Virus record (IMG/VR): IMGVR_UViG_3300027749_000300
Coordinates: 1-34,554 of that record
Strand: one strand, 5' to 3'
DNA length: 34,554 nt
Source: a virus
In this document: one piece after another, positions 1-34,554 of the stretch
How the letters are laid out: each line of letters opens with the position of its first letter
Numbering within the stretch: position 1 is the stretch's first letter
Program-made: the position numbers and the translations under genes
Notes under the pieces: generated by a model
Database searches by the model: none
Told to the model about the DNA's origin: nothing
The model's input: the letters and a program-made list of their open reading frames with translations, nothing else

Positions 1-479
1 ACAGGTAAAGTTCCTGTTACACCAGTTGTTAAAGGTAAACCTGTAGCACTCGTTAATGTTACACTAGATGGTGTTCCTAGTATTGGTGTAACAAGAGTAG
101 GGCTTGTAGCTAATACAAAACTACCAGTTCCAGTTGATACACTTGTTCCTGTTCCACCATTAGCAGTAGGTAAAGTCCCAGTTACACCAGTTGCCAAAGG
201 TAAACCTGTACAAGTAATTAAGTTTCCGCTAGTTGGTGTACCCAAAGCAGGGGTGACAAGAACAGGTGATGCTGCTAATGCAACTACTGTACCTGTTCCA
301 GAGGTTGTCAATGGTGTACCCCAAGCTGTACCTGTAGAGTTAGCTAGGCCACTTGGAGGATACCCTATTCCACCACCGCCACCAATACCTATAGCATTAT
401 TTAAATTAACTAAATTTGTATCCATTTCGTTCCAAGTTAATTCAGAACCCTTCCCTGATCGAGTCACGATTGTAGTCAT
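1..479 (-). CDS. Tail fibre protein with GTP-S-G / TGLPL repeats, partial (3' end outside window)
   Basis: The leftward reading frame opens at an ATG at 479 and stays open to the window edge (about 159 residues visible). Its start lies 1 bp after the stop of the upstream fibre gene, behind an AGGATA ribosome site. The N-terminus has the form TRSGKGSELTWNEMDTNLVNL, typical of phage tail fibre N-terminal segments, then a poly-Gly hinge. The rest is a Gly/Thr/Ser/Pro-rich repeat of about 56 residues containing VTPxLGTP, TGLPLxTGVTGTLP and ANGGTGTS. Such repeats form the beta-rich shaft of host-binding fibres in many phages. The receptor-binding C-terminus is not in the window. Inference: side-tail fibre attached to the baseplate. 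Confidence 0.8.
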   Translation of the reverse strand, partial: MTTIVTRSGKGSELTWNEMDTNLVNLNNAIGIGGGGGIGYPPSGLANSTGTAWGTPLTTSGTGTVVALAASPVLVTPALGTPTSGNLITCTGLPLATGVTGTLPTANGGTGTSVSTGTGSFVLATSPTLVTPILGTPSSVTLTSATGLPLTTGVTGTLP

Positions 480-480
480 A

Positions 481-1428
481 TTAATATCCTATTGCTAACC
501 AATTAAATTGAACAGGCCCAGCAGCTGTTAGCCCAATAAATGAGGTTGTATTTAATCCATAAAACTGAACCATACCTGAATTGTAAGTAGGACTAGCTAC
601 CGCGCTACCAGAAATATTAACTCCAGCGGTCGTAAATGGTATAGGGAGTGTAACAGTAACACTTGTGCCTCCAGATGGTGTGGTTGCGGATCCCCACTGC
701 ATTAGTAAGCCACTAGGCAGTAATTGATAGCCATTTGTTGCTAATAAAGCGGAAGACGCAGCTACGTTTTTAATATTTGTGCCATCTCCATATACAACAG
801 TATTATTTCCGCATGATACATTGATACCACTTCCAGATGCCGTTTTAACTGTTACATATGCTGACCCAGTACAGTTATTAACTATTTGCCATTCCTGCGT
901 ATAAGTAGGTAATATTAAGCTTAAATTACTACTTATTGTGCCAGACAAAATAATAATATTTTTGGCAGCTTGTAATGCACTTAAAGTTATATTAGAGCTA
1001 CTCATAGTAACTAAAGTTTCACCTTGTTGATTATATGGAACCCATCCTGCCCCAAATAATTCAGGTGACGTTGTATTATTGGCTGTTTTATTTAACCAAT
1101 ACCCAGAATAATCTGTCGCTTGAACTTTTGCCCCTATAGGATAGCCGCCCACTGCTGTAGAGAAAGTTCCATCATAAATGAACGATCCACCAGCCTGCGT
1201 GTATTGAAGTGCTTGAGTAGCATTATATAAAATGCCGTTCATATCTTGGCCATAAGGAGGTACGCCTCCCGATGCTTTTGGTGTCATAGTTAATGGTGGA
1301 AAGCCATCAGTAAAACTAGCAATACCATTTGTTATCCCTATCTGTGATGGTATAGGTATTGTATTCTTATAAGCTCCAGCAGAGTTCGCAAATGGAACTG
1401 TTATTTTAGTGGGTATACTAATTGACAC
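481..1428 (-). CDS. Tail fibre protein with gp53-like C-terminal domain
   Basis: A 315-residue protein. The N-terminal part (about residues 40-90) has the motif FPPLTMTPKASGGVPPYGQD and ALQYTQAGG, common in short tail fibres of enterobacterial and related phages. The middle is Ser/Thr/Asn-rich beta-type sequence. The C-terminus runs GYQLLPSGLLMQWG, then LPIPFTTAGV and a final NWLAIGY, matching the compact C-terminal head domain of gp53-like fibre proteins that contacts the host surface. The start overlaps the DUF2612 gene by 11 bp and the stop is 1 bp before the next fibre gene, so the fibre genes are translationally coupled. Family assignment is by motif recognition; receptor unknown. Confidence 0.75.
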   Translation of the reverse strand: MSISIPTKITVPFANSAGAYKNTIPIPSQIGITNGIASFTDGFPPLTMTPKASGGVPPYGQDMNGILYNATQALQYTQAGGSFIYDGTFSTAVGGYPIGAKVQATDYSGYWLNKTANNTTSPELFGAGWVPYNQQGETLVTMSSSNITLSALQAAKNIIILSGTISSNLSLILPTYTQEWQIVNNCTGSAYVTVKTASGSGINVSCGNNTVVYGDGTNIKNVAASSALLATNGYQLLPSGLLMQWGSATTPSGGTSVTVTLPIPFTTAGVNISGSAVASPTYNSGMVQFYGLNTTSFIGLTAAGPVQFNWLAIGY

Positions 1429-2071
1429 TGTAATTCACTCCTAATACATTTAAAGTAACCTGCACACCAACTGGTCTTGGTAATACTGTGCTTTGTGTTA
1501 AAATTGTTATTTCCCAGACTGCTAGTGCAAAATTAAAATAATAAGTTGCAGTCATATCATGATTATCTATGCAGTAGCAATTTCCACGACTACCGTATGA
1601 TATATTTAACCAATTATTAATGCTGTTAGCAGTGCAATTAGTTATATTAGCCGCACTTTTTGATAATATTAATGAAGAAAGCGCAACATCTGTCAAAGCA
1701 TAGGTTTGCGTTGATGATGATAAATAAAAACACCCATCATTAAAAGGAAGCCAATCATTTCCAGATTCATTAAAACCAAATGAAGTTTCTTGTGAAGGTA
1801 TTTGCACATATCTTGATACCCCAACTTTCACTGCCCACAAGTCTAACCAGTGACCGGTACATGTTTGTATATTTACACAAGTATCATATATTGTGTCCAA
1901 GATGCCAGCTGAATATAAATTAGCCGCCCAATTATTTAATATCCCTTGAATTATAGGACTACTATCATATTGTCTCATGGATACTACGCTAACAGCATCT
2001 GTATTTGTAGTTACAGTAGCTAGATACCCTGCGTTTACATATCCATCATTAACATAATTGTAAATAGCCAT
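1418..2071 (-). CDS. DUF2612 baseplate protein (fibre adaptor, gpI-like position)
   Basis: A 217-residue protein with the DUF2612 pattern: SPIIQGILNNWAANL, then DTCVNIQTCTGHWLDLWA and VGVSRYVQIP in the first 100 residues, and the closing PRPVGVQVTLNV near the C-terminus. In myoviruses with this gene order, DUF2612 proteins sit between the gpJ-like wedge protein and the fibres and are thought to link the two. Its ATG shares a base with the stop of the upstream J-like gene (TAATG arrangement), and its end overlaps the first fibre gene by 11 bp, which fits coordinated production of baseplate periphery proteins. The role in this phage is inferred from family and position. Confidence 0.8.
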   Translation of the reverse strand: MAIYNYVNDGYVNAGYLATVTTNTDAVSVVSMRQYDSSPIIQGILNNWAANLYSAGILDTIYDTCVNIQTCTGHWLDLWAVKVGVSRYVQIPSQETSFGFNESGNDWLPFNDGCFYLSSSTQTYALTDVALSSLILSKSAANITNCTANSINNWLNISYGSRGNCYCIDNHDMTATYYFNFALAVWEITILTQSTVLPRPVGVQVTLNVLGVNYSVN

Positions 2072-3291
2072 TATACTAGATTAACACTAATATTTGCTGT
2101 TGTTATAGTCGGAATTTTGTCTATTCCAACTAATACTTCTGTACCTGTTGGAGCAACAGACGTTCCAATATATAGTGATATGATTTTAATATATGGTGAA
2201 ATAGCAGATATTCCAGCATAAAATCGGCTAGCGTATAAGTCTGATGCTATGCGAACTCTATCGCTTCCATCTGTACCATTAAATGCGGCTACAATGGCTT
2301 GTTGGGTTAATGCGGCATAATTAGAGGGTACGCCAGTATGATTGCCAATATTAACAACAACATATATTGGTAAAGAGACAGGTCTTTCAAAAATAATCGA
2401 ATAAATAGGTTGTGGTAAACTTAATGATGATGTGTCAGTAACAGATACTGTTGTATTTCCATTCATAGCGCACCCTATAGATTTTTTATTCCATATAGCT
2501 GTTGCAACCGACAAATCTATTCCGCCAATGGCCGCTACATAAATACTATGAGGAGCAACGGAATATGATGTGGCCCCAACAGTAACAGCTGCATTTGTGA
2601 AGTTTTCATAAACAAAACAGTCTAATACATTAGGTACTTCTATTACAGCCCCTAAAATTGATGATACAGAAGATTTTGCATTACCAGCTACAGATTGCTG
2701 CCTTCTAAACTCGAAGCTAGTTCTATCCTCAACATCATTACCAATAGACCCATTTGCTGTATTGTTTATAGCATCCCACCCTGATACAGCTTGTGCGATA
2801 CGATTTAAACTATTAGCTGGGCATGGTATAGCGCCAAGTGTAGTGCAGGCAAATGATCCTGTAACTGTACCGCCACTAGAAAAAGTATACGCACCTAACG
2901 CAGTATAGTTATAAGTACCATCTGTTGCTAAAGACCCAGCAGGTACTGACGCACTTGGTTGTCCAATTAAATCACAACTAACTATTGTAGCTGTTGCAGG
3001 ATTTCGTGTTAGAAAATATAGCCTACCGATAGCGTCTTGCCATCTTCCATCTGCTGTAGAGGGATCAAACATACTTAATACATAAGCAATATTTGCATTT
3101 AATTGAGTAATATAATAAGTTAAGTTTTCACTCAAATACCCTTGTGGAGTAGCAAGTGATGTGGTGTTTAAATTACCCCCAAATGAATTATTCATATCTG
3201 TTAATACACCAGTTAGAATATCAGCCGTTTGTGGTAGACTGACTCCTGTTGATGTTATTAATAATGGTGGAACACTAGATGTTGATGCCAT
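2071..3291 (-). CDS. Baseplate J-like protein (wedge)
   Basis: About 406 residues. N-terminal PQTADILTGVLTDMNNSFGGNL, DGRWQDAIGRLYFLTRNPATAT and VSCDLIGQPSASVPAGSLATDG are the recognisable gpJ/Mu gp47-type signature; NGSIGNDVEDRTSFEFRRQQSV follows. These proteins form the wedge arms around the hub in contractile tails. An in-frame TTG lies upstream at 3309, but the ATG at 3291 (protein MASTSSVPP...) has the better ribosome site (GGACGG, 8 nt away), so that start is preferred. It overlaps the gp25-like gene by 17 bp. Its downstream partner is the DUF2612 protein. Confidence 0.85.
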   Translation of the reverse strand: MASTSSVPPLLITSTGVSLPQTADILTGVLTDMNNSFGGNLNTTSLATPQGYLSENLTYYITQLNANIAYVLSMFDPSTADGRWQDAIGRLYFLTRNPATATIVSCDLIGQPSASVPAGSLATDGTYNYTALGAYTFSSGGTVTGSFACTTLGAIPCPANSLNRIAQAVSGWDAINNTANGSIGNDVEDRTSFEFRRQQSVAGNAKSSVSSILGAVIEVPNVLDCFVYENFTNAAVTVGATSYSVAPHSIYVAAIGGIDLSVATAIWNKKSIGCAMNGNTTVSVTDTSSLSLPQPIYSIIFERPVSLPIYVVVNIGNHTGVPSNYAALTQQAIVAAFNGTDGSDRVRIASDLYASRFYAGISAISPYIKIISLYIGTSVAPTGTEVLVGIDKIPTITTANISVNLV

Positions 3292-3631
3292 TTGTCGTAC
3301 CGTCCACAAGCGTTAAATTAATTTGACCAATAAGCTGTCTACTAGCTCTATTGAATTGTAATAATGTACTGGCTTCTGATATGTCAGGCACTGTCTTAGC
3401 TTCTGTGTTATAAAAAGCTGTTAATACATTTCTAGGTAATAATTTACCTAATATAGATGTATCATAAGGAATACCTCTAGTAACATCATAAATATATTCG
3501 CCAGTCCATAACCTACATGAAGACGCTACGTCTTGAGCTGCCGCATAAGGAGCATTAGCTACCGCGATGTTACCATAAATATCTAATGCAAAATCCCAAG
3601 CTGTTGGATCAACATAAATTGTATCAAGCAT
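3275..3631 (-). CDS. Baseplate wedge protein, gp25/gpW-like
   Basis: 118 residues, the usual size for gp25-like wedge proteins. It contains AAQDVASSCRLWTGEYIYDVTRGIPY, where a surface loop and a W-x-G-E turn precede the conserved region, then LPRNVLTAFYNTEAKTVPDI and a C-terminal LTLVDGTTNGINI strand. In contractile systems the gp25-like subunit nucleates sheath assembly on the wedge. The gene sits directly before the J-like gene, the normal order in P2- and Pam3-type baseplates. Its ATG overlaps the TAA of the spike gene in a TAATG junction. The classical EPR core motif of T4 gp25 is not obvious, so assignment relies on size, order and general pattern. Confidence 0.7.
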   Translation of the reverse strand: MLDTIYVDPTAWDFALDIYGNIAVANAPYAAAQDVASSCRLWTGEYIYDVTRGIPYDTSILGKLLPRNVLTAFYNTEAKTVPDISEASTLLQFNRASRQLIGQINLTLVDGTTNGINI

Positions 3632-4260
3632 TAGTTAGGCGCTCCCGTATTTCCACTTCCAGTCTGTACGCCTTTATGCGTATGTGTATGTAATGATGTT
3701 CCAGCTCCAGTAATATCCCCTGTGGCTGTTATAGTGCCTGTTACAGACACGTTACCATTAATAGTAAGCGTAGTATTAGGTGTTATCGTTATCCCAATGT
3801 CACTAAACTGTATGAAGCGCGTTGGAGTAGCGTTAAGTATACCACCAATGTACATTCCATCAGAAAGATCGTAAGAACGATAGCTACCAGGTTTGCCCTT
3901 CTTCCTTGTACTTTTAATGGTAGTAATGTCCCTAGATGCAAATATCGCAATACCTATATCACCAATTACAGGGTCAATGATAACAGCATTTGTCCCGCCT
4001 TGCATCCTTGTATAAGGCAAGCTGTACAAAGTTGAATAATCCCATAAAGAACCATCATTACCTACCTGTTGTAACATAGGAAATACGTCAACTGTGCCAG
4101 CAAACAAAGTATTAGGTGTAACTGCCTGCACTATGACTGGCATACTGGTTTGTAAGCCTAAAAGCTTCTGGTCTATGTTAAAGTTAATAGCATTGGGTAG
4201 CGTCTTGTAGTCATTAGGCGTTGCCTTGCTCGTGTAATACCTTGCGCTATTATTGGGCAT
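3631..4260 (-). CDS. Baseplate central spike protein, Gp138-like with HxH tip
   Basis: About 209 residues. The N-terminal half resembles the OB-type Gp138 N-terminal domain (MPVIVQAVTPNTLFAGTVDVFPM, then PVIGDIGIAIFASRDI). The segment from about residue 150 is a short-period beta-helix (TITPNTTLTINGNVSVTGTITATGDI). It ends in HTHTHKGVQTGSGNTGAPN. Closely spaced His-x-His motifs at a spike tip bind a metal ion (iron in P2 and phi92 spikes) and stabilise the needle that pierces the outer membrane. An upstream in-frame ATG at 4266 sits on top of the AAGGATGG ribosome site, so the ATG at 4260 is preferred. Confidence 0.85.
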   Translation of the reverse strand: MPNNSARYYTSKATPNDYKTLPNAINFNIDQKLLGLQTSMPVIVQAVTPNTLFAGTVDVFPMLQQVGNDGSLWDYSTLYSLPYTRMQGGTNAVIIDPVIGDIGIAIFASRDITTIKSTRKKGKPGSYRSYDLSDGMYIGGILNATPTRFIQFSDIGITITPNTTLTINGNVSVTGTITATGDITGAGTSLHTHTHKGVQTGSGNTGAPN

Positions 4261-5251
4261 ATCCATCCTTTAACCAAACATCCATTTCAATAAACCATTG
4301 CCCATTTGGTGTTTGACTATCTAACGATATTACCATGTTTTGAATAGTCGCATAAAAATCACCGCCATTAGGTACTAATTTAGATTGTATTCTAATTAAC
4401 CCATGTGGCTTATAAACAGGAGAATAAAGCACCTTTATAGTCCATAATATTTGTGATTTACGTAATGGTGAACCAATTAACCCTGTTTCTGATGTTACTA
4501 ATGGAATTTCCTTATGAACTGCAAAATACGCGCAATCACCCTTGTAGGTTAATAATACCTCATTGTTTGAAGCATCAAGTGTCACATCCATGTTGGCTGA
4601 TGTTTTTAGTTTCCATAGCATAGCTATTGGAGATCCTGAAAACACTGCGTCTGTTACTGTTGGAATAGGTATTGGATTACCTTTATTGTCAATAGTAGCT
4701 AATCCATTAATTACAGTAGGCTTATCGTCCATTAAATTGCAAATTGATTGAGCAATATCAGTTACTTTAATTGCTTTACCAAATGATATGCCTGTTACAT
4801 TTTTAAGATTATCAAGCACACCATAAGATGCTGTGATAATAAAAGGCACGTTCGGCATACTATTATAATCAGCATATGCATCTTGAAATGTGCCTATGCA
4901 AACTAGGTTGTCATTGGCATATAATTCAATTTTAGCATTGGTGTATTTATTAAGATTCCATTGGTAAACAGTTAACTTGTCCATTACTGATTTATCTAAA
5001 CCATAAATCATCACTTTAGTGACTGGCAATGATGCTGATCCAGCTAATAAAACATGCGCAGTTACCCTTGCATTTTGTATAGTAATTACATTAGAATCAT
5101 TGAAAAATACATTAGGTGAGTTATTAATATTGTCTGGTAATGTAATAATTACTTTAATATCTCTATTTTTAAAAGACCTATCAACAGCAACCACCAAGTC
5201 TTTCTTAGTAGCGGTACCATCAGTATTTATATCAGGGACGTTACTAGGCAT
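4250..5251 (-). CDS. Baseplate hub protein
   Basis: A 333-residue protein between the plug-like and spike genes, where contractile phages encode the hub (gp27/gpD-like). Visible features are a beta-rich N-terminal half (DIKVIITLPDN, VTKVMIYGLDKSVMDKLTVYQW), a middle segment with FGKAIKVTDIAQSICNLM, and repeated beta pairs. The tail end, QNMVISLDSQTPNGQWFIEMDVW, resembles the last hub domain that holds the spike. The start overlaps the upstream 98-residue gene by 8 bp and the stop overlaps the spike gene by 11 bp, suggesting coupled translation of hub and spike. Assignment rests on gene order and length more than on any single motif. Confidence 0.65.
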   Translation of the reverse strand: MPSNVPDINTDGTATKKDLVVAVDRSFKNRDIKVIITLPDNINNSPNVFFNDSNVITIQNARVTAHVLLAGSASLPVTKVMIYGLDKSVMDKLTVYQWNLNKYTNAKIELYANDNLVCIGTFQDAYADYNSMPNVPFIITASYGVLDNLKNVTGISFGKAIKVTDIAQSICNLMDDKPTVINGLATIDNKGNPIPIPTVTDAVFSGSPIAMLWKLKTSANMDVTLDASNNEVLLTYKGDCAYFAVHKEIPLVTSETGLIGSPLRKSQILWTIKVLYSPVYKPHGLIRIQSKLVPNGGDFYATIQNMVISLDSQTPNGQWFIEMDVWLKDGYAQ

Positions 5252-5540
5252 AGTTATATATCAAACTCCATCGTGAACCCCACCCAGTATAAATGGGCGC
5301 GTCACTACCAACAGAGTCTATGACAATTAAATCGCCCACAAAACCTGTGTAAGCTGCTTTTATAATTGATGTGCTGCTTTGTAATAACACGTTATTACAT
5401 ATAGGCGCTCCATTTATTGAAAGGCTTAAATATTGCCTTCCATTCAACTCTCTTAATGTAATAGAGCATTGCTGAGAATTTAAAGACACACCAACAGTTT
5501 GTGAAGGTATAGCTTGTAAAGGTATTTGTAGATAATTCAT
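5244..5540 (-). CDS. Small baseplate plug-like protein (Pam3 gp18 / DUF6983 type)
   Basis: 98 residues with an all-beta pattern: IPLQAIPSQTVGVSLNSQQCSITLRE, then GRQYLSLSINGAPICNNVLL and a C-terminal FVGDLIVIDSVG followed by YTGWGSRWSLIY. This pattern (Q-T/V-L-x-G-Q-x-C-x-I-x-L and a terminal W-x-L/I-x-Y) is that of the small plug-like protein family seen between the tape measure/Dit-like gene and the hub in Pam3-like and related myoviruses. It overlaps the upstream gene by 4 bp (ATGA-type) and the hub by 8 bp. Inference: it lines or plugs the hub channel. Confidence 0.7.
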   Translation of the reverse strand: MNYLQIPLQAIPSQTVGVSLNSQQCSITLRELNGRQYLSLSINGAPICNNVLLQSSTSIIKAAYTGFVGDLIVIDSVGSDAPIYTGWGSRWSLIYNYA

Positions 5541-6340
5541 AAGCCTATTCCCCCTAAACCATCAGCAACACTGGAAAAAGAATCGGCAACGCCTTTTATT
5601 TTATCTAATATTGATAGTGAAGGTTTATTAGCTTGTACTGAATTGTCTTCTGCACCTATATCTTGAGCTTGTGTTGAATTGGATGTTTTTGACGAAGAAT
5701 ACTGCATTGAAACTTGCATTATTTCTTGGAAAATACAATCTGCAATTAATAAACTAACGCCAGATGACGAGTCTCTAGTAATTGAATAATCAACTAACGT
5801 CATATTTGGATAATGAACTTCTGGAACATAAATATCAAAATAATTATTATGAAATGAACCGCCAGTTTTAATTTTTGTTCTTTTTTTTGTATAGCCTTTA
5901 CTAACCATATCCAGCCATACTAGAAGCAATCCTCGTTCTTCTTCTGTGCCACCTTTAGTAATGCGAATATTAACTTGCCTAGGAGCTTCTACTTTATTGT
6001 AAGTTGTAAAACTTCCTGTTTCTAATCGGTAGTTAGATAATTCAGAGCCTTTTTTCTGAGAAATGGATACTACGCTATCAATAAACACATTATTAGCTAA
6101 TAACTCACCACTTAACAGGGATTTAACACCTGCCAATGAAGTGGCTTGACCAGCAATACCGCTTATACTACTAGGCTTAACTTTACCTAATATAATCTCC
6201 TGAGTGCTTCCTTGATAATAAATGCCCCACTTAGTATCAACAGTTAAAAAATCAAACAAAGCACCTTGAGCTAAAGTTAATGCAGCCCGACCGATGCTAC
6301 CAATAGATGGCACAAGTAATTGTGGTATTCCAATCCCCAT
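5537..6340 (-). CDS. Dit-like baseplate/tail-hub protein
   Basis: 267 residues, directly after the tape measure (TAATG overlap at 6340). The central region has FTTYNKVEAPRQVNIRITKGG, a helix with LLLVWLDMV, then FDIYVPEVHYPNMTLVDYSI and a strand ending in ADCIFQEI. This resembles the N-terminal domain of Dit-like tail proteins, which form the ring joining tail tube to baseplate hub. The last 50 residues are low-complexity and helical (ending GGIGL) and may be flexible. The first 40 residues are hydrophobic (SIGRAALTLAQGALFDFL), as in several relatives. Function inferred from fold pattern and position. Confidence 0.65.
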   Translation of the reverse strand: MGIGIPQLLVPSIGSIGRAALTLAQGALFDFLTVDTKWGIYYQGSTQEIILGKVKPSSISGIAGQATSLAGVKSLLSGELLANNVFIDSVVSISQKKGSELSNYRLETGSFTTYNKVEAPRQVNIRITKGGTEEERGLLLVWLDMVSKGYTKKRTKIKTGGSFHNNYFDIYVPEVHYPNMTLVDYSITRDSSSGVSLLIADCIFQEIMQVSMQYSSSKTSNSTQAQDIGAEDNSVQANKPSLSILDKIKGVADSFSSVADGLGGIGL

Positions 6341-7788
6341 TATTGCATCCCCGTATTATTGCTGCCCATATCAATAAATGTACGATTTATTTCGTTTATA
6401 ATTTTATTTGTAGAATCTTGGTCGCCATTAATATTAATAACCATTCCACTTAAAATATTTGTAACTTTATTTGTGTTTTTGTCATATTTATACTCGTTAG
6501 GCGCTCTCATAGCTAGAGCGTTACCTAAATAATCTTGTGATTCTCCTAGTATCTTGCCACCTACAAATTTTCCATCTTTAAATTCAGTACTTTCACCCTT
6601 ACGATTATAGCCTAATAATGCTTGACCTTGCCCCCCAAACTTCTTAGCTAATTTTTCTAAATAATGGTCACTAACCTTTCTATTTGTATCAAGATCATTT
6701 ATATTAGGGTTTTTAATCCCCATTTCCTTAGCTTCCGCATCAAAAGTAGCGGGTAACATTTGCCTTGCCCCCATAGCACCTGCGGGACTTACTTTATTAG
6801 GGTCATTTGGATTAGATTCTAATTTTTCTACTATTGATCCTAATGACTTGGCTTTTGCTTTATTTTTTTCCGTTTGAAAATAATTGTCTGGATTTAAAAT
6901 ATCACCAACTGCACCTGCAATGCTAGTTTTTACGTCTTGTATAGTTCCTCTGGCAGTCTCTATTGTATTCTGAGCAGTTTTACCTGTTTTTTGTGCTTCC
7001 TTTGCGTTTGATTGTGCTATCTCCTGTAAAGACGTTCTTTTAGGTTTGGGTTGGCTCATTGCATAGAATTTATTAATAGCATCATCACCAAGCAATGGTG
7101 TCACAACTTCTCTTAGTTGTGATCCAGTTAATTGTTGTGGGTTTCTGTCAATATAGCTTTGAACATCGTCCATAAGCTCAAGGGCTGTTTTAGCCTCGCC
7201 TGTGGACTTTAAAAGGTCGGCCCCTATCATACCTATTGATTTAGATAAATCTTCTGCGCCTTCGCCATATAATTGAAATCTATCTAATTTTGATTGTAGA
7301 TCAAGAATGCCTCTGACTGCAGATTCCGCACTTCCACCAATCATTTCCATGCTAAGTGAATAAGCCTTCAGATCAATAGCTGAGTCTTGCATTGAAGAAG
7401 ATAATCTTTCAAAAGTTGCAGCGTCAATTAGTCCCTCTTTTGCAATATTCCATACTTTATTAGCTATGGCAACAGCAGCAAATCTTTTTGATATGACATC
7501 AACTAATGTGTTTGTTTGGGTTTTTTCGGCAGCCTTTGTTTGTTCATCTTCTTCTTTTCTTTCTTTCTTTACTTCGGTAGTTTCTTTTTTGCGAACAACC
7601 TTTCTTTTCTTAACAGCCTTATCTAATATTTTGTCTTTTTCAGCTTCGACTTTTTTGACAGTTGTAACATCAATCTTTTGTTCTTTAGTTATTTCTTTCA
7701 GTTCTTGCTTAATCTTCTTTATTTCAGCATGGAAGCCTGTAGCATCTAAACCTAAGATTACTTTTAATGAATCAAGTACGGTTGCCAT
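6340..7788 (-). CDS. Tape measure protein with lytic transglycosylase domain
   Basis: 482 residues, short for a tape measure. Residues 15-90 are a highly charged coiled coil (Lys/Glu heptads). The middle is helical. About residues 315-400 carry a soluble lytic transglycosylase-like domain: KLESN (the Glu-Ser that supplies the catalytic acid in this family), SPAGAMGARQMLPATF, and a final GGQGQALLGYNRKG. Such domains locally open peptidoglycan when the tape measure is ejected. It follows the frameshifted chaperone, the invariable order in tailed phages. If the usual ~0.15 nm per residue holds, the tail would be roughly 70 nm, an inference only. No long transmembrane stretch is evident. Confidence 0.85.
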   Translation of the reverse strand: MATVLDSLKVILGLDATGFHAEIKKIKQELKEITKEQKIDVTTVKKVEAEKDKILDKAVKKRKVVRKKETTEVKKERKEEDEQTKAAEKTQTNTLVDVISKRFAAVAIANKVWNIAKEGLIDAATFERLSSSMQDSAIDLKAYSLSMEMIGGSAESAVRGILDLQSKLDRFQLYGEGAEDLSKSIGMIGADLLKSTGEAKTALELMDDVQSYIDRNPQQLTGSQLREVVTPLLGDDAINKFYAMSQPKPKRTSLQEIAQSNAKEAQKTGKTAQNTIETARGTIQDVKTSIAGAVGDILNPDNYFQTEKNKAKAKSLGSIVEKLESNPNDPNKVSPAGAMGARQMLPATFDAEAKEMGIKNPNINDLDTNRKVSDHYLEKLAKKFGGQGQALLGYNRKGESTEFKDGKFVGGKILGESQDYLGNALAMRAPNEYKYDKNTNKVTNILSGMVININGDQDSTNKIINEINRTFIDMGSNNTGMQ

Positions 7789-8373
7789 GAACTATCCTAT
7801 CGTTATGAAAATTAACTGTAAGCATTTCAAGCATATCATACGCATCTTCCGCGCTATATACTTCTTGTAATTCATGTAATGTTGCAAGCTTATTGGTTAT
7901 TAAACTCGCATGGATGCCCGGTATGTTTACACAGGCCACCAGCTTGTGAGGTTCAACAGTTTTACCCGGTAAACCTATTCCGTAATCTGGACTTCGTTTT
8001 CGAAAAAAAAATCAATATGTAGAGAAATAATTTCCTTTCTCAATTTAAGAATAGTACGGTATTCCTCAATGTCATCAGGCAGTATTTTCCTAATCTGAGA
8101 GTCTGGCATTACTAATGTGACAGCCTCTAACATTTCTATTAATAAAGGCTCAGCTACGTTGAAAGGTATTTTTGCCAAAGACATAATACCTATTTCAACG
8201 AGCTTTGCCAGTGGAGCAGTCGACATATCTTCAGGAATTTCCACTCCTGATGCGGCAATAGCCCATAACCCCCTCATAGCTATTCTTTCAGCTTTGAAAG
8301 CACCAAACTCGGTTATTCTATAAACCTTGTTTTCGTCACGACCTACGCCTAATATATCGACTGTTTTTCTCAT
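7772..8373 (-). CDS. Tail assembly chaperone, -1 frameshift product (gpGT-like)
   Basis: If ribosomes slip back one base on the T9 tract (8011-8003, read GAT TTT TTT TTC), the reading frame continues for 76 more codons to a TGA at 7774-7772, 17 nt inside the tape measure gene, giving about 200 residues. The added part starts RKRSPDYGIGLPGKTVEP and ends LQEVYSAEDAYDMLEMLTV plus a short tail, resembling the C-terminal domain of other frameshifted chaperones. This frame has no usable start codon, so it can only be reached by slippage. The +1 frame stops quickly. As in lambda, the T-like domain is expected to recruit tube protein while the G part holds the tape measure. Confidence 0.8.
7975..8373 (-). 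CDS. Tail assembly chaperone, short form (gpG-like)
   Basis: 132 residues, mostly helical, located between tail tube and tape measure where every long-tailed phage encodes its tail assembly chaperone. The N-terminus is a small beta unit (KTVDILGVGRDENKVYRITEFGAFKAERI) followed by helices. It ends shortly after a run of three Phe codons at a 9-T tract (minus strand, 8011-8003) that is also the site of a likely -1 frameshift giving a longer form. The start is 2 bp beyond the tube gene stop. By analogy with lambda gpG it would bind and solubilise the tape measure before tube polymerisation. Confidence 0.75.
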   Translation of the reverse strand: MRKTVDILGVGRDENKVYRITEFGAFKAERIAMRGLWAIAASGVEIPEDMSTAPLAKLVEIGIMSLAKIPFNVAEPLLIEMLEAVTLVMPDSQIRKILPDDIEEYRTILKLRKEIISLHIDFFFENEVQITE

Positions 8374-8374
8374 A

Positions 8375-8803
8375 TTAAATTAAAGCTGGTTGTACTTTTT
8401 CCCAAACGATAGAGAAGTCTTGCGCTTGCAATACTTGTTTAGCATCAGGTAAGGGTTTGTAAGAAGTTAAAGTACCATTACGTAAGGCATACGATCTACC
8501 TGTTGCGTTATAAGTAACAGTTCCAGTGATTGAATAGACAGTTTTGTTAGTATTTTGGAATTGATAAATTGCATCAAACACACTAACGCTAGGGCTATCT
8601 GCTTGTAAATGTACAGCTTGTGTGTACATTTGTGGAATCCAACCTGATGACTTTTTACCATCAACACCTAGAATGTTTTGTGCTACGTCTTGCTCACCAA
8701 CATCAAAGGCTGCGTCTGCTGCGTAGCCTTGTACTTGGTGAATAATTGCAATATCAGGCACAGTAATTATAAATACTGCATCTGCTGAGGTTATAGTTGC
8801 CAT
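8375..8803 (-). CDS. Tail tube protein
   Basis: 142 residues, following the sheath gene by 10 bp, the standard sheath-then-tube order. The sequence begins with an alternating beta pattern (ADAVFIITVPDIAIIHQVQGYAADAAFDVGEQ), then GVDGKKSSGWIPQMYTQAVHLQADSPS, a helix with VFDAIYQFQ, and paired strands YSITGTVTYNATGRSYALRNGTLTSY ending DFSIVWEKVQPAL. The DG...G.IPQ...L.ADS pattern resembles DUF3277-like tube proteins of Mu-like and Bcep-like phages. It would polymerise as stacked hexamers around the tape measure and form the inner tube driven through the cell envelope. Confidence 0.75.
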   Translation of the reverse strand: MATITSADAVFIITVPDIAIIHQVQGYAADAAFDVGEQDVAQNILGVDGKKSSGWIPQMYTQAVHLQADSPSVSVFDAIYQFQNTNKTVYSITGTVTYNATGRSYALRNGTLTSYKPLPDAKQVLQAQDFSIVWEKVQPALI

Positions 8804-8813
8804 GATTTATCCT

Positions 8814-10340
8814 TTATAATACTACGATAGAGTTTAAGGTAACTTGTTGAATCGCACCGCCATCCATATAATACAATTTCATTGGTGGACTAACGCGTGC
8901 GCCACGCTCTTGAGCGGTTGCATCAACAATATTTAGATAATAGCCTTGTGTTTGTAATTGGGTAGAAATATCCTTGCCCACGCTATAGCTAATCGCTGCT
9001 TTTTGGCTATTACTTAAAGACACGCCAGTTCTAATGATTCCACAATTTAATGCCTGTTCAATAGGATCAGCACACCACGCTCTAATTAGGTTGTAGCCTA
9101 AGTCATTGTATGGAGCCATATTCACTTGTAGTAAACCCTCAAATATTGAAAGAGCTAGTTGTGAATTAAGGAAAATCTGACCAATATAAGTATCAAACCA
9201 TGCGAAACGACTGCCGCCCATAGCTCCATCAGCAATGATGTTGTAATTATTGCCAACACCTGGAGCAGAATAGCTACCAAAATAAGTAGAATTATTACTT
9301 AATACAGCATTGGCATCAGCTATATTAGTTACTTCTCCCACATAACTAGCTAAACCAGATTGCTGTCTAAATTTAAGAGTAGCCCTGCCATTGAGTGCGC
9401 TCCAATCAACTGCCGCTGCATAACCAGCTATGGCTGCTGCTAAATACACGCCTCCTGTTGGCGCATAACAAACTAATGTCCCATCAAATGTATCCGCTGC
9501 GATAATAGCACCAATAGTTGTGGCGTTATTTGCAGTTTTGTTTCCTATGTCAGAATCCCACACTATATAGGCATAGCGATCATTTTGGGCTTGAGTCCAT
9601 TGTGCAAAAAGAATTGTATCAGTGTTGACAGTTTCCCAAATTGTCATGAAAGTAGCCCAATTATTTGACAAATTAAGCAAATCATTCATTGCATCAGCGG
9701 GTGTATCAATACTGTCACCTTGACTTAATATACCAGCAGCGACACCTAATGGTGACGATAATGTGCCAGATGCATAAGCTATTGTTACGCCATCCCCAGT
9801 TGCATACGATGTGATAACAAATTGGCTTCTAATTGAATCCCAAGTAATTGTTGGAGCTGATCCACCGGTAAAGCCTAATCCTGTTTTAATAAGATTTATA
9901 ATGGATGTCGATTCTGCGCCACCAATGCTTGTTCCAGAAGCTAAATTTAAAGAGGGATTACTATAAGTTACAGCATTGATTACAATACTCAATGAACCAT
10001 TTAATGCTGTAAAATACGTTAATGGTTGACCAGCTAAGTTAATACCACGCAACCACGCAGGTTGTGATGTAGCTGCATAACCCGCTATAAATAATGTACT
10101 TGGAAATTTACTTGCATTATCAAATCCAGCAAAATAACATACAGCAGCCAAATACTCCGCTGATGTTGTGCCAAAGTACGCTCCTACATCAGTTGCATTT
10201 GAATAACTTAATATAGCTTCATTTGGTGCTAATGTATTTTGAGTTAAAAAAACAGTGTTTAATGCTAAAGGATTACCGCCTGTACCTACAACACCAGGTA
10301 TTACGGTTACTTCTTTAGAAATTGGTATAGATGATGCCAT
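8814..10340 (-). CDS. Tail sheath protein (DUF3383 family)
   Basis: About 508 residues. It shows the DUF3383 sheath pattern: IPISKEVTVIPGVVGTGGNPLALNTVFLTQN at the N-terminus, YFAGFDNASKFPSTLFIAGY, a long central domain with GDGVTIAYASGTLSSPLGVAAG, and the C-terminal FRQQSGLASYVGEVTNIADANAVLSNN, FAWFDTYIGQIFLNSQLALSIFEGLLQV and ERGARVSPPMKLYYMDGGAIQQVTLNSIVVL. The sheath contracts to push the tube into the host. An ATG at 10358 also opens the frame, but the ATG at 10340 lies 8 nt after GGGAG and is the better start. The ribosome site sits in a small hairpin loop (separate entry). Confidence 0.85.
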   Translation of the reverse strand: MASSIPISKEVTVIPGVVGTGGNPLALNTVFLTQNTLAPNEAILSYSNATDVGAYFGTTSAEYLAAVCYFAGFDNASKFPSTLFIAGYAATSQPAWLRGINLAGQPLTYFTALNGSLSIVINAVTYSNPSLNLASGTSIGGAESTSIINLIKTGLGFTGGSAPTITWDSIRSQFVITSYATGDGVTIAYASGTLSSPLGVAAGILSQGDSIDTPADAMNDLLNLSNNWATFMTIWETVNTDTILFAQWTQAQNDRYAYIVWDSDIGNKTANNATTIGAIIAADTFDGTLVCYAPTGGVYLAAAIAGYAAAVDWSALNGRATLKFRQQSGLASYVGEVTNIADANAVLSNNSTYFGSYSAPGVGNNYNIIADGAMGGSRFAWFDTYIGQIFLNSQLALSIFEGLLQVNMAPYNDLGYNLIRAWCADPIEQALNCGIIRTGVSLSNSQKAAISYSVGKDISTQLQTQGYYLNIVDATAQERGARVSPPMKLYYMDGGAIQQVTLNSIVVL

Positions 10341-10344
10341 AATT

Positions 10345-10358
10345 ATGTCTCCCGACAT
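10345..10358 (-). promoter_or_regulatory. Hairpin presenting the sheath gene ribosome binding site
   Basis: On the transcribed strand ATGTC-GGGA-GACAT is a perfect 5-bp stem with the Shine-Dalgarno bases GGGA in the four-base loop, ending 4 nt before the preferred ATG at 10340. It may protect the transcript or tune translation of the abundant sheath. Seen directly; function inferred. Confidence 0.4.
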
Positions 10359-10376
10359 TGTTGGTTGTTACTAAAA

Positions 10377-10886
10377 TTAACTATAAACTATATCCACAGG
10401 GATTAGATTATTGGTTCCTGGTGCATTAAAACTTGTTTGAGGAACAATTACATCAGGATTATATTGCAATGATATAGTCATTGTCCAACGCTGTTCGTAC
10501 TGATCCTCTGCGTTCTGTATAGGCATCTTTATAGGCTCAGTGCAATACAATGGGACAATAGACTCAGGAAGCTGTGAAACAGCCCATATAGTCCTAAATG
10601 ACGAATGTAATGCCCTAGCCGTATCACTCAACTCCCATCCATATAAATCTATTTGAACTTCAAGTTTAACATGCTCAGATATTATTTCTGTTGTATCAGT
10701 ATATGTTTCAATAGGTTTATTTAAAGAAATTGAAGTTACTTCTGTTAATTCAACAAATGGACTTAAAGGCATTGCCGTCCTATTAACAGCTCCTCTTATA
10801 ATTTGAGAAGTTGTAAATAGTTGAATATAAGCTCCTAGTGCATCAATAACTTGGTCAACGGTAATGGAAGGAACAAACATTGTCAT
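10377..10886 (-). CDS. Neck / tail terminator protein (gp12-like)
   Basis: 169 residues located between connector genes and the sheath. A helix (VDQVIDALGAYIQLF), QIIRGAVNRTAMPLSPFVELTEV, KLEVQIDLYGWELSDTARALHSSFR, and the C-terminal EDQYEQRWTMTISLQYNPDVIVPQ follow the pattern of phage neck terminator proteins (LIC_12616/gp12-like family): a small alpha-beta fold with conserved YEQRW..T...Q.N. These proteins cap the completed tail tube and sheath and provide the tail-side face of the head-tail joint. The start could be the ATG here or the next Met two codons later; spacing cannot decide. No overlap with the sheath gene. Confidence 0.75.
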   Translation of the reverse strand: MTMFVPSITVDQVIDALGAYIQLFTTSQIIRGAVNRTAMPLSPFVELTEVTSISLNKPIETYTDTTEIISEHVKLEVQIDLYGWELSDTARALHSSFRTIWAVSQLPESIVPLYCTEPIKMPIQNAEDQYEQRWTMTISLQYNPDVIVPQTSFNAPGTNNLIPVDIVYS

Positions 10887-10888
10887 AA

Positions 10889-11260
10889 TTAATCAACCTG
10901 TAAACAGATAACAACTTTAGTCCAGTCATCCCAAGTTTCAATAACTTTTGATACTAACCATCTTTGATTATTATAACTTATTAAGTCTCCACCATCACCA
11001 GTCTTTCTAATAACACCGTGTAATGCTCCTTGCAAGTATAATGAGCGGTAAACACCCTGCATATTTAAACCTTGTATCTTTTCAAGGTCTGCATTATCTA
11101 ATGCTTGAGTCTGCGCCATTCCTGACACTATAGGGTCGTAAGTTGGTATTTGTTTACGCCCAGCACCAATGGTGTACCCATTAGAGCTTAAAATAGTAAT
11201 ATACGCATTATTATTAACAGTGCTTGTTGCGCTATTAGCCAATCCACGAACATTAATCAT
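10889..11260 (-). CDS. Head-tail connector / collar-type neck protein
   Basis: 123 residues. Recognisable pattern: a short N-terminal leader (RGLANSATSTVNNNAYITIL), YDPIVSGMAQTQALDNADLEKIQGLNMQGVYRSLYLQG, then GVIRKTGDGGDLISYNNQRWLVSKVIETWDDWTKVVICLQ. A protein with this order of motifs is common between the HK97 gp10-like gene and the tail terminator in Bcep-like and Mu-like myoviruses, where it is taken as a head closure or stopper. The gene overlaps its upstream neighbour by 8 bp and ends 2 bp before the terminator gene, so the neck genes form one packed run. Precise role inferred from order. Confidence 0.65.
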   Translation of the reverse strand: MINVRGLANSATSTVNNNAYITILSSNGYTIGAGRKQIPTYDPIVSGMAQTQALDNADLEKIQGLNMQGVYRSLYLQGALHGVIRKTGDGGDLISYNNQRWLVSKVIETWDDWTKVVICLQVD

Positions 11261-11759
11261 CTTGCAGCCCTTTGTTTACCTTAACTTCTATGGCAGTGTT
11301 TCCCATATTGCCAGTATCAACTAAAGGATTGTCAAAGCCTTTTTTGGCTATTGTAATTGGAGCATTAGCTGGTTCCGTCCAGCTTTGTATTGATGCTTGT
11401 AGCGCGCCCTTTATATCTGCGCCCATTGAACTTAAACTTTGTGTCGTGTTCTTATTTGATTTCAATAACACACCTAACTTAGAAGCCCATGTTCCTTTTT
11501 CTTTACTTATCATTGATCTAAAAAATGGCCTTGATGGGATGCCAGCATGGGGGATAGTCATATAGTGATCGCCCACTAAAAAACGGCATAATGCCCCTGA
11601 TGCTGCAACACCAAATTCATTCCAGAAAGCAATGGTGGCGTAGTTGATGCCTTTGTTACTAACGTGACCACCTAAAAACCCTATCTCAACATTTCCGCTA
11701 GTCATGTTTTTAGCATAAGCATCTATCTTAGCGTCAAAGGAGCTAGAAAAGTCTACCAC
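11253..11759 (-). CDS. HK97 gp10-like tail completion / neck protein
   Basis: 168 residues. The central motif YATIAFWNEFGVAASG...IPSRPFFRSMI and the C-terminal PNAPITIAKKGFDNPLVDTGNMGN-like pattern (here NAPITIAKKGF, NPLVDTGNM) are hallmarks of gp10-like proteins. The protein lies between DUF4054 and the collar-type protein and overlaps both, by 7 and 8 bp. The family belongs to the head-tail joining set; in myoviruses it is thought to adapt the connector to the tail terminator. No signal peptide or membrane segment is seen. Confidence 0.75.
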   Translation of the reverse strand: MVDFSSSFDAKIDAYAKNMTSGNVEIGFLGGHVSNKGINYATIAFWNEFGVAASGALCRFLVGDHYMTIPHAGIPSRPFFRSMISKEKGTWASKLGVLLKSNKNTTQSLSSMGADIKGALQASIQSWTEPANAPITIAKKGFDNPLVDTGNMGNTAIEVKVNKGLQDD

Positions 11760-12157
11760 GGTAGTGTTGACCTTACTTTATATCTAAATCCTCTGAAAGA
11801 GGCTGTAGCTTGCCAGAATGCAGCTCCATACTGTGTTTGTTGGAACCATGGCCCTGACCCTGCTGTTAATGTCATATATTCCAGTTCTGCTTTAACAGAA
11901 CCTTCTTCTGCGCTCGATACACGACCAACTGGTTTGACATTGTTGCAATCAATAGCCCCACTTAAGAAAGCTATGTGAGCCGTCATCATCCATAATAAAG
12001 ATTGACGTTGCATAAGATTCACTATTCTGCTTTGATCTGAATTGTCGCAATACAGACCAGCATCAATAAAATAGGCTGCTAATTGCAAAGAAGATACTTC
12101 CTGAAACTCAGGATATCTCACCGTGAAACCAAATGAATCAAACGCAACGACAGCCAT
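11753..12157 (-). CDS. DUF4054 head-tail adaptor
   Basis: 134 residues. The sequence begins with DSFGFTVRYPEFQEVSSLQLAAYFIDAGLYCDNSD, then NLMQRQSLLWMMTAHIAFLSGAI, and continues with GRVSSAEEGSVKAELEYMTLTAGSGPWFQQTQYGAAFWQAT. This helix-rich pattern (F...YPEF......Q...YF..A..Y, LLWMMTAH, GRV.SA.EGSV, WF.QT.YG..FW) identifies the DUF4054 family, a gp6/gp15-like adaptor that attaches beneath the portal. The ATG overlaps the TAA of the upstream gene in a TAATG junction. Confidence 0.8.
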   Translation of the reverse strand: MAVVAFDSFGFTVRYPEFQEVSSLQLAAYFIDAGLYCDNSDQSRIVNLMQRQSLLWMMTAHIAFLSGAIDCNNVKPVGRVSSAEEGSVKAELEYMTLTAGSGPWFQQTQYGAAFWQATASFRGFRYKVRSTLPW

Positions 12158-12489
12158 TATTCGCCCTTATCTTCTTCTACGCCATGTGAACTTGGATCTA
12201 AAGGCTTAAAGCCTGTATCTATTGTTGCTTGTTCTTTGCCTTTAGCTTTAGCGCTCTTTTCATCGGTGGCTTCATAAATAGCCCCAACTACATAAGCTGT
12301 GAAAGCGTAGTTAGCTTTTTTCCATGCTGTCCAGAAGTCAGCGTCTACATCAGTGATACCAAAATCACCAAGTAGTTTAAAATATTCGGATGTTTGTTGG
12401 TTTGCGCCAGCAATTTCAACGGTTACATCATTGTGATGTAAGATAATGCCATGTGGCAAAGTACAGCCAATTTTAATTATTCCAGCCAT
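12157..12489 (-). CDS. Small structural-region protein of unknown function
   Basis: 110 residues, first gene after the terminator that follows the major capsid gene. It begins with IKIGCTLPHGIILHHNDVTVEIAG, followed by FGITDVDADFWTAWKKANYAFTAYVVGAIYEAT and a charged tail (EKSAKAKGKEQATIDTGFKPLDPSSHGVEEDKGE). Proteins with LPhGi.l......v.v.G.N and a TDVD..F...W motif recur at this place in Bcep-like and Mu-like phages. It is probably a minor head or neck component. No catalytic motif, signal peptide or membrane segment is visible, and I cannot name a tested function. Confidence 0.5.
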   Translation of the reverse strand: MAGIIKIGCTLPHGIILHHNDVTVEIAGANQQTSEYFKLLGDFGITDVDADFWTAWKKANYAFTAYVVGAIYEATDEKSAKAKGKEQATIDTGFKPLDPSSHGVEEDKGE

Positions 12490-12509
12490 GTTATTTCTCG
12501 TTAGTTAAT

Positions 12510-12541
12510 AAAAAAGAGTAGAGCTTTTTAAGGCTCTACTC
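12510..12541 (-). terminator. Rho-independent terminator after the major capsid gene
   Basis: In the leftward transcript GAGTAGAGC (12541-12533) pairs perfectly with GCTCTACTC (12524-12516) across an 8-nt loop, followed by six T residues (12515-12510). It closes the protease-cement-capsid transcript and would reduce or separate expression of the neck and tail genes downstream. Confidence 0.85.
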
Positions 12542-12553
12542 CATTGTACAGTA

Positions 12554-13609
12554 TTAAATACCGCTCATTTGTGAAATTAAGAATGGACGATAAATAATAG
12601 CGCCCCAAGTACCTTGAGATTTCTTTTGTTTGAAAGAAGAAACATCAAGAATAACTGGATGCGCTCTTAACTTTTCAGAGAAAGCAACTTCCATTGTACG
12701 TTGACCTTCAACTTCATCTGCAATTAATTGCATCAACTGACCAGCAGTACCAGCGTACTCAGGTGCAGTTTTAACAAGTAAGTTAGGGAAGTTCTTTTTC
12801 AACAAGTCTTGTACGTTAACATTGTACTGAGTAGTCAATGTTAATGCGACTTCAGAAGAAGGAGACATAGCTAAAGTCATTGGAGTGCTTAGATCAATCA
12901 AACCTTGTGATTGAGTTTGCAACAATTTGAATGCAGCTTGAATGTCAGCATACACTTCTAAAGCAGTTGCGTTAACCGCACCAGCAGAAGTAAACCAAGC
13001 ATTAGTACCTGATGCACCAAAGTTAGCTTTAACACCTGGAGATAAAGGAGCAGACAAAGAAGGATCGTTTAAGATACCGTAGTTTTGTAAGCCTTTAATA
13101 CCGTAGAAGTAAGACAAGTTTTGAAATTTGTTCAGAGTTAATACTGAAGCAATGTTCAAACGTGATGCCCAGTCAATACGAGCTTGACCCATGCGAGCTA
13201 ATTCCCTTTCGCCCCATTTAGTAACAGTTTGATAGAAATGTTGTTGACGCTCAGGCCAGTTAGCATTTGCAGATGAACGACCAGTAGTGCTGAAATCGCC
13301 ATAAGAAGATACGTTACCAGTTGATTCAATAACAGGGAACAACCAAGTTGTATCTACCCAGCTACCTTTCTTAACTTCAGAACCAGCAATATCTGCTGCT
13401 TTCATTGGAGTAGTTAAGATTTCGATGATTTTAGGATCAACGACAGTAGTTAAGAATGCAGGGATTGCGCTGTTGCTATAAGTAACAGTTTGAGTTTGAG
13501 CATCTAACGCCATCATTTTTTCTTTATAATCAGCAGAATCCATAGCTAATTCGTAGCCTTCTGGATAAACAACACCAATCAAATCTTTTAATACGTCTAA
13601 ATTGTCCAT
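12554..13609 (-). CDS. Major capsid protein (DUF2184 family)
   Basis: 351 residues with the DUF2184 capsid pattern: VTYSNSAIPAFLTTVVDPKIIEILTTPMKAADIAGSEVKKGSWVDTTWLFPVIESTG, followed by NWPERQQHFYQTVTKWGERELARMG and a C-terminal AHPVILDVSSFKQKKSQGTWGAIIYRPFLISQMSGI. Members have the HK97 capsid fold. There is no long N-terminal delta domain, which fits a separate scaffold in the protease gene two positions upstream. It is the last gene before the intrinsic terminator and is preceded by the cement protein gene (11 bp gap). Confidence 0.85.
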   Translation of the reverse strand: MDNLDVLKDLIGVVYPEGYELAMDSADYKEKMMALDAQTQTVTYSNSAIPAFLTTVVDPKIIEILTTPMKAADIAGSEVKKGSWVDTTWLFPVIESTGNVSSYGDFSTTGRSSANANWPERQQHFYQTVTKWGERELARMGQARIDWASRLNIASVLTLNKFQNLSYFYGIKGLQNYGILNDPSLSAPLSPGVKANFGASGTNAWFTSAGAVNATALEVYADIQAAFKLLQTQSQGLIDLSTPMTLAMSPSSEVALTLTTQYNVNVQDLLKKNFPNLLVKTAPEYAGTAGQLMQLIADEVEGQRTMEVAFSEKLRAHPVILDVSSFKQKKSQGTWGAIIYRPFLISQMSGI

Positions 13610-13620
13610 TTATAAGCTCC

Positions 13621-14172
13621 TTAAGCCGCAGAAATGATAGTGATTTCGCCAACAGCAACAGTAGCTCGGCAAACCCATGATGTCTCAACAAAGCCAGTTA
13701 CAGTTGCACCAGCAGCAGCAAATTGGATAGAGCCGTCAGTTGATTTAGCAAATGCTTTTTGACCATAAGTTGCACCAGCAACAGTGGCTCTAACATAAAA
13801 GCTTCCTGATTCAAATACAGTTATGCTTTGACCAGCAGGAACAGTCATTCCATACCAGGTATCAGTAGATGGAGTAACGCCTGTAGGTTGAGTTAATATA
13901 AAACCTTGTTGATTGCGTGGGATGAAACCATCTGGCGCATTAGTAGAAACACCAACGCTTGTAATAGTAGTATCAGCTTGAATCCAAGCAAATTGACCGA
14001 TAGTTGCGCCAGTAGTACCAACTAAGAAGTAATCTACACCGGCAGCATTAGCAGTATCAATACCGCCAGCAATACCGAATGAAGGGATAAGTTGACGAGC
14101 AGGGTTTTCAGATGCGAAATCGCCTGGTAAACCTACTGGTTGTGCATTATTTACTGTGTTTTGAAAGCCCAT
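13621..14172 (-). CDS. Structural cement (capsid decoration) protein
   Basis: 183 residues, rich in Gly, Ala, Thr and Val with few charged residues. Pattern: GLPGDFASENPARQLIPSFGIAGGIDTANAAGVDYFLVGTTGATIGQFAWI, then APDGFIPRNQQGFIL, GMTVPAGQSITVFESGSFYVRATVAGATYGQKAFA and a final CRATVAVGEITIIS. This matches the phage cement proteins that form trimers on the capsid surface and stabilise the expanded head. Located between the protease/scaffold and major capsid genes, inside their common transcript. Confidence 0.8.
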   Translation of the reverse strand: MGFQNTVNNAQPVGLPGDFASENPARQLIPSFGIAGGIDTANAAGVDYFLVGTTGATIGQFAWIQADTTITSVGVSTNAPDGFIPRNQQGFILTQPTGVTPSTDTWYGMTVPAGQSITVFESGSFYVRATVAGATYGQKAFAKSTDGSIQFAAAGATVTGFVETSWVCRATVAVGEITIISAA

Positions 14173-14181
14173 GAATATTCC

Positions 14182-15570
14182 TTAGAAACGTGATAGACCA
14201 GGGAAAGCATCAGTCATAGACTTAACTTTACCACTGAAGGTTTTGTGAGTTACTGCATCCATCGTCAAAGAAGCTTTAAATACGGCTTTTAAACCGGCAA
14301 GTTCATTAACACCATCAAATGCAATCTTTTTAGATTTAAGTGCGAATTTATAAATCTCTTCTGCACTATCCATACCCAGAACATCACCTACTACAGAACG
14401 GACATCAGCTTTAGCCAATTCCAACTCTTTAAACTTCTTAGTAAGCTTAACTTCGTGAGCTTTTAATGCGGCATCCATTGCTGGTTTACCCCATTCTTTG
14501 TTGTCTTGGTCTTCGTCGATAATTTCTTCATCTTCTACTGGTTTGTCTTCCATTTTACTTTCTTCAGATTCTTCGATGTTGTCATCGCTATCTGAACAGT
14601 CAGTGCTTGGAAAGAAACCTTTAGCAGTTTCAATATCGTCTTCGCCCATACCTTTACCAGCTAGAAAGCCATGTAGTTTCTCATGTGGAGAACCTTCAGT
14701 TTCGCTTTCTTTCTCGCCTTCAACTTCATCCTCGTCACCAACACCAGCTTCTGTTGGCTCTAAGTTTTGAGCTTCAGGATTAGCATCAACTTCTTCAACG
14801 CCTAGAACAGCATCAATGATGTTGTCTAATTGTTCAGGATCCATTGAATCATCAAGAGCTAAATAAAGAGCTTTAATCTTTTTTGCGTCTATCGTTTTAC
14901 CGTTCACCAATGATGGCAGAGCTGCGTCCTGTGCCAACTTCGGTAGAGCGGCTTTCAGCAACGTCAAACGTGCTTTGCCTTTTTTGGTCATTCTCATCGT
15001 GTCTGTTTCCATAGATGAAGGATTATAAAACGGGTTAGAATCAGCAACGACCACATCTGGCCCCGCCCTTCCCGACTCGACAACGGCTACATGATTTCCA
15101 CGAATGTTCCTCATGATACCATCGTACTTTTCACCATTAACTTCACCAGCAGTCATATCTGCATCATATAGATAGGCACTCGATAATTCTTTCTTAGCAT
15201 TTGCTTCAATAAGATTAATCGCTTGTTCATCCCATATAGATAGAGATACTGACAAATAAGGTAAGTTAAATTCGACATCCGATCCTGTAGAACCAATAAT
15301 TAGGTCTTTAGGTGGTTTGTCTGCGAATACTGGAACGTGCTTTGATAGCACAGGTAGATTACGAAAACTATCAGCCGATTTAGCTAGTTCGTCCGCATCT
15401 CTGTACATATAATAGACTTTGTCGGGATCAAGACCTAGTTCTTCACTTCTAGGTATCTCATATCCCATATAAGGATTAATGACAGCTTTGCTTATATGAG
15501 TTTCATCAACGTGCAGCATACCGTTCTCGTCCAAACGTCTTACTGACTTATCAAAAGCTAATTGTGGCAT
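14182..15570 (-). CDS. DUF2213 prohead protease fused to acidic scaffold region
   Basis: About 462 residues. The N-terminal 180 residues match DUF2213: GMLHVDETHISKAVINPYMGYEIP, DSFRNLPVLSKHVPV, DLIIGSTGSDVEF, and KYDGIMRNIRGNHVAVVESGRAGPDVVVADS, where NHVAVV..GRAG is the conserved block around the putative catalytic His. Residues 250-360 are very acidic (many Glu, Asp), and the C-terminal 100 residues are helical and charged, as in scaffolding proteins. This suggests a protease with its own scaffold that is digested on head maturation. The frame also opens at a TTG at 15585, but the ATG at 15570 follows AAGGACT by 7 nt and is preferred. Confidence 0.8.
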   Translation of the reverse strand: MPQLAFDKSVRRLDENGMLHVDETHISKAVINPYMGYEIPRSEELGLDPDKVYYMYRDADELAKSADSFRNLPVLSKHVPVFADKPPKDLIIGSTGSDVEFNLPYLSVSLSIWDEQAINLIEANAKKELSSAYLYDADMTAGEVNGEKYDGIMRNIRGNHVAVVESGRAGPDVVVADSNPFYNPSSMETDTMRMTKKGKARLTLLKAALPKLAQDAALPSLVNGKTIDAKKIKALYLALDDSMDPEQLDNIIDAVLGVEEVDANPEAQNLEPTEAGVGDEDEVEGEKESETEGSPHEKLHGFLAGKGMGEDDIETAKGFFPSTDCSDSDDNIEESEESKMEDKPVEDEEIIDEDQDNKEWGKPAMDAALKAHEVKLTKKFKELELAKADVRSVVGDVLGMDSAEEIYKFALKSKKIAFDGVNELAGLKAVFKASLTMDAVTHKTFSGKVKSMTDAFPGLSRF

Positions 15571-15585
15571 ACATGAGTCCTTCAA

Positions 15586-15603
15586 GGGAGAATACTATCT
15601 CCC
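15586..15603 (-). promoter_or_regulatory. 5'-leader hairpin of the capsid-trio transcript
   Basis: GGGAGA-N6-TCTCCC is a perfect 6-bp stem in the leader just before the AAGGACT ribosome site of the protease gene. It lies between the proposed transcription start and the first ATG. It may protect the 5' end of this abundant message. Seen directly; role inferred. Confidence 0.4.
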
Positions 15604-15620
15604 GACAGTAATTAATTCGG

Positions 15621-15647
15621 ATTATAACAGTTTTTTGCTTGTGTCAA
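15621..15647 (-). promoter_or_regulatory. Extended -10 promoter for protease-cement-capsid genes
   Basis: Leftward TTGACA (15647-15642), a 15-bp spacer and TATAAT (15626-15621) with a TG one base upstream (TGTTATAAT), which is the extended -10 element. The spacer is 2 bp shorter than ideal, but both hexamers are consensus. It starts at the stop of the Mu F-like gene and faces the capsid genes. Confidence 0.7.
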
Positions 15648-15648
15648 A

Positions 15649-16410
15649 CTAATTTAATATTCCCCTGCCTACACAGCGACAATTTATAAGTTGACCAGGT
15701 TGTAAATACTCCCCACTAATTAAGCAGCCTTCTGCTATTTCATATACCCTGCCGTCAGCCGCTAAATGATCTGGTCTAGGTACACCTTTATGCGAATGAA
15801 ACCATGTTGCATGAGTAATACCCACTTCCAATAATCTTGCGCTCTGCACAACGCTATTTATCTTGGATATTTGATCGCCAGCGATAGTACCTGCCCTACG
15901 TTCGGTAATAGCTTGTGCTTTCTTCATTTCTTTTCGGATAACATCCAAAGAACTTCCCATAGAGTAGCCACGCATAACAATACCCTCTATCCGAGTATGG
16001 TATTGTTCTTGGATAGACTCTATTAGGTTAGTATTTTCTCCAACACTGGCGTTCAAAATGTCTTTTATGGCGCGAGTATCTTTAAAAGTGGCACTAATAC
16101 CTACCGCAGCTAAAGCACTCATTAATGCATTATCAGTGATACGCGCTGCCCTAGTAATGTGCATTAACGCCAAATAAAGCGCTAATAGTTCAAACTTGTG
16201 TCGCCATTTCCTCTTAAGTTCATCAAGTTTCTTTTGTGCGTCAGCAGACGGCAATAAATCTGCCGCCATGTTAGTTGGTTGGTTTTTATTATAGGCGGCT
16301 GTTAGCCAATATAGGTAACTGTCGGACATTTCCTTAATCGCGTCCTGTAATTGTCTCCTATACTTGGCAATAGCGCCTATATTAGCGTGAACCGGTCTGA
16401 GCGTCTGCAT
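15649..16410 (-). CDS. Mu gpF-like / SPP1 gp7-like minor head protein
   Basis: 253 residues. The N-terminal two thirds is helical (NIGAIAKYRRQLQDAIKEMSDSYLYW, KRKWRHKFELLALYLALM). The C-terminus has the gpF/gp7 signature: ERRAGTIAGDQISKINSVVQSARLLEVGITHATWFHSHKGVPRPDHLAADGRVYEIAEG, then PGQLINCRC (residues ~190-250). Such proteins are packaged in small numbers next to the portal. The gene overlaps the 3' end of the portal gene by 29 bp in another frame, suggesting coupled translation from the portal. Confidence 0.85.
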   Translation of the reverse strand: MQTLRPVHANIGAIAKYRRQLQDAIKEMSDSYLYWLTAAYNKNQPTNMAADLLPSADAQKKLDELKRKWRHKFELLALYLALMHITRAARITDNALMSALAAVGISATFKDTRAIKDILNASVGENTNLIESIQEQYHTRIEGIVMRGYSMGSSLDVIRKEMKKAQAITERRAGTIAGDQISKINSVVQSARLLEVGITHATWFHSHKGVPRPDHLAADGRVYEIAEGCLISGEYLQPGQLINCRCVGRGILN

Positions 16411-17908
16411 CGTCTATCTCTTCTTGACTAGATACGCCTTTCTCGCTACTTTCATTTTCTTGGAACGGATTTTTCTTAAATGGGTCATCATTGTTATCTT
16501 CAAAAGGGTTATCGTTACCCTCGTTAGGGTTCAAAATCTCAATACTAAGGTCAAGACCTTGGTAGCCTGATTCTGGGTCGTGTGCAAGCTTCTCGCGCAC
16601 CTCAGACGGGTCTATAACACCATTGGCTATATAGATAGCCGCAGTGTCAGCATCCATCTTCCTGACATTAGCCATCTCGGTATAGCTCTGTTCCCATAAA
16701 GGATTAAAGCTAAAACCAATATCAGCATCAATCTCGCCCCATAGGTGTAATTGAATAATCTCTAAAATGCTTTGTAGGCCATCACGGTAATGCGCTTCTA
16801 GCTGCGATAATATCCAATCATAGAATATTCTTATCTCGCCATCAGATGATGCGTTCATACCAGCGGGTGAAATTCCGGTGTAAATCATAGCCGGAATGCG
16901 TGTTACTGAGCATATATGCTCTAAAGCTTGTGATTGTAGGTCGCTTAAGCCAGATAATGGTACATTCAACTGTACCAGTTCTTCAGTATCTTTGTTAATC
17001 AGCATCATGCCCCTATTGGATTTGAGCATGGTGAATAAGTCAGCTCTAGCATCAATATCAGAGCCATTACCGCCCATCAGCGTTTGACTCATGTCAGTAG
17101 CTAATGCAGTGGTAGAGAAGTTATTAACAAGATCAGAGATAGCCTGTCTAGTCCGTAACCAATTATCCACATAAGCTTCAGCCATCTGGGATAGACTCAT
17201 ACCACTGAAGTTATAAGACGGTTTGAGCATATCCGGTAAAGGACGGGTTACAAACGTCAGTAGACGGGACGCGTGCGTCTCTTCACCCAACATAAACCAT
17301 GCTCTAGGCTTGTAAAAGTCAGGTTTATAGGGTTTTAAGGCATTATAGACACTTGGAGTGGTCCACATAGGCTCAATAGACCTAAAGCCCTGCACAGAAC
17401 CTTTCTTAATCGTATGGTGACTAATCACCAACGGATCGTCCATATTATGACCATCCACCTCAATGTACATCTGTCCACGACCGAACAAGCCTTCATTTAG
17501 GATAGCTTGATTAAGATTCTGCTTAATATCAAAGTCATCCATTGCTTTTTCAAGCTCTTTGATCTTGTTGTTGTAATCTACATCGCCATCTTTAGTAGAT
17601 GTGATAGTAATCCAACCGCGAGTCATCTCATTGGCAATAGTAGTTGATATTTGCCTAAACTCCGCTCTAGTGGTCAATGCTGCAAGATAAGGATAGCCGG
17701 GGAACGTCTGGAAGTTAACCGAGAACAAGTTATTGCTATAGGTATAAGCTCCCATAGCATCATCCATAGCCACAGCAGCTTGCCGTCCTTCAGGCACAAC
17801 GCCATCCATTAGCTTTGGAGCTTTAAACTTTGGTCTAACAGGCTTTTTAGCAGCTTTGTTTATCGCCAAAGCACTTATAAAGGGAAGGTGGTCTTTTTCT
17901 GTTTTCAT
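16382..17908 (-). CDS. Portal protein (DUF1073-type)
   Basis: 508 residues. Signature stretches are NNLFSVNFQTFPGYPYLAALTTRAEFRQISTTIANEMTRGWI, LNEGLFGRGQMYIEVDGH, VQGFRSIEPMWTTPSVYNA, DMLKPSYNFSGMSLSQMAEAYVDNW, and TRIPAMIYTGISPAGMNASSDGEIRIFYDWI. These identify the DUF1073 portal family. Twelve copies form the ring through which the terminase pumps DNA. The C-terminal 60 residues are a disordered acidic tail (NPFEDNNDDPFKKNPFQ). Some DUF1073-type proteins are fused to an Acb1 anti-CBASS phosphoesterase; here the protein ends without a second H-x-T/S pair, so no such activity is claimed. It starts 1 bp beyond the terminase stop. Confidence 0.85.
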   Translation of the reverse strand: MKTEKDHLPFISALAINKAAKKPVRPKFKAPKLMDGVVPEGRQAAVAMDDAMGAYTYSNNLFSVNFQTFPGYPYLAALTTRAEFRQISTTIANEMTRGWITITSTKDGDVDYNNKIKELEKAMDDFDIKQNLNQAILNEGLFGRGQMYIEVDGHNMDDPLVISHHTIKKGSVQGFRSIEPMWTTPSVYNALKPYKPDFYKPRAWFMLGEETHASRLLTFVTRPLPDMLKPSYNFSGMSLSQMAEAYVDNWLRTRQAISDLVNNFSTTALATDMSQTLMGGNGSDIDARADLFTMLKSNRGMMLINKDTEELVQLNVPLSGLSDLQSQALEHICSVTRIPAMIYTGISPAGMNASSDGEIRIFYDWILSQLEAHYRDGLQSILEIIQLHLWGEIDADIGFSFNPLWEQSYTEMANVRKMDADTAAIYIANGVIDPSEVREKLAHDPESGYQGLDLSIEILNPNEGNDNPFEDNNDDPFKKNPFQENESSEKGVSSQEEIDDADAQTGSR

Positions 17909-17909
17909 A

Positions 17910-19349
17910 TTAAAACCTATGTCTATTACGTATGGATGCCCGTTCTAAAGCGGCATTGCTTATCTTAAAACCCATTCCACCAGTTAATAATTGCTCAAAA
18001 CACCTAGAAAGAGCATCAATCTGGTCGTCATTCTTACCATTAGGAAACATTCGCATCTCATTAATCAATGCCTGATTCCAAACACCTCTTAGCATGTACA
18101 CATTACCAATATTCACCTGAGCTGCAAAAGGTTCTGCTCTGGTAACTTTATTCCCAGACTCTGCACTAGAAACTACTCGATAACCCTGCAATGATCTAGT
18201 CAGATAAAGCACCTGAGTTTTACCAGCTTGACCTGGATCTTGAGGAAGGGATATTTTGCACATTTTACCATCAAATTCGGCTGTATTTTGTATAATTGCG
18301 TCCCTTTCGTCCGCATTTACCTTAATTCGCACTATATCACCAATTATAAGCCTACCATCAGATAATCGACCTAATTTAGCACCAACAGTATAATCACCAT
18401 TGGTGGATGAGGCTAAATCCCATCCTCTTACCCATTGAATACGCTCTGCCGGTAATATCTCCATAACCTTAAGCTGTTCAGGCCTAAATAGACCACCATC
18501 AGGTGGTGAGGGCATCTGTAGATACTGACCAGAGAAGTTATACGGATTTGCTTGCTCCATTTCCCTGAGCTTTTCAATGGTGTGCTTAAGTGGCCATAGG
18601 GCTGTTCCATCAGGGTTGATAGCTGGGATATTAATGTGTTCCCATTTTTCCCCGGCTCCACCTTCAAGCAACCAGCCGGCTAGATCCTGCTCATGCAATC
18701 TCTGCATGATTAAAACGATAGGAGTGTCTTTACTGTTTACACGGGAGGCGAGTGTATTGGCGTACCATTCAATAACATTGTTACGCATAATATCTGATCG
18801 GGCTTCGTCACTCTTATGTAAGTCATCGAGCAGGATACAACCCCCAAATCTTTCACGCTCTTTCCCAGCACCATACCCGGTTAATGCCCCTCCAGTACCG
18901 GTAGAATAAAACACACCACCAGAAGTTGTTTTCCAGTGATCTTTGGCTTTACTATCCGCTCTGAGCGTAACTTCAGGGAATATAGTCTGGTATTCTGGAT
19001 GGGTAATAATACTTCTTACGTTAAAGGAGTTCTCACCAGCTAGCTGAGCAGAATAGGACGCGTGGATAAACTCACTGTCAGGGCTGAGACCAAAACACCA
19101 TGCTGAAAACATGACTATGACCATCTCGGTTTTCCCATACCTGGGGGCGATGTTAATCACCAATCGGGTTATTTTCTTGTTGTACACATCAGTCATGGCT
19201 TTCGCCATAATGTCATGGTGTCCATTTTTCTGCCATTCGATATTCTTGTTGTGATAGAACATCCACCTTACAAAAAAGTAAAAGTCCTGCCTGCAAAACT
19301 CTCTGGCAAGGGCTATTTCACTTTCGGTAAATACTTTCTTTTCGCTCAT
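17910..19349 (-). CDS. terL: Terminase large subunit (packaging ATPase and nuclease)
   Basis: 479 residues. ATPase domain: deviant Walker A APRYGKTE (residues 68-75), Walker B CILLDD (171-176) and coupling segment VLIMQRLHEQDL (212-223). Nuclease domain, RNase H fold: GWDLASSTNGDYT with Asp311, PQDPG with Asp371, and DDQIDALSR with Asp445, together the metal-binding acidic triad. All active-site residues are present, so the motor should work. The ATG at 19349 shares ATGA with the stop of a five-codon leader ORF (19363-19346), and a 12-bp triple repeat lies upstream. No strong ribosome site is seen, so re-initiation after the leader is possible. Confidence 0.92.
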   Translation of the reverse strand: MSEKKVFTESEIALAREFCRQDFYFFVRWMFYHNKNIEWQKNGHHDIMAKAMTDVYNKKITRLVINIAPRYGKTEMVIVMFSAWCFGLSPDSEFIHASYSAQLAGENSFNVRSIITHPEYQTIFPEVTLRADSKAKDHWKTTSGGVFYSTGTGGALTGYGAGKERERFGGCILLDDLHKSDEARSDIMRNNVIEWYANTLASRVNSKDTPIVLIMQRLHEQDLAGWLLEGGAGEKWEHINIPAINPDGTALWPLKHTIEKLREMEQANPYNFSGQYLQMPSPPDGGLFRPEQLKVMEILPAERIQWVRGWDLASSTNGDYTVGAKLGRLSDGRLIIGDIVRIKVNADERDAIIQNTAEFDGKMCKISLPQDPGQAGKTQVLYLTRSLQGYRVVSSAESGNKVTRAEPFAAQVNIGNVYMLRGVWNQALINEMRMFPNGKNDDQIDALSRCFEQLLTGGMGFKISNAALERASIRNRHRF

Positions 19350-19365
19350 GTTTGGTTGCTCATGG

Positions 19366-19401
19366 GGTTACTTGTTCGGTTACTTGTTCGGTTACTTGTT
19401 G
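19366..19401. repeat. 12-bp tandem repeat, three copies, between terminase genes
   Basis: Units GGTTACTTGTTC at 19366-19377 and 19378-19389 are identical; the third (19390-19401) differs only at its last base. They fill most of the 54-bp gap between the small terminase stop and the large terminase start. Possible small-terminase binding site (pac) or a slippage product. Confidence 0.85.
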
Positions 19402-19403
19402 AG

Positions 19404-19859
19404 TTATATCTTAGTTAACAGAGCGGCTGCAACATCCTTAAGCTGTTCAAGGGGGACAGTGACATTAGCCGCAAGACTTCGGATTGTTGACTCTGACCTC
19501 TCTACATATAGTCCACCAGCTTTACCACGAGCTATTTCAGCAGTGCAAGCCGCAGTAAAGTTATTGGCAGCTAATGCGGCATCTCTTATTGCACCAAGGT
19601 CGTCTAGGTGTCTTTCCAATGTAAGTCCAAGTCTAACTATTATAGGGGCGCGTATTTTGTCCATATAGTCTACTACGCTTTCAGTTTTCATTAGTCTACT
19701 TCCTCTTGCCCCCAAAGCGGATTTACTAGACTCTGTTTCTTCTATTTCATAAGCCAGCGCATAGGCGGTGGTAGAACCATGTCCAGCTATCATTAATTCA
19801 CAAAAGCGACGCTGTTTATCTGTTAGTTTTTGTGTAGAGCGTGTATGGCGGTGTTCCAT
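19404..19859 (-). CDS. terS: Terminase small subunit
   Basis: 151 residues. The N-terminal STQKLTDKQRRFCELMIAGHGSTTAYALAYE is the terminase_2 signature (LT.KQ..F...Y..G.....A...AY), a helix-turn-helix that binds the packaging site. Residues 70-120 are helical (LERHLDDLGAIRDAALAANNFTAACTAEIARGKAGGLY), the oligomerisation part. The short C-terminal segment would contact the large subunit. Located immediately upstream of terL; ATG preceded by AAGG at 9 nt. It is the first gene of the leftward late operon. Confidence 0.85.
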   Translation of the reverse strand: MEHRHTRSTQKLTDKQRRFCELMIAGHGSTTAYALAYEIEETESSKSALGARGSRLMKTESVVDYMDKIRAPIIVRLGLTLERHLDDLGAIRDAALAANNFTAACTAEIARGKAGGLYVERSESTIRSLAANVTVPLEQLKDVAAALLTKI

Positions 19860-19883
19860 TATTTGTAACCTTATGTTCTTATT

Positions 19884-19913
19884 ATGGTATCGGAATATAT
19901 CCTATCATGTAAA
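19884..19913 (-). promoter_or_regulatory. Possible late promoter upstream of terS
   Basis: Leftward TTTACA (19913-19908), 18-bp spacer, TACCAT (19889-19884). Matches to consensus are moderate (5/6 and 4/6). It is the best candidate in the 100 bp before terS, but late genes may instead depend on a phage-specific factor. Confidence 0.35.
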
Positions 19914-19998
19914 CCAGATTTTTCGGTTTTTTTGTAAATTTTTTGTGGAGGCTTAACGGTAGCAAAAAACGCTGCAAAAGTGTAGGTCACCCCCCCCT

Positions 19999-20056
19999 AG
20001 CCCACGGTTGACGTGGCTTACAGAGCAAGCCCACGAATGGCGCGGCTTACAGAGTC
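19999..20056. repeat. 29-bp direct repeats beside a C8 tract (packaging-site candidate)
   Basis: Two adjacent 29-bp units start AGCCCACG and share GGCTTACAGAG (19999-20027 and 20028-20056), with about seven differences. A run of eight C (19990-19997) precedes them. The island is G+C rich within A+T-rich DNA and lies 140 bp upstream of terS, where cos or pac sites often are. The rest of the non-coding stretch 19860-20417 shows no ORF. Confidence 0.7.
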
Positions 20057-20244
20057 AGGAGGAACTGCAAGGCACGGATTACGCGGGTTCAGCACTTCGC
20101 ATAATGTATATTATGTTAAATTTATTATCAAATAAAAGATTATATAATAGTTTCGCACCGGCCCGCCCTGCCCTGTTTTGATTATCTAAAAATAAGATGG
20201 AATTAGCAAGGTGTATCGATTTTTTGGATAATAAAAAGGGATAG

Positions 20245-20282
20245 TTTCGATTCGCTATTAATATAATTTCGATTCGCTATTA
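20245..20282. repeat. 16-bp direct repeat pair in the early control region
   Basis: TTTCGATTCGCTATTA occurs perfectly at 20245-20260 and 20267-20282, a 22-bp period, i.e. about two helical turns. The copies lie 60-100 bp upstream of the rightward promoter at 20343 and look like a paired binding site for a regulator. Confidence 0.75.
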
Positions 20283-20342
20283 TATAAAAATAAGTTTTTG
20301 TTTAAAAAAGTATATCAATCTAAAATAAATAATATTTATATG

Positions 20343-20399
20343 TTGTATTTAAATATCATTGTTATGTATAATCTATCCGTCGCTTAAATATCTTAAGCG
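20343..20399 (+). promoter_or_regulatory. Promoter module P1 with downstream palindrome
   Basis: TTGTAT (20343-20348), 18-bp spacer, TATAAT (20367-20372), then CTATCC and a perfect inverted repeat CGCTTAA-N5-TTAAGCG (20381-20399) covering the expected start of transcription. The palindrome could be an operator or a 5' hairpin. It drives the small genes at 20418 and 20503. A related module lies at 22406. Confidence 0.65.
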
Positions 20400-20417
20400 C
20401 AAAGCCAGGGAAAAAAA

Positions 20418-20501
20418 ATGAAAACAATAATTAAATTAACGTCGGCCTATCTAATAATAGCTTGTGTCATTGTCGCGATAATTTTTGAAATAGGATTATA
20501 A
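20418..20501 (+). CDS. 27-residue membrane micro-protein
   Basis: Starts at ATG 20418 after AGGG at a 7-nt spacing and ends with TAA one base before the next gene. The product MKTIIKLTSAYLIIACVIVA plus seven residues is a single hydrophobic helix with two Lys at its N-terminus, a likely inner-membrane peptide. It is first in the transcript from the P1 promoter. No family recognised. The good ribosome site and tight spacing support expression. Confidence 0.55.
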   Translation: MKTIIKLTSAYLIIACVIVAIIFEIGL

Positions 20502-20502
20502 A

Positions 20503-20643
20503 ATGAAAAAGACAATTACGGAATTAATGGACGATATGTTAGTAGAGCAAAGGGTGCATAATACTAAGCTAATAGCAGAATTTGATGCTCAAAATGCTAG
20601 ACTTTTAGAATTACTAGAAGAGATATTAAAAGCAAAGTTTTAA
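20503..20643 (+). CDS. 46-residue helical micro-protein
   Basis: ATG at 20503, one base after the previous stop, with AGGA 8 nt upstream. The product is predicted to be wholly helical and amphipathic (ELMDDMLVEQRV, then FDAQNARLLELLEEILKAKF), with leucine spacing of a short coiled coil. An intrinsic terminator follows 9 bp after the stop, so the two micro-genes form one short transcript from the P1 promoter. No family recognised; possibly a small host-takeover or regulatory protein. Confidence 0.55.
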   Translation: MKKTITELMDDMLVEQRVHNTKLIAEFDAQNARLLELLEEILKAKF

Positions 20644-20651
20644 CATCAATC

Positions 20652-20675
20652 AAGGCCGACTAATGACGGCCTTTT
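20652..20675 (+). terminator. Rho-independent terminator after the micro-genes
   Basis: AAGGCCG (20652-20658) pairs with CGGCCTT (20667-20673) over an 8-nt loop, followed by a short T run. It separates the micro-genes from the radC-like gene; partial read-through would feed the latter. Confidence 0.7.
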
Positions 20676-20696
20676 AATACACTAAAGGAAATTACA

Positions 20697-21191
20697 ATGA
20701 ACAAGATAGAAACAGAGGCGCAGACGTCTTATAACGCGCAATCAACAATAAGCAGTGAGAGCATGACAATTAAAAAAGCTCTTTTTATTTTAGAGTCAAG
20801 ACTAATCAAAAAAGAGTATTATTTTACGTCGCCAGAAGATACTGAGAATTATCTAAAACTAAAATTAGCCACATTAGAGCATGAGGAGTTCCATTGTTTA
20901 TTTTTAGACAATCAGCACTCACTAATAAAACACGAATGTCTTTTTACCGGCACTATAGATGGTGCTAGTGTGTATCCAAGGGAAGTTATAAAAAAGGCAT
21001 TGCAGTATAATGCGGCGGCTCTAATTTTTGCACATAATCATCCGTCTGGAAGCTGTCCGCCATCCCAAGCAGATAAAAATATTACAAAAAAACTTAAGGA
21101 ATGTGCGGAACTGTTCGATATCCGTGTTTTAGACCATATTATCGTTGGTGGGGTTGATGTGTATTCTTTAGCTAATAATGGAGAGATGTAA
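20697..21191 (+). CDS. RadC-like JAB-domain protein
   Basis: 164 residues. The C-terminal JAB/JAMM domain is clear: EFHCLFLDNQ, PREVIKKALQYNAAALIFAHNHPSG (His113, His115, Ser117 of the metal site) and SQADKNITKKLKECAELFDIRVLDHIIVGG with Asp126. It lacks the N-terminal helix-hairpin-helix of full-length RadC, as usual for mobile-element versions. The biochemical role of RadC is unresolved; proteins of this type are common in phages and genomic islands. It starts after AAAGGA at 7 nt and its stop overlaps the next ATG (TAATG), so it is coupled to the unknown gene that follows. Confidence 0.85.
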   Translation: MNKIETEAQTSYNAQSTISSESMTIKKALFILESRLIKKEYYFTSPEDTENYLKLKLATLEHEEFHCLFLDNQHSLIKHECLFTGTIDGASVYPREVIKKALQYNAAALIFAHNHPSGSCPPSQADKNITKKLKECAELFDIRVLDHIIVGGVDVYSLANNGEM

Positions 21192-21580
21192 TGAAACATT
21201 TTAATAATGAAGCAGAACAAACAAAGATACTCGATGCCAACGGTGCTTTTTTTGCTTTTAGCGGCGAACAATGGGAAGTTGCAAGCGATATAAGTCAAAA
21301 ATATAAAAGTTTAGGCGGTGGTTTATATTGTCCAGAAAAAAATGCTGATGCGCTAACAAAACAACTAAATGAAAATTACGCGTTTAAAATAAAATGGGAA
21401 TTAGACAACAATACATTAAAAGATATTATCTGGTATCAGTTCGCAAATCATGAAACGCAAATATCAGGCGATATAAGCGACGCACTAGAAGCTTTAAAAT
21501 CTTATGGCATAATAGAAGATGATATAAAAAAAGAATGGCCCGGATATTATCAAAACTGCATCGATAACGATTATTTTTAA
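21191..21580 (+). CDS. Conserved-looking unknown protein downstream of radC
   Basis: 129 residues. The N-terminal half reads LDANGAFFAFSGEQWEVASDI and YKSLGGGLYCPEKNADAL, a pattern (FFAFS-x-EQ... GGG-x-Y) I associate with small phage proteins of unknown function found near RadC or ssDNA-metabolism genes. The C-terminal half is acidic and helical (DISDALEALKSYGIIEDDIKKEW), ending in an acidic DNDYF tail. No catalytic motif visible. Translationally coupled to the RadC-like gene through TAATG. Function not assigned. Confidence 0.6.
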   Translation: MKHFNNEAEQTKILDANGAFFAFSGEQWEVASDISQKYKSLGGGLYCPEKNADALTKQLNENYAFKIKWELDNNTLKDIIWYQFANHETQISGDISDALEALKSYGIIEDDIKKEWPGYYQNCIDNDYF

Positions 21581-21606
21581 TACACTAAACTAAAAGGGGC
21601 ACTAAA

Positions 21607-22140
21607 ATGAAAATAAAAGATTTAAGGCTAGCACTAAGCGCCACGCCTAAAAAAGCAGATATCCGTTTTTATCTAAACGGCATCCTGATTAAACAAGATA
21701 CTATTGTTGCTAGTGATGGACAACGACTATGTTATATAAGTGATTGCAACAATGAGATTCCCGACGATCAAATAATTTTACCCGTAGATTCTATAAAATC
21801 GTTATTAAAAAAAATAGGCGCAAAACGCGAAAATGCCCTTGTCGATATTGTTTTAATTAATAAGCAATACCAACTTCAATGTATTGACCAAATTGAAGTT
21901 TTTACACCTATCGATCACGTATATCCTGATTTTGGCAAGCTAATCACTAAAATAAAAGAGCATAATATTAATGATAATATCCATCACCAGTTTAACTGGC
22001 AATATGTCGGCGACGCTGAGAAGGATATTAATAAATATATGGGTAGTGATAGCTTTAAATATTTTAGGGTATTGCCCGATGCCGGATATTTTAGACCTGA
22101 GGATAATATTATTTATATAATCATGCCAATGAGATCTTAA
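21607..22140 (+). CDS. DnaN-like sliding-clamp-domain protein (putative)
   Basis: 177 residues. Residues 1-115 resemble one beta-clamp domain: DLRLALSATPKKADIRFYLNGILI, then IVASDGQRLCYIS (compare the ATDGHRL motif of DnaN middle domains), DQIILPVDSIKSLLKKI and FTPIDHVYPDFGKLI. The rest is shorter than a full clamp domain set, so it is either a reduced processivity factor or a clamp-derived protein acting as an oligomer. It is encoded in the early operon, apart from the DNA polymerase gene at 30181. The ribosome site AAGGGG lies 8 nt upstream. Family resemblance by eye only. Confidence 0.55.
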   Translation: MKIKDLRLALSATPKKADIRFYLNGILIKQDTIVASDGQRLCYISDCNNEIPDDQIILPVDSIKSLLKKIGAKRENALVDIVLINKQYQLQCIDQIEVFTPIDHVYPDFGKLITKIKEHNINDNIHHQFNWQYVGDAEKDINKYMGSDSFKYFRVLPDAGYFRPEDNIIYIIMPMRS

Positions 22141-22144
22141 AACA

Positions 22145-22309
22145 ATGACACAAAAAAAAGCAGGAAGACCGCCAGTTGACAAAACAATACGTACTCATAC
22201 TATGAGTTTTACGCTACCGCTTTACATCATAGCGGAGCTAATGCAAGTCAAAAACAGATCTAAACTAATCAAAGAGCTGTTAACAGCTCACTTTAATAAT
22301 AAAATATAA
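22145..22309 (+). CDS. 54-residue ribbon-helix-helix-like DNA-binding protein
   Basis: ATG at 22145, 4 nt after the previous stop. The N-terminus KKAGRPP is an AT-hook-like basic segment. THTMSFTLPLYIIAELM plus KNRSKLIKELLTAHF has the strand-helix-helix order and residue pattern of Arc/CopG/MetJ-type repressors. It is the last gene before an intrinsic terminator. It is a good candidate regulator for the palindromes at 20381 and 22448 or the repeats at 22601, though no direct link is shown. Confidence 0.65.
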   Translation: MTQKKAGRPPVDKTIRTHTMSFTLPLYIIAELMQVKNRSKLIKELLTAHFNNKI

Positions 22310-22332
22310 ACATAATCCAAACCATAACCCAC

Positions 22333-22360
22333 AAGCCGCGTTATTTCGCGGCTTTTTTTT
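22333..22360 (+). terminator. Rho-independent terminator of the rightward early operon
   Basis: AAGCCGCG (22333-22340) pairs with CGCGGCTT (22347-22354) across a 6-nt loop, followed by a T run to 22360. Strong, textbook form. Confidence 0.92.
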
Positions 22361-22405
22361 GCTTAAAATTCCAGATACCTATAAATAATTTTAATAAAAA
22401 TAATA

Positions 22406-22467
22406 TTGATAATAGATATTTTCAATCTGTATAATCTATCCAACGCCTAAATAGATAAGCCTATTTA
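22406..22467 (+). promoter_or_regulatory. Promoter module P2 with downstream palindrome
   Basis: TTGATA (22406-22411), 18-bp spacer, TATAAT (22430-22435), then CTATCC and the perfect inverted repeat TAAATAG-N6-CTATTTA (22448-22467). It shares TGTATAATCTATCC, CGC and TAAATA with the module at 20343, with the same spacer length. No rightward gene follows, so its product may be an untranslated RNA. Confidence 0.6.
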
Positions 22468-22535
22468 AGCCCCTATATTATAAAGCCTATACATTAGCAT
22501 TACTTAAGTTTAATCAAGCCTAGAATGGCTTTTTT
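22442..22535 (+). ncRNA. Candidate ~94-nt small RNA
   Basis: Bounded by the P2 promoter and a terminator-like stem AAGCC (22516-22520) / GGCTT (22527-22531) with a T run to 22535. Contains the 7-bp palindrome at 22448-22467 as a 5' hairpin. No ORF with a ribosome site inside. Size and organisation suit a trans-acting sRNA; no known family recognised. Confidence 0.4.
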
Positions 22536-22549
22536 GATACCTTGATACA

Positions 22550-22582
22550 CTATATTCTAGCTATATTCCAGCTATATTCTAT
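22550..22582. repeat. 11-bp tandem repeat, three copies
   Basis: CTATATTCTAG, CTATATTCCAG and CTATATTCTAT follow each other without gaps. The period is about one DNA turn, so a bound protein would contact one face. A+T rich. Confidence 0.8.
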
Positions 22583-22600
22583 AGTCTAAAATCTATTGTA

Positions 22601-22671
22601 AATGAGAATAATTCGTATTTATCATTGTAAATGAGAATAATTCCTATTAGCTAATGAGAATAATTCTTATT
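22601..22671. repeat. Three Fur-box-like 19-bp elements
   Basis: AATGAGAATAATTC occurs at 22601, 22630 and 22653. Each extends to a 19-bp 9-1-9 near-palindrome (AATGAGAAT-A-ATTCNTATT), best in the third copy, with one mismatched position. The shape and sequence resemble the binding box of the iron regulator Fur. The first two also share ATTGTA upstream. No gene starts nearby, so they may be operators or iterons. Confidence 0.6.
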
Positions 22672-22697
22672 TGGCTATAAAATCACCCCTAAACCCC

Positions 22698-22766
22698 CTA
22701 TCTCCACCATGTAAACATCCACAACCACATCAGCATAAACCCCATTGCAACTATTTCACTTGTCAT
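22698..22766 (-). CDS. 22-residue hydrophobic micro-ORF
   Basis: ATG at 22766 overlaps the last codons of the Gly-Gly repeat gene and is preceded by GGAAGG at 6 nt. The product MTSEIVAMGFMLMWLWMFTW plus two residues is very rich in Met and Trp and would insert in a membrane. Short length means it could be chance; the ribosome site and overlap argue for translation. Confidence 0.35.
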   Translation of the reverse strand: MTSEIVAMGFMLMWLWMFTWWR

Positions 22767-22956
22767 TCTTAGCCTTCCCGCCTTGACTGGCAATATCTGA
22801 CCTACGTTCAGGCGATAGTTTATTTGCTCTAGCTTCCCCGCCTTCTCCTGCTATTGAACTTCTCTTTTCACTACTCAACGCTTCTGCTCTAGCTTTGCCA
22901 CCCGCACTATGCCAATCTCCAGCGTCCCCTGCAAATTTCTCTTTATTTGTTGTCAT
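22756..22956 (-). CDS. Small Gly-Gly-Lys/Glu-Ala repeat protein, hydrophilic
   Basis: 66 residues of low complexity, highly charged and without hydrophobic core. It contains two and a half copies of a 20-residue repeat: GGKARAEALSSEKRSSIAGE, GGEARANKLSPERRSDIASQ, then GGKAK. The pattern recalls KGG/stress-type repeat proteins and the GGKARA..L....R..IA motif of small bacterial proteins often called general stress or DNA-associated. Ribosome site AGGATAGG lies just before the ATG at 22956. It is the last sizable gene of the leftward middle operon. Function unknown; nucleic-acid binding is possible from its charge. Confidence 0.6.
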   Translation of the reverse strand: MTTNKEKFAGDAGDWHSAGGKARAEALSSEKRSSIAGEGGEARANKLSPERRSDIASQGGKAKNDK

Positions 22957-22979
22957 AACCTATCCTAATTTGTTTATAT

Positions 22980-23007
22980 ATGTAAGCAAGCACATGTAAG
23001 TAAGCAC
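22980..23007. repeat. 14-bp direct repeat pair
   Basis: ATGTAAGCAAGCAC and ATGTAAGTAAGCAC follow each other directly in the gap between the repeat-protein and HNH genes, differing at one base. Confidence 0.7.
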
Positions 23008-23023
23008 TACCTATACCCTATCC

Positions 23024-23554
23024 TTAGCAAGCAACAACACCTACATACCCTATCCTCTTTTCATACACGTCAGGACATGTACGGCCTTTACGCATATTAC
23101 ACTTTGGGCATAAAATCTGGATGTTGCTAATATCATTAGCGCCACCAAGTGTAAGCGGCATCCTGTGATCTATATGATACTTATTATCACCATGCATTTC
23201 TAGCTCTATCTTGCAGTACAAGCATTGATAGCCTTGCGCCTCAATCATTACTTTTATATCAATACTGGTATAATTCCCAAAGCTTCCCTTCTGTTTTGCC
23301 CTCCTAACATGATTACGTATAACCTTCTTATCTCCATTAATCTTGTCATATATTCTCTGCCTTTCAAGCACCTTTTCTCGATTTTTAATGTAATACCTCG
23401 CAGCTCTAATCCTTTGTGCGTCTAAAAATTCTTTGTTAAGCTTGTTTTTCTGATAGAGGATACTTTTTTGTAACTTGATATTTAATGCTTTATCTTTTAA
23501 AACCTTATCTTCTAGCCCAGTCATTACGGCAATCAACATCGCAAAATCGGCCAA
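23024..23554 (-). CDS. HNH endonuclease
   Basis: Up to 176 residues. The N-terminal 100 residues are basic and helical (RAARYYIKNREKVLERQRIYDKI), probably DNA-binding. The HNH domain lies at residues 108-160: CLYC (111-114), YHIDHRMPLTLGGAND (His127, Asp129, His130), then SNIQILCPKCNMRKG with Cys149/Cys152, forming a zinc-stabilised beta-beta-alpha-metal site. All key residues are present. The frame opens at a TTG (23554) with AAGG 6 nt upstream; ATGs at 23539 and 23524 are alternatives. Free-standing HNH genes in phages may be homing nucleases or packaging helpers; being far from the terminase, homing seems likelier here. Confidence 0.85.
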   Translation of the reverse strand: MADFAMLIAVMTGLEDKVLKDKALNIKLQKSILYQKNKLNKEFLDAQRIRAARYYIKNREKVLERQRIYDKINGDKKVIRNHVRRAKQKGSFGNYTSIDIKVMIEAQGYQCLYCKIELEMHGDNKYHIDHRMPLTLGGANDISNIQILCPKCNMRKGRTCPDVYEKRIGYVGVVAC

Positions 23555-23684
23555 AACCTACCTTATCCCCACAATTTAAGCAATAACCATCACCCTCTAT
23601 AGACAATGGAATACCGCGAGCAGCTTTTATATGCAACTCCAGTATCTTTTCTTCTATCAATGCCGCTGAGTCTACCTCATCCAT
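23505..23684 (-). CDS. 59-residue TraR/DksA-like zinc-finger protein
   Basis: The ATG at 23684 lies one base after the PhoH stop. The protein begins MDEVDSAALIEEKILELHIKAAR, a helix, and ends with a four-cysteine finger YCLNCGDKVGFGRFCDVDCRNDWARR (C-x2-C ... C-x3-C). This order (acidic tip, helix, C4 finger) is that of phage and plasmid TraR/DksA-like proteins, which enter the RNA polymerase secondary channel and alter promoter choice. A longer frame upstream overlaps PhoH and is rejected. The 3' end overlaps the HNH gene. Confidence 0.75.
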   Translation of the reverse strand: MDEVDSAALIEEKILELHIKAARGIPLSIEGDGYCLNCGDKVGFGRFCDVDCRNDWARR

Positions 23685-23685
23685 A

Positions 23686-24423
23686 TTAACTCTGATACGC
23701 TTCAAGTATGGCTTTACACATAGGACTACGTATGCAGTCACTATTCCTAAACTCTATCAACCCTATCTTCTTAATGCCGTACAACCTCTGCACTGCATCC
23801 TGTAACCCTGACATACCATGCTTAAGATCACACTGCCTAATATCACCATCGATAATAACTTTGCAATCTTCCCCAATCCGTGTAAGAAATAGCTTCATCT
23901 CACTGACTTCACAGTTCTGCGCTTCATCTAATATAATAAATGAGTTTTTAAAGGTAACACCACGCAAAAACCCTAATGGCTTAAACTTAATAATACCTCG
24001 CTTCACCATGTAATCAGTCTGACTACGACCTAGACGCTCATACAATACCTCTAGCACCCCCTCCAGATATGGAGCGTACTTTTCCTCGATAGTCCCAGGT
24101 AAGAAACCCAAAGACCTTCCGGCTTCAATGTTTGGCCTAGTTATAATCAGATTCTCAATAGCACCACTGGTCAGAAGTTCAGCAGCATAAGCAGCCGCCA
24201 TGTAGGTTTTCCCTGTACCGGCACTACCTATTGCAAAAGTAATAACATTGTTCTGCATCGATTGCAGATAGTTATTTTGCACACCGTTCATAGGCACTAA
24301 AGTCTTAACAACCCTTGATGTGTTTACAGGCGCAACAGAATTTGGCGCGAAAGACAATGGATTGGCATTTAAAGCCCTTTTCTCGCTACGCCTAAAACGA
24401 GATGCACTATTCTTCCTACTCAT
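23686..24423 (-). CDS. phoH: PhoH-like ATPase
   Basis: About 245 residues. Walker A GSAGTGKT at residues 66-73, followed by AAAYAAELL, LIITRPNIEAGRSLGFLPGTIEEKYAPYLEGV (typical PhoH block), FKPLGFLRGVTF, Walker B SFIILDEAQN, and FLTRIGEDCKVIIDGDIRQCDL. Every core motif of the PhoH family is present. PhoH-like proteins are RNA-helicase-type ATPases, frequent in phages, with uncertain role. The N-terminal 40 residues are basic and disordered. A TTG two codons upstream also opens the frame, but the ATG at 24423 has GGGA 7 nt before it. Confidence 0.9.
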   Translation of the reverse strand: MSRKNSASRFRRSEKRALNANPLSFAPNSVAPVNTSRVVKTLVPMNGVQNNYLQSMQNNVITFAIGSAGTGKTYMAAAYAAELLTSGAIENLIITRPNIEAGRSLGFLPGTIEEKYAPYLEGVLEVLYERLGRSQTDYMVKRGIIKFKPLGFLRGVTFKNSFIILDEAQNCEVSEMKLFLTRIGEDCKVIIDGDIRQCDLKHGMSGLQDAVQRLYGIKKIGLIEFRNSDCIRSPMCKAILEAYQS

Positions 24424-24523
24424 ATTCAATTCCCATCACAAATATAAGCCATGTAAATTCCCAACTCCCCTTCTTATCCATAGTGCTTATCCAAGGCAAT
24501 ATTCGCCAATCCCTAATGTGCAT
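24416..24523 (-). CDS. 35-residue small protein overlapping the PhoH start
   Basis: ATG at 24523, TAG at 24418-24416, overlapping the PhoH ATG by 8 bp. The product reads MHIRDWRILPWISTMD, then WEFTWLIFVMGIEYE, an aromatic-rich pattern seen in other short phage proteins. The ribosome site is weak (ACGGG). It fills an otherwise empty 120-bp gap and would couple DUF3310 to PhoH. No function known. Confidence 0.45.
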   Translation of the reverse strand: MHIRDWRILPWISTMDKKGSWEFTWLIFVMGIEYE

Positions 24524-24543
24524 AAACCCGTAGTAAAAATACT

Positions 24544-24774
24544 TCACAAGCCATCCTCGATAAATCCTTCTTCAATAACAGCCTGTATTTCCCTGTTAAG
24601 ATAAGCCCTAGCCTTCTTCAAATCCTTAAGTCTTGCGCCTTTATGCCCTGCTCGTGCTACGTATTTTACCACGTTCCCAAGATTGTACCCCAATTCCCAT
24701 GCGGCTATTGCATCCCAGACTTCTATACCCCCAAGATCGTAATGCGCAGGCTTATTTATATCATCATTGTACAT
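24544..24774 (-). CDS. DUF3310 protein
   Basis: 76 residues. INKPAHYDLGGIEVWDAIAAWELGYNLGNVVKYVARAGHKGARLKDLKKARAYLNREI is the whole DUF3310 signature (HY..GgiEv.d.i.aw.l.y.lGNvvKY..Rag.Kg...DLkKA..YL). The family is a small helical protein common in phages, sometimes fused to or near nucleotide metabolism genes; its biochemical role is not established here. The frame extends upstream to 24828, but the ATG at 24774 has GGAG 7 nt before it and begins the conserved part. Confidence 0.85.
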   Translation of the reverse strand: MYNDDINKPAHYDLGGIEVWDAIAAWELGYNLGNVVKYVARAGHKGARLKDLKKARAYLNREIQAVIEEGFIEDGL

Positions 24775-24828
24775 AGGATAACTCCATAAATTAATAGGTG
24801 GAAAGCTAACTAAGGGCCAACTAAACAT

Positions 24829-24880
24829 AATGCTTAAGCCAAATACTTAAACCAAATGCTTAAACCAAATGCTTAAACAG
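24829..24880. repeat. 13-bp tandem repeat, four copies
   Basis: Units AATGCTTAAGCCA, AATACTTAAACCA, AATGCTTAAACCA and AATGCTTAAACAG run without gaps from 24829 to 24880, overlapping the stop codon of the gene that ends at 24873. Possible iteron, operator or slippage product. Confidence 0.85.
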
Positions 24881-25076
24881 GATACTTACCCGTCCTGCAA
24901 AATATTAAGAAATCAATCTCTTTTAATCTTTCACTTAAAAGAGTTCTAAAGTTAATCTCATCGACAATCTCAGTCAACGCCACAATGTTATCTTCAATGT
25001 TTATTAAAACCATCTCATCAATGCACTCACTAATGGCATTCATCTCATCTAATACTACCTTTCTACTCTTTTTCAT
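24873..25076 (-). CDS. 67-residue helical unknown protein
   Basis: The sequence is two or three amphipathic helices (SRKVVLDEMNAISECIDEMVLI, IVALTEIVDEINFRTLLSERLKEIDF) with a basic start (MKKSRK) and a short tail ending GKYPV. The pattern suggests a small coiled-coil or helical-bundle protein. It overlaps the upstream membrane-protein ORF by 14 bp, and its stop lies in the 13-bp repeat array. No family or function recognised. Confidence 0.55.
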   Translation of the reverse strand: MKKSRKVVLDEMNAISECIDEMVLINIEDNIVALTEIVDEINFRTLLSERLKEIDFLIFCRTGKYPV

Positions 25077-25200
25077 TTTTCCTTACCTTATTCATCTTAT
25101 TAACCAACAAAAAACAGCCGCTAAACACTGCCCACGACACGATATAACAAATTCCTGTCAATGGTATTACCCAAATCACTATCCACGTTAAAAACGTCAT
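25063..25200 (-). CDS. 45-residue small membrane protein
   Basis: ATG at 25200 with AAGG 6 nt upstream. TFLTWIVIWVIPLTGICYIV and SWAVFSGCFLLV give one long or two short membrane segments, followed by a charged C-terminus (NKMNKVRKNEKE). This shape is shared by small holins, but no lysis partner is near, so that is only a possibility. A competing 30- to 38-codon frame with tandem ATGs starts a few bases upstream. It overlaps the next gene by 14 bp. Confidence 0.45.
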   Translation of the reverse strand: MTFLTWIVIWVIPLTGICYIVSWAVFSGCFLLVNKMNKVRKNEKE

Positions 25201-25253
25201 ACTCCACCTTCATACCAAGCCTCATACCAAACCTCATACCCACCACCACGAGT

Positions 25254-25290
25254 AAAAAAAATGACCTTTAATGACTCATCAAAAAAGGCC
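25254..25290 (-). terminator. Rho-independent terminator of the primase transcript
   Basis: In the leftward RNA GGCCTTT (25290-25284) pairs with AAAGGTC (25269-25263, one G-U), with an inner TGA/TCA extension, then eight T (25261-25254). It would end leftward transcripts from the primase gene before the small-gene operon. Confidence 0.75.
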
Positions 25291-25369
25291 GAGTGGTGTG
25301 AGGGAGAAGCTCACCGTGCAAATTTTAAATTATTATCGCATTAATTTAAAAAGCTGTCATTTTTTGTAC

Positions 25370-25616
25370 TGAATCAACGAATCAACTGAATCAACGAAAT
25401 CCTTGTATAGCTCTTATATGGAAATGAACTTATTTGCATAGCGTTTTATAACAACAAAACTATTATTTATCTAAATATCTCATGGAACCTATTTATACTA
25501 TATTCTTGATTCATTGATTCAATACTAAATAAATATATATAATTCAATAAGTTAAAGTGAATCAAGAACATTTTTATGTTGATTCAGTCTTGATTCAAAA
25601 TACCAGTGTTGATTCA
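25370..25616. repeat. Cluster of TGAATCAA / TTGATTCA motifs (origin or operator candidate)
   Basis: The octamer occurs at 25370, 25387, 25506, 25514, 25558, 25579, 25590 and 25609, with a CGAATCAA variant at 25379 and one more copy inside the primase gene at 25665. The core TGAATCA is nearly palindromic. The surrounding non-coding DNA (25295-25619) is very A+T rich and has no ORF. Position next to the primase-helicase gene suits a replication origin. Confidence 0.65.
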
Positions 25617-25619
25617 TTT

Positions 25620-28136
25620 TTAGAAATTATAAGGTTTATGAAACTCTTTAACCAACTCAACCACTGAATCAACGCTTTCATTAATATTGTACCAAACTGT
25701 ATGCACTGACCTTATTCCGCCTTTGTTAGTTACATTAATTCGATTAATAATTTTTCTGTAATCTAAACTATGCAAGATGTGTTGAGTCATTTTTTGAGAA
25801 GGTAACTTAAGTCCATCCGCATCAAAATCAATTTTAATACAAGATGCCAAATAAGTTAAATCAAGTATTTTTTCATTAATAACTGGGCATCTGAACTTAT
25901 CAATTAAGTCCTCAATCTGCTCAACTTCAAGATTTTTTGAAAGATTAATCATTCCATCCCTGCCCGATGTTGATGGCGCGCGTGTCTTATGATTAAAATC
26001 ATCGCTAATTTTTCTAGTCATTAAATAATGGGCAATGGCATCAGGTCGAAGTCTAATGCCATTATCAAATAAGTTATTAAAATATGCTGTTGCCCCTTCT
26101 GCCCCACCTAAAAGTTTGTTTAATTGCTCTTTAGATTGGATAGCCCCGTAGATAATACAAAAACCTCGTTCATCTTCTGTAATAGCCAACGCATCAGGAT
26201 GATTAGAAAAGAATAGGTAACTAGCAAAATTAGGTACGTTTCTGTGATTCTGTCCTTTTTCTTCTATTTGAATAACGTCATTACGAATATAATCTTTAAT
26301 TCTATTCATAAGTTCATATTTATTATTGCCAGCTACATATATTTCTTCCACTATATTAAGAATAGAGCCACTAGCCCAGCTAGAAAATCTACCCATAATA
26401 GCGTCTGGAGTTACTTTTTGTGAATTTCTACCAAGAATAAGCTCCATAACTACGCTAAAATAAGATTTACCTGTGCCTTGTGAGCCTTGAAGAAGCAATG
26501 CCCAATTAATACGTTCACCAGGCTTTTGGATGATATGACACATCCAATCAAGCATAATAGTTTTTTCACGTTCATCATTAAAACTAAGATTGACATGCTT
26601 AATAAAGTCAGCAACAACCCTTTGCCCTTCAGCATCATTGTGTAACTCCTTTGCCGGAACAACACCATAATCTTTATAGCTGTTAAGCATAGCCTTACCT
26701 TCATAATCAAAGAATTGATCTGCTTTAGGCCAATACATAATATCTACAACACTTTTCATTCTGTAAACCACACTCATCATTTGAGAAGCAGGTATTTCGG
26801 CTTCTTTACAATCTATTTCACCGCTGAATTTAATATTAAAAGCTTCCTTACCAATTTCATAATTGGTAACTACATTATGATATTTGTTGCGAGTCTCTAT
26901 AAATATCCAATCCTCTGCCCAATCAGGGCAACCACCTTCTCTAATAAGTTCTTTCTTTTTAGGCATCAGCACTTTTAAAATAGCTGCCTTGGTCATACCA
27001 TCAACCTTTCCAATTTCATCATAGATGGTCTTAGCCATAACTTGACGTTTGATTTCTGGAATGATAGATAAAGAAATCTTACTTAGCCGTTTACCTAATG
27101 CTATCAATGAAGGCATATCAGTGATTTTGTTTTTGTTATATTCTTCCCTTTCACCTTCCCCTTCACCTATAACTTCGTCCTGAATAGGCGCAGTTATTTC
27201 ATCAAATAAGCCCGACAGCTCAACTTCTATTATCTTATTGGCCCTCATAACTATAGTAGCGAAGGTTAAAGGGGGTTTACCTGCAACAACTCGCTTAGTA
27301 AAAGACAACCACTTATTCGACATCTCTTTAGCTTCAAATCGAGCAGGATCAAGTGCTGACCAGTTGTACCAAAGTTGATAACCTTGTTCACTACCTTCAT
27401 ACTGATGATACAAAGCCCTGCCAACATCCACCCAATCTTCATAAGGTATTATGTTTTCAGCCTTATAGACGAGTAGATGTTCTTCTATTTCATCATCGCT
27501 AATATCTAAAGGTTGGTACTTAAGATGGTCTTCAAGATCATTGGTAATACCTAGATTATCATCGCTGTCATTGCTCGCTATAGAGTCTCTGTACTTCTCT
27601 ATATTAAAGTCATTAACATCTAAAAACTCTACGGTCTTACTATAACTAAAAGAGTCCATAATACCCTCTTGCGAGCTAGACGGCATATACATAGCCAATT
27701 CAGGTTTAAAGGCACAAGGATCGAAGGTAAACTCTTTGAACTCATCAGCCAATGCCTTACACAAAGGTTCATAATCTTGAGCAGGGATTTCTGACAATAA
27801 AGGGATGACTATTCTAAATTTAGGCTTATCAAACCGACTGCTATAAGTAGAGTAGGCTAATAAAGTGTAGGGTAAGTTATGCTCCAGCTCACTAATAACA
27901 TCTTCACCTGTGCCATCGAAACTATCAACATCAATAGTAACCATTGATCGGCTAACCATGTTCTCAGCATTACGCTTATTGTTTGCAAATACACCACCTA
28001 CAAAATAACCATGATCTTTTTTATCACTACCGACCTTATGGGTCGTTAACACCTCAACTATTTTAGGCCATTCCAGAGAATGATTTTTACATTCGGCGGC
28101 TATCTTCCGGCCTCTTGCTATGTTAAATGTTTCCAT
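25620..28136 (-). CDS. Primase-helicase (AEP-type N-terminus, PriCT-2, SF3-like DUF5906 helicase)
   Basis: 838 residues. Domain 1 (about 1-170) resembles an archaeo-eukaryotic primase: VTIDVDSFDG with Asp69/Asp71, AYSTYSSRFDKPKFRIVIPL as the following strand and basic motif. Domain 2 (about 210-300) is PriCT-2: EIEEHLLVYKAENIIPYEDWVDVGRALYHQY and SNKWLSF. Domain 3 has Walker A GSQGTGKS (551-558), Walker B-like ILNIVEEIY (592-600) and LFFSNHPDALAITEDERGF, the DUF5906/VirE type. It would open DNA and lay primers. It follows a YdaS/Cro-like gene 8 bp away. Confidence 0.85.
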   Translation of the reverse strand: METFNIARGRKIAAECKNHSLEWPKIVEVLTTHKVGSDKKDHGYFVGGVFANNKRNAENMVSRSMVTIDVDSFDGTGEDVISELEHNLPYTLLAYSTYSSRFDKPKFRIVIPLLSEIPAQDYEPLCKALADEFKEFTFDPCAFKPELAMYMPSSSQEGIMDSFSYSKTVEFLDVNDFNIEKYRDSIASNDSDDNLGITNDLEDHLKYQPLDISDDEIEEHLLVYKAENIIPYEDWVDVGRALYHQYEGSEQGYQLWYNWSALDPARFEAKEMSNKWLSFTKRVVAGKPPLTFATIVMRANKIIEVELSGLFDEITAPIQDEVIGEGEGEREEYNKNKITDMPSLIALGKRLSKISLSIIPEIKRQVMAKTIYDEIGKVDGMTKAAILKVLMPKKKELIREGGCPDWAEDWIFIETRNKYHNVVTNYEIGKEAFNIKFSGEIDCKEAEIPASQMMSVVYRMKSVVDIMYWPKADQFFDYEGKAMLNSYKDYGVVPAKELHNDAEGQRVVADFIKHVNLSFNDEREKTIMLDWMCHIIQKPGERINWALLLQGSQGTGKSYFSVVMELILGRNSQKVTPDAIMGRFSSWASGSILNIVEEIYVAGNNKYELMNRIKDYIRNDVIQIEEKGQNHRNVPNFASYLFFSNHPDALAITEDERGFCIIYGAIQSKEQLNKLLGGAEGATAYFNNLFDNGIRLRPDAIAHYLMTRKISDDFNHKTRAPSTSGRDGMINLSKNLEVEQIEDLIDKFRCPVINEKILDLTYLASCIKIDFDADGLKLPSQKMTQHILHSLDYRKIINRINVTNKGGIRSVHTVWYNINESVDSVVELVKEFHKPYNF

Positions 28137-28143
28137 GTTAATC

Positions 28144-28332
28144 TCAATGTCCTATTATAGGCATCTCAGTTGCTTTTAATTCCCCGTTTGTGATCTTCTC
28201 TATCTGTATTGCTCTATTGGCTGGGATTGTCTTTAACTTAGACCATTCACCTACAGCTTGACGGCTAACACCAAGCCGTAGAGCCATTTTTCGTTGATTA
28301 CCAAAATGCTTTATTATTATTTCTATATTCAT
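28144..28332 (-). CDS. YdaS/Cro-like helix-turn-helix repressor
   Basis: 62 residues. IIIKHFGNQRKMALRLGVSRQAVGEWSKLKTIPANRAIQIEKITNGELKA has the YdaS/Cro pattern: helix, GNQRKMALRLGVSRQAVGEW as the helix-turn-helix, then IPANRAIQIEK-T-G. Cro-like proteins bind operators in divergent control regions. It is transcribed away from the DUF2800 gene, with an inverted repeat in the gap. No CI-like repressor is in the window, so it may simply regulate early genes rather than lysogeny. ATG at 28332, preceded by AGAAAG. Confidence 0.85.
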   Translation of the reverse strand: MNIEIIIKHFGNQRKMALRLGVSRQAVGEWSKLKTIPANRAIQIEKITNGELKATEMPIIGH

Positions 28333-28353
28333 GGTTGCTTTCTATTTAATGAC

Positions 28354-28377
28354 AAGGTAAGATTGACATCGTACCTT
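28354..28377. promoter_or_regulatory. Operator-like inverted repeat in the divergent gap
   Basis: AAGGTA (28354-28359) and TACCTT (28372-28377) are perfect inverted repeats 12 bp apart. A TTGACA (28363-28368) sits between them, with TATAAA at 28383 (14-bp spacer, short). Likely target of the adjacent Cro-like protein controlling both directions. Confidence 0.5.
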
Positions 28378-28401
28378 AACTTTATAAAGAGAGCAACATA
28401 A

Positions 28402-29526
28402 ATGGCAAAACATGCAAAATTAAGCGCCAGTGGTAGTCACACATGGTTAAACTGTACAGGTTCAATAAAAGCCCAACAGGAGTATGTAAATTCATCATCA
28501 CGCTATGCCGATGAAGGTACATGCGCTCATGAATTAGCTGAATATTGCGTAGATAAATCAGCTAACCCTTTTGACTTTGAAGATAAACCTTCACCAAGTT
28601 TTCCTGACATAATTATTAATAAGGAAATGTGTTCTTCTGTTCAAATGTACATAGACTATATAAATAGTATAGTTGGTGATAAAACTTATGAAAATCGAGT
28701 AGATTTTAGTGATTATGCCCCTGAAGGCTTTGGAACTGCGGATTGTATCATCTACAATGAAGATGATGGCATTATTACTATAGTAGACCTAAAGTATGGA
28801 AAAGGAGTTCGTGTCCATGCTCATGAGAATAGTCAACTAAAACTATATGCTTTAGGGGCATTAGCTGGGTATTCTAAGCGCTATAAAATCAAAACAGTTA
28901 ACATTGTTATTGTTCAACCTCGCATTGACCATATAGACGAGTTTGGACTAACAGTAGACGAGTTATATCGATTTGGTGAGTTTGTTAAAATACAAGCGGC
29001 TATTGCCCTATCTGATGACGCGCCAAGAACGCCAGGTGACGAACAGTGCCGATGGTGCAAACATAAACCTAGATGTCCAGAGCTGTTACAACTTACCAAT
29101 GACACGTTAATGGCAGAGTTTGATAACTGTGACACCACTCCGGTAAACAGGCTTAGTGATGAGCAGTTATCTATGGTATTAAAGAACTCTAAATTAATAG
29201 CATCATGGTTATCAGCCGTTGAAGATTATGTTAAAGATAAGTTAGATAACGGTGAGGGGTTTATCGGCTATAAATTAGTTAATGGCAGAAGTAGTCGCGG
29301 ATGGAGTAATGAGCAAGAAGCAATAGAAGCCTTATCTGAACTATATCCTACCGATGAAATCTTTGAGCAATCGTTTTTATCGGTAGCTAAAGCTGAGAAG
29401 TTGGTGGGTAAAAAGAATATGAGCATCATAGATAAATTTATAGTTAAGCGGGATGGCCGACCTACCTTAGTGCCAGAGTCAGATAACCGACCTTCTGTTT
29501 CAGTGTCAGTAAATGATTTTGATTAA
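28402..29526 (+). CDS. DUF2800 Cas4/RecB-like exonuclease
   Basis: 374 residues. The start HAKLSASGSHTWLNCTGSIKAQQEY carries the first cluster cysteine. RYADEGTCAHELAEYCVD is the helix with the conserved GT-x-H-E. APEGFGTADCII (catalytic Asp) and ITIVDLKYGKGVRVHAHENSQLKLYALGAL (D-x-K and following Q) make the PD-(D/E)XK centre. CRWCKHKPRCPEL adds three cysteines, giving a probable 4Fe-4S cluster as in Cas4/AddB. The family is DUF2800, found in phage replication cassettes with Enc34-type SSB. Expected activity: single-strand or end-directed exonuclease in recombination. Confidence 0.88.
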   Translation: MAKHAKLSASGSHTWLNCTGSIKAQQEYVNSSSRYADEGTCAHELAEYCVDKSANPFDFEDKPSPSFPDIIINKEMCSSVQMYIDYINSIVGDKTYENRVDFSDYAPEGFGTADCIIYNEDDGIITIVDLKYGKGVRVHAHENSQLKLYALGALAGYSKRYKIKTVNIVIVQPRIDHIDEFGLTVDELYRFGEFVKIQAAIALSDDAPRTPGDEQCRWCKHKPRCPELLQLTNDTLMAEFDNCDTTPVNRLSDEQLSMVLKNSKLIASWLSAVEDYVKDKLDNGEGFIGYKLVNGRSSRGWSNEQEAIEALSELYPTDEIFEQSFLSVAKAEKLVGKKNMSIIDKFIVKRDGRPTLVPESDNRPSVSVSVNDFD

Positions 29527-29531
29527 ATAAT

Positions 29532-29561
29532 TTGACATTACATAATGTGTTAAGTTAAACT
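29532..29561 (+). promoter_or_regulatory. Promoter with embedded palindrome upstream of the SSB gene
   Basis: TTGACA (29532-29537), 18-bp spacer, TAAACT (29556-29561). The palindrome ACATTA-CA-TAATGT (29535-29548) overlaps the -35 and spacer and could be an operator. Leads into the SSB gene at 29606. Confidence 0.5.
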
Positions 29562-29605
29562 TTACATCGCCAATTAAGGCAAAAATCTAAAAAGGATAAA
29601 ATAAA

Positions 29606-30115
29606 ATGTCAAGAATCACAGTAAACAATGTAAGGCTTTCTTTTCCGTCATTATTCAAAAAATCAGTGTTTGATGGTGTAGAGACTAAATTTGAAGCGAC
29701 ATTTCTAATCGCTAAAGATTCAGCAACACATAAACAAGTTACAAAAGCGATTGATGCTTTTATTGAAGAAAAGTTTGCTGGAAAAACACCTAAAGGTTTG
29801 AAGATCACAGCGTATAAAGACGGTGACGAAAAAGATTATGATGGTTATGAAGGTATGATGGCCCTTAAAGCTGGAACTACTAAAAGACCTATGATTATTG
29901 ATGCTGATAAAACACCATTAGTAGAAGATGATAACAAACCCTATGCTGGTTGTTATGTTAATGCCATACTTGAGTTCTGGTATTCTGACCACCTTAAAGG
30001 TGGGAAACAGATTTTAGGTAATCTAGTGGCAGTTCAATTTGCCCGAGATGGTGAAGCCTTTGGTAATGGTACATCAGTTTCCGTTGATGATTTTGAAGAT
30101 GTATCTGAGTTTTAA
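29606..30115 (+). CDS. Enc34-like single-stranded DNA-binding protein (DUF2815)
   Basis: 169 residues. ITVNNVRLSFPSLFKKSVFDGVETKFEATFLIAKD is the OB-fold N-terminal signature of the DUF2815/Enc34 family. It is followed by MALKAGTTKRPMIIDADKTPLVEDDNKPYAGCYVNAILEFWYSDH and ILGNLVAVQFARDGEAFGNGT. The C-terminus is acidic (DDFEDVSEF), as in many SSBs where it contacts partner proteins. It is encoded between the DUF2800 nuclease and the DNA polymerase. Expected to coat ssDNA at the replication fork and in recombination. Confidence 0.88.
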   Translation: MSRITVNNVRLSFPSLFKKSVFDGVETKFEATFLIAKDSATHKQVTKAIDAFIEEKFAGKTPKGLKITAYKDGDEKDYDGYEGMMALKAGTTKRPMIIDADKTPLVEDDNKPYAGCYVNAILEFWYSDHLKGGKQILGNLVAVQFARDGEAFGNGTSVSVDDFEDVSEF

Positions 30116-30133
30116 TATAACTTAAATATTATC

Positions 30134-30162
30134 AATTAAGCCGGACTTGTTCCGGCTTAATT
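30134..30162. terminator. Hairpin between SSB and DNA polymerase genes
   Basis: AATTAAGCCGG (30134-30144) pairs perfectly with CCGGCTTAATT (30152-30162) over a 7-nt loop. The following T run is weak, so it is more likely an attenuator that gives more SSB than polymerase. Confidence 0.65.
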
Positions 30163-30180
30163 ATGGTAAAAGGGTAAATA

Positions 30181-31953
30181 ATGGCATTGTTTATTGATGT
30201 GGAATGTTATAAAGATTACTTTTTAGTTTGCGCAAAAAATAGTAAAACAGGAAAAATAACCAAGATCGCAATGCACGATGATTGTGAATTGGATAAAAAC
30301 TTATTGACTAAAATGATGTGTCAAGAATTAATCACATTCAATGGTAATAAGTATGACTTACCAATGATAACAGCAGCATTATCAGGGTACACCTGCCAAA
30401 AACTGCATGACTTATCAAATGAAATAATTATGAGTGATGTACCAACTTATCAAATACTTAAAGCCAAGAATATAAACGTAGGTATTCTCAGACACATAGA
30501 TCTCATAGAGGTTGCAATAGGCGTAGCTTCATTAAAGATTTATGGTGGAAGGTTACACGCTAAAAAGATGCAAGATTTACCAATAGCCCCACAGGCTTCT
30601 ATCTTACCTGAACAGCGAGACCTACTGGAGCTGTATTGTCAGAATGACTTAGAGTTAACCGAATTACTTTATAACAAACTACTGCCTCAAATTAATTTGC
30701 GTACAGAAATGAAGGCGACATACGGCATGGACTTACGCTCAAAATCTGATGCCCAGATTGCTGAGACTATCATTAAATCAGAACTAACCGCCATCACAGG
30801 TAAAACCTATTTCCCATATATATATGAGGGAGGGTTCACCTTCAAATATAAAGACCCTAAGATAATAGCCTTTGAGAACCCTGTCTTAAAAGACATCTTC
30901 ATTAAGTTACTCAATGAAGATTTTATGTTATCAGAGAAAGGCTCAGTCAAGATGCCAGTATGGTTAGCTAGACAAAAGATAACGATTGGTACGACAACTT
31001 ACAAAATGGGTATTGGTGGATTACATAGCTGCGAGAAAGGCCAGTTAGTTAAAGAAGGTAAAGGTTATTTAATATCTGATTTCGATGTTACTTCTTTTTA
31101 TCCTAGCATCATCCTACAGCAAGAACTATTCCCTGAGTCTATGGGTAGAGAGTTCTTAACCTTATATAAATCTATTGTTGAACGTAGAGTAACTGCTAAA
31201 CGTAATAAAAACACTGTAGAAGCTGATGTACTTAAAATTGTACTCAATGGTTCGTATGGTAAATTTGGCTCACGTTTTAGCTCACTATATTCACCTGAAC
31301 TATTATTACAAACTACGCTTACCGGACAACTTAGCCTGCTAATGCTCATAGAATCACTTGAGTTTAACGATATAAAAGTAGTATCTGCAAACACTGATGG
31401 CATTGTTACTTGTTACCGAGCAGAAGAAAGTGAGAAGGTACATAAACTTTTATTAGAATGGACTGCACAAACTACCTATAACTTAGAACAAACAGACTAC
31501 AGAATATTAGCGTCCAGGGATGTTAACTCATATCTCGCAGTTAAAACAGACGGTAAGACTAAAGGTAAAGGTTGTTTTGCTGAACCTTCACTATCTAAAA
31601 ACCCTGATGGGCAAATAATCTATGAAGCTGTTATAGCTAAAATTGCAACAGGCGCACCTATTCATAGAACGATTAAGAACTGCACTGACATAACTAAGTT
31701 TGTAACGGTACGAACTGTTAATGGTGGTGCAATGTGGCAAAATGAGTATTTAGGTAAATCTATTCGCTTCTATCATACAGCTACACCTGAATTACAAGAC
31801 GGCACCATAACTTACACCAAGAATGGTAATAAAGTCCCGAACAGTTTAGGCTGTAGGCCAGTGATGGATTTACCAGATAGTTTACCAGATGATATTAATT
31901 ACAAGTATTACATCGACAAAGCTAATGAGTTATTAATAGGAGTAGGGCGATAA
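30181..31953 (+). CDS. Family-B DNA polymerase with 3'-5' exonuclease
   Basis: 590 residues. Exonuclease motifs: FIDVEC (Asp6, Glu8), TFNGNKYD (Asn54, Asp59) and YCQND (Tyr152, Asp156), so proofreading should be intact. Polymerase motifs: A = SDFDVTSFYPSII (about 299-311), B = KIVLNGSYGKFG (352-363), C = SANTDGI (402-408). Motif C has Asn in place of the first Asp of the common DTD; the second Asp (406) is present. The length is short for family B and typical of this phage lineage. It lies downstream of SSB and overlaps VRR-NUC by one base (TAATG). Confidence 0.9.
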   Translation: MALFIDVECYKDYFLVCAKNSKTGKITKIAMHDDCELDKNLLTKMMCQELITFNGNKYDLPMITAALSGYTCQKLHDLSNEIIMSDVPTYQILKAKNINVGILRHIDLIEVAIGVASLKIYGGRLHAKKMQDLPIAPQASILPEQRDLLELYCQNDLELTELLYNKLLPQINLRTEMKATYGMDLRSKSDAQIAETIIKSELTAITGKTYFPYIYEGGFTFKYKDPKIIAFENPVLKDIFIKLLNEDFMLSEKGSVKMPVWLARQKITIGTTTYKMGIGGLHSCEKGQLVKEGKGYLISDFDVTSFYPSIILQQELFPESMGREFLTLYKSIVERRVTAKRNKNTVEADVLKIVLNGSYGKFGSRFSSLYSPELLLQTTLTGQLSLLMLIESLEFNDIKVVSANTDGIVTCYRAEESEKVHKLLLEWTAQTTYNLEQTDYRILASRDVNSYLAVKTDGKTKGKGCFAEPSLSKNPDGQIIYEAVIAKIATGAPIHRTIKNCTDITKFVTVRTVNGGAMWQNEYLGKSIRFYHTATPELQDGTITYTKNGNKVPNSLGCRPVMDLPDSLPDDINYKYYIDKANELLIGVGR

Positions 31954-32219
31954 TGTTAGAGAAAACAATCGAAGCGGCATTAGGAAAAAAGGTTAAAACT
32001 TTAGGTGGTAAATATGAAAAGTTTACGGCCCCAAGTAGACGCTCAGTGCCTGATCGCATAATAACTTTAGCTGAAGGTCGTATTATCTTTGTTGAATGTA
32101 AAGCTCCAGGCAAAGTTGCTACTGATGCACAAGCGAGAGACCATGACCTTAGACGAGCATTAGGCTGTGATGTAAGAGTAATATCCACAATGGAGCAGAT
32201 TGATGCCTTCCCGAATTGA
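31953..32219 (+). CDS. VRR-NUC domain nuclease
   Basis: 88 residues, a stand-alone VRR-NUC. SRRSVPDRIITLAEGRIIFVECKAPG gives the core: Pro-Asp (33-34), Glu48-x-Lys50; QARDHDLRRALGCDVRVIS continues the fold with Gln60 and the closing strand. These small nucleases belong to the PD-(D/E)XK superfamily and cut branched DNA; phage versions often act on Holliday-type structures. Coupled at both ends: its ATG overlaps the polymerase stop and it shares 17 bp with the SNF2-like gene. Confidence 0.9.
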   Translation: MLEKTIEAALGKKVKTLGGKYEKFTAPSRRSVPDRIITLAEGRIIFVECKAPGKVATDAQARDHDLRRALGCDVRVISTMEQIDAFPN

Positions 32220-33531
32220 TTTACACGATTATCAAAATCGAGCTGTAGAATTTATAAAAGATAATAAAAGGTCATTTTTAATGTTAGAAATGGGACTTGG
32301 AAAAACAGTATCTACATTAACTGCCATTGGCGACTTGCTCCAAACAAAATCTATTAAAAAAGTATTAGTCATCGCACCGTTAAGGGTAGCTAATTCAGTA
32401 TGGTTGCAAGAATCACGCAAATGGACGCATACCAAACACCTTTTAGTCCATAGGGTATTAGGTAGCCAAAGTGATCGCCTTAAGGTTCTTCATCATGATA
32501 GTGAAGTATATGTAATTAACCGAGAAAACGTGCAATGGTTAGTTAATCATTATGGTAAAAAATGGCCTTTTGATATGGTTGTGGTTGATGAAAGCAGCTC
32601 TTTTAAGAACGCTGGTAGTCAACGATTTAAAGCTATAAAGAAAGTATTGCCTTTTATTGAATATATTGTGCTGCTAACCGGAACACCGTCACCAAATGGC
32701 CTATTAGATTTGTGGTCACAATGCTATTTAGTTGATTATGGCCATTCATTGGGTCGCACAATGACAGCGTATAAACAGCGTTTTTTTGAGCAAGGTTACA
32801 TGGGGTATTCATTTACACCACGAAAAGGCTCACAGGTTCAAATTGAAAAGTTAATGAAACCTTATACCCTTTCTATGCAAACTGCGGATTACCTAGACCT
32901 TCCTGATCGTATAGATTTAATCGAAGAAATAAATTTATCACCTAAAGTATTAGCTGAATACAAATTATTTGAACGTGATTTGTTTATAGAGTTTGAAGGT
33001 CATCAAGTAGAAGCAATAAATGCTGCTGTACTTGCTAACAAACTACTCCAATATTCCAATGGGGCAATGTATGTTGATGAATATAAGAACTGGGCAGAAC
33101 TTCACACATCTAAACTTGATGCTCTAGCTGAGTTGATTGAGCAAAACGATGAAAACATTCTTGTAGCATACAACTATAGAAGTGATCTTGAACGCCTTCA
33201 AGCACGTTTCCCCGATGCTGTAGTTATGGATAAAAATGATGACACTATAACCTTATGGAATAAAGGCGATATTAAACTTCTTTTAGCACATCCTCAAAGC
33301 GCAGGGCATGGCCTTAACCTTCAACATGGTGGGCAACTTGTTATTTGGTTTTCACTTTGCTGGTCACTGGAATATTACCAACAATTTAATGCCAGATTAC
33401 ATAGGCAAGGTCAAACCAAACCAGTACGCATAGTCCATCTGGTTGTAAAAAACACTATAGACGAACGAGTCATGAAGGTTATTAATGAAAAAGACGCTAC
33501 CCAAAATAGATTAATTACAGCTCTTAGATAA
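32203..33531 (+). CDS. SNF2-family (SF2) helicase
   Basis: About 442 residues. Motif I MGLGKT, Ia APLRVANSVW, II VVVDESSSFKN (DESS instead of DEAH), III LLTGTPSPN, then C-terminal motifs IV-VI: NILVAYNYRSDLERL, AHPQSAGHGLNLQHGG and QFNARLHRQGQTKPVRIVHL. All key motifs are present. SNF2-like proteins of phages, in the same cassette as DUF2800, SSB, polymerase and VRR-NUC, probably remodel replication or recombination intermediates. A TTG one codon upstream opens the frame; the ATG at 32203 is 7 nt after GGAG and is preferred. Confidence 0.9.
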   Translation: MPSRIDLHDYQNRAVEFIKDNKRSFLMLEMGLGKTVSTLTAIGDLLQTKSIKKVLVIAPLRVANSVWLQESRKWTHTKHLLVHRVLGSQSDRLKVLHHDSEVYVINRENVQWLVNHYGKKWPFDMVVVDESSSFKNAGSQRFKAIKKVLPFIEYIVLLTGTPSPNGLLDLWSQCYLVDYGHSLGRTMTAYKQRFFEQGYMGYSFTPRKGSQVQIEKLMKPYTLSMQTADYLDLPDRIDLIEEINLSPKVLAEYKLFERDLFIEFEGHQVEAINAAVLANKLLQYSNGAMYVDEYKNWAELHTSKLDALAELIEQNDENILVAYNYRSDLERLQARFPDAVVMDKNDDTITLWNKGDIKLLLAHPQSAGHGLNLQHGGQLVIWFSLCWSLEYYQQFNARLHRQGQTKPVRIVHLVVKNTIDERVMKVINEKDATQNRLITALR

Positions 33532-33549
33532 TTAAATGTAAATTAGAGC

Positions 33550-33578
33550 TTGACACTTTATTTTTAAATCTTTACTAT
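33550..33578 (+). promoter_or_regulatory. Near-consensus promoter before the structured region
   Basis: TTGACA (33550-33555), exact 17-bp spacer, TACTAT (33573-33578). Start of transcription is expected near 33585. It is one of the best sigma-70 sites in the window and precedes about 440 bp without a convincing gene. Confidence 0.75.
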
Positions 33579-33584
33579 AGCCAC

Positions 33585-34018
33585 AACTTAAAAAGTTAAC
33601 GCATCCAGAGCGTAGAATCTGGGCAGGCCGGAACAGACACTGATAGACCTAGCAGAAAAAGGATTTTTAGTGATACATCCAGTTTCCTAGACAGAATTTT
33701 AGGGTGTATCAGTAAAAAGTGCGGCCGGTGCCACCTCGGACCGAAAAAAGGCGGGGGATGAAAAGTTATTCCAAATAACAGCCGCACTGTTCCACCCCCT
33801 CAATGGCTTAGTTTAGTTCTGCGAGGGTTTTAAAGATGGTTATTGAGCTGTAATCGTGGCTTCGATAATCCTAGGAGAAGTTCCCGCAGCAAAAGGAAGG
33901 CAGGTAGCTACTGCTGAACGCCGGAAACAGTAACCATCTTTAAAAGTACGTACCCAGCAGAGCAACCTGCCTTATCAAAGCACCTATTATTGCGCTGGCC
34001 AGTGTCAGCGCTCCTTAT
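33585..34018 (+). ncRNA. Candidate long structured non-coding RNA
   Basis: A non-coding stretch with many strong pairings. There is a 17-nt imperfect hairpin 33664-33680/33702-33718 and an 8-bp stem 33718-33725/33781-33788 enclosing GTTATT-CCA-AATAAC. An 18-bp stem 33828-33845/33928-33945 has one G-U. A 9-bp pairing 33897-33905/33965-33973 crosses the 18-bp stem (pseudoknot), and a GC-rich hairpin lies at 33992-34011. It is richer in G+C than neighbouring genes. No known RNA family recognised; it could also be a long leader of the genes at 34030. Confidence 0.5.
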
Positions 34019-34029
34019 TGGAGATAGAA

Positions 34030-34254
34030 ATGAAAGATTACGCAGACAAAGCAGATTTATTAAATGGCAGCCTTGATGACCTTGAGGATTATTGGCACCA
34101 AGAATCTCAGAACGCAAAAATTGGCAAGCTTGCGGCCTTGTTTATCATCGTTGTTTTAGGTTTAGCTTTAAGCTTTATCTACAGCAAAAGTTCACCCGCA
34201 GCGGTCAATACTGTTTCATGTTTTTCCTTAGTCGATCAGGCCGGTGAAGAATGA
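34030..34254 (+). CDS. 74-residue single-pass membrane protein
   Basis: ATG at 34030 with GGAG 6 nt upstream; that ribosome site is in a small CTCC/GGAG hairpin at 34011-34023 that may limit translation. The N-terminal 35 residues are hydrophilic and acidic (KDYADKADLLNGSLDDLEDYWHQ), followed by a membrane helix (LAALFIIVVLGLALSFIYS) and a short C-terminal part. It ends in an ATGA overlap with the next gene. No family recognised; possibly an envelope-located accessory protein. Confidence 0.65.
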   Translation: MKDYADKADLLNGSLDDLEDYWHQESQNAKIGKLAALFIIVVLGLALSFIYSKSSPAAVNTVSCFSLVDQAGEE

Positions 34255-34469
34255 GTACCAAAACCGCGACAGTCACTGTTCAGGGCGTTGATATAGCGAT
34301 TGAGTTCGATCATCAGCCCAAAGAAGCGGAAACACTGACTTACCCTGGTTGTCCTGAAAGTGTGGAAATAACAGAGGTACAAATAAAGGGATTTTATTTA
34401 GCAACTGAATGGCTCAGTAACTACTTTATTGAGTTGATAGAGGCAGAAGCTCTTAAGGAGTGCGGGTAA
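34251..34469 (+). CDS. 72-residue unknown protein
   Basis: The sequence begins with a beta hairpin-like stretch (TKTATVTVQGVDIAIEFDH) and continues with PGCPESVEITEVQIKGFYLATEWLSNYFIELIEAEALKECG, a strand followed by a helix. It is acidic and soluble. Coupled to its neighbours by ATGA and TAATG junctions. Codon choice is less A+T rich than the replication genes. Function unknown. Confidence 0.6.
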   Translation: MSTKTATVTVQGVDIAIEFDHQPKEAETLTYPGCPESVEITEVQIKGFYLATEWLSNYFIELIEAEALKECG

Positions 34470-34554
34470 TGATTAAGCTCATTATGAAAATCTTGGCTAG
34501 GGTGGATTTCGACAAACACCGATCACCAAGATTCACAAACAAACATTACTTAAA
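34469..34554 (+). CDS. Unknown protein, partial (cut by window edge)
   Basis: ATG at 34469 overlaps the previous stop (TAATG) and follows AAGGAG at 8 nt. The 28 visible codons begin MIKLIMKILARVDFDKHRSP, a short hydrophobic then basic start. Third gene of the small operon at the right edge; product unknown. Confidence 0.55.
   Translation, partial: MIKLIMKILARVDFDKHRSPRFTNKHYL

Follow-up and report, generated by a model that had tools for sequence, protein, structure and literature searches.

A mosaic pseudoknot RNA kept in methanotroph phages that probably controls the reading of an operon

What is encoded by the long gap between the helicase gene and the small operon of this virus? The stretch of DNA analysed here (the window, a virus record of 34,554 bases) carries terminase, portal, head, tail-sheath, primase, polymerase and helicase genes, and its positions 33585-34018 hold no recognisable gene, the overlapping ORFs being short, antisense and without Pfam match. 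An earlier note, made from the letters alone, had described this region as densely paired DNA with no good ORF behind a near-consensus promoter, and had offered an ornate RNA, a riboregulator or a long leader as its nature. A consensus scan found the promoter at 33550-33578. The G+C content of 33536-34035 was 44%, against 37.9% for the window overall, and the plus-strand RNA of 33585-34018 folded at -140.7 kcal/mol (z -3.77, none of 100 shuffles as good), with a z of -2.54 for the minus strand. The description was sound. The surroundings of the region are:

33550-33578, plus strand: sigma-70-like promoter, TTGACA-N17-TACTAT
34020-34023, plus strand: probable ribosome-binding site GGAG, judged from the sequence
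34030-34254, plus strand: first operon gene, a small ORF of 74 aa with one hydrophobic stretch and no Pfam, PHROGs or PADLOC match; its product would be a small membrane protein
34251-34469, plus strand: second operon ORF, 72 aa, from the ORF list, with no family match

Relatives were sought from the upstream helicase gene, which gave 43 viral loci. In the closest of them, L025, the promoter is conserved at the position it has in the window, and it is followed by 125 nt of near-identical sequence, then by other sequence, and then by the core of the element with changed but paired letters. Patterns of the core and of a second module, both described below, brought in L064, L066, L067 (=G002), L068, L069, L107, L109, L111, L112 and L113; relatives lie in nine other phage contigs, and L112 and L113 are two Methylococcaceae MAG contigs. 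The first pattern scan, with AGTTCCCGCAGCAAAA, was discarded, as its 18 matches had no further similarity and were about the number expected by chance. In the methanotroph family to which the genome of L112 belongs, a covariance model of P1 and S1, followed by a pseudoknot pattern filtered for complementarity, detected the core pseudoknot in 8 of 237 genomes. Among 369 evenly drawn gammaproteobacteria only the genome of L112 carries the core, and the sole other pattern match does not pair. From these searches, the element is known here from methanotroph genomes and metagenomic phages, and the host of the window itself was presumably a methanotroph.

Blastn of the window and of the relatives' cores against phage and plasmid collections gave no real match, and the P1 pattern had none in the genome collection. 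Rfam 15 returned no family at gathering thresholds for the window, L109, L121, L119 and L115, and only chance-level matches at relaxed thresholds; a few searches of open-licence papers yielded no description of the element. Apparently, the RNA family has not been described before; its general kind, the phage leader or attenuator RNA, is known.

The helicase itself showed a separate peculiarity. In L060 (3786-6917), and also in L061, the homologue of the window helicase (32200-33531) has two in-frame intein-like inserts, the first with Pfam Intein_splicing/Hint matches. Each insert contains an ORF in another frame (4267-5007, with a DUF559 match, and 5698-6375, with no Pfam match), and these are perhaps nested homing endonucleases. 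The helicase of L057 (5718-6813) seems to have a single insertion, about 1 kb long, in a comparable position.

The first part of the region, up to its terminator, comprises the following features:

33595-33661, plus strand: 5' module with a hairpin CCAGA/TCTGG, exchangeable among relatives by identity comparison
33664-33718, plus strand: hairpin P1, whose stem covaries in 9 distinct sequences
33719-33787, plus strand: P2, 33719-33725 with 33781-33787, 7 pairs of which 3 are changed on both sides, enclosing the pseudoknot
33726-33757, plus strand: H-type pseudoknot whose geometry is fixed across 12 distinct sequences, with S1 at 33726-33730/33739-33743, L1 at 33731-33732, S2 at 33733-33738/33752-33757 and an A-rich L3 at 33744-33751
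33797-33831, plus strand: intrinsic terminator T2 (CCCTC-N21-GAGGG, then TTTT), from a terminator scan

The 5' module is near-identical in L025 (97.6%) and L064 (96%), as measured on blocks that include it; the other members have different sequence in its place. At its base P1 is invariant, TTAGTGAT facing ATCAGTAA with one G.G mismatch; above this come a variable 8-bp stem and a large loop. One group of members has a TTTCCTAGACAGAATT-like loop, a second group TTTTTGAAGGT or TTTTAGAAGAT. P1 precedes the pseudoknot in most members and is absent from the L117-L121 types. The pseudoknot keeps an S1 of 5 bp (the fifth often G.G), an L1 of 2 nt, an S2 of 6 bp, no L2 and an L3 of 8 nt. S2 was found as CGCGTA/TACGTG, CTCGTA/TACGAG, CTCGAA/TTCGAG, CACCAG/CTGGTG and CACCGG/CCGGTG; five of its six pairs are kept in the window type and in L064/L068, the pairing being weaker at the inner end. 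Among the places listed, each genome has one complementary pseudoknot.

Over the 33 pairs of P1, P2, S1 and S2, 94.9% of cells were paired and 17 pairs were changed on both sides, the helices being kept while the sequences drift among relatives. The covariation score was 0.544 for this core against 0.179 when shuffled, and 0.639 against 0.187 for the pseudoknot alone (12 distinct sequences), with 0 of 500 shuffles reaching the observed value in either case. These alignments, of related sequences, were assembled manually block by block, fixed letters standing in for the P1 loop and the P2 interior. The shuffle figures are not probabilities; the argument rests on the slid control, in which the core scored at most 0.146, and on the direct compensations. 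Because the shape is kept while the letters change in related methanotroph phages, we conclude that the region of about 430 bases is a real folded RNA element, apparently undescribed, which probably controls whether the operon is read.

The earlier note had proposed a pseudoknot between GGGGG (33753-33757) and CCCCC (33795-33799). Both runs exist, but theirs is not the conserved pairing: it is impossible in L025, L066 and L069, the pairing of the G-run that is conserved is with 33733-33738 (ACCTCG/CGGGGG), within the H-type pseudoknot, and CCCCC belongs to the 5' side of the intrinsic terminator. Two other readings of the region were rejected. A coding gene is disfavoured by the pseudoknot, across which no frame is open to a similar length in all members, and by antisense ORFs that have no family match; for an insertion sequence or MITE, there was no transposase among the annotated window genes and no plasmid match.

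Downstream of T2, a second module extends towards the ribosome-binding site:

33828-33845 with 33928-33945, plus strand: helix A, paired with changed sequence in relatives
33897-33973, plus strand: 9-bp crossing pairing (33897-33905/33965-33973), with GCAGG in the helix-A loop confined to the window and the L109/L111/L112 group
33942-33982, plus strand: near-invariant 35-nt stretch AAAAGTACGTAC..GCAGAGCAACCTGCCTTATCAAAGCA, kept in the window, G002, L107, L109, L111, L112 and L113
33992-34011, plus strand: 3' hairpin of about 8 bp with a CAGT-like tetraloop, identified by covariation

Helix A corresponds to the 18-bp stem noticed at first reading, and it is paired with different sequence in G002, L107, L109/L111, L112 and L113, with one compensatory exchange between L109 and L112. 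The 3' hairpin covaries as GCTTCGAC/GTCGAAGC, GCGTCGAC/GTTGGCGC and TGCGCTGGA/TCCAGCGCA. The 9-bp helix said to cross the stem is present in the window but is not kept in G002, L107 and L113, and would be lineage-specific at most. The most conserved sequence of the module is the near-invariant AAAAGTACGTAC..GCAGAGCAACCTGCCTTA.CAAAGCA of 33942-33982. L025, L064, L066, L068 and L069 lack the second module, T2 being followed there by the ribosome-binding site. Covariation of core, pseudoknot and second module thus bears out a structured RNA behind the promoter, and the sequence comparison indicates that the element is a mosaic rather than one fixed 430-nt unit, with modules gained, lost and swapped among relatives.

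Of the earlier proposals, a long leader serving the small operon is the best fit, as the element is intergenic and reads in the same direction as the operon in every lineage whose context was read. In the window, L025, L107, L109, L111, L112, G002 and L121, a promoter-like sequence precedes it and the first ORF follows; in L066, L068, L069, L117 and L119 it is preceded by a gene and not by an early promoter. The pseudoknot of L117 sits behind the small ORF; the unit has accordingly changed its place within operons. Against the leader reading count L019, L020 and L060, which have 83-86% helicase identity and no element, only a similar promoter and a short leader before the ORF; L023 is likewise without it. 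The promoters before the leaders of L109 (about 9060-9110), L111, G002 and L121 have differing palindromes in or around the spacer, for instance TTCGCTATAGGCGAA and TCCACTAACAGTGGA, which look as if repressor sites had been exchanged.

The 74-aa ORF can be aligned with the leader-associated ORF of L109, L112, G002, L113 and L117, and in several members the small ORFs align with one another and share the ending ..LVDQ.GEE or a variant of it. RecT, YqaJ, SSB-like or RdgC genes lie downstream in G010, G011, G055, G059 and G125: a small hydrophobic ORF, RecT and YqaJ follow in G010, a small ORF and RecT (Pfam) in G055, RdgC in G059, and a protein of similar start and length in G125. The presence of RecT or SSB-like genes in or beside several operons would suit a translational operator bound by the operon's own single-strand-binding or annealing protein, as in the leader pseudoknot of T4 gene 32. 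We consider this very unlikely, as the window pseudoknot ends 273 nt before the start codon, with a terminator in between, and the downstream operons differ among members.

Terminators are a recurrent companion of the pseudoknot. T2 is weak in the window and stronger in relatives; in 14 of 18 members the distance from the pseudoknot start to the beginning of an intrinsic terminator is 53-81 nt, and 11 of the 18 have a further terminator 43-119 nt ahead of the pseudoknot, against 2.2% and 2.3% when random positions were scanned in a similar way. The scan found no T2 at the expected place in L115, L118, L120 and L121. In L118, a tRNA-Met (CAT) gene (1612-1687) stands just behind the pseudoknot, at the place occupied by a terminator in its close relative L117. 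In most of the minimum-energy folds, T2 and the P1/P2 domains coexist. Pseudoknot and T2 are able to form together there, so that no general switch between exclusive folds, of the terminator/antiterminator kind known from riboswitch-type attenuators, was seen; only the window, G002 and L107 type would allow an exclusion of G-run and C-run. A boxA-like GCTCTTTAA is present in the G002 and L113 leaders, and the motif was not testably commoner in leaders than elsewhere in the contigs (6 in 345 kb). This boxA core stands upstream of the pseudoknot in two related leaders (L076 1307 and L113 7375, minus strand).

The architecture of the leader points to transcription control within it. We propose a mosaic cis-acting leader RNA that gates the early phage operon at the leader terminators, a reading that we consider to have about an even chance of being right. 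Transcription would begin behind 33550-33578, and the transcript would form the 5' module, P1 and the P2-enclosed H-type pseudoknot before the polymerase reaches the terminator at 33797-33831. The pseudoknot domain, together with P1 where present, would set the share of polymerase passing T2, and this passage would set the output of the operon from 34030; the second module would then lead to the ribosome-binding site. Candidate signals are the polymerase, a Nus-type factor, a phage protein or a ligand. The proposal is based on the pairings, the covariation, the fixed pseudoknot geometry, the co-direction with the operon and the adjacency of terminators. That read-through is regulated, and that the pseudoknot is the regulator, are both steps that we infer. 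In the 72 kb downstream, sense terminators numbered 0.08 per kb and antisense ones 0.11 per kb; the lack of enrichment further down the operons agrees with gating in the leader. A model based on the pseudoknot alone meets its main difficulty in L107, L109, L111, L112 and L121, where a terminator precedes the pseudoknot, which could therefore not control expression there by itself. These leaders have a further structured 5' segment, which may act on that terminator.

The same terminators bear on two other readings. A trans-acting small RNA with its end at T2, released from the operon transcript by cleavage or termination so that the operon is reached by read-through only, would account for the compact fold with a terminator at its 3' end, and for the conservation of the P1 loop TTTCCTAGACAGAATT in one group of members, as expected of a contact site. 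We judge it rather unlikely, given the strict co-direction with operons, the absence of P1 in the L117-L121 types, and the fact that, where an upstream terminator and the pseudoknot both occur, the sequence between them shows no apparent promoter of its own. Alternatively, the element could bind the transcribing polymerase and let it pass terminators, as does put of phage HK022, which acts through the zinc-binding domain of the polymerase beta' subunit. The leader position of the element in many members, with terminators right behind it, agrees with this, as put lies downstream of early promoters and needs no dedicated protein for its action in cis (PMC9378689), and intrinsic terminators within an operon are taken to indicate antitermination, for which put, EAR and conAn2 are RNA-based systems (PMC8955417). 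Long-range action is, however, unneeded without a terminator excess further down the operons, several members have a terminator upstream of the pseudoknot, no blastn match was found in the phage collection, and put has two stem-loops in about 70 nt and no H-type pseudoknot (PMC9378689); we consider this reading unlikely. It is also improbable, in our view, that the element is a pseudoknot-based antitermination RNA acting directly on the polymerase, unrelated to put, EAR and conAn2, and spread as an exchangeable early-operon cassette of methanotroph phages.

The phages of methane-oxidising bacteria hereby gain an apparently undescribed and strongly covarying RNA element. Its conserved pseudoknot and neighbouring terminator make read-through with and without an intact S2 directly testable. 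Phage RNA elements that control termination in cis are few, and each is instructive about the polymerase.

Several known systems resemble the element in part. GOLLD, ROOL and OLE are also large structured non-coding RNAs, some of them in phages; the element is smaller and modular and has no Rfam match, which leaves the ornate RNA suggested at first reading without support. The preQ1-I type riboswitches have a small H-type pseudoknot with an A-rich loop upstream of a terminator, as found here. They differ in that our element has no Rfam match, its pseudoknot strand does not generally overlap the terminator, and it serves phage operons of differing genes.

The ToxI-type RNAs of type III toxin-antitoxin loci share the order of promoter, pseudoknotted RNA, Rho-independent terminator and gene (PMC5086642), and a Rho-independent terminator lies between RNA and gene in 14 of the 18 members. 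A toxin-antitoxin locus, with the pseudoknot RNA as antitoxin, is nevertheless extremely improbable: the pseudoknot is single, without tandem repeats, the ORF encodes a 74-aa hydrophobic protein without PADLOC or Pfam match, neither PADLOC nor Pfam detected a ToxN-like endoribonuclease among the ORFs behind the leader, the operons differ, and the small 74-aa-type ORF does not follow the RNA in G059, G125 and G085.

The conAn2 and EAR elements are likewise RNAs tied to intrinsic terminators at the start of operons (PMC8955417). According to their descriptions, which set them apart, they serve operons of Gram-positive bacteria or of their plasmids (conAn with a protein partner), whereas here terminators are confined to the leader; a processive antitermination operon would have terminators to be passed along its whole length, and no excess of them was seen in the 72 kb downstream. 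HK022 put, a cis-acting RNA of the early-operon leader (PMC9378689), differs in that here an H-type pseudoknot stands inside P2, usually with P1, in mosaic leaders with terminators also upstream, and antitermination is putative. Both are phage RNAs located in cis in an early-operon leader, upstream of terminators; of the members, the window, L107, L109, L111, L112, G002 and L121 have this position behind an early promoter and before terminators, and L066, L068, L069, L117 and L119, with a gene in front, do not.
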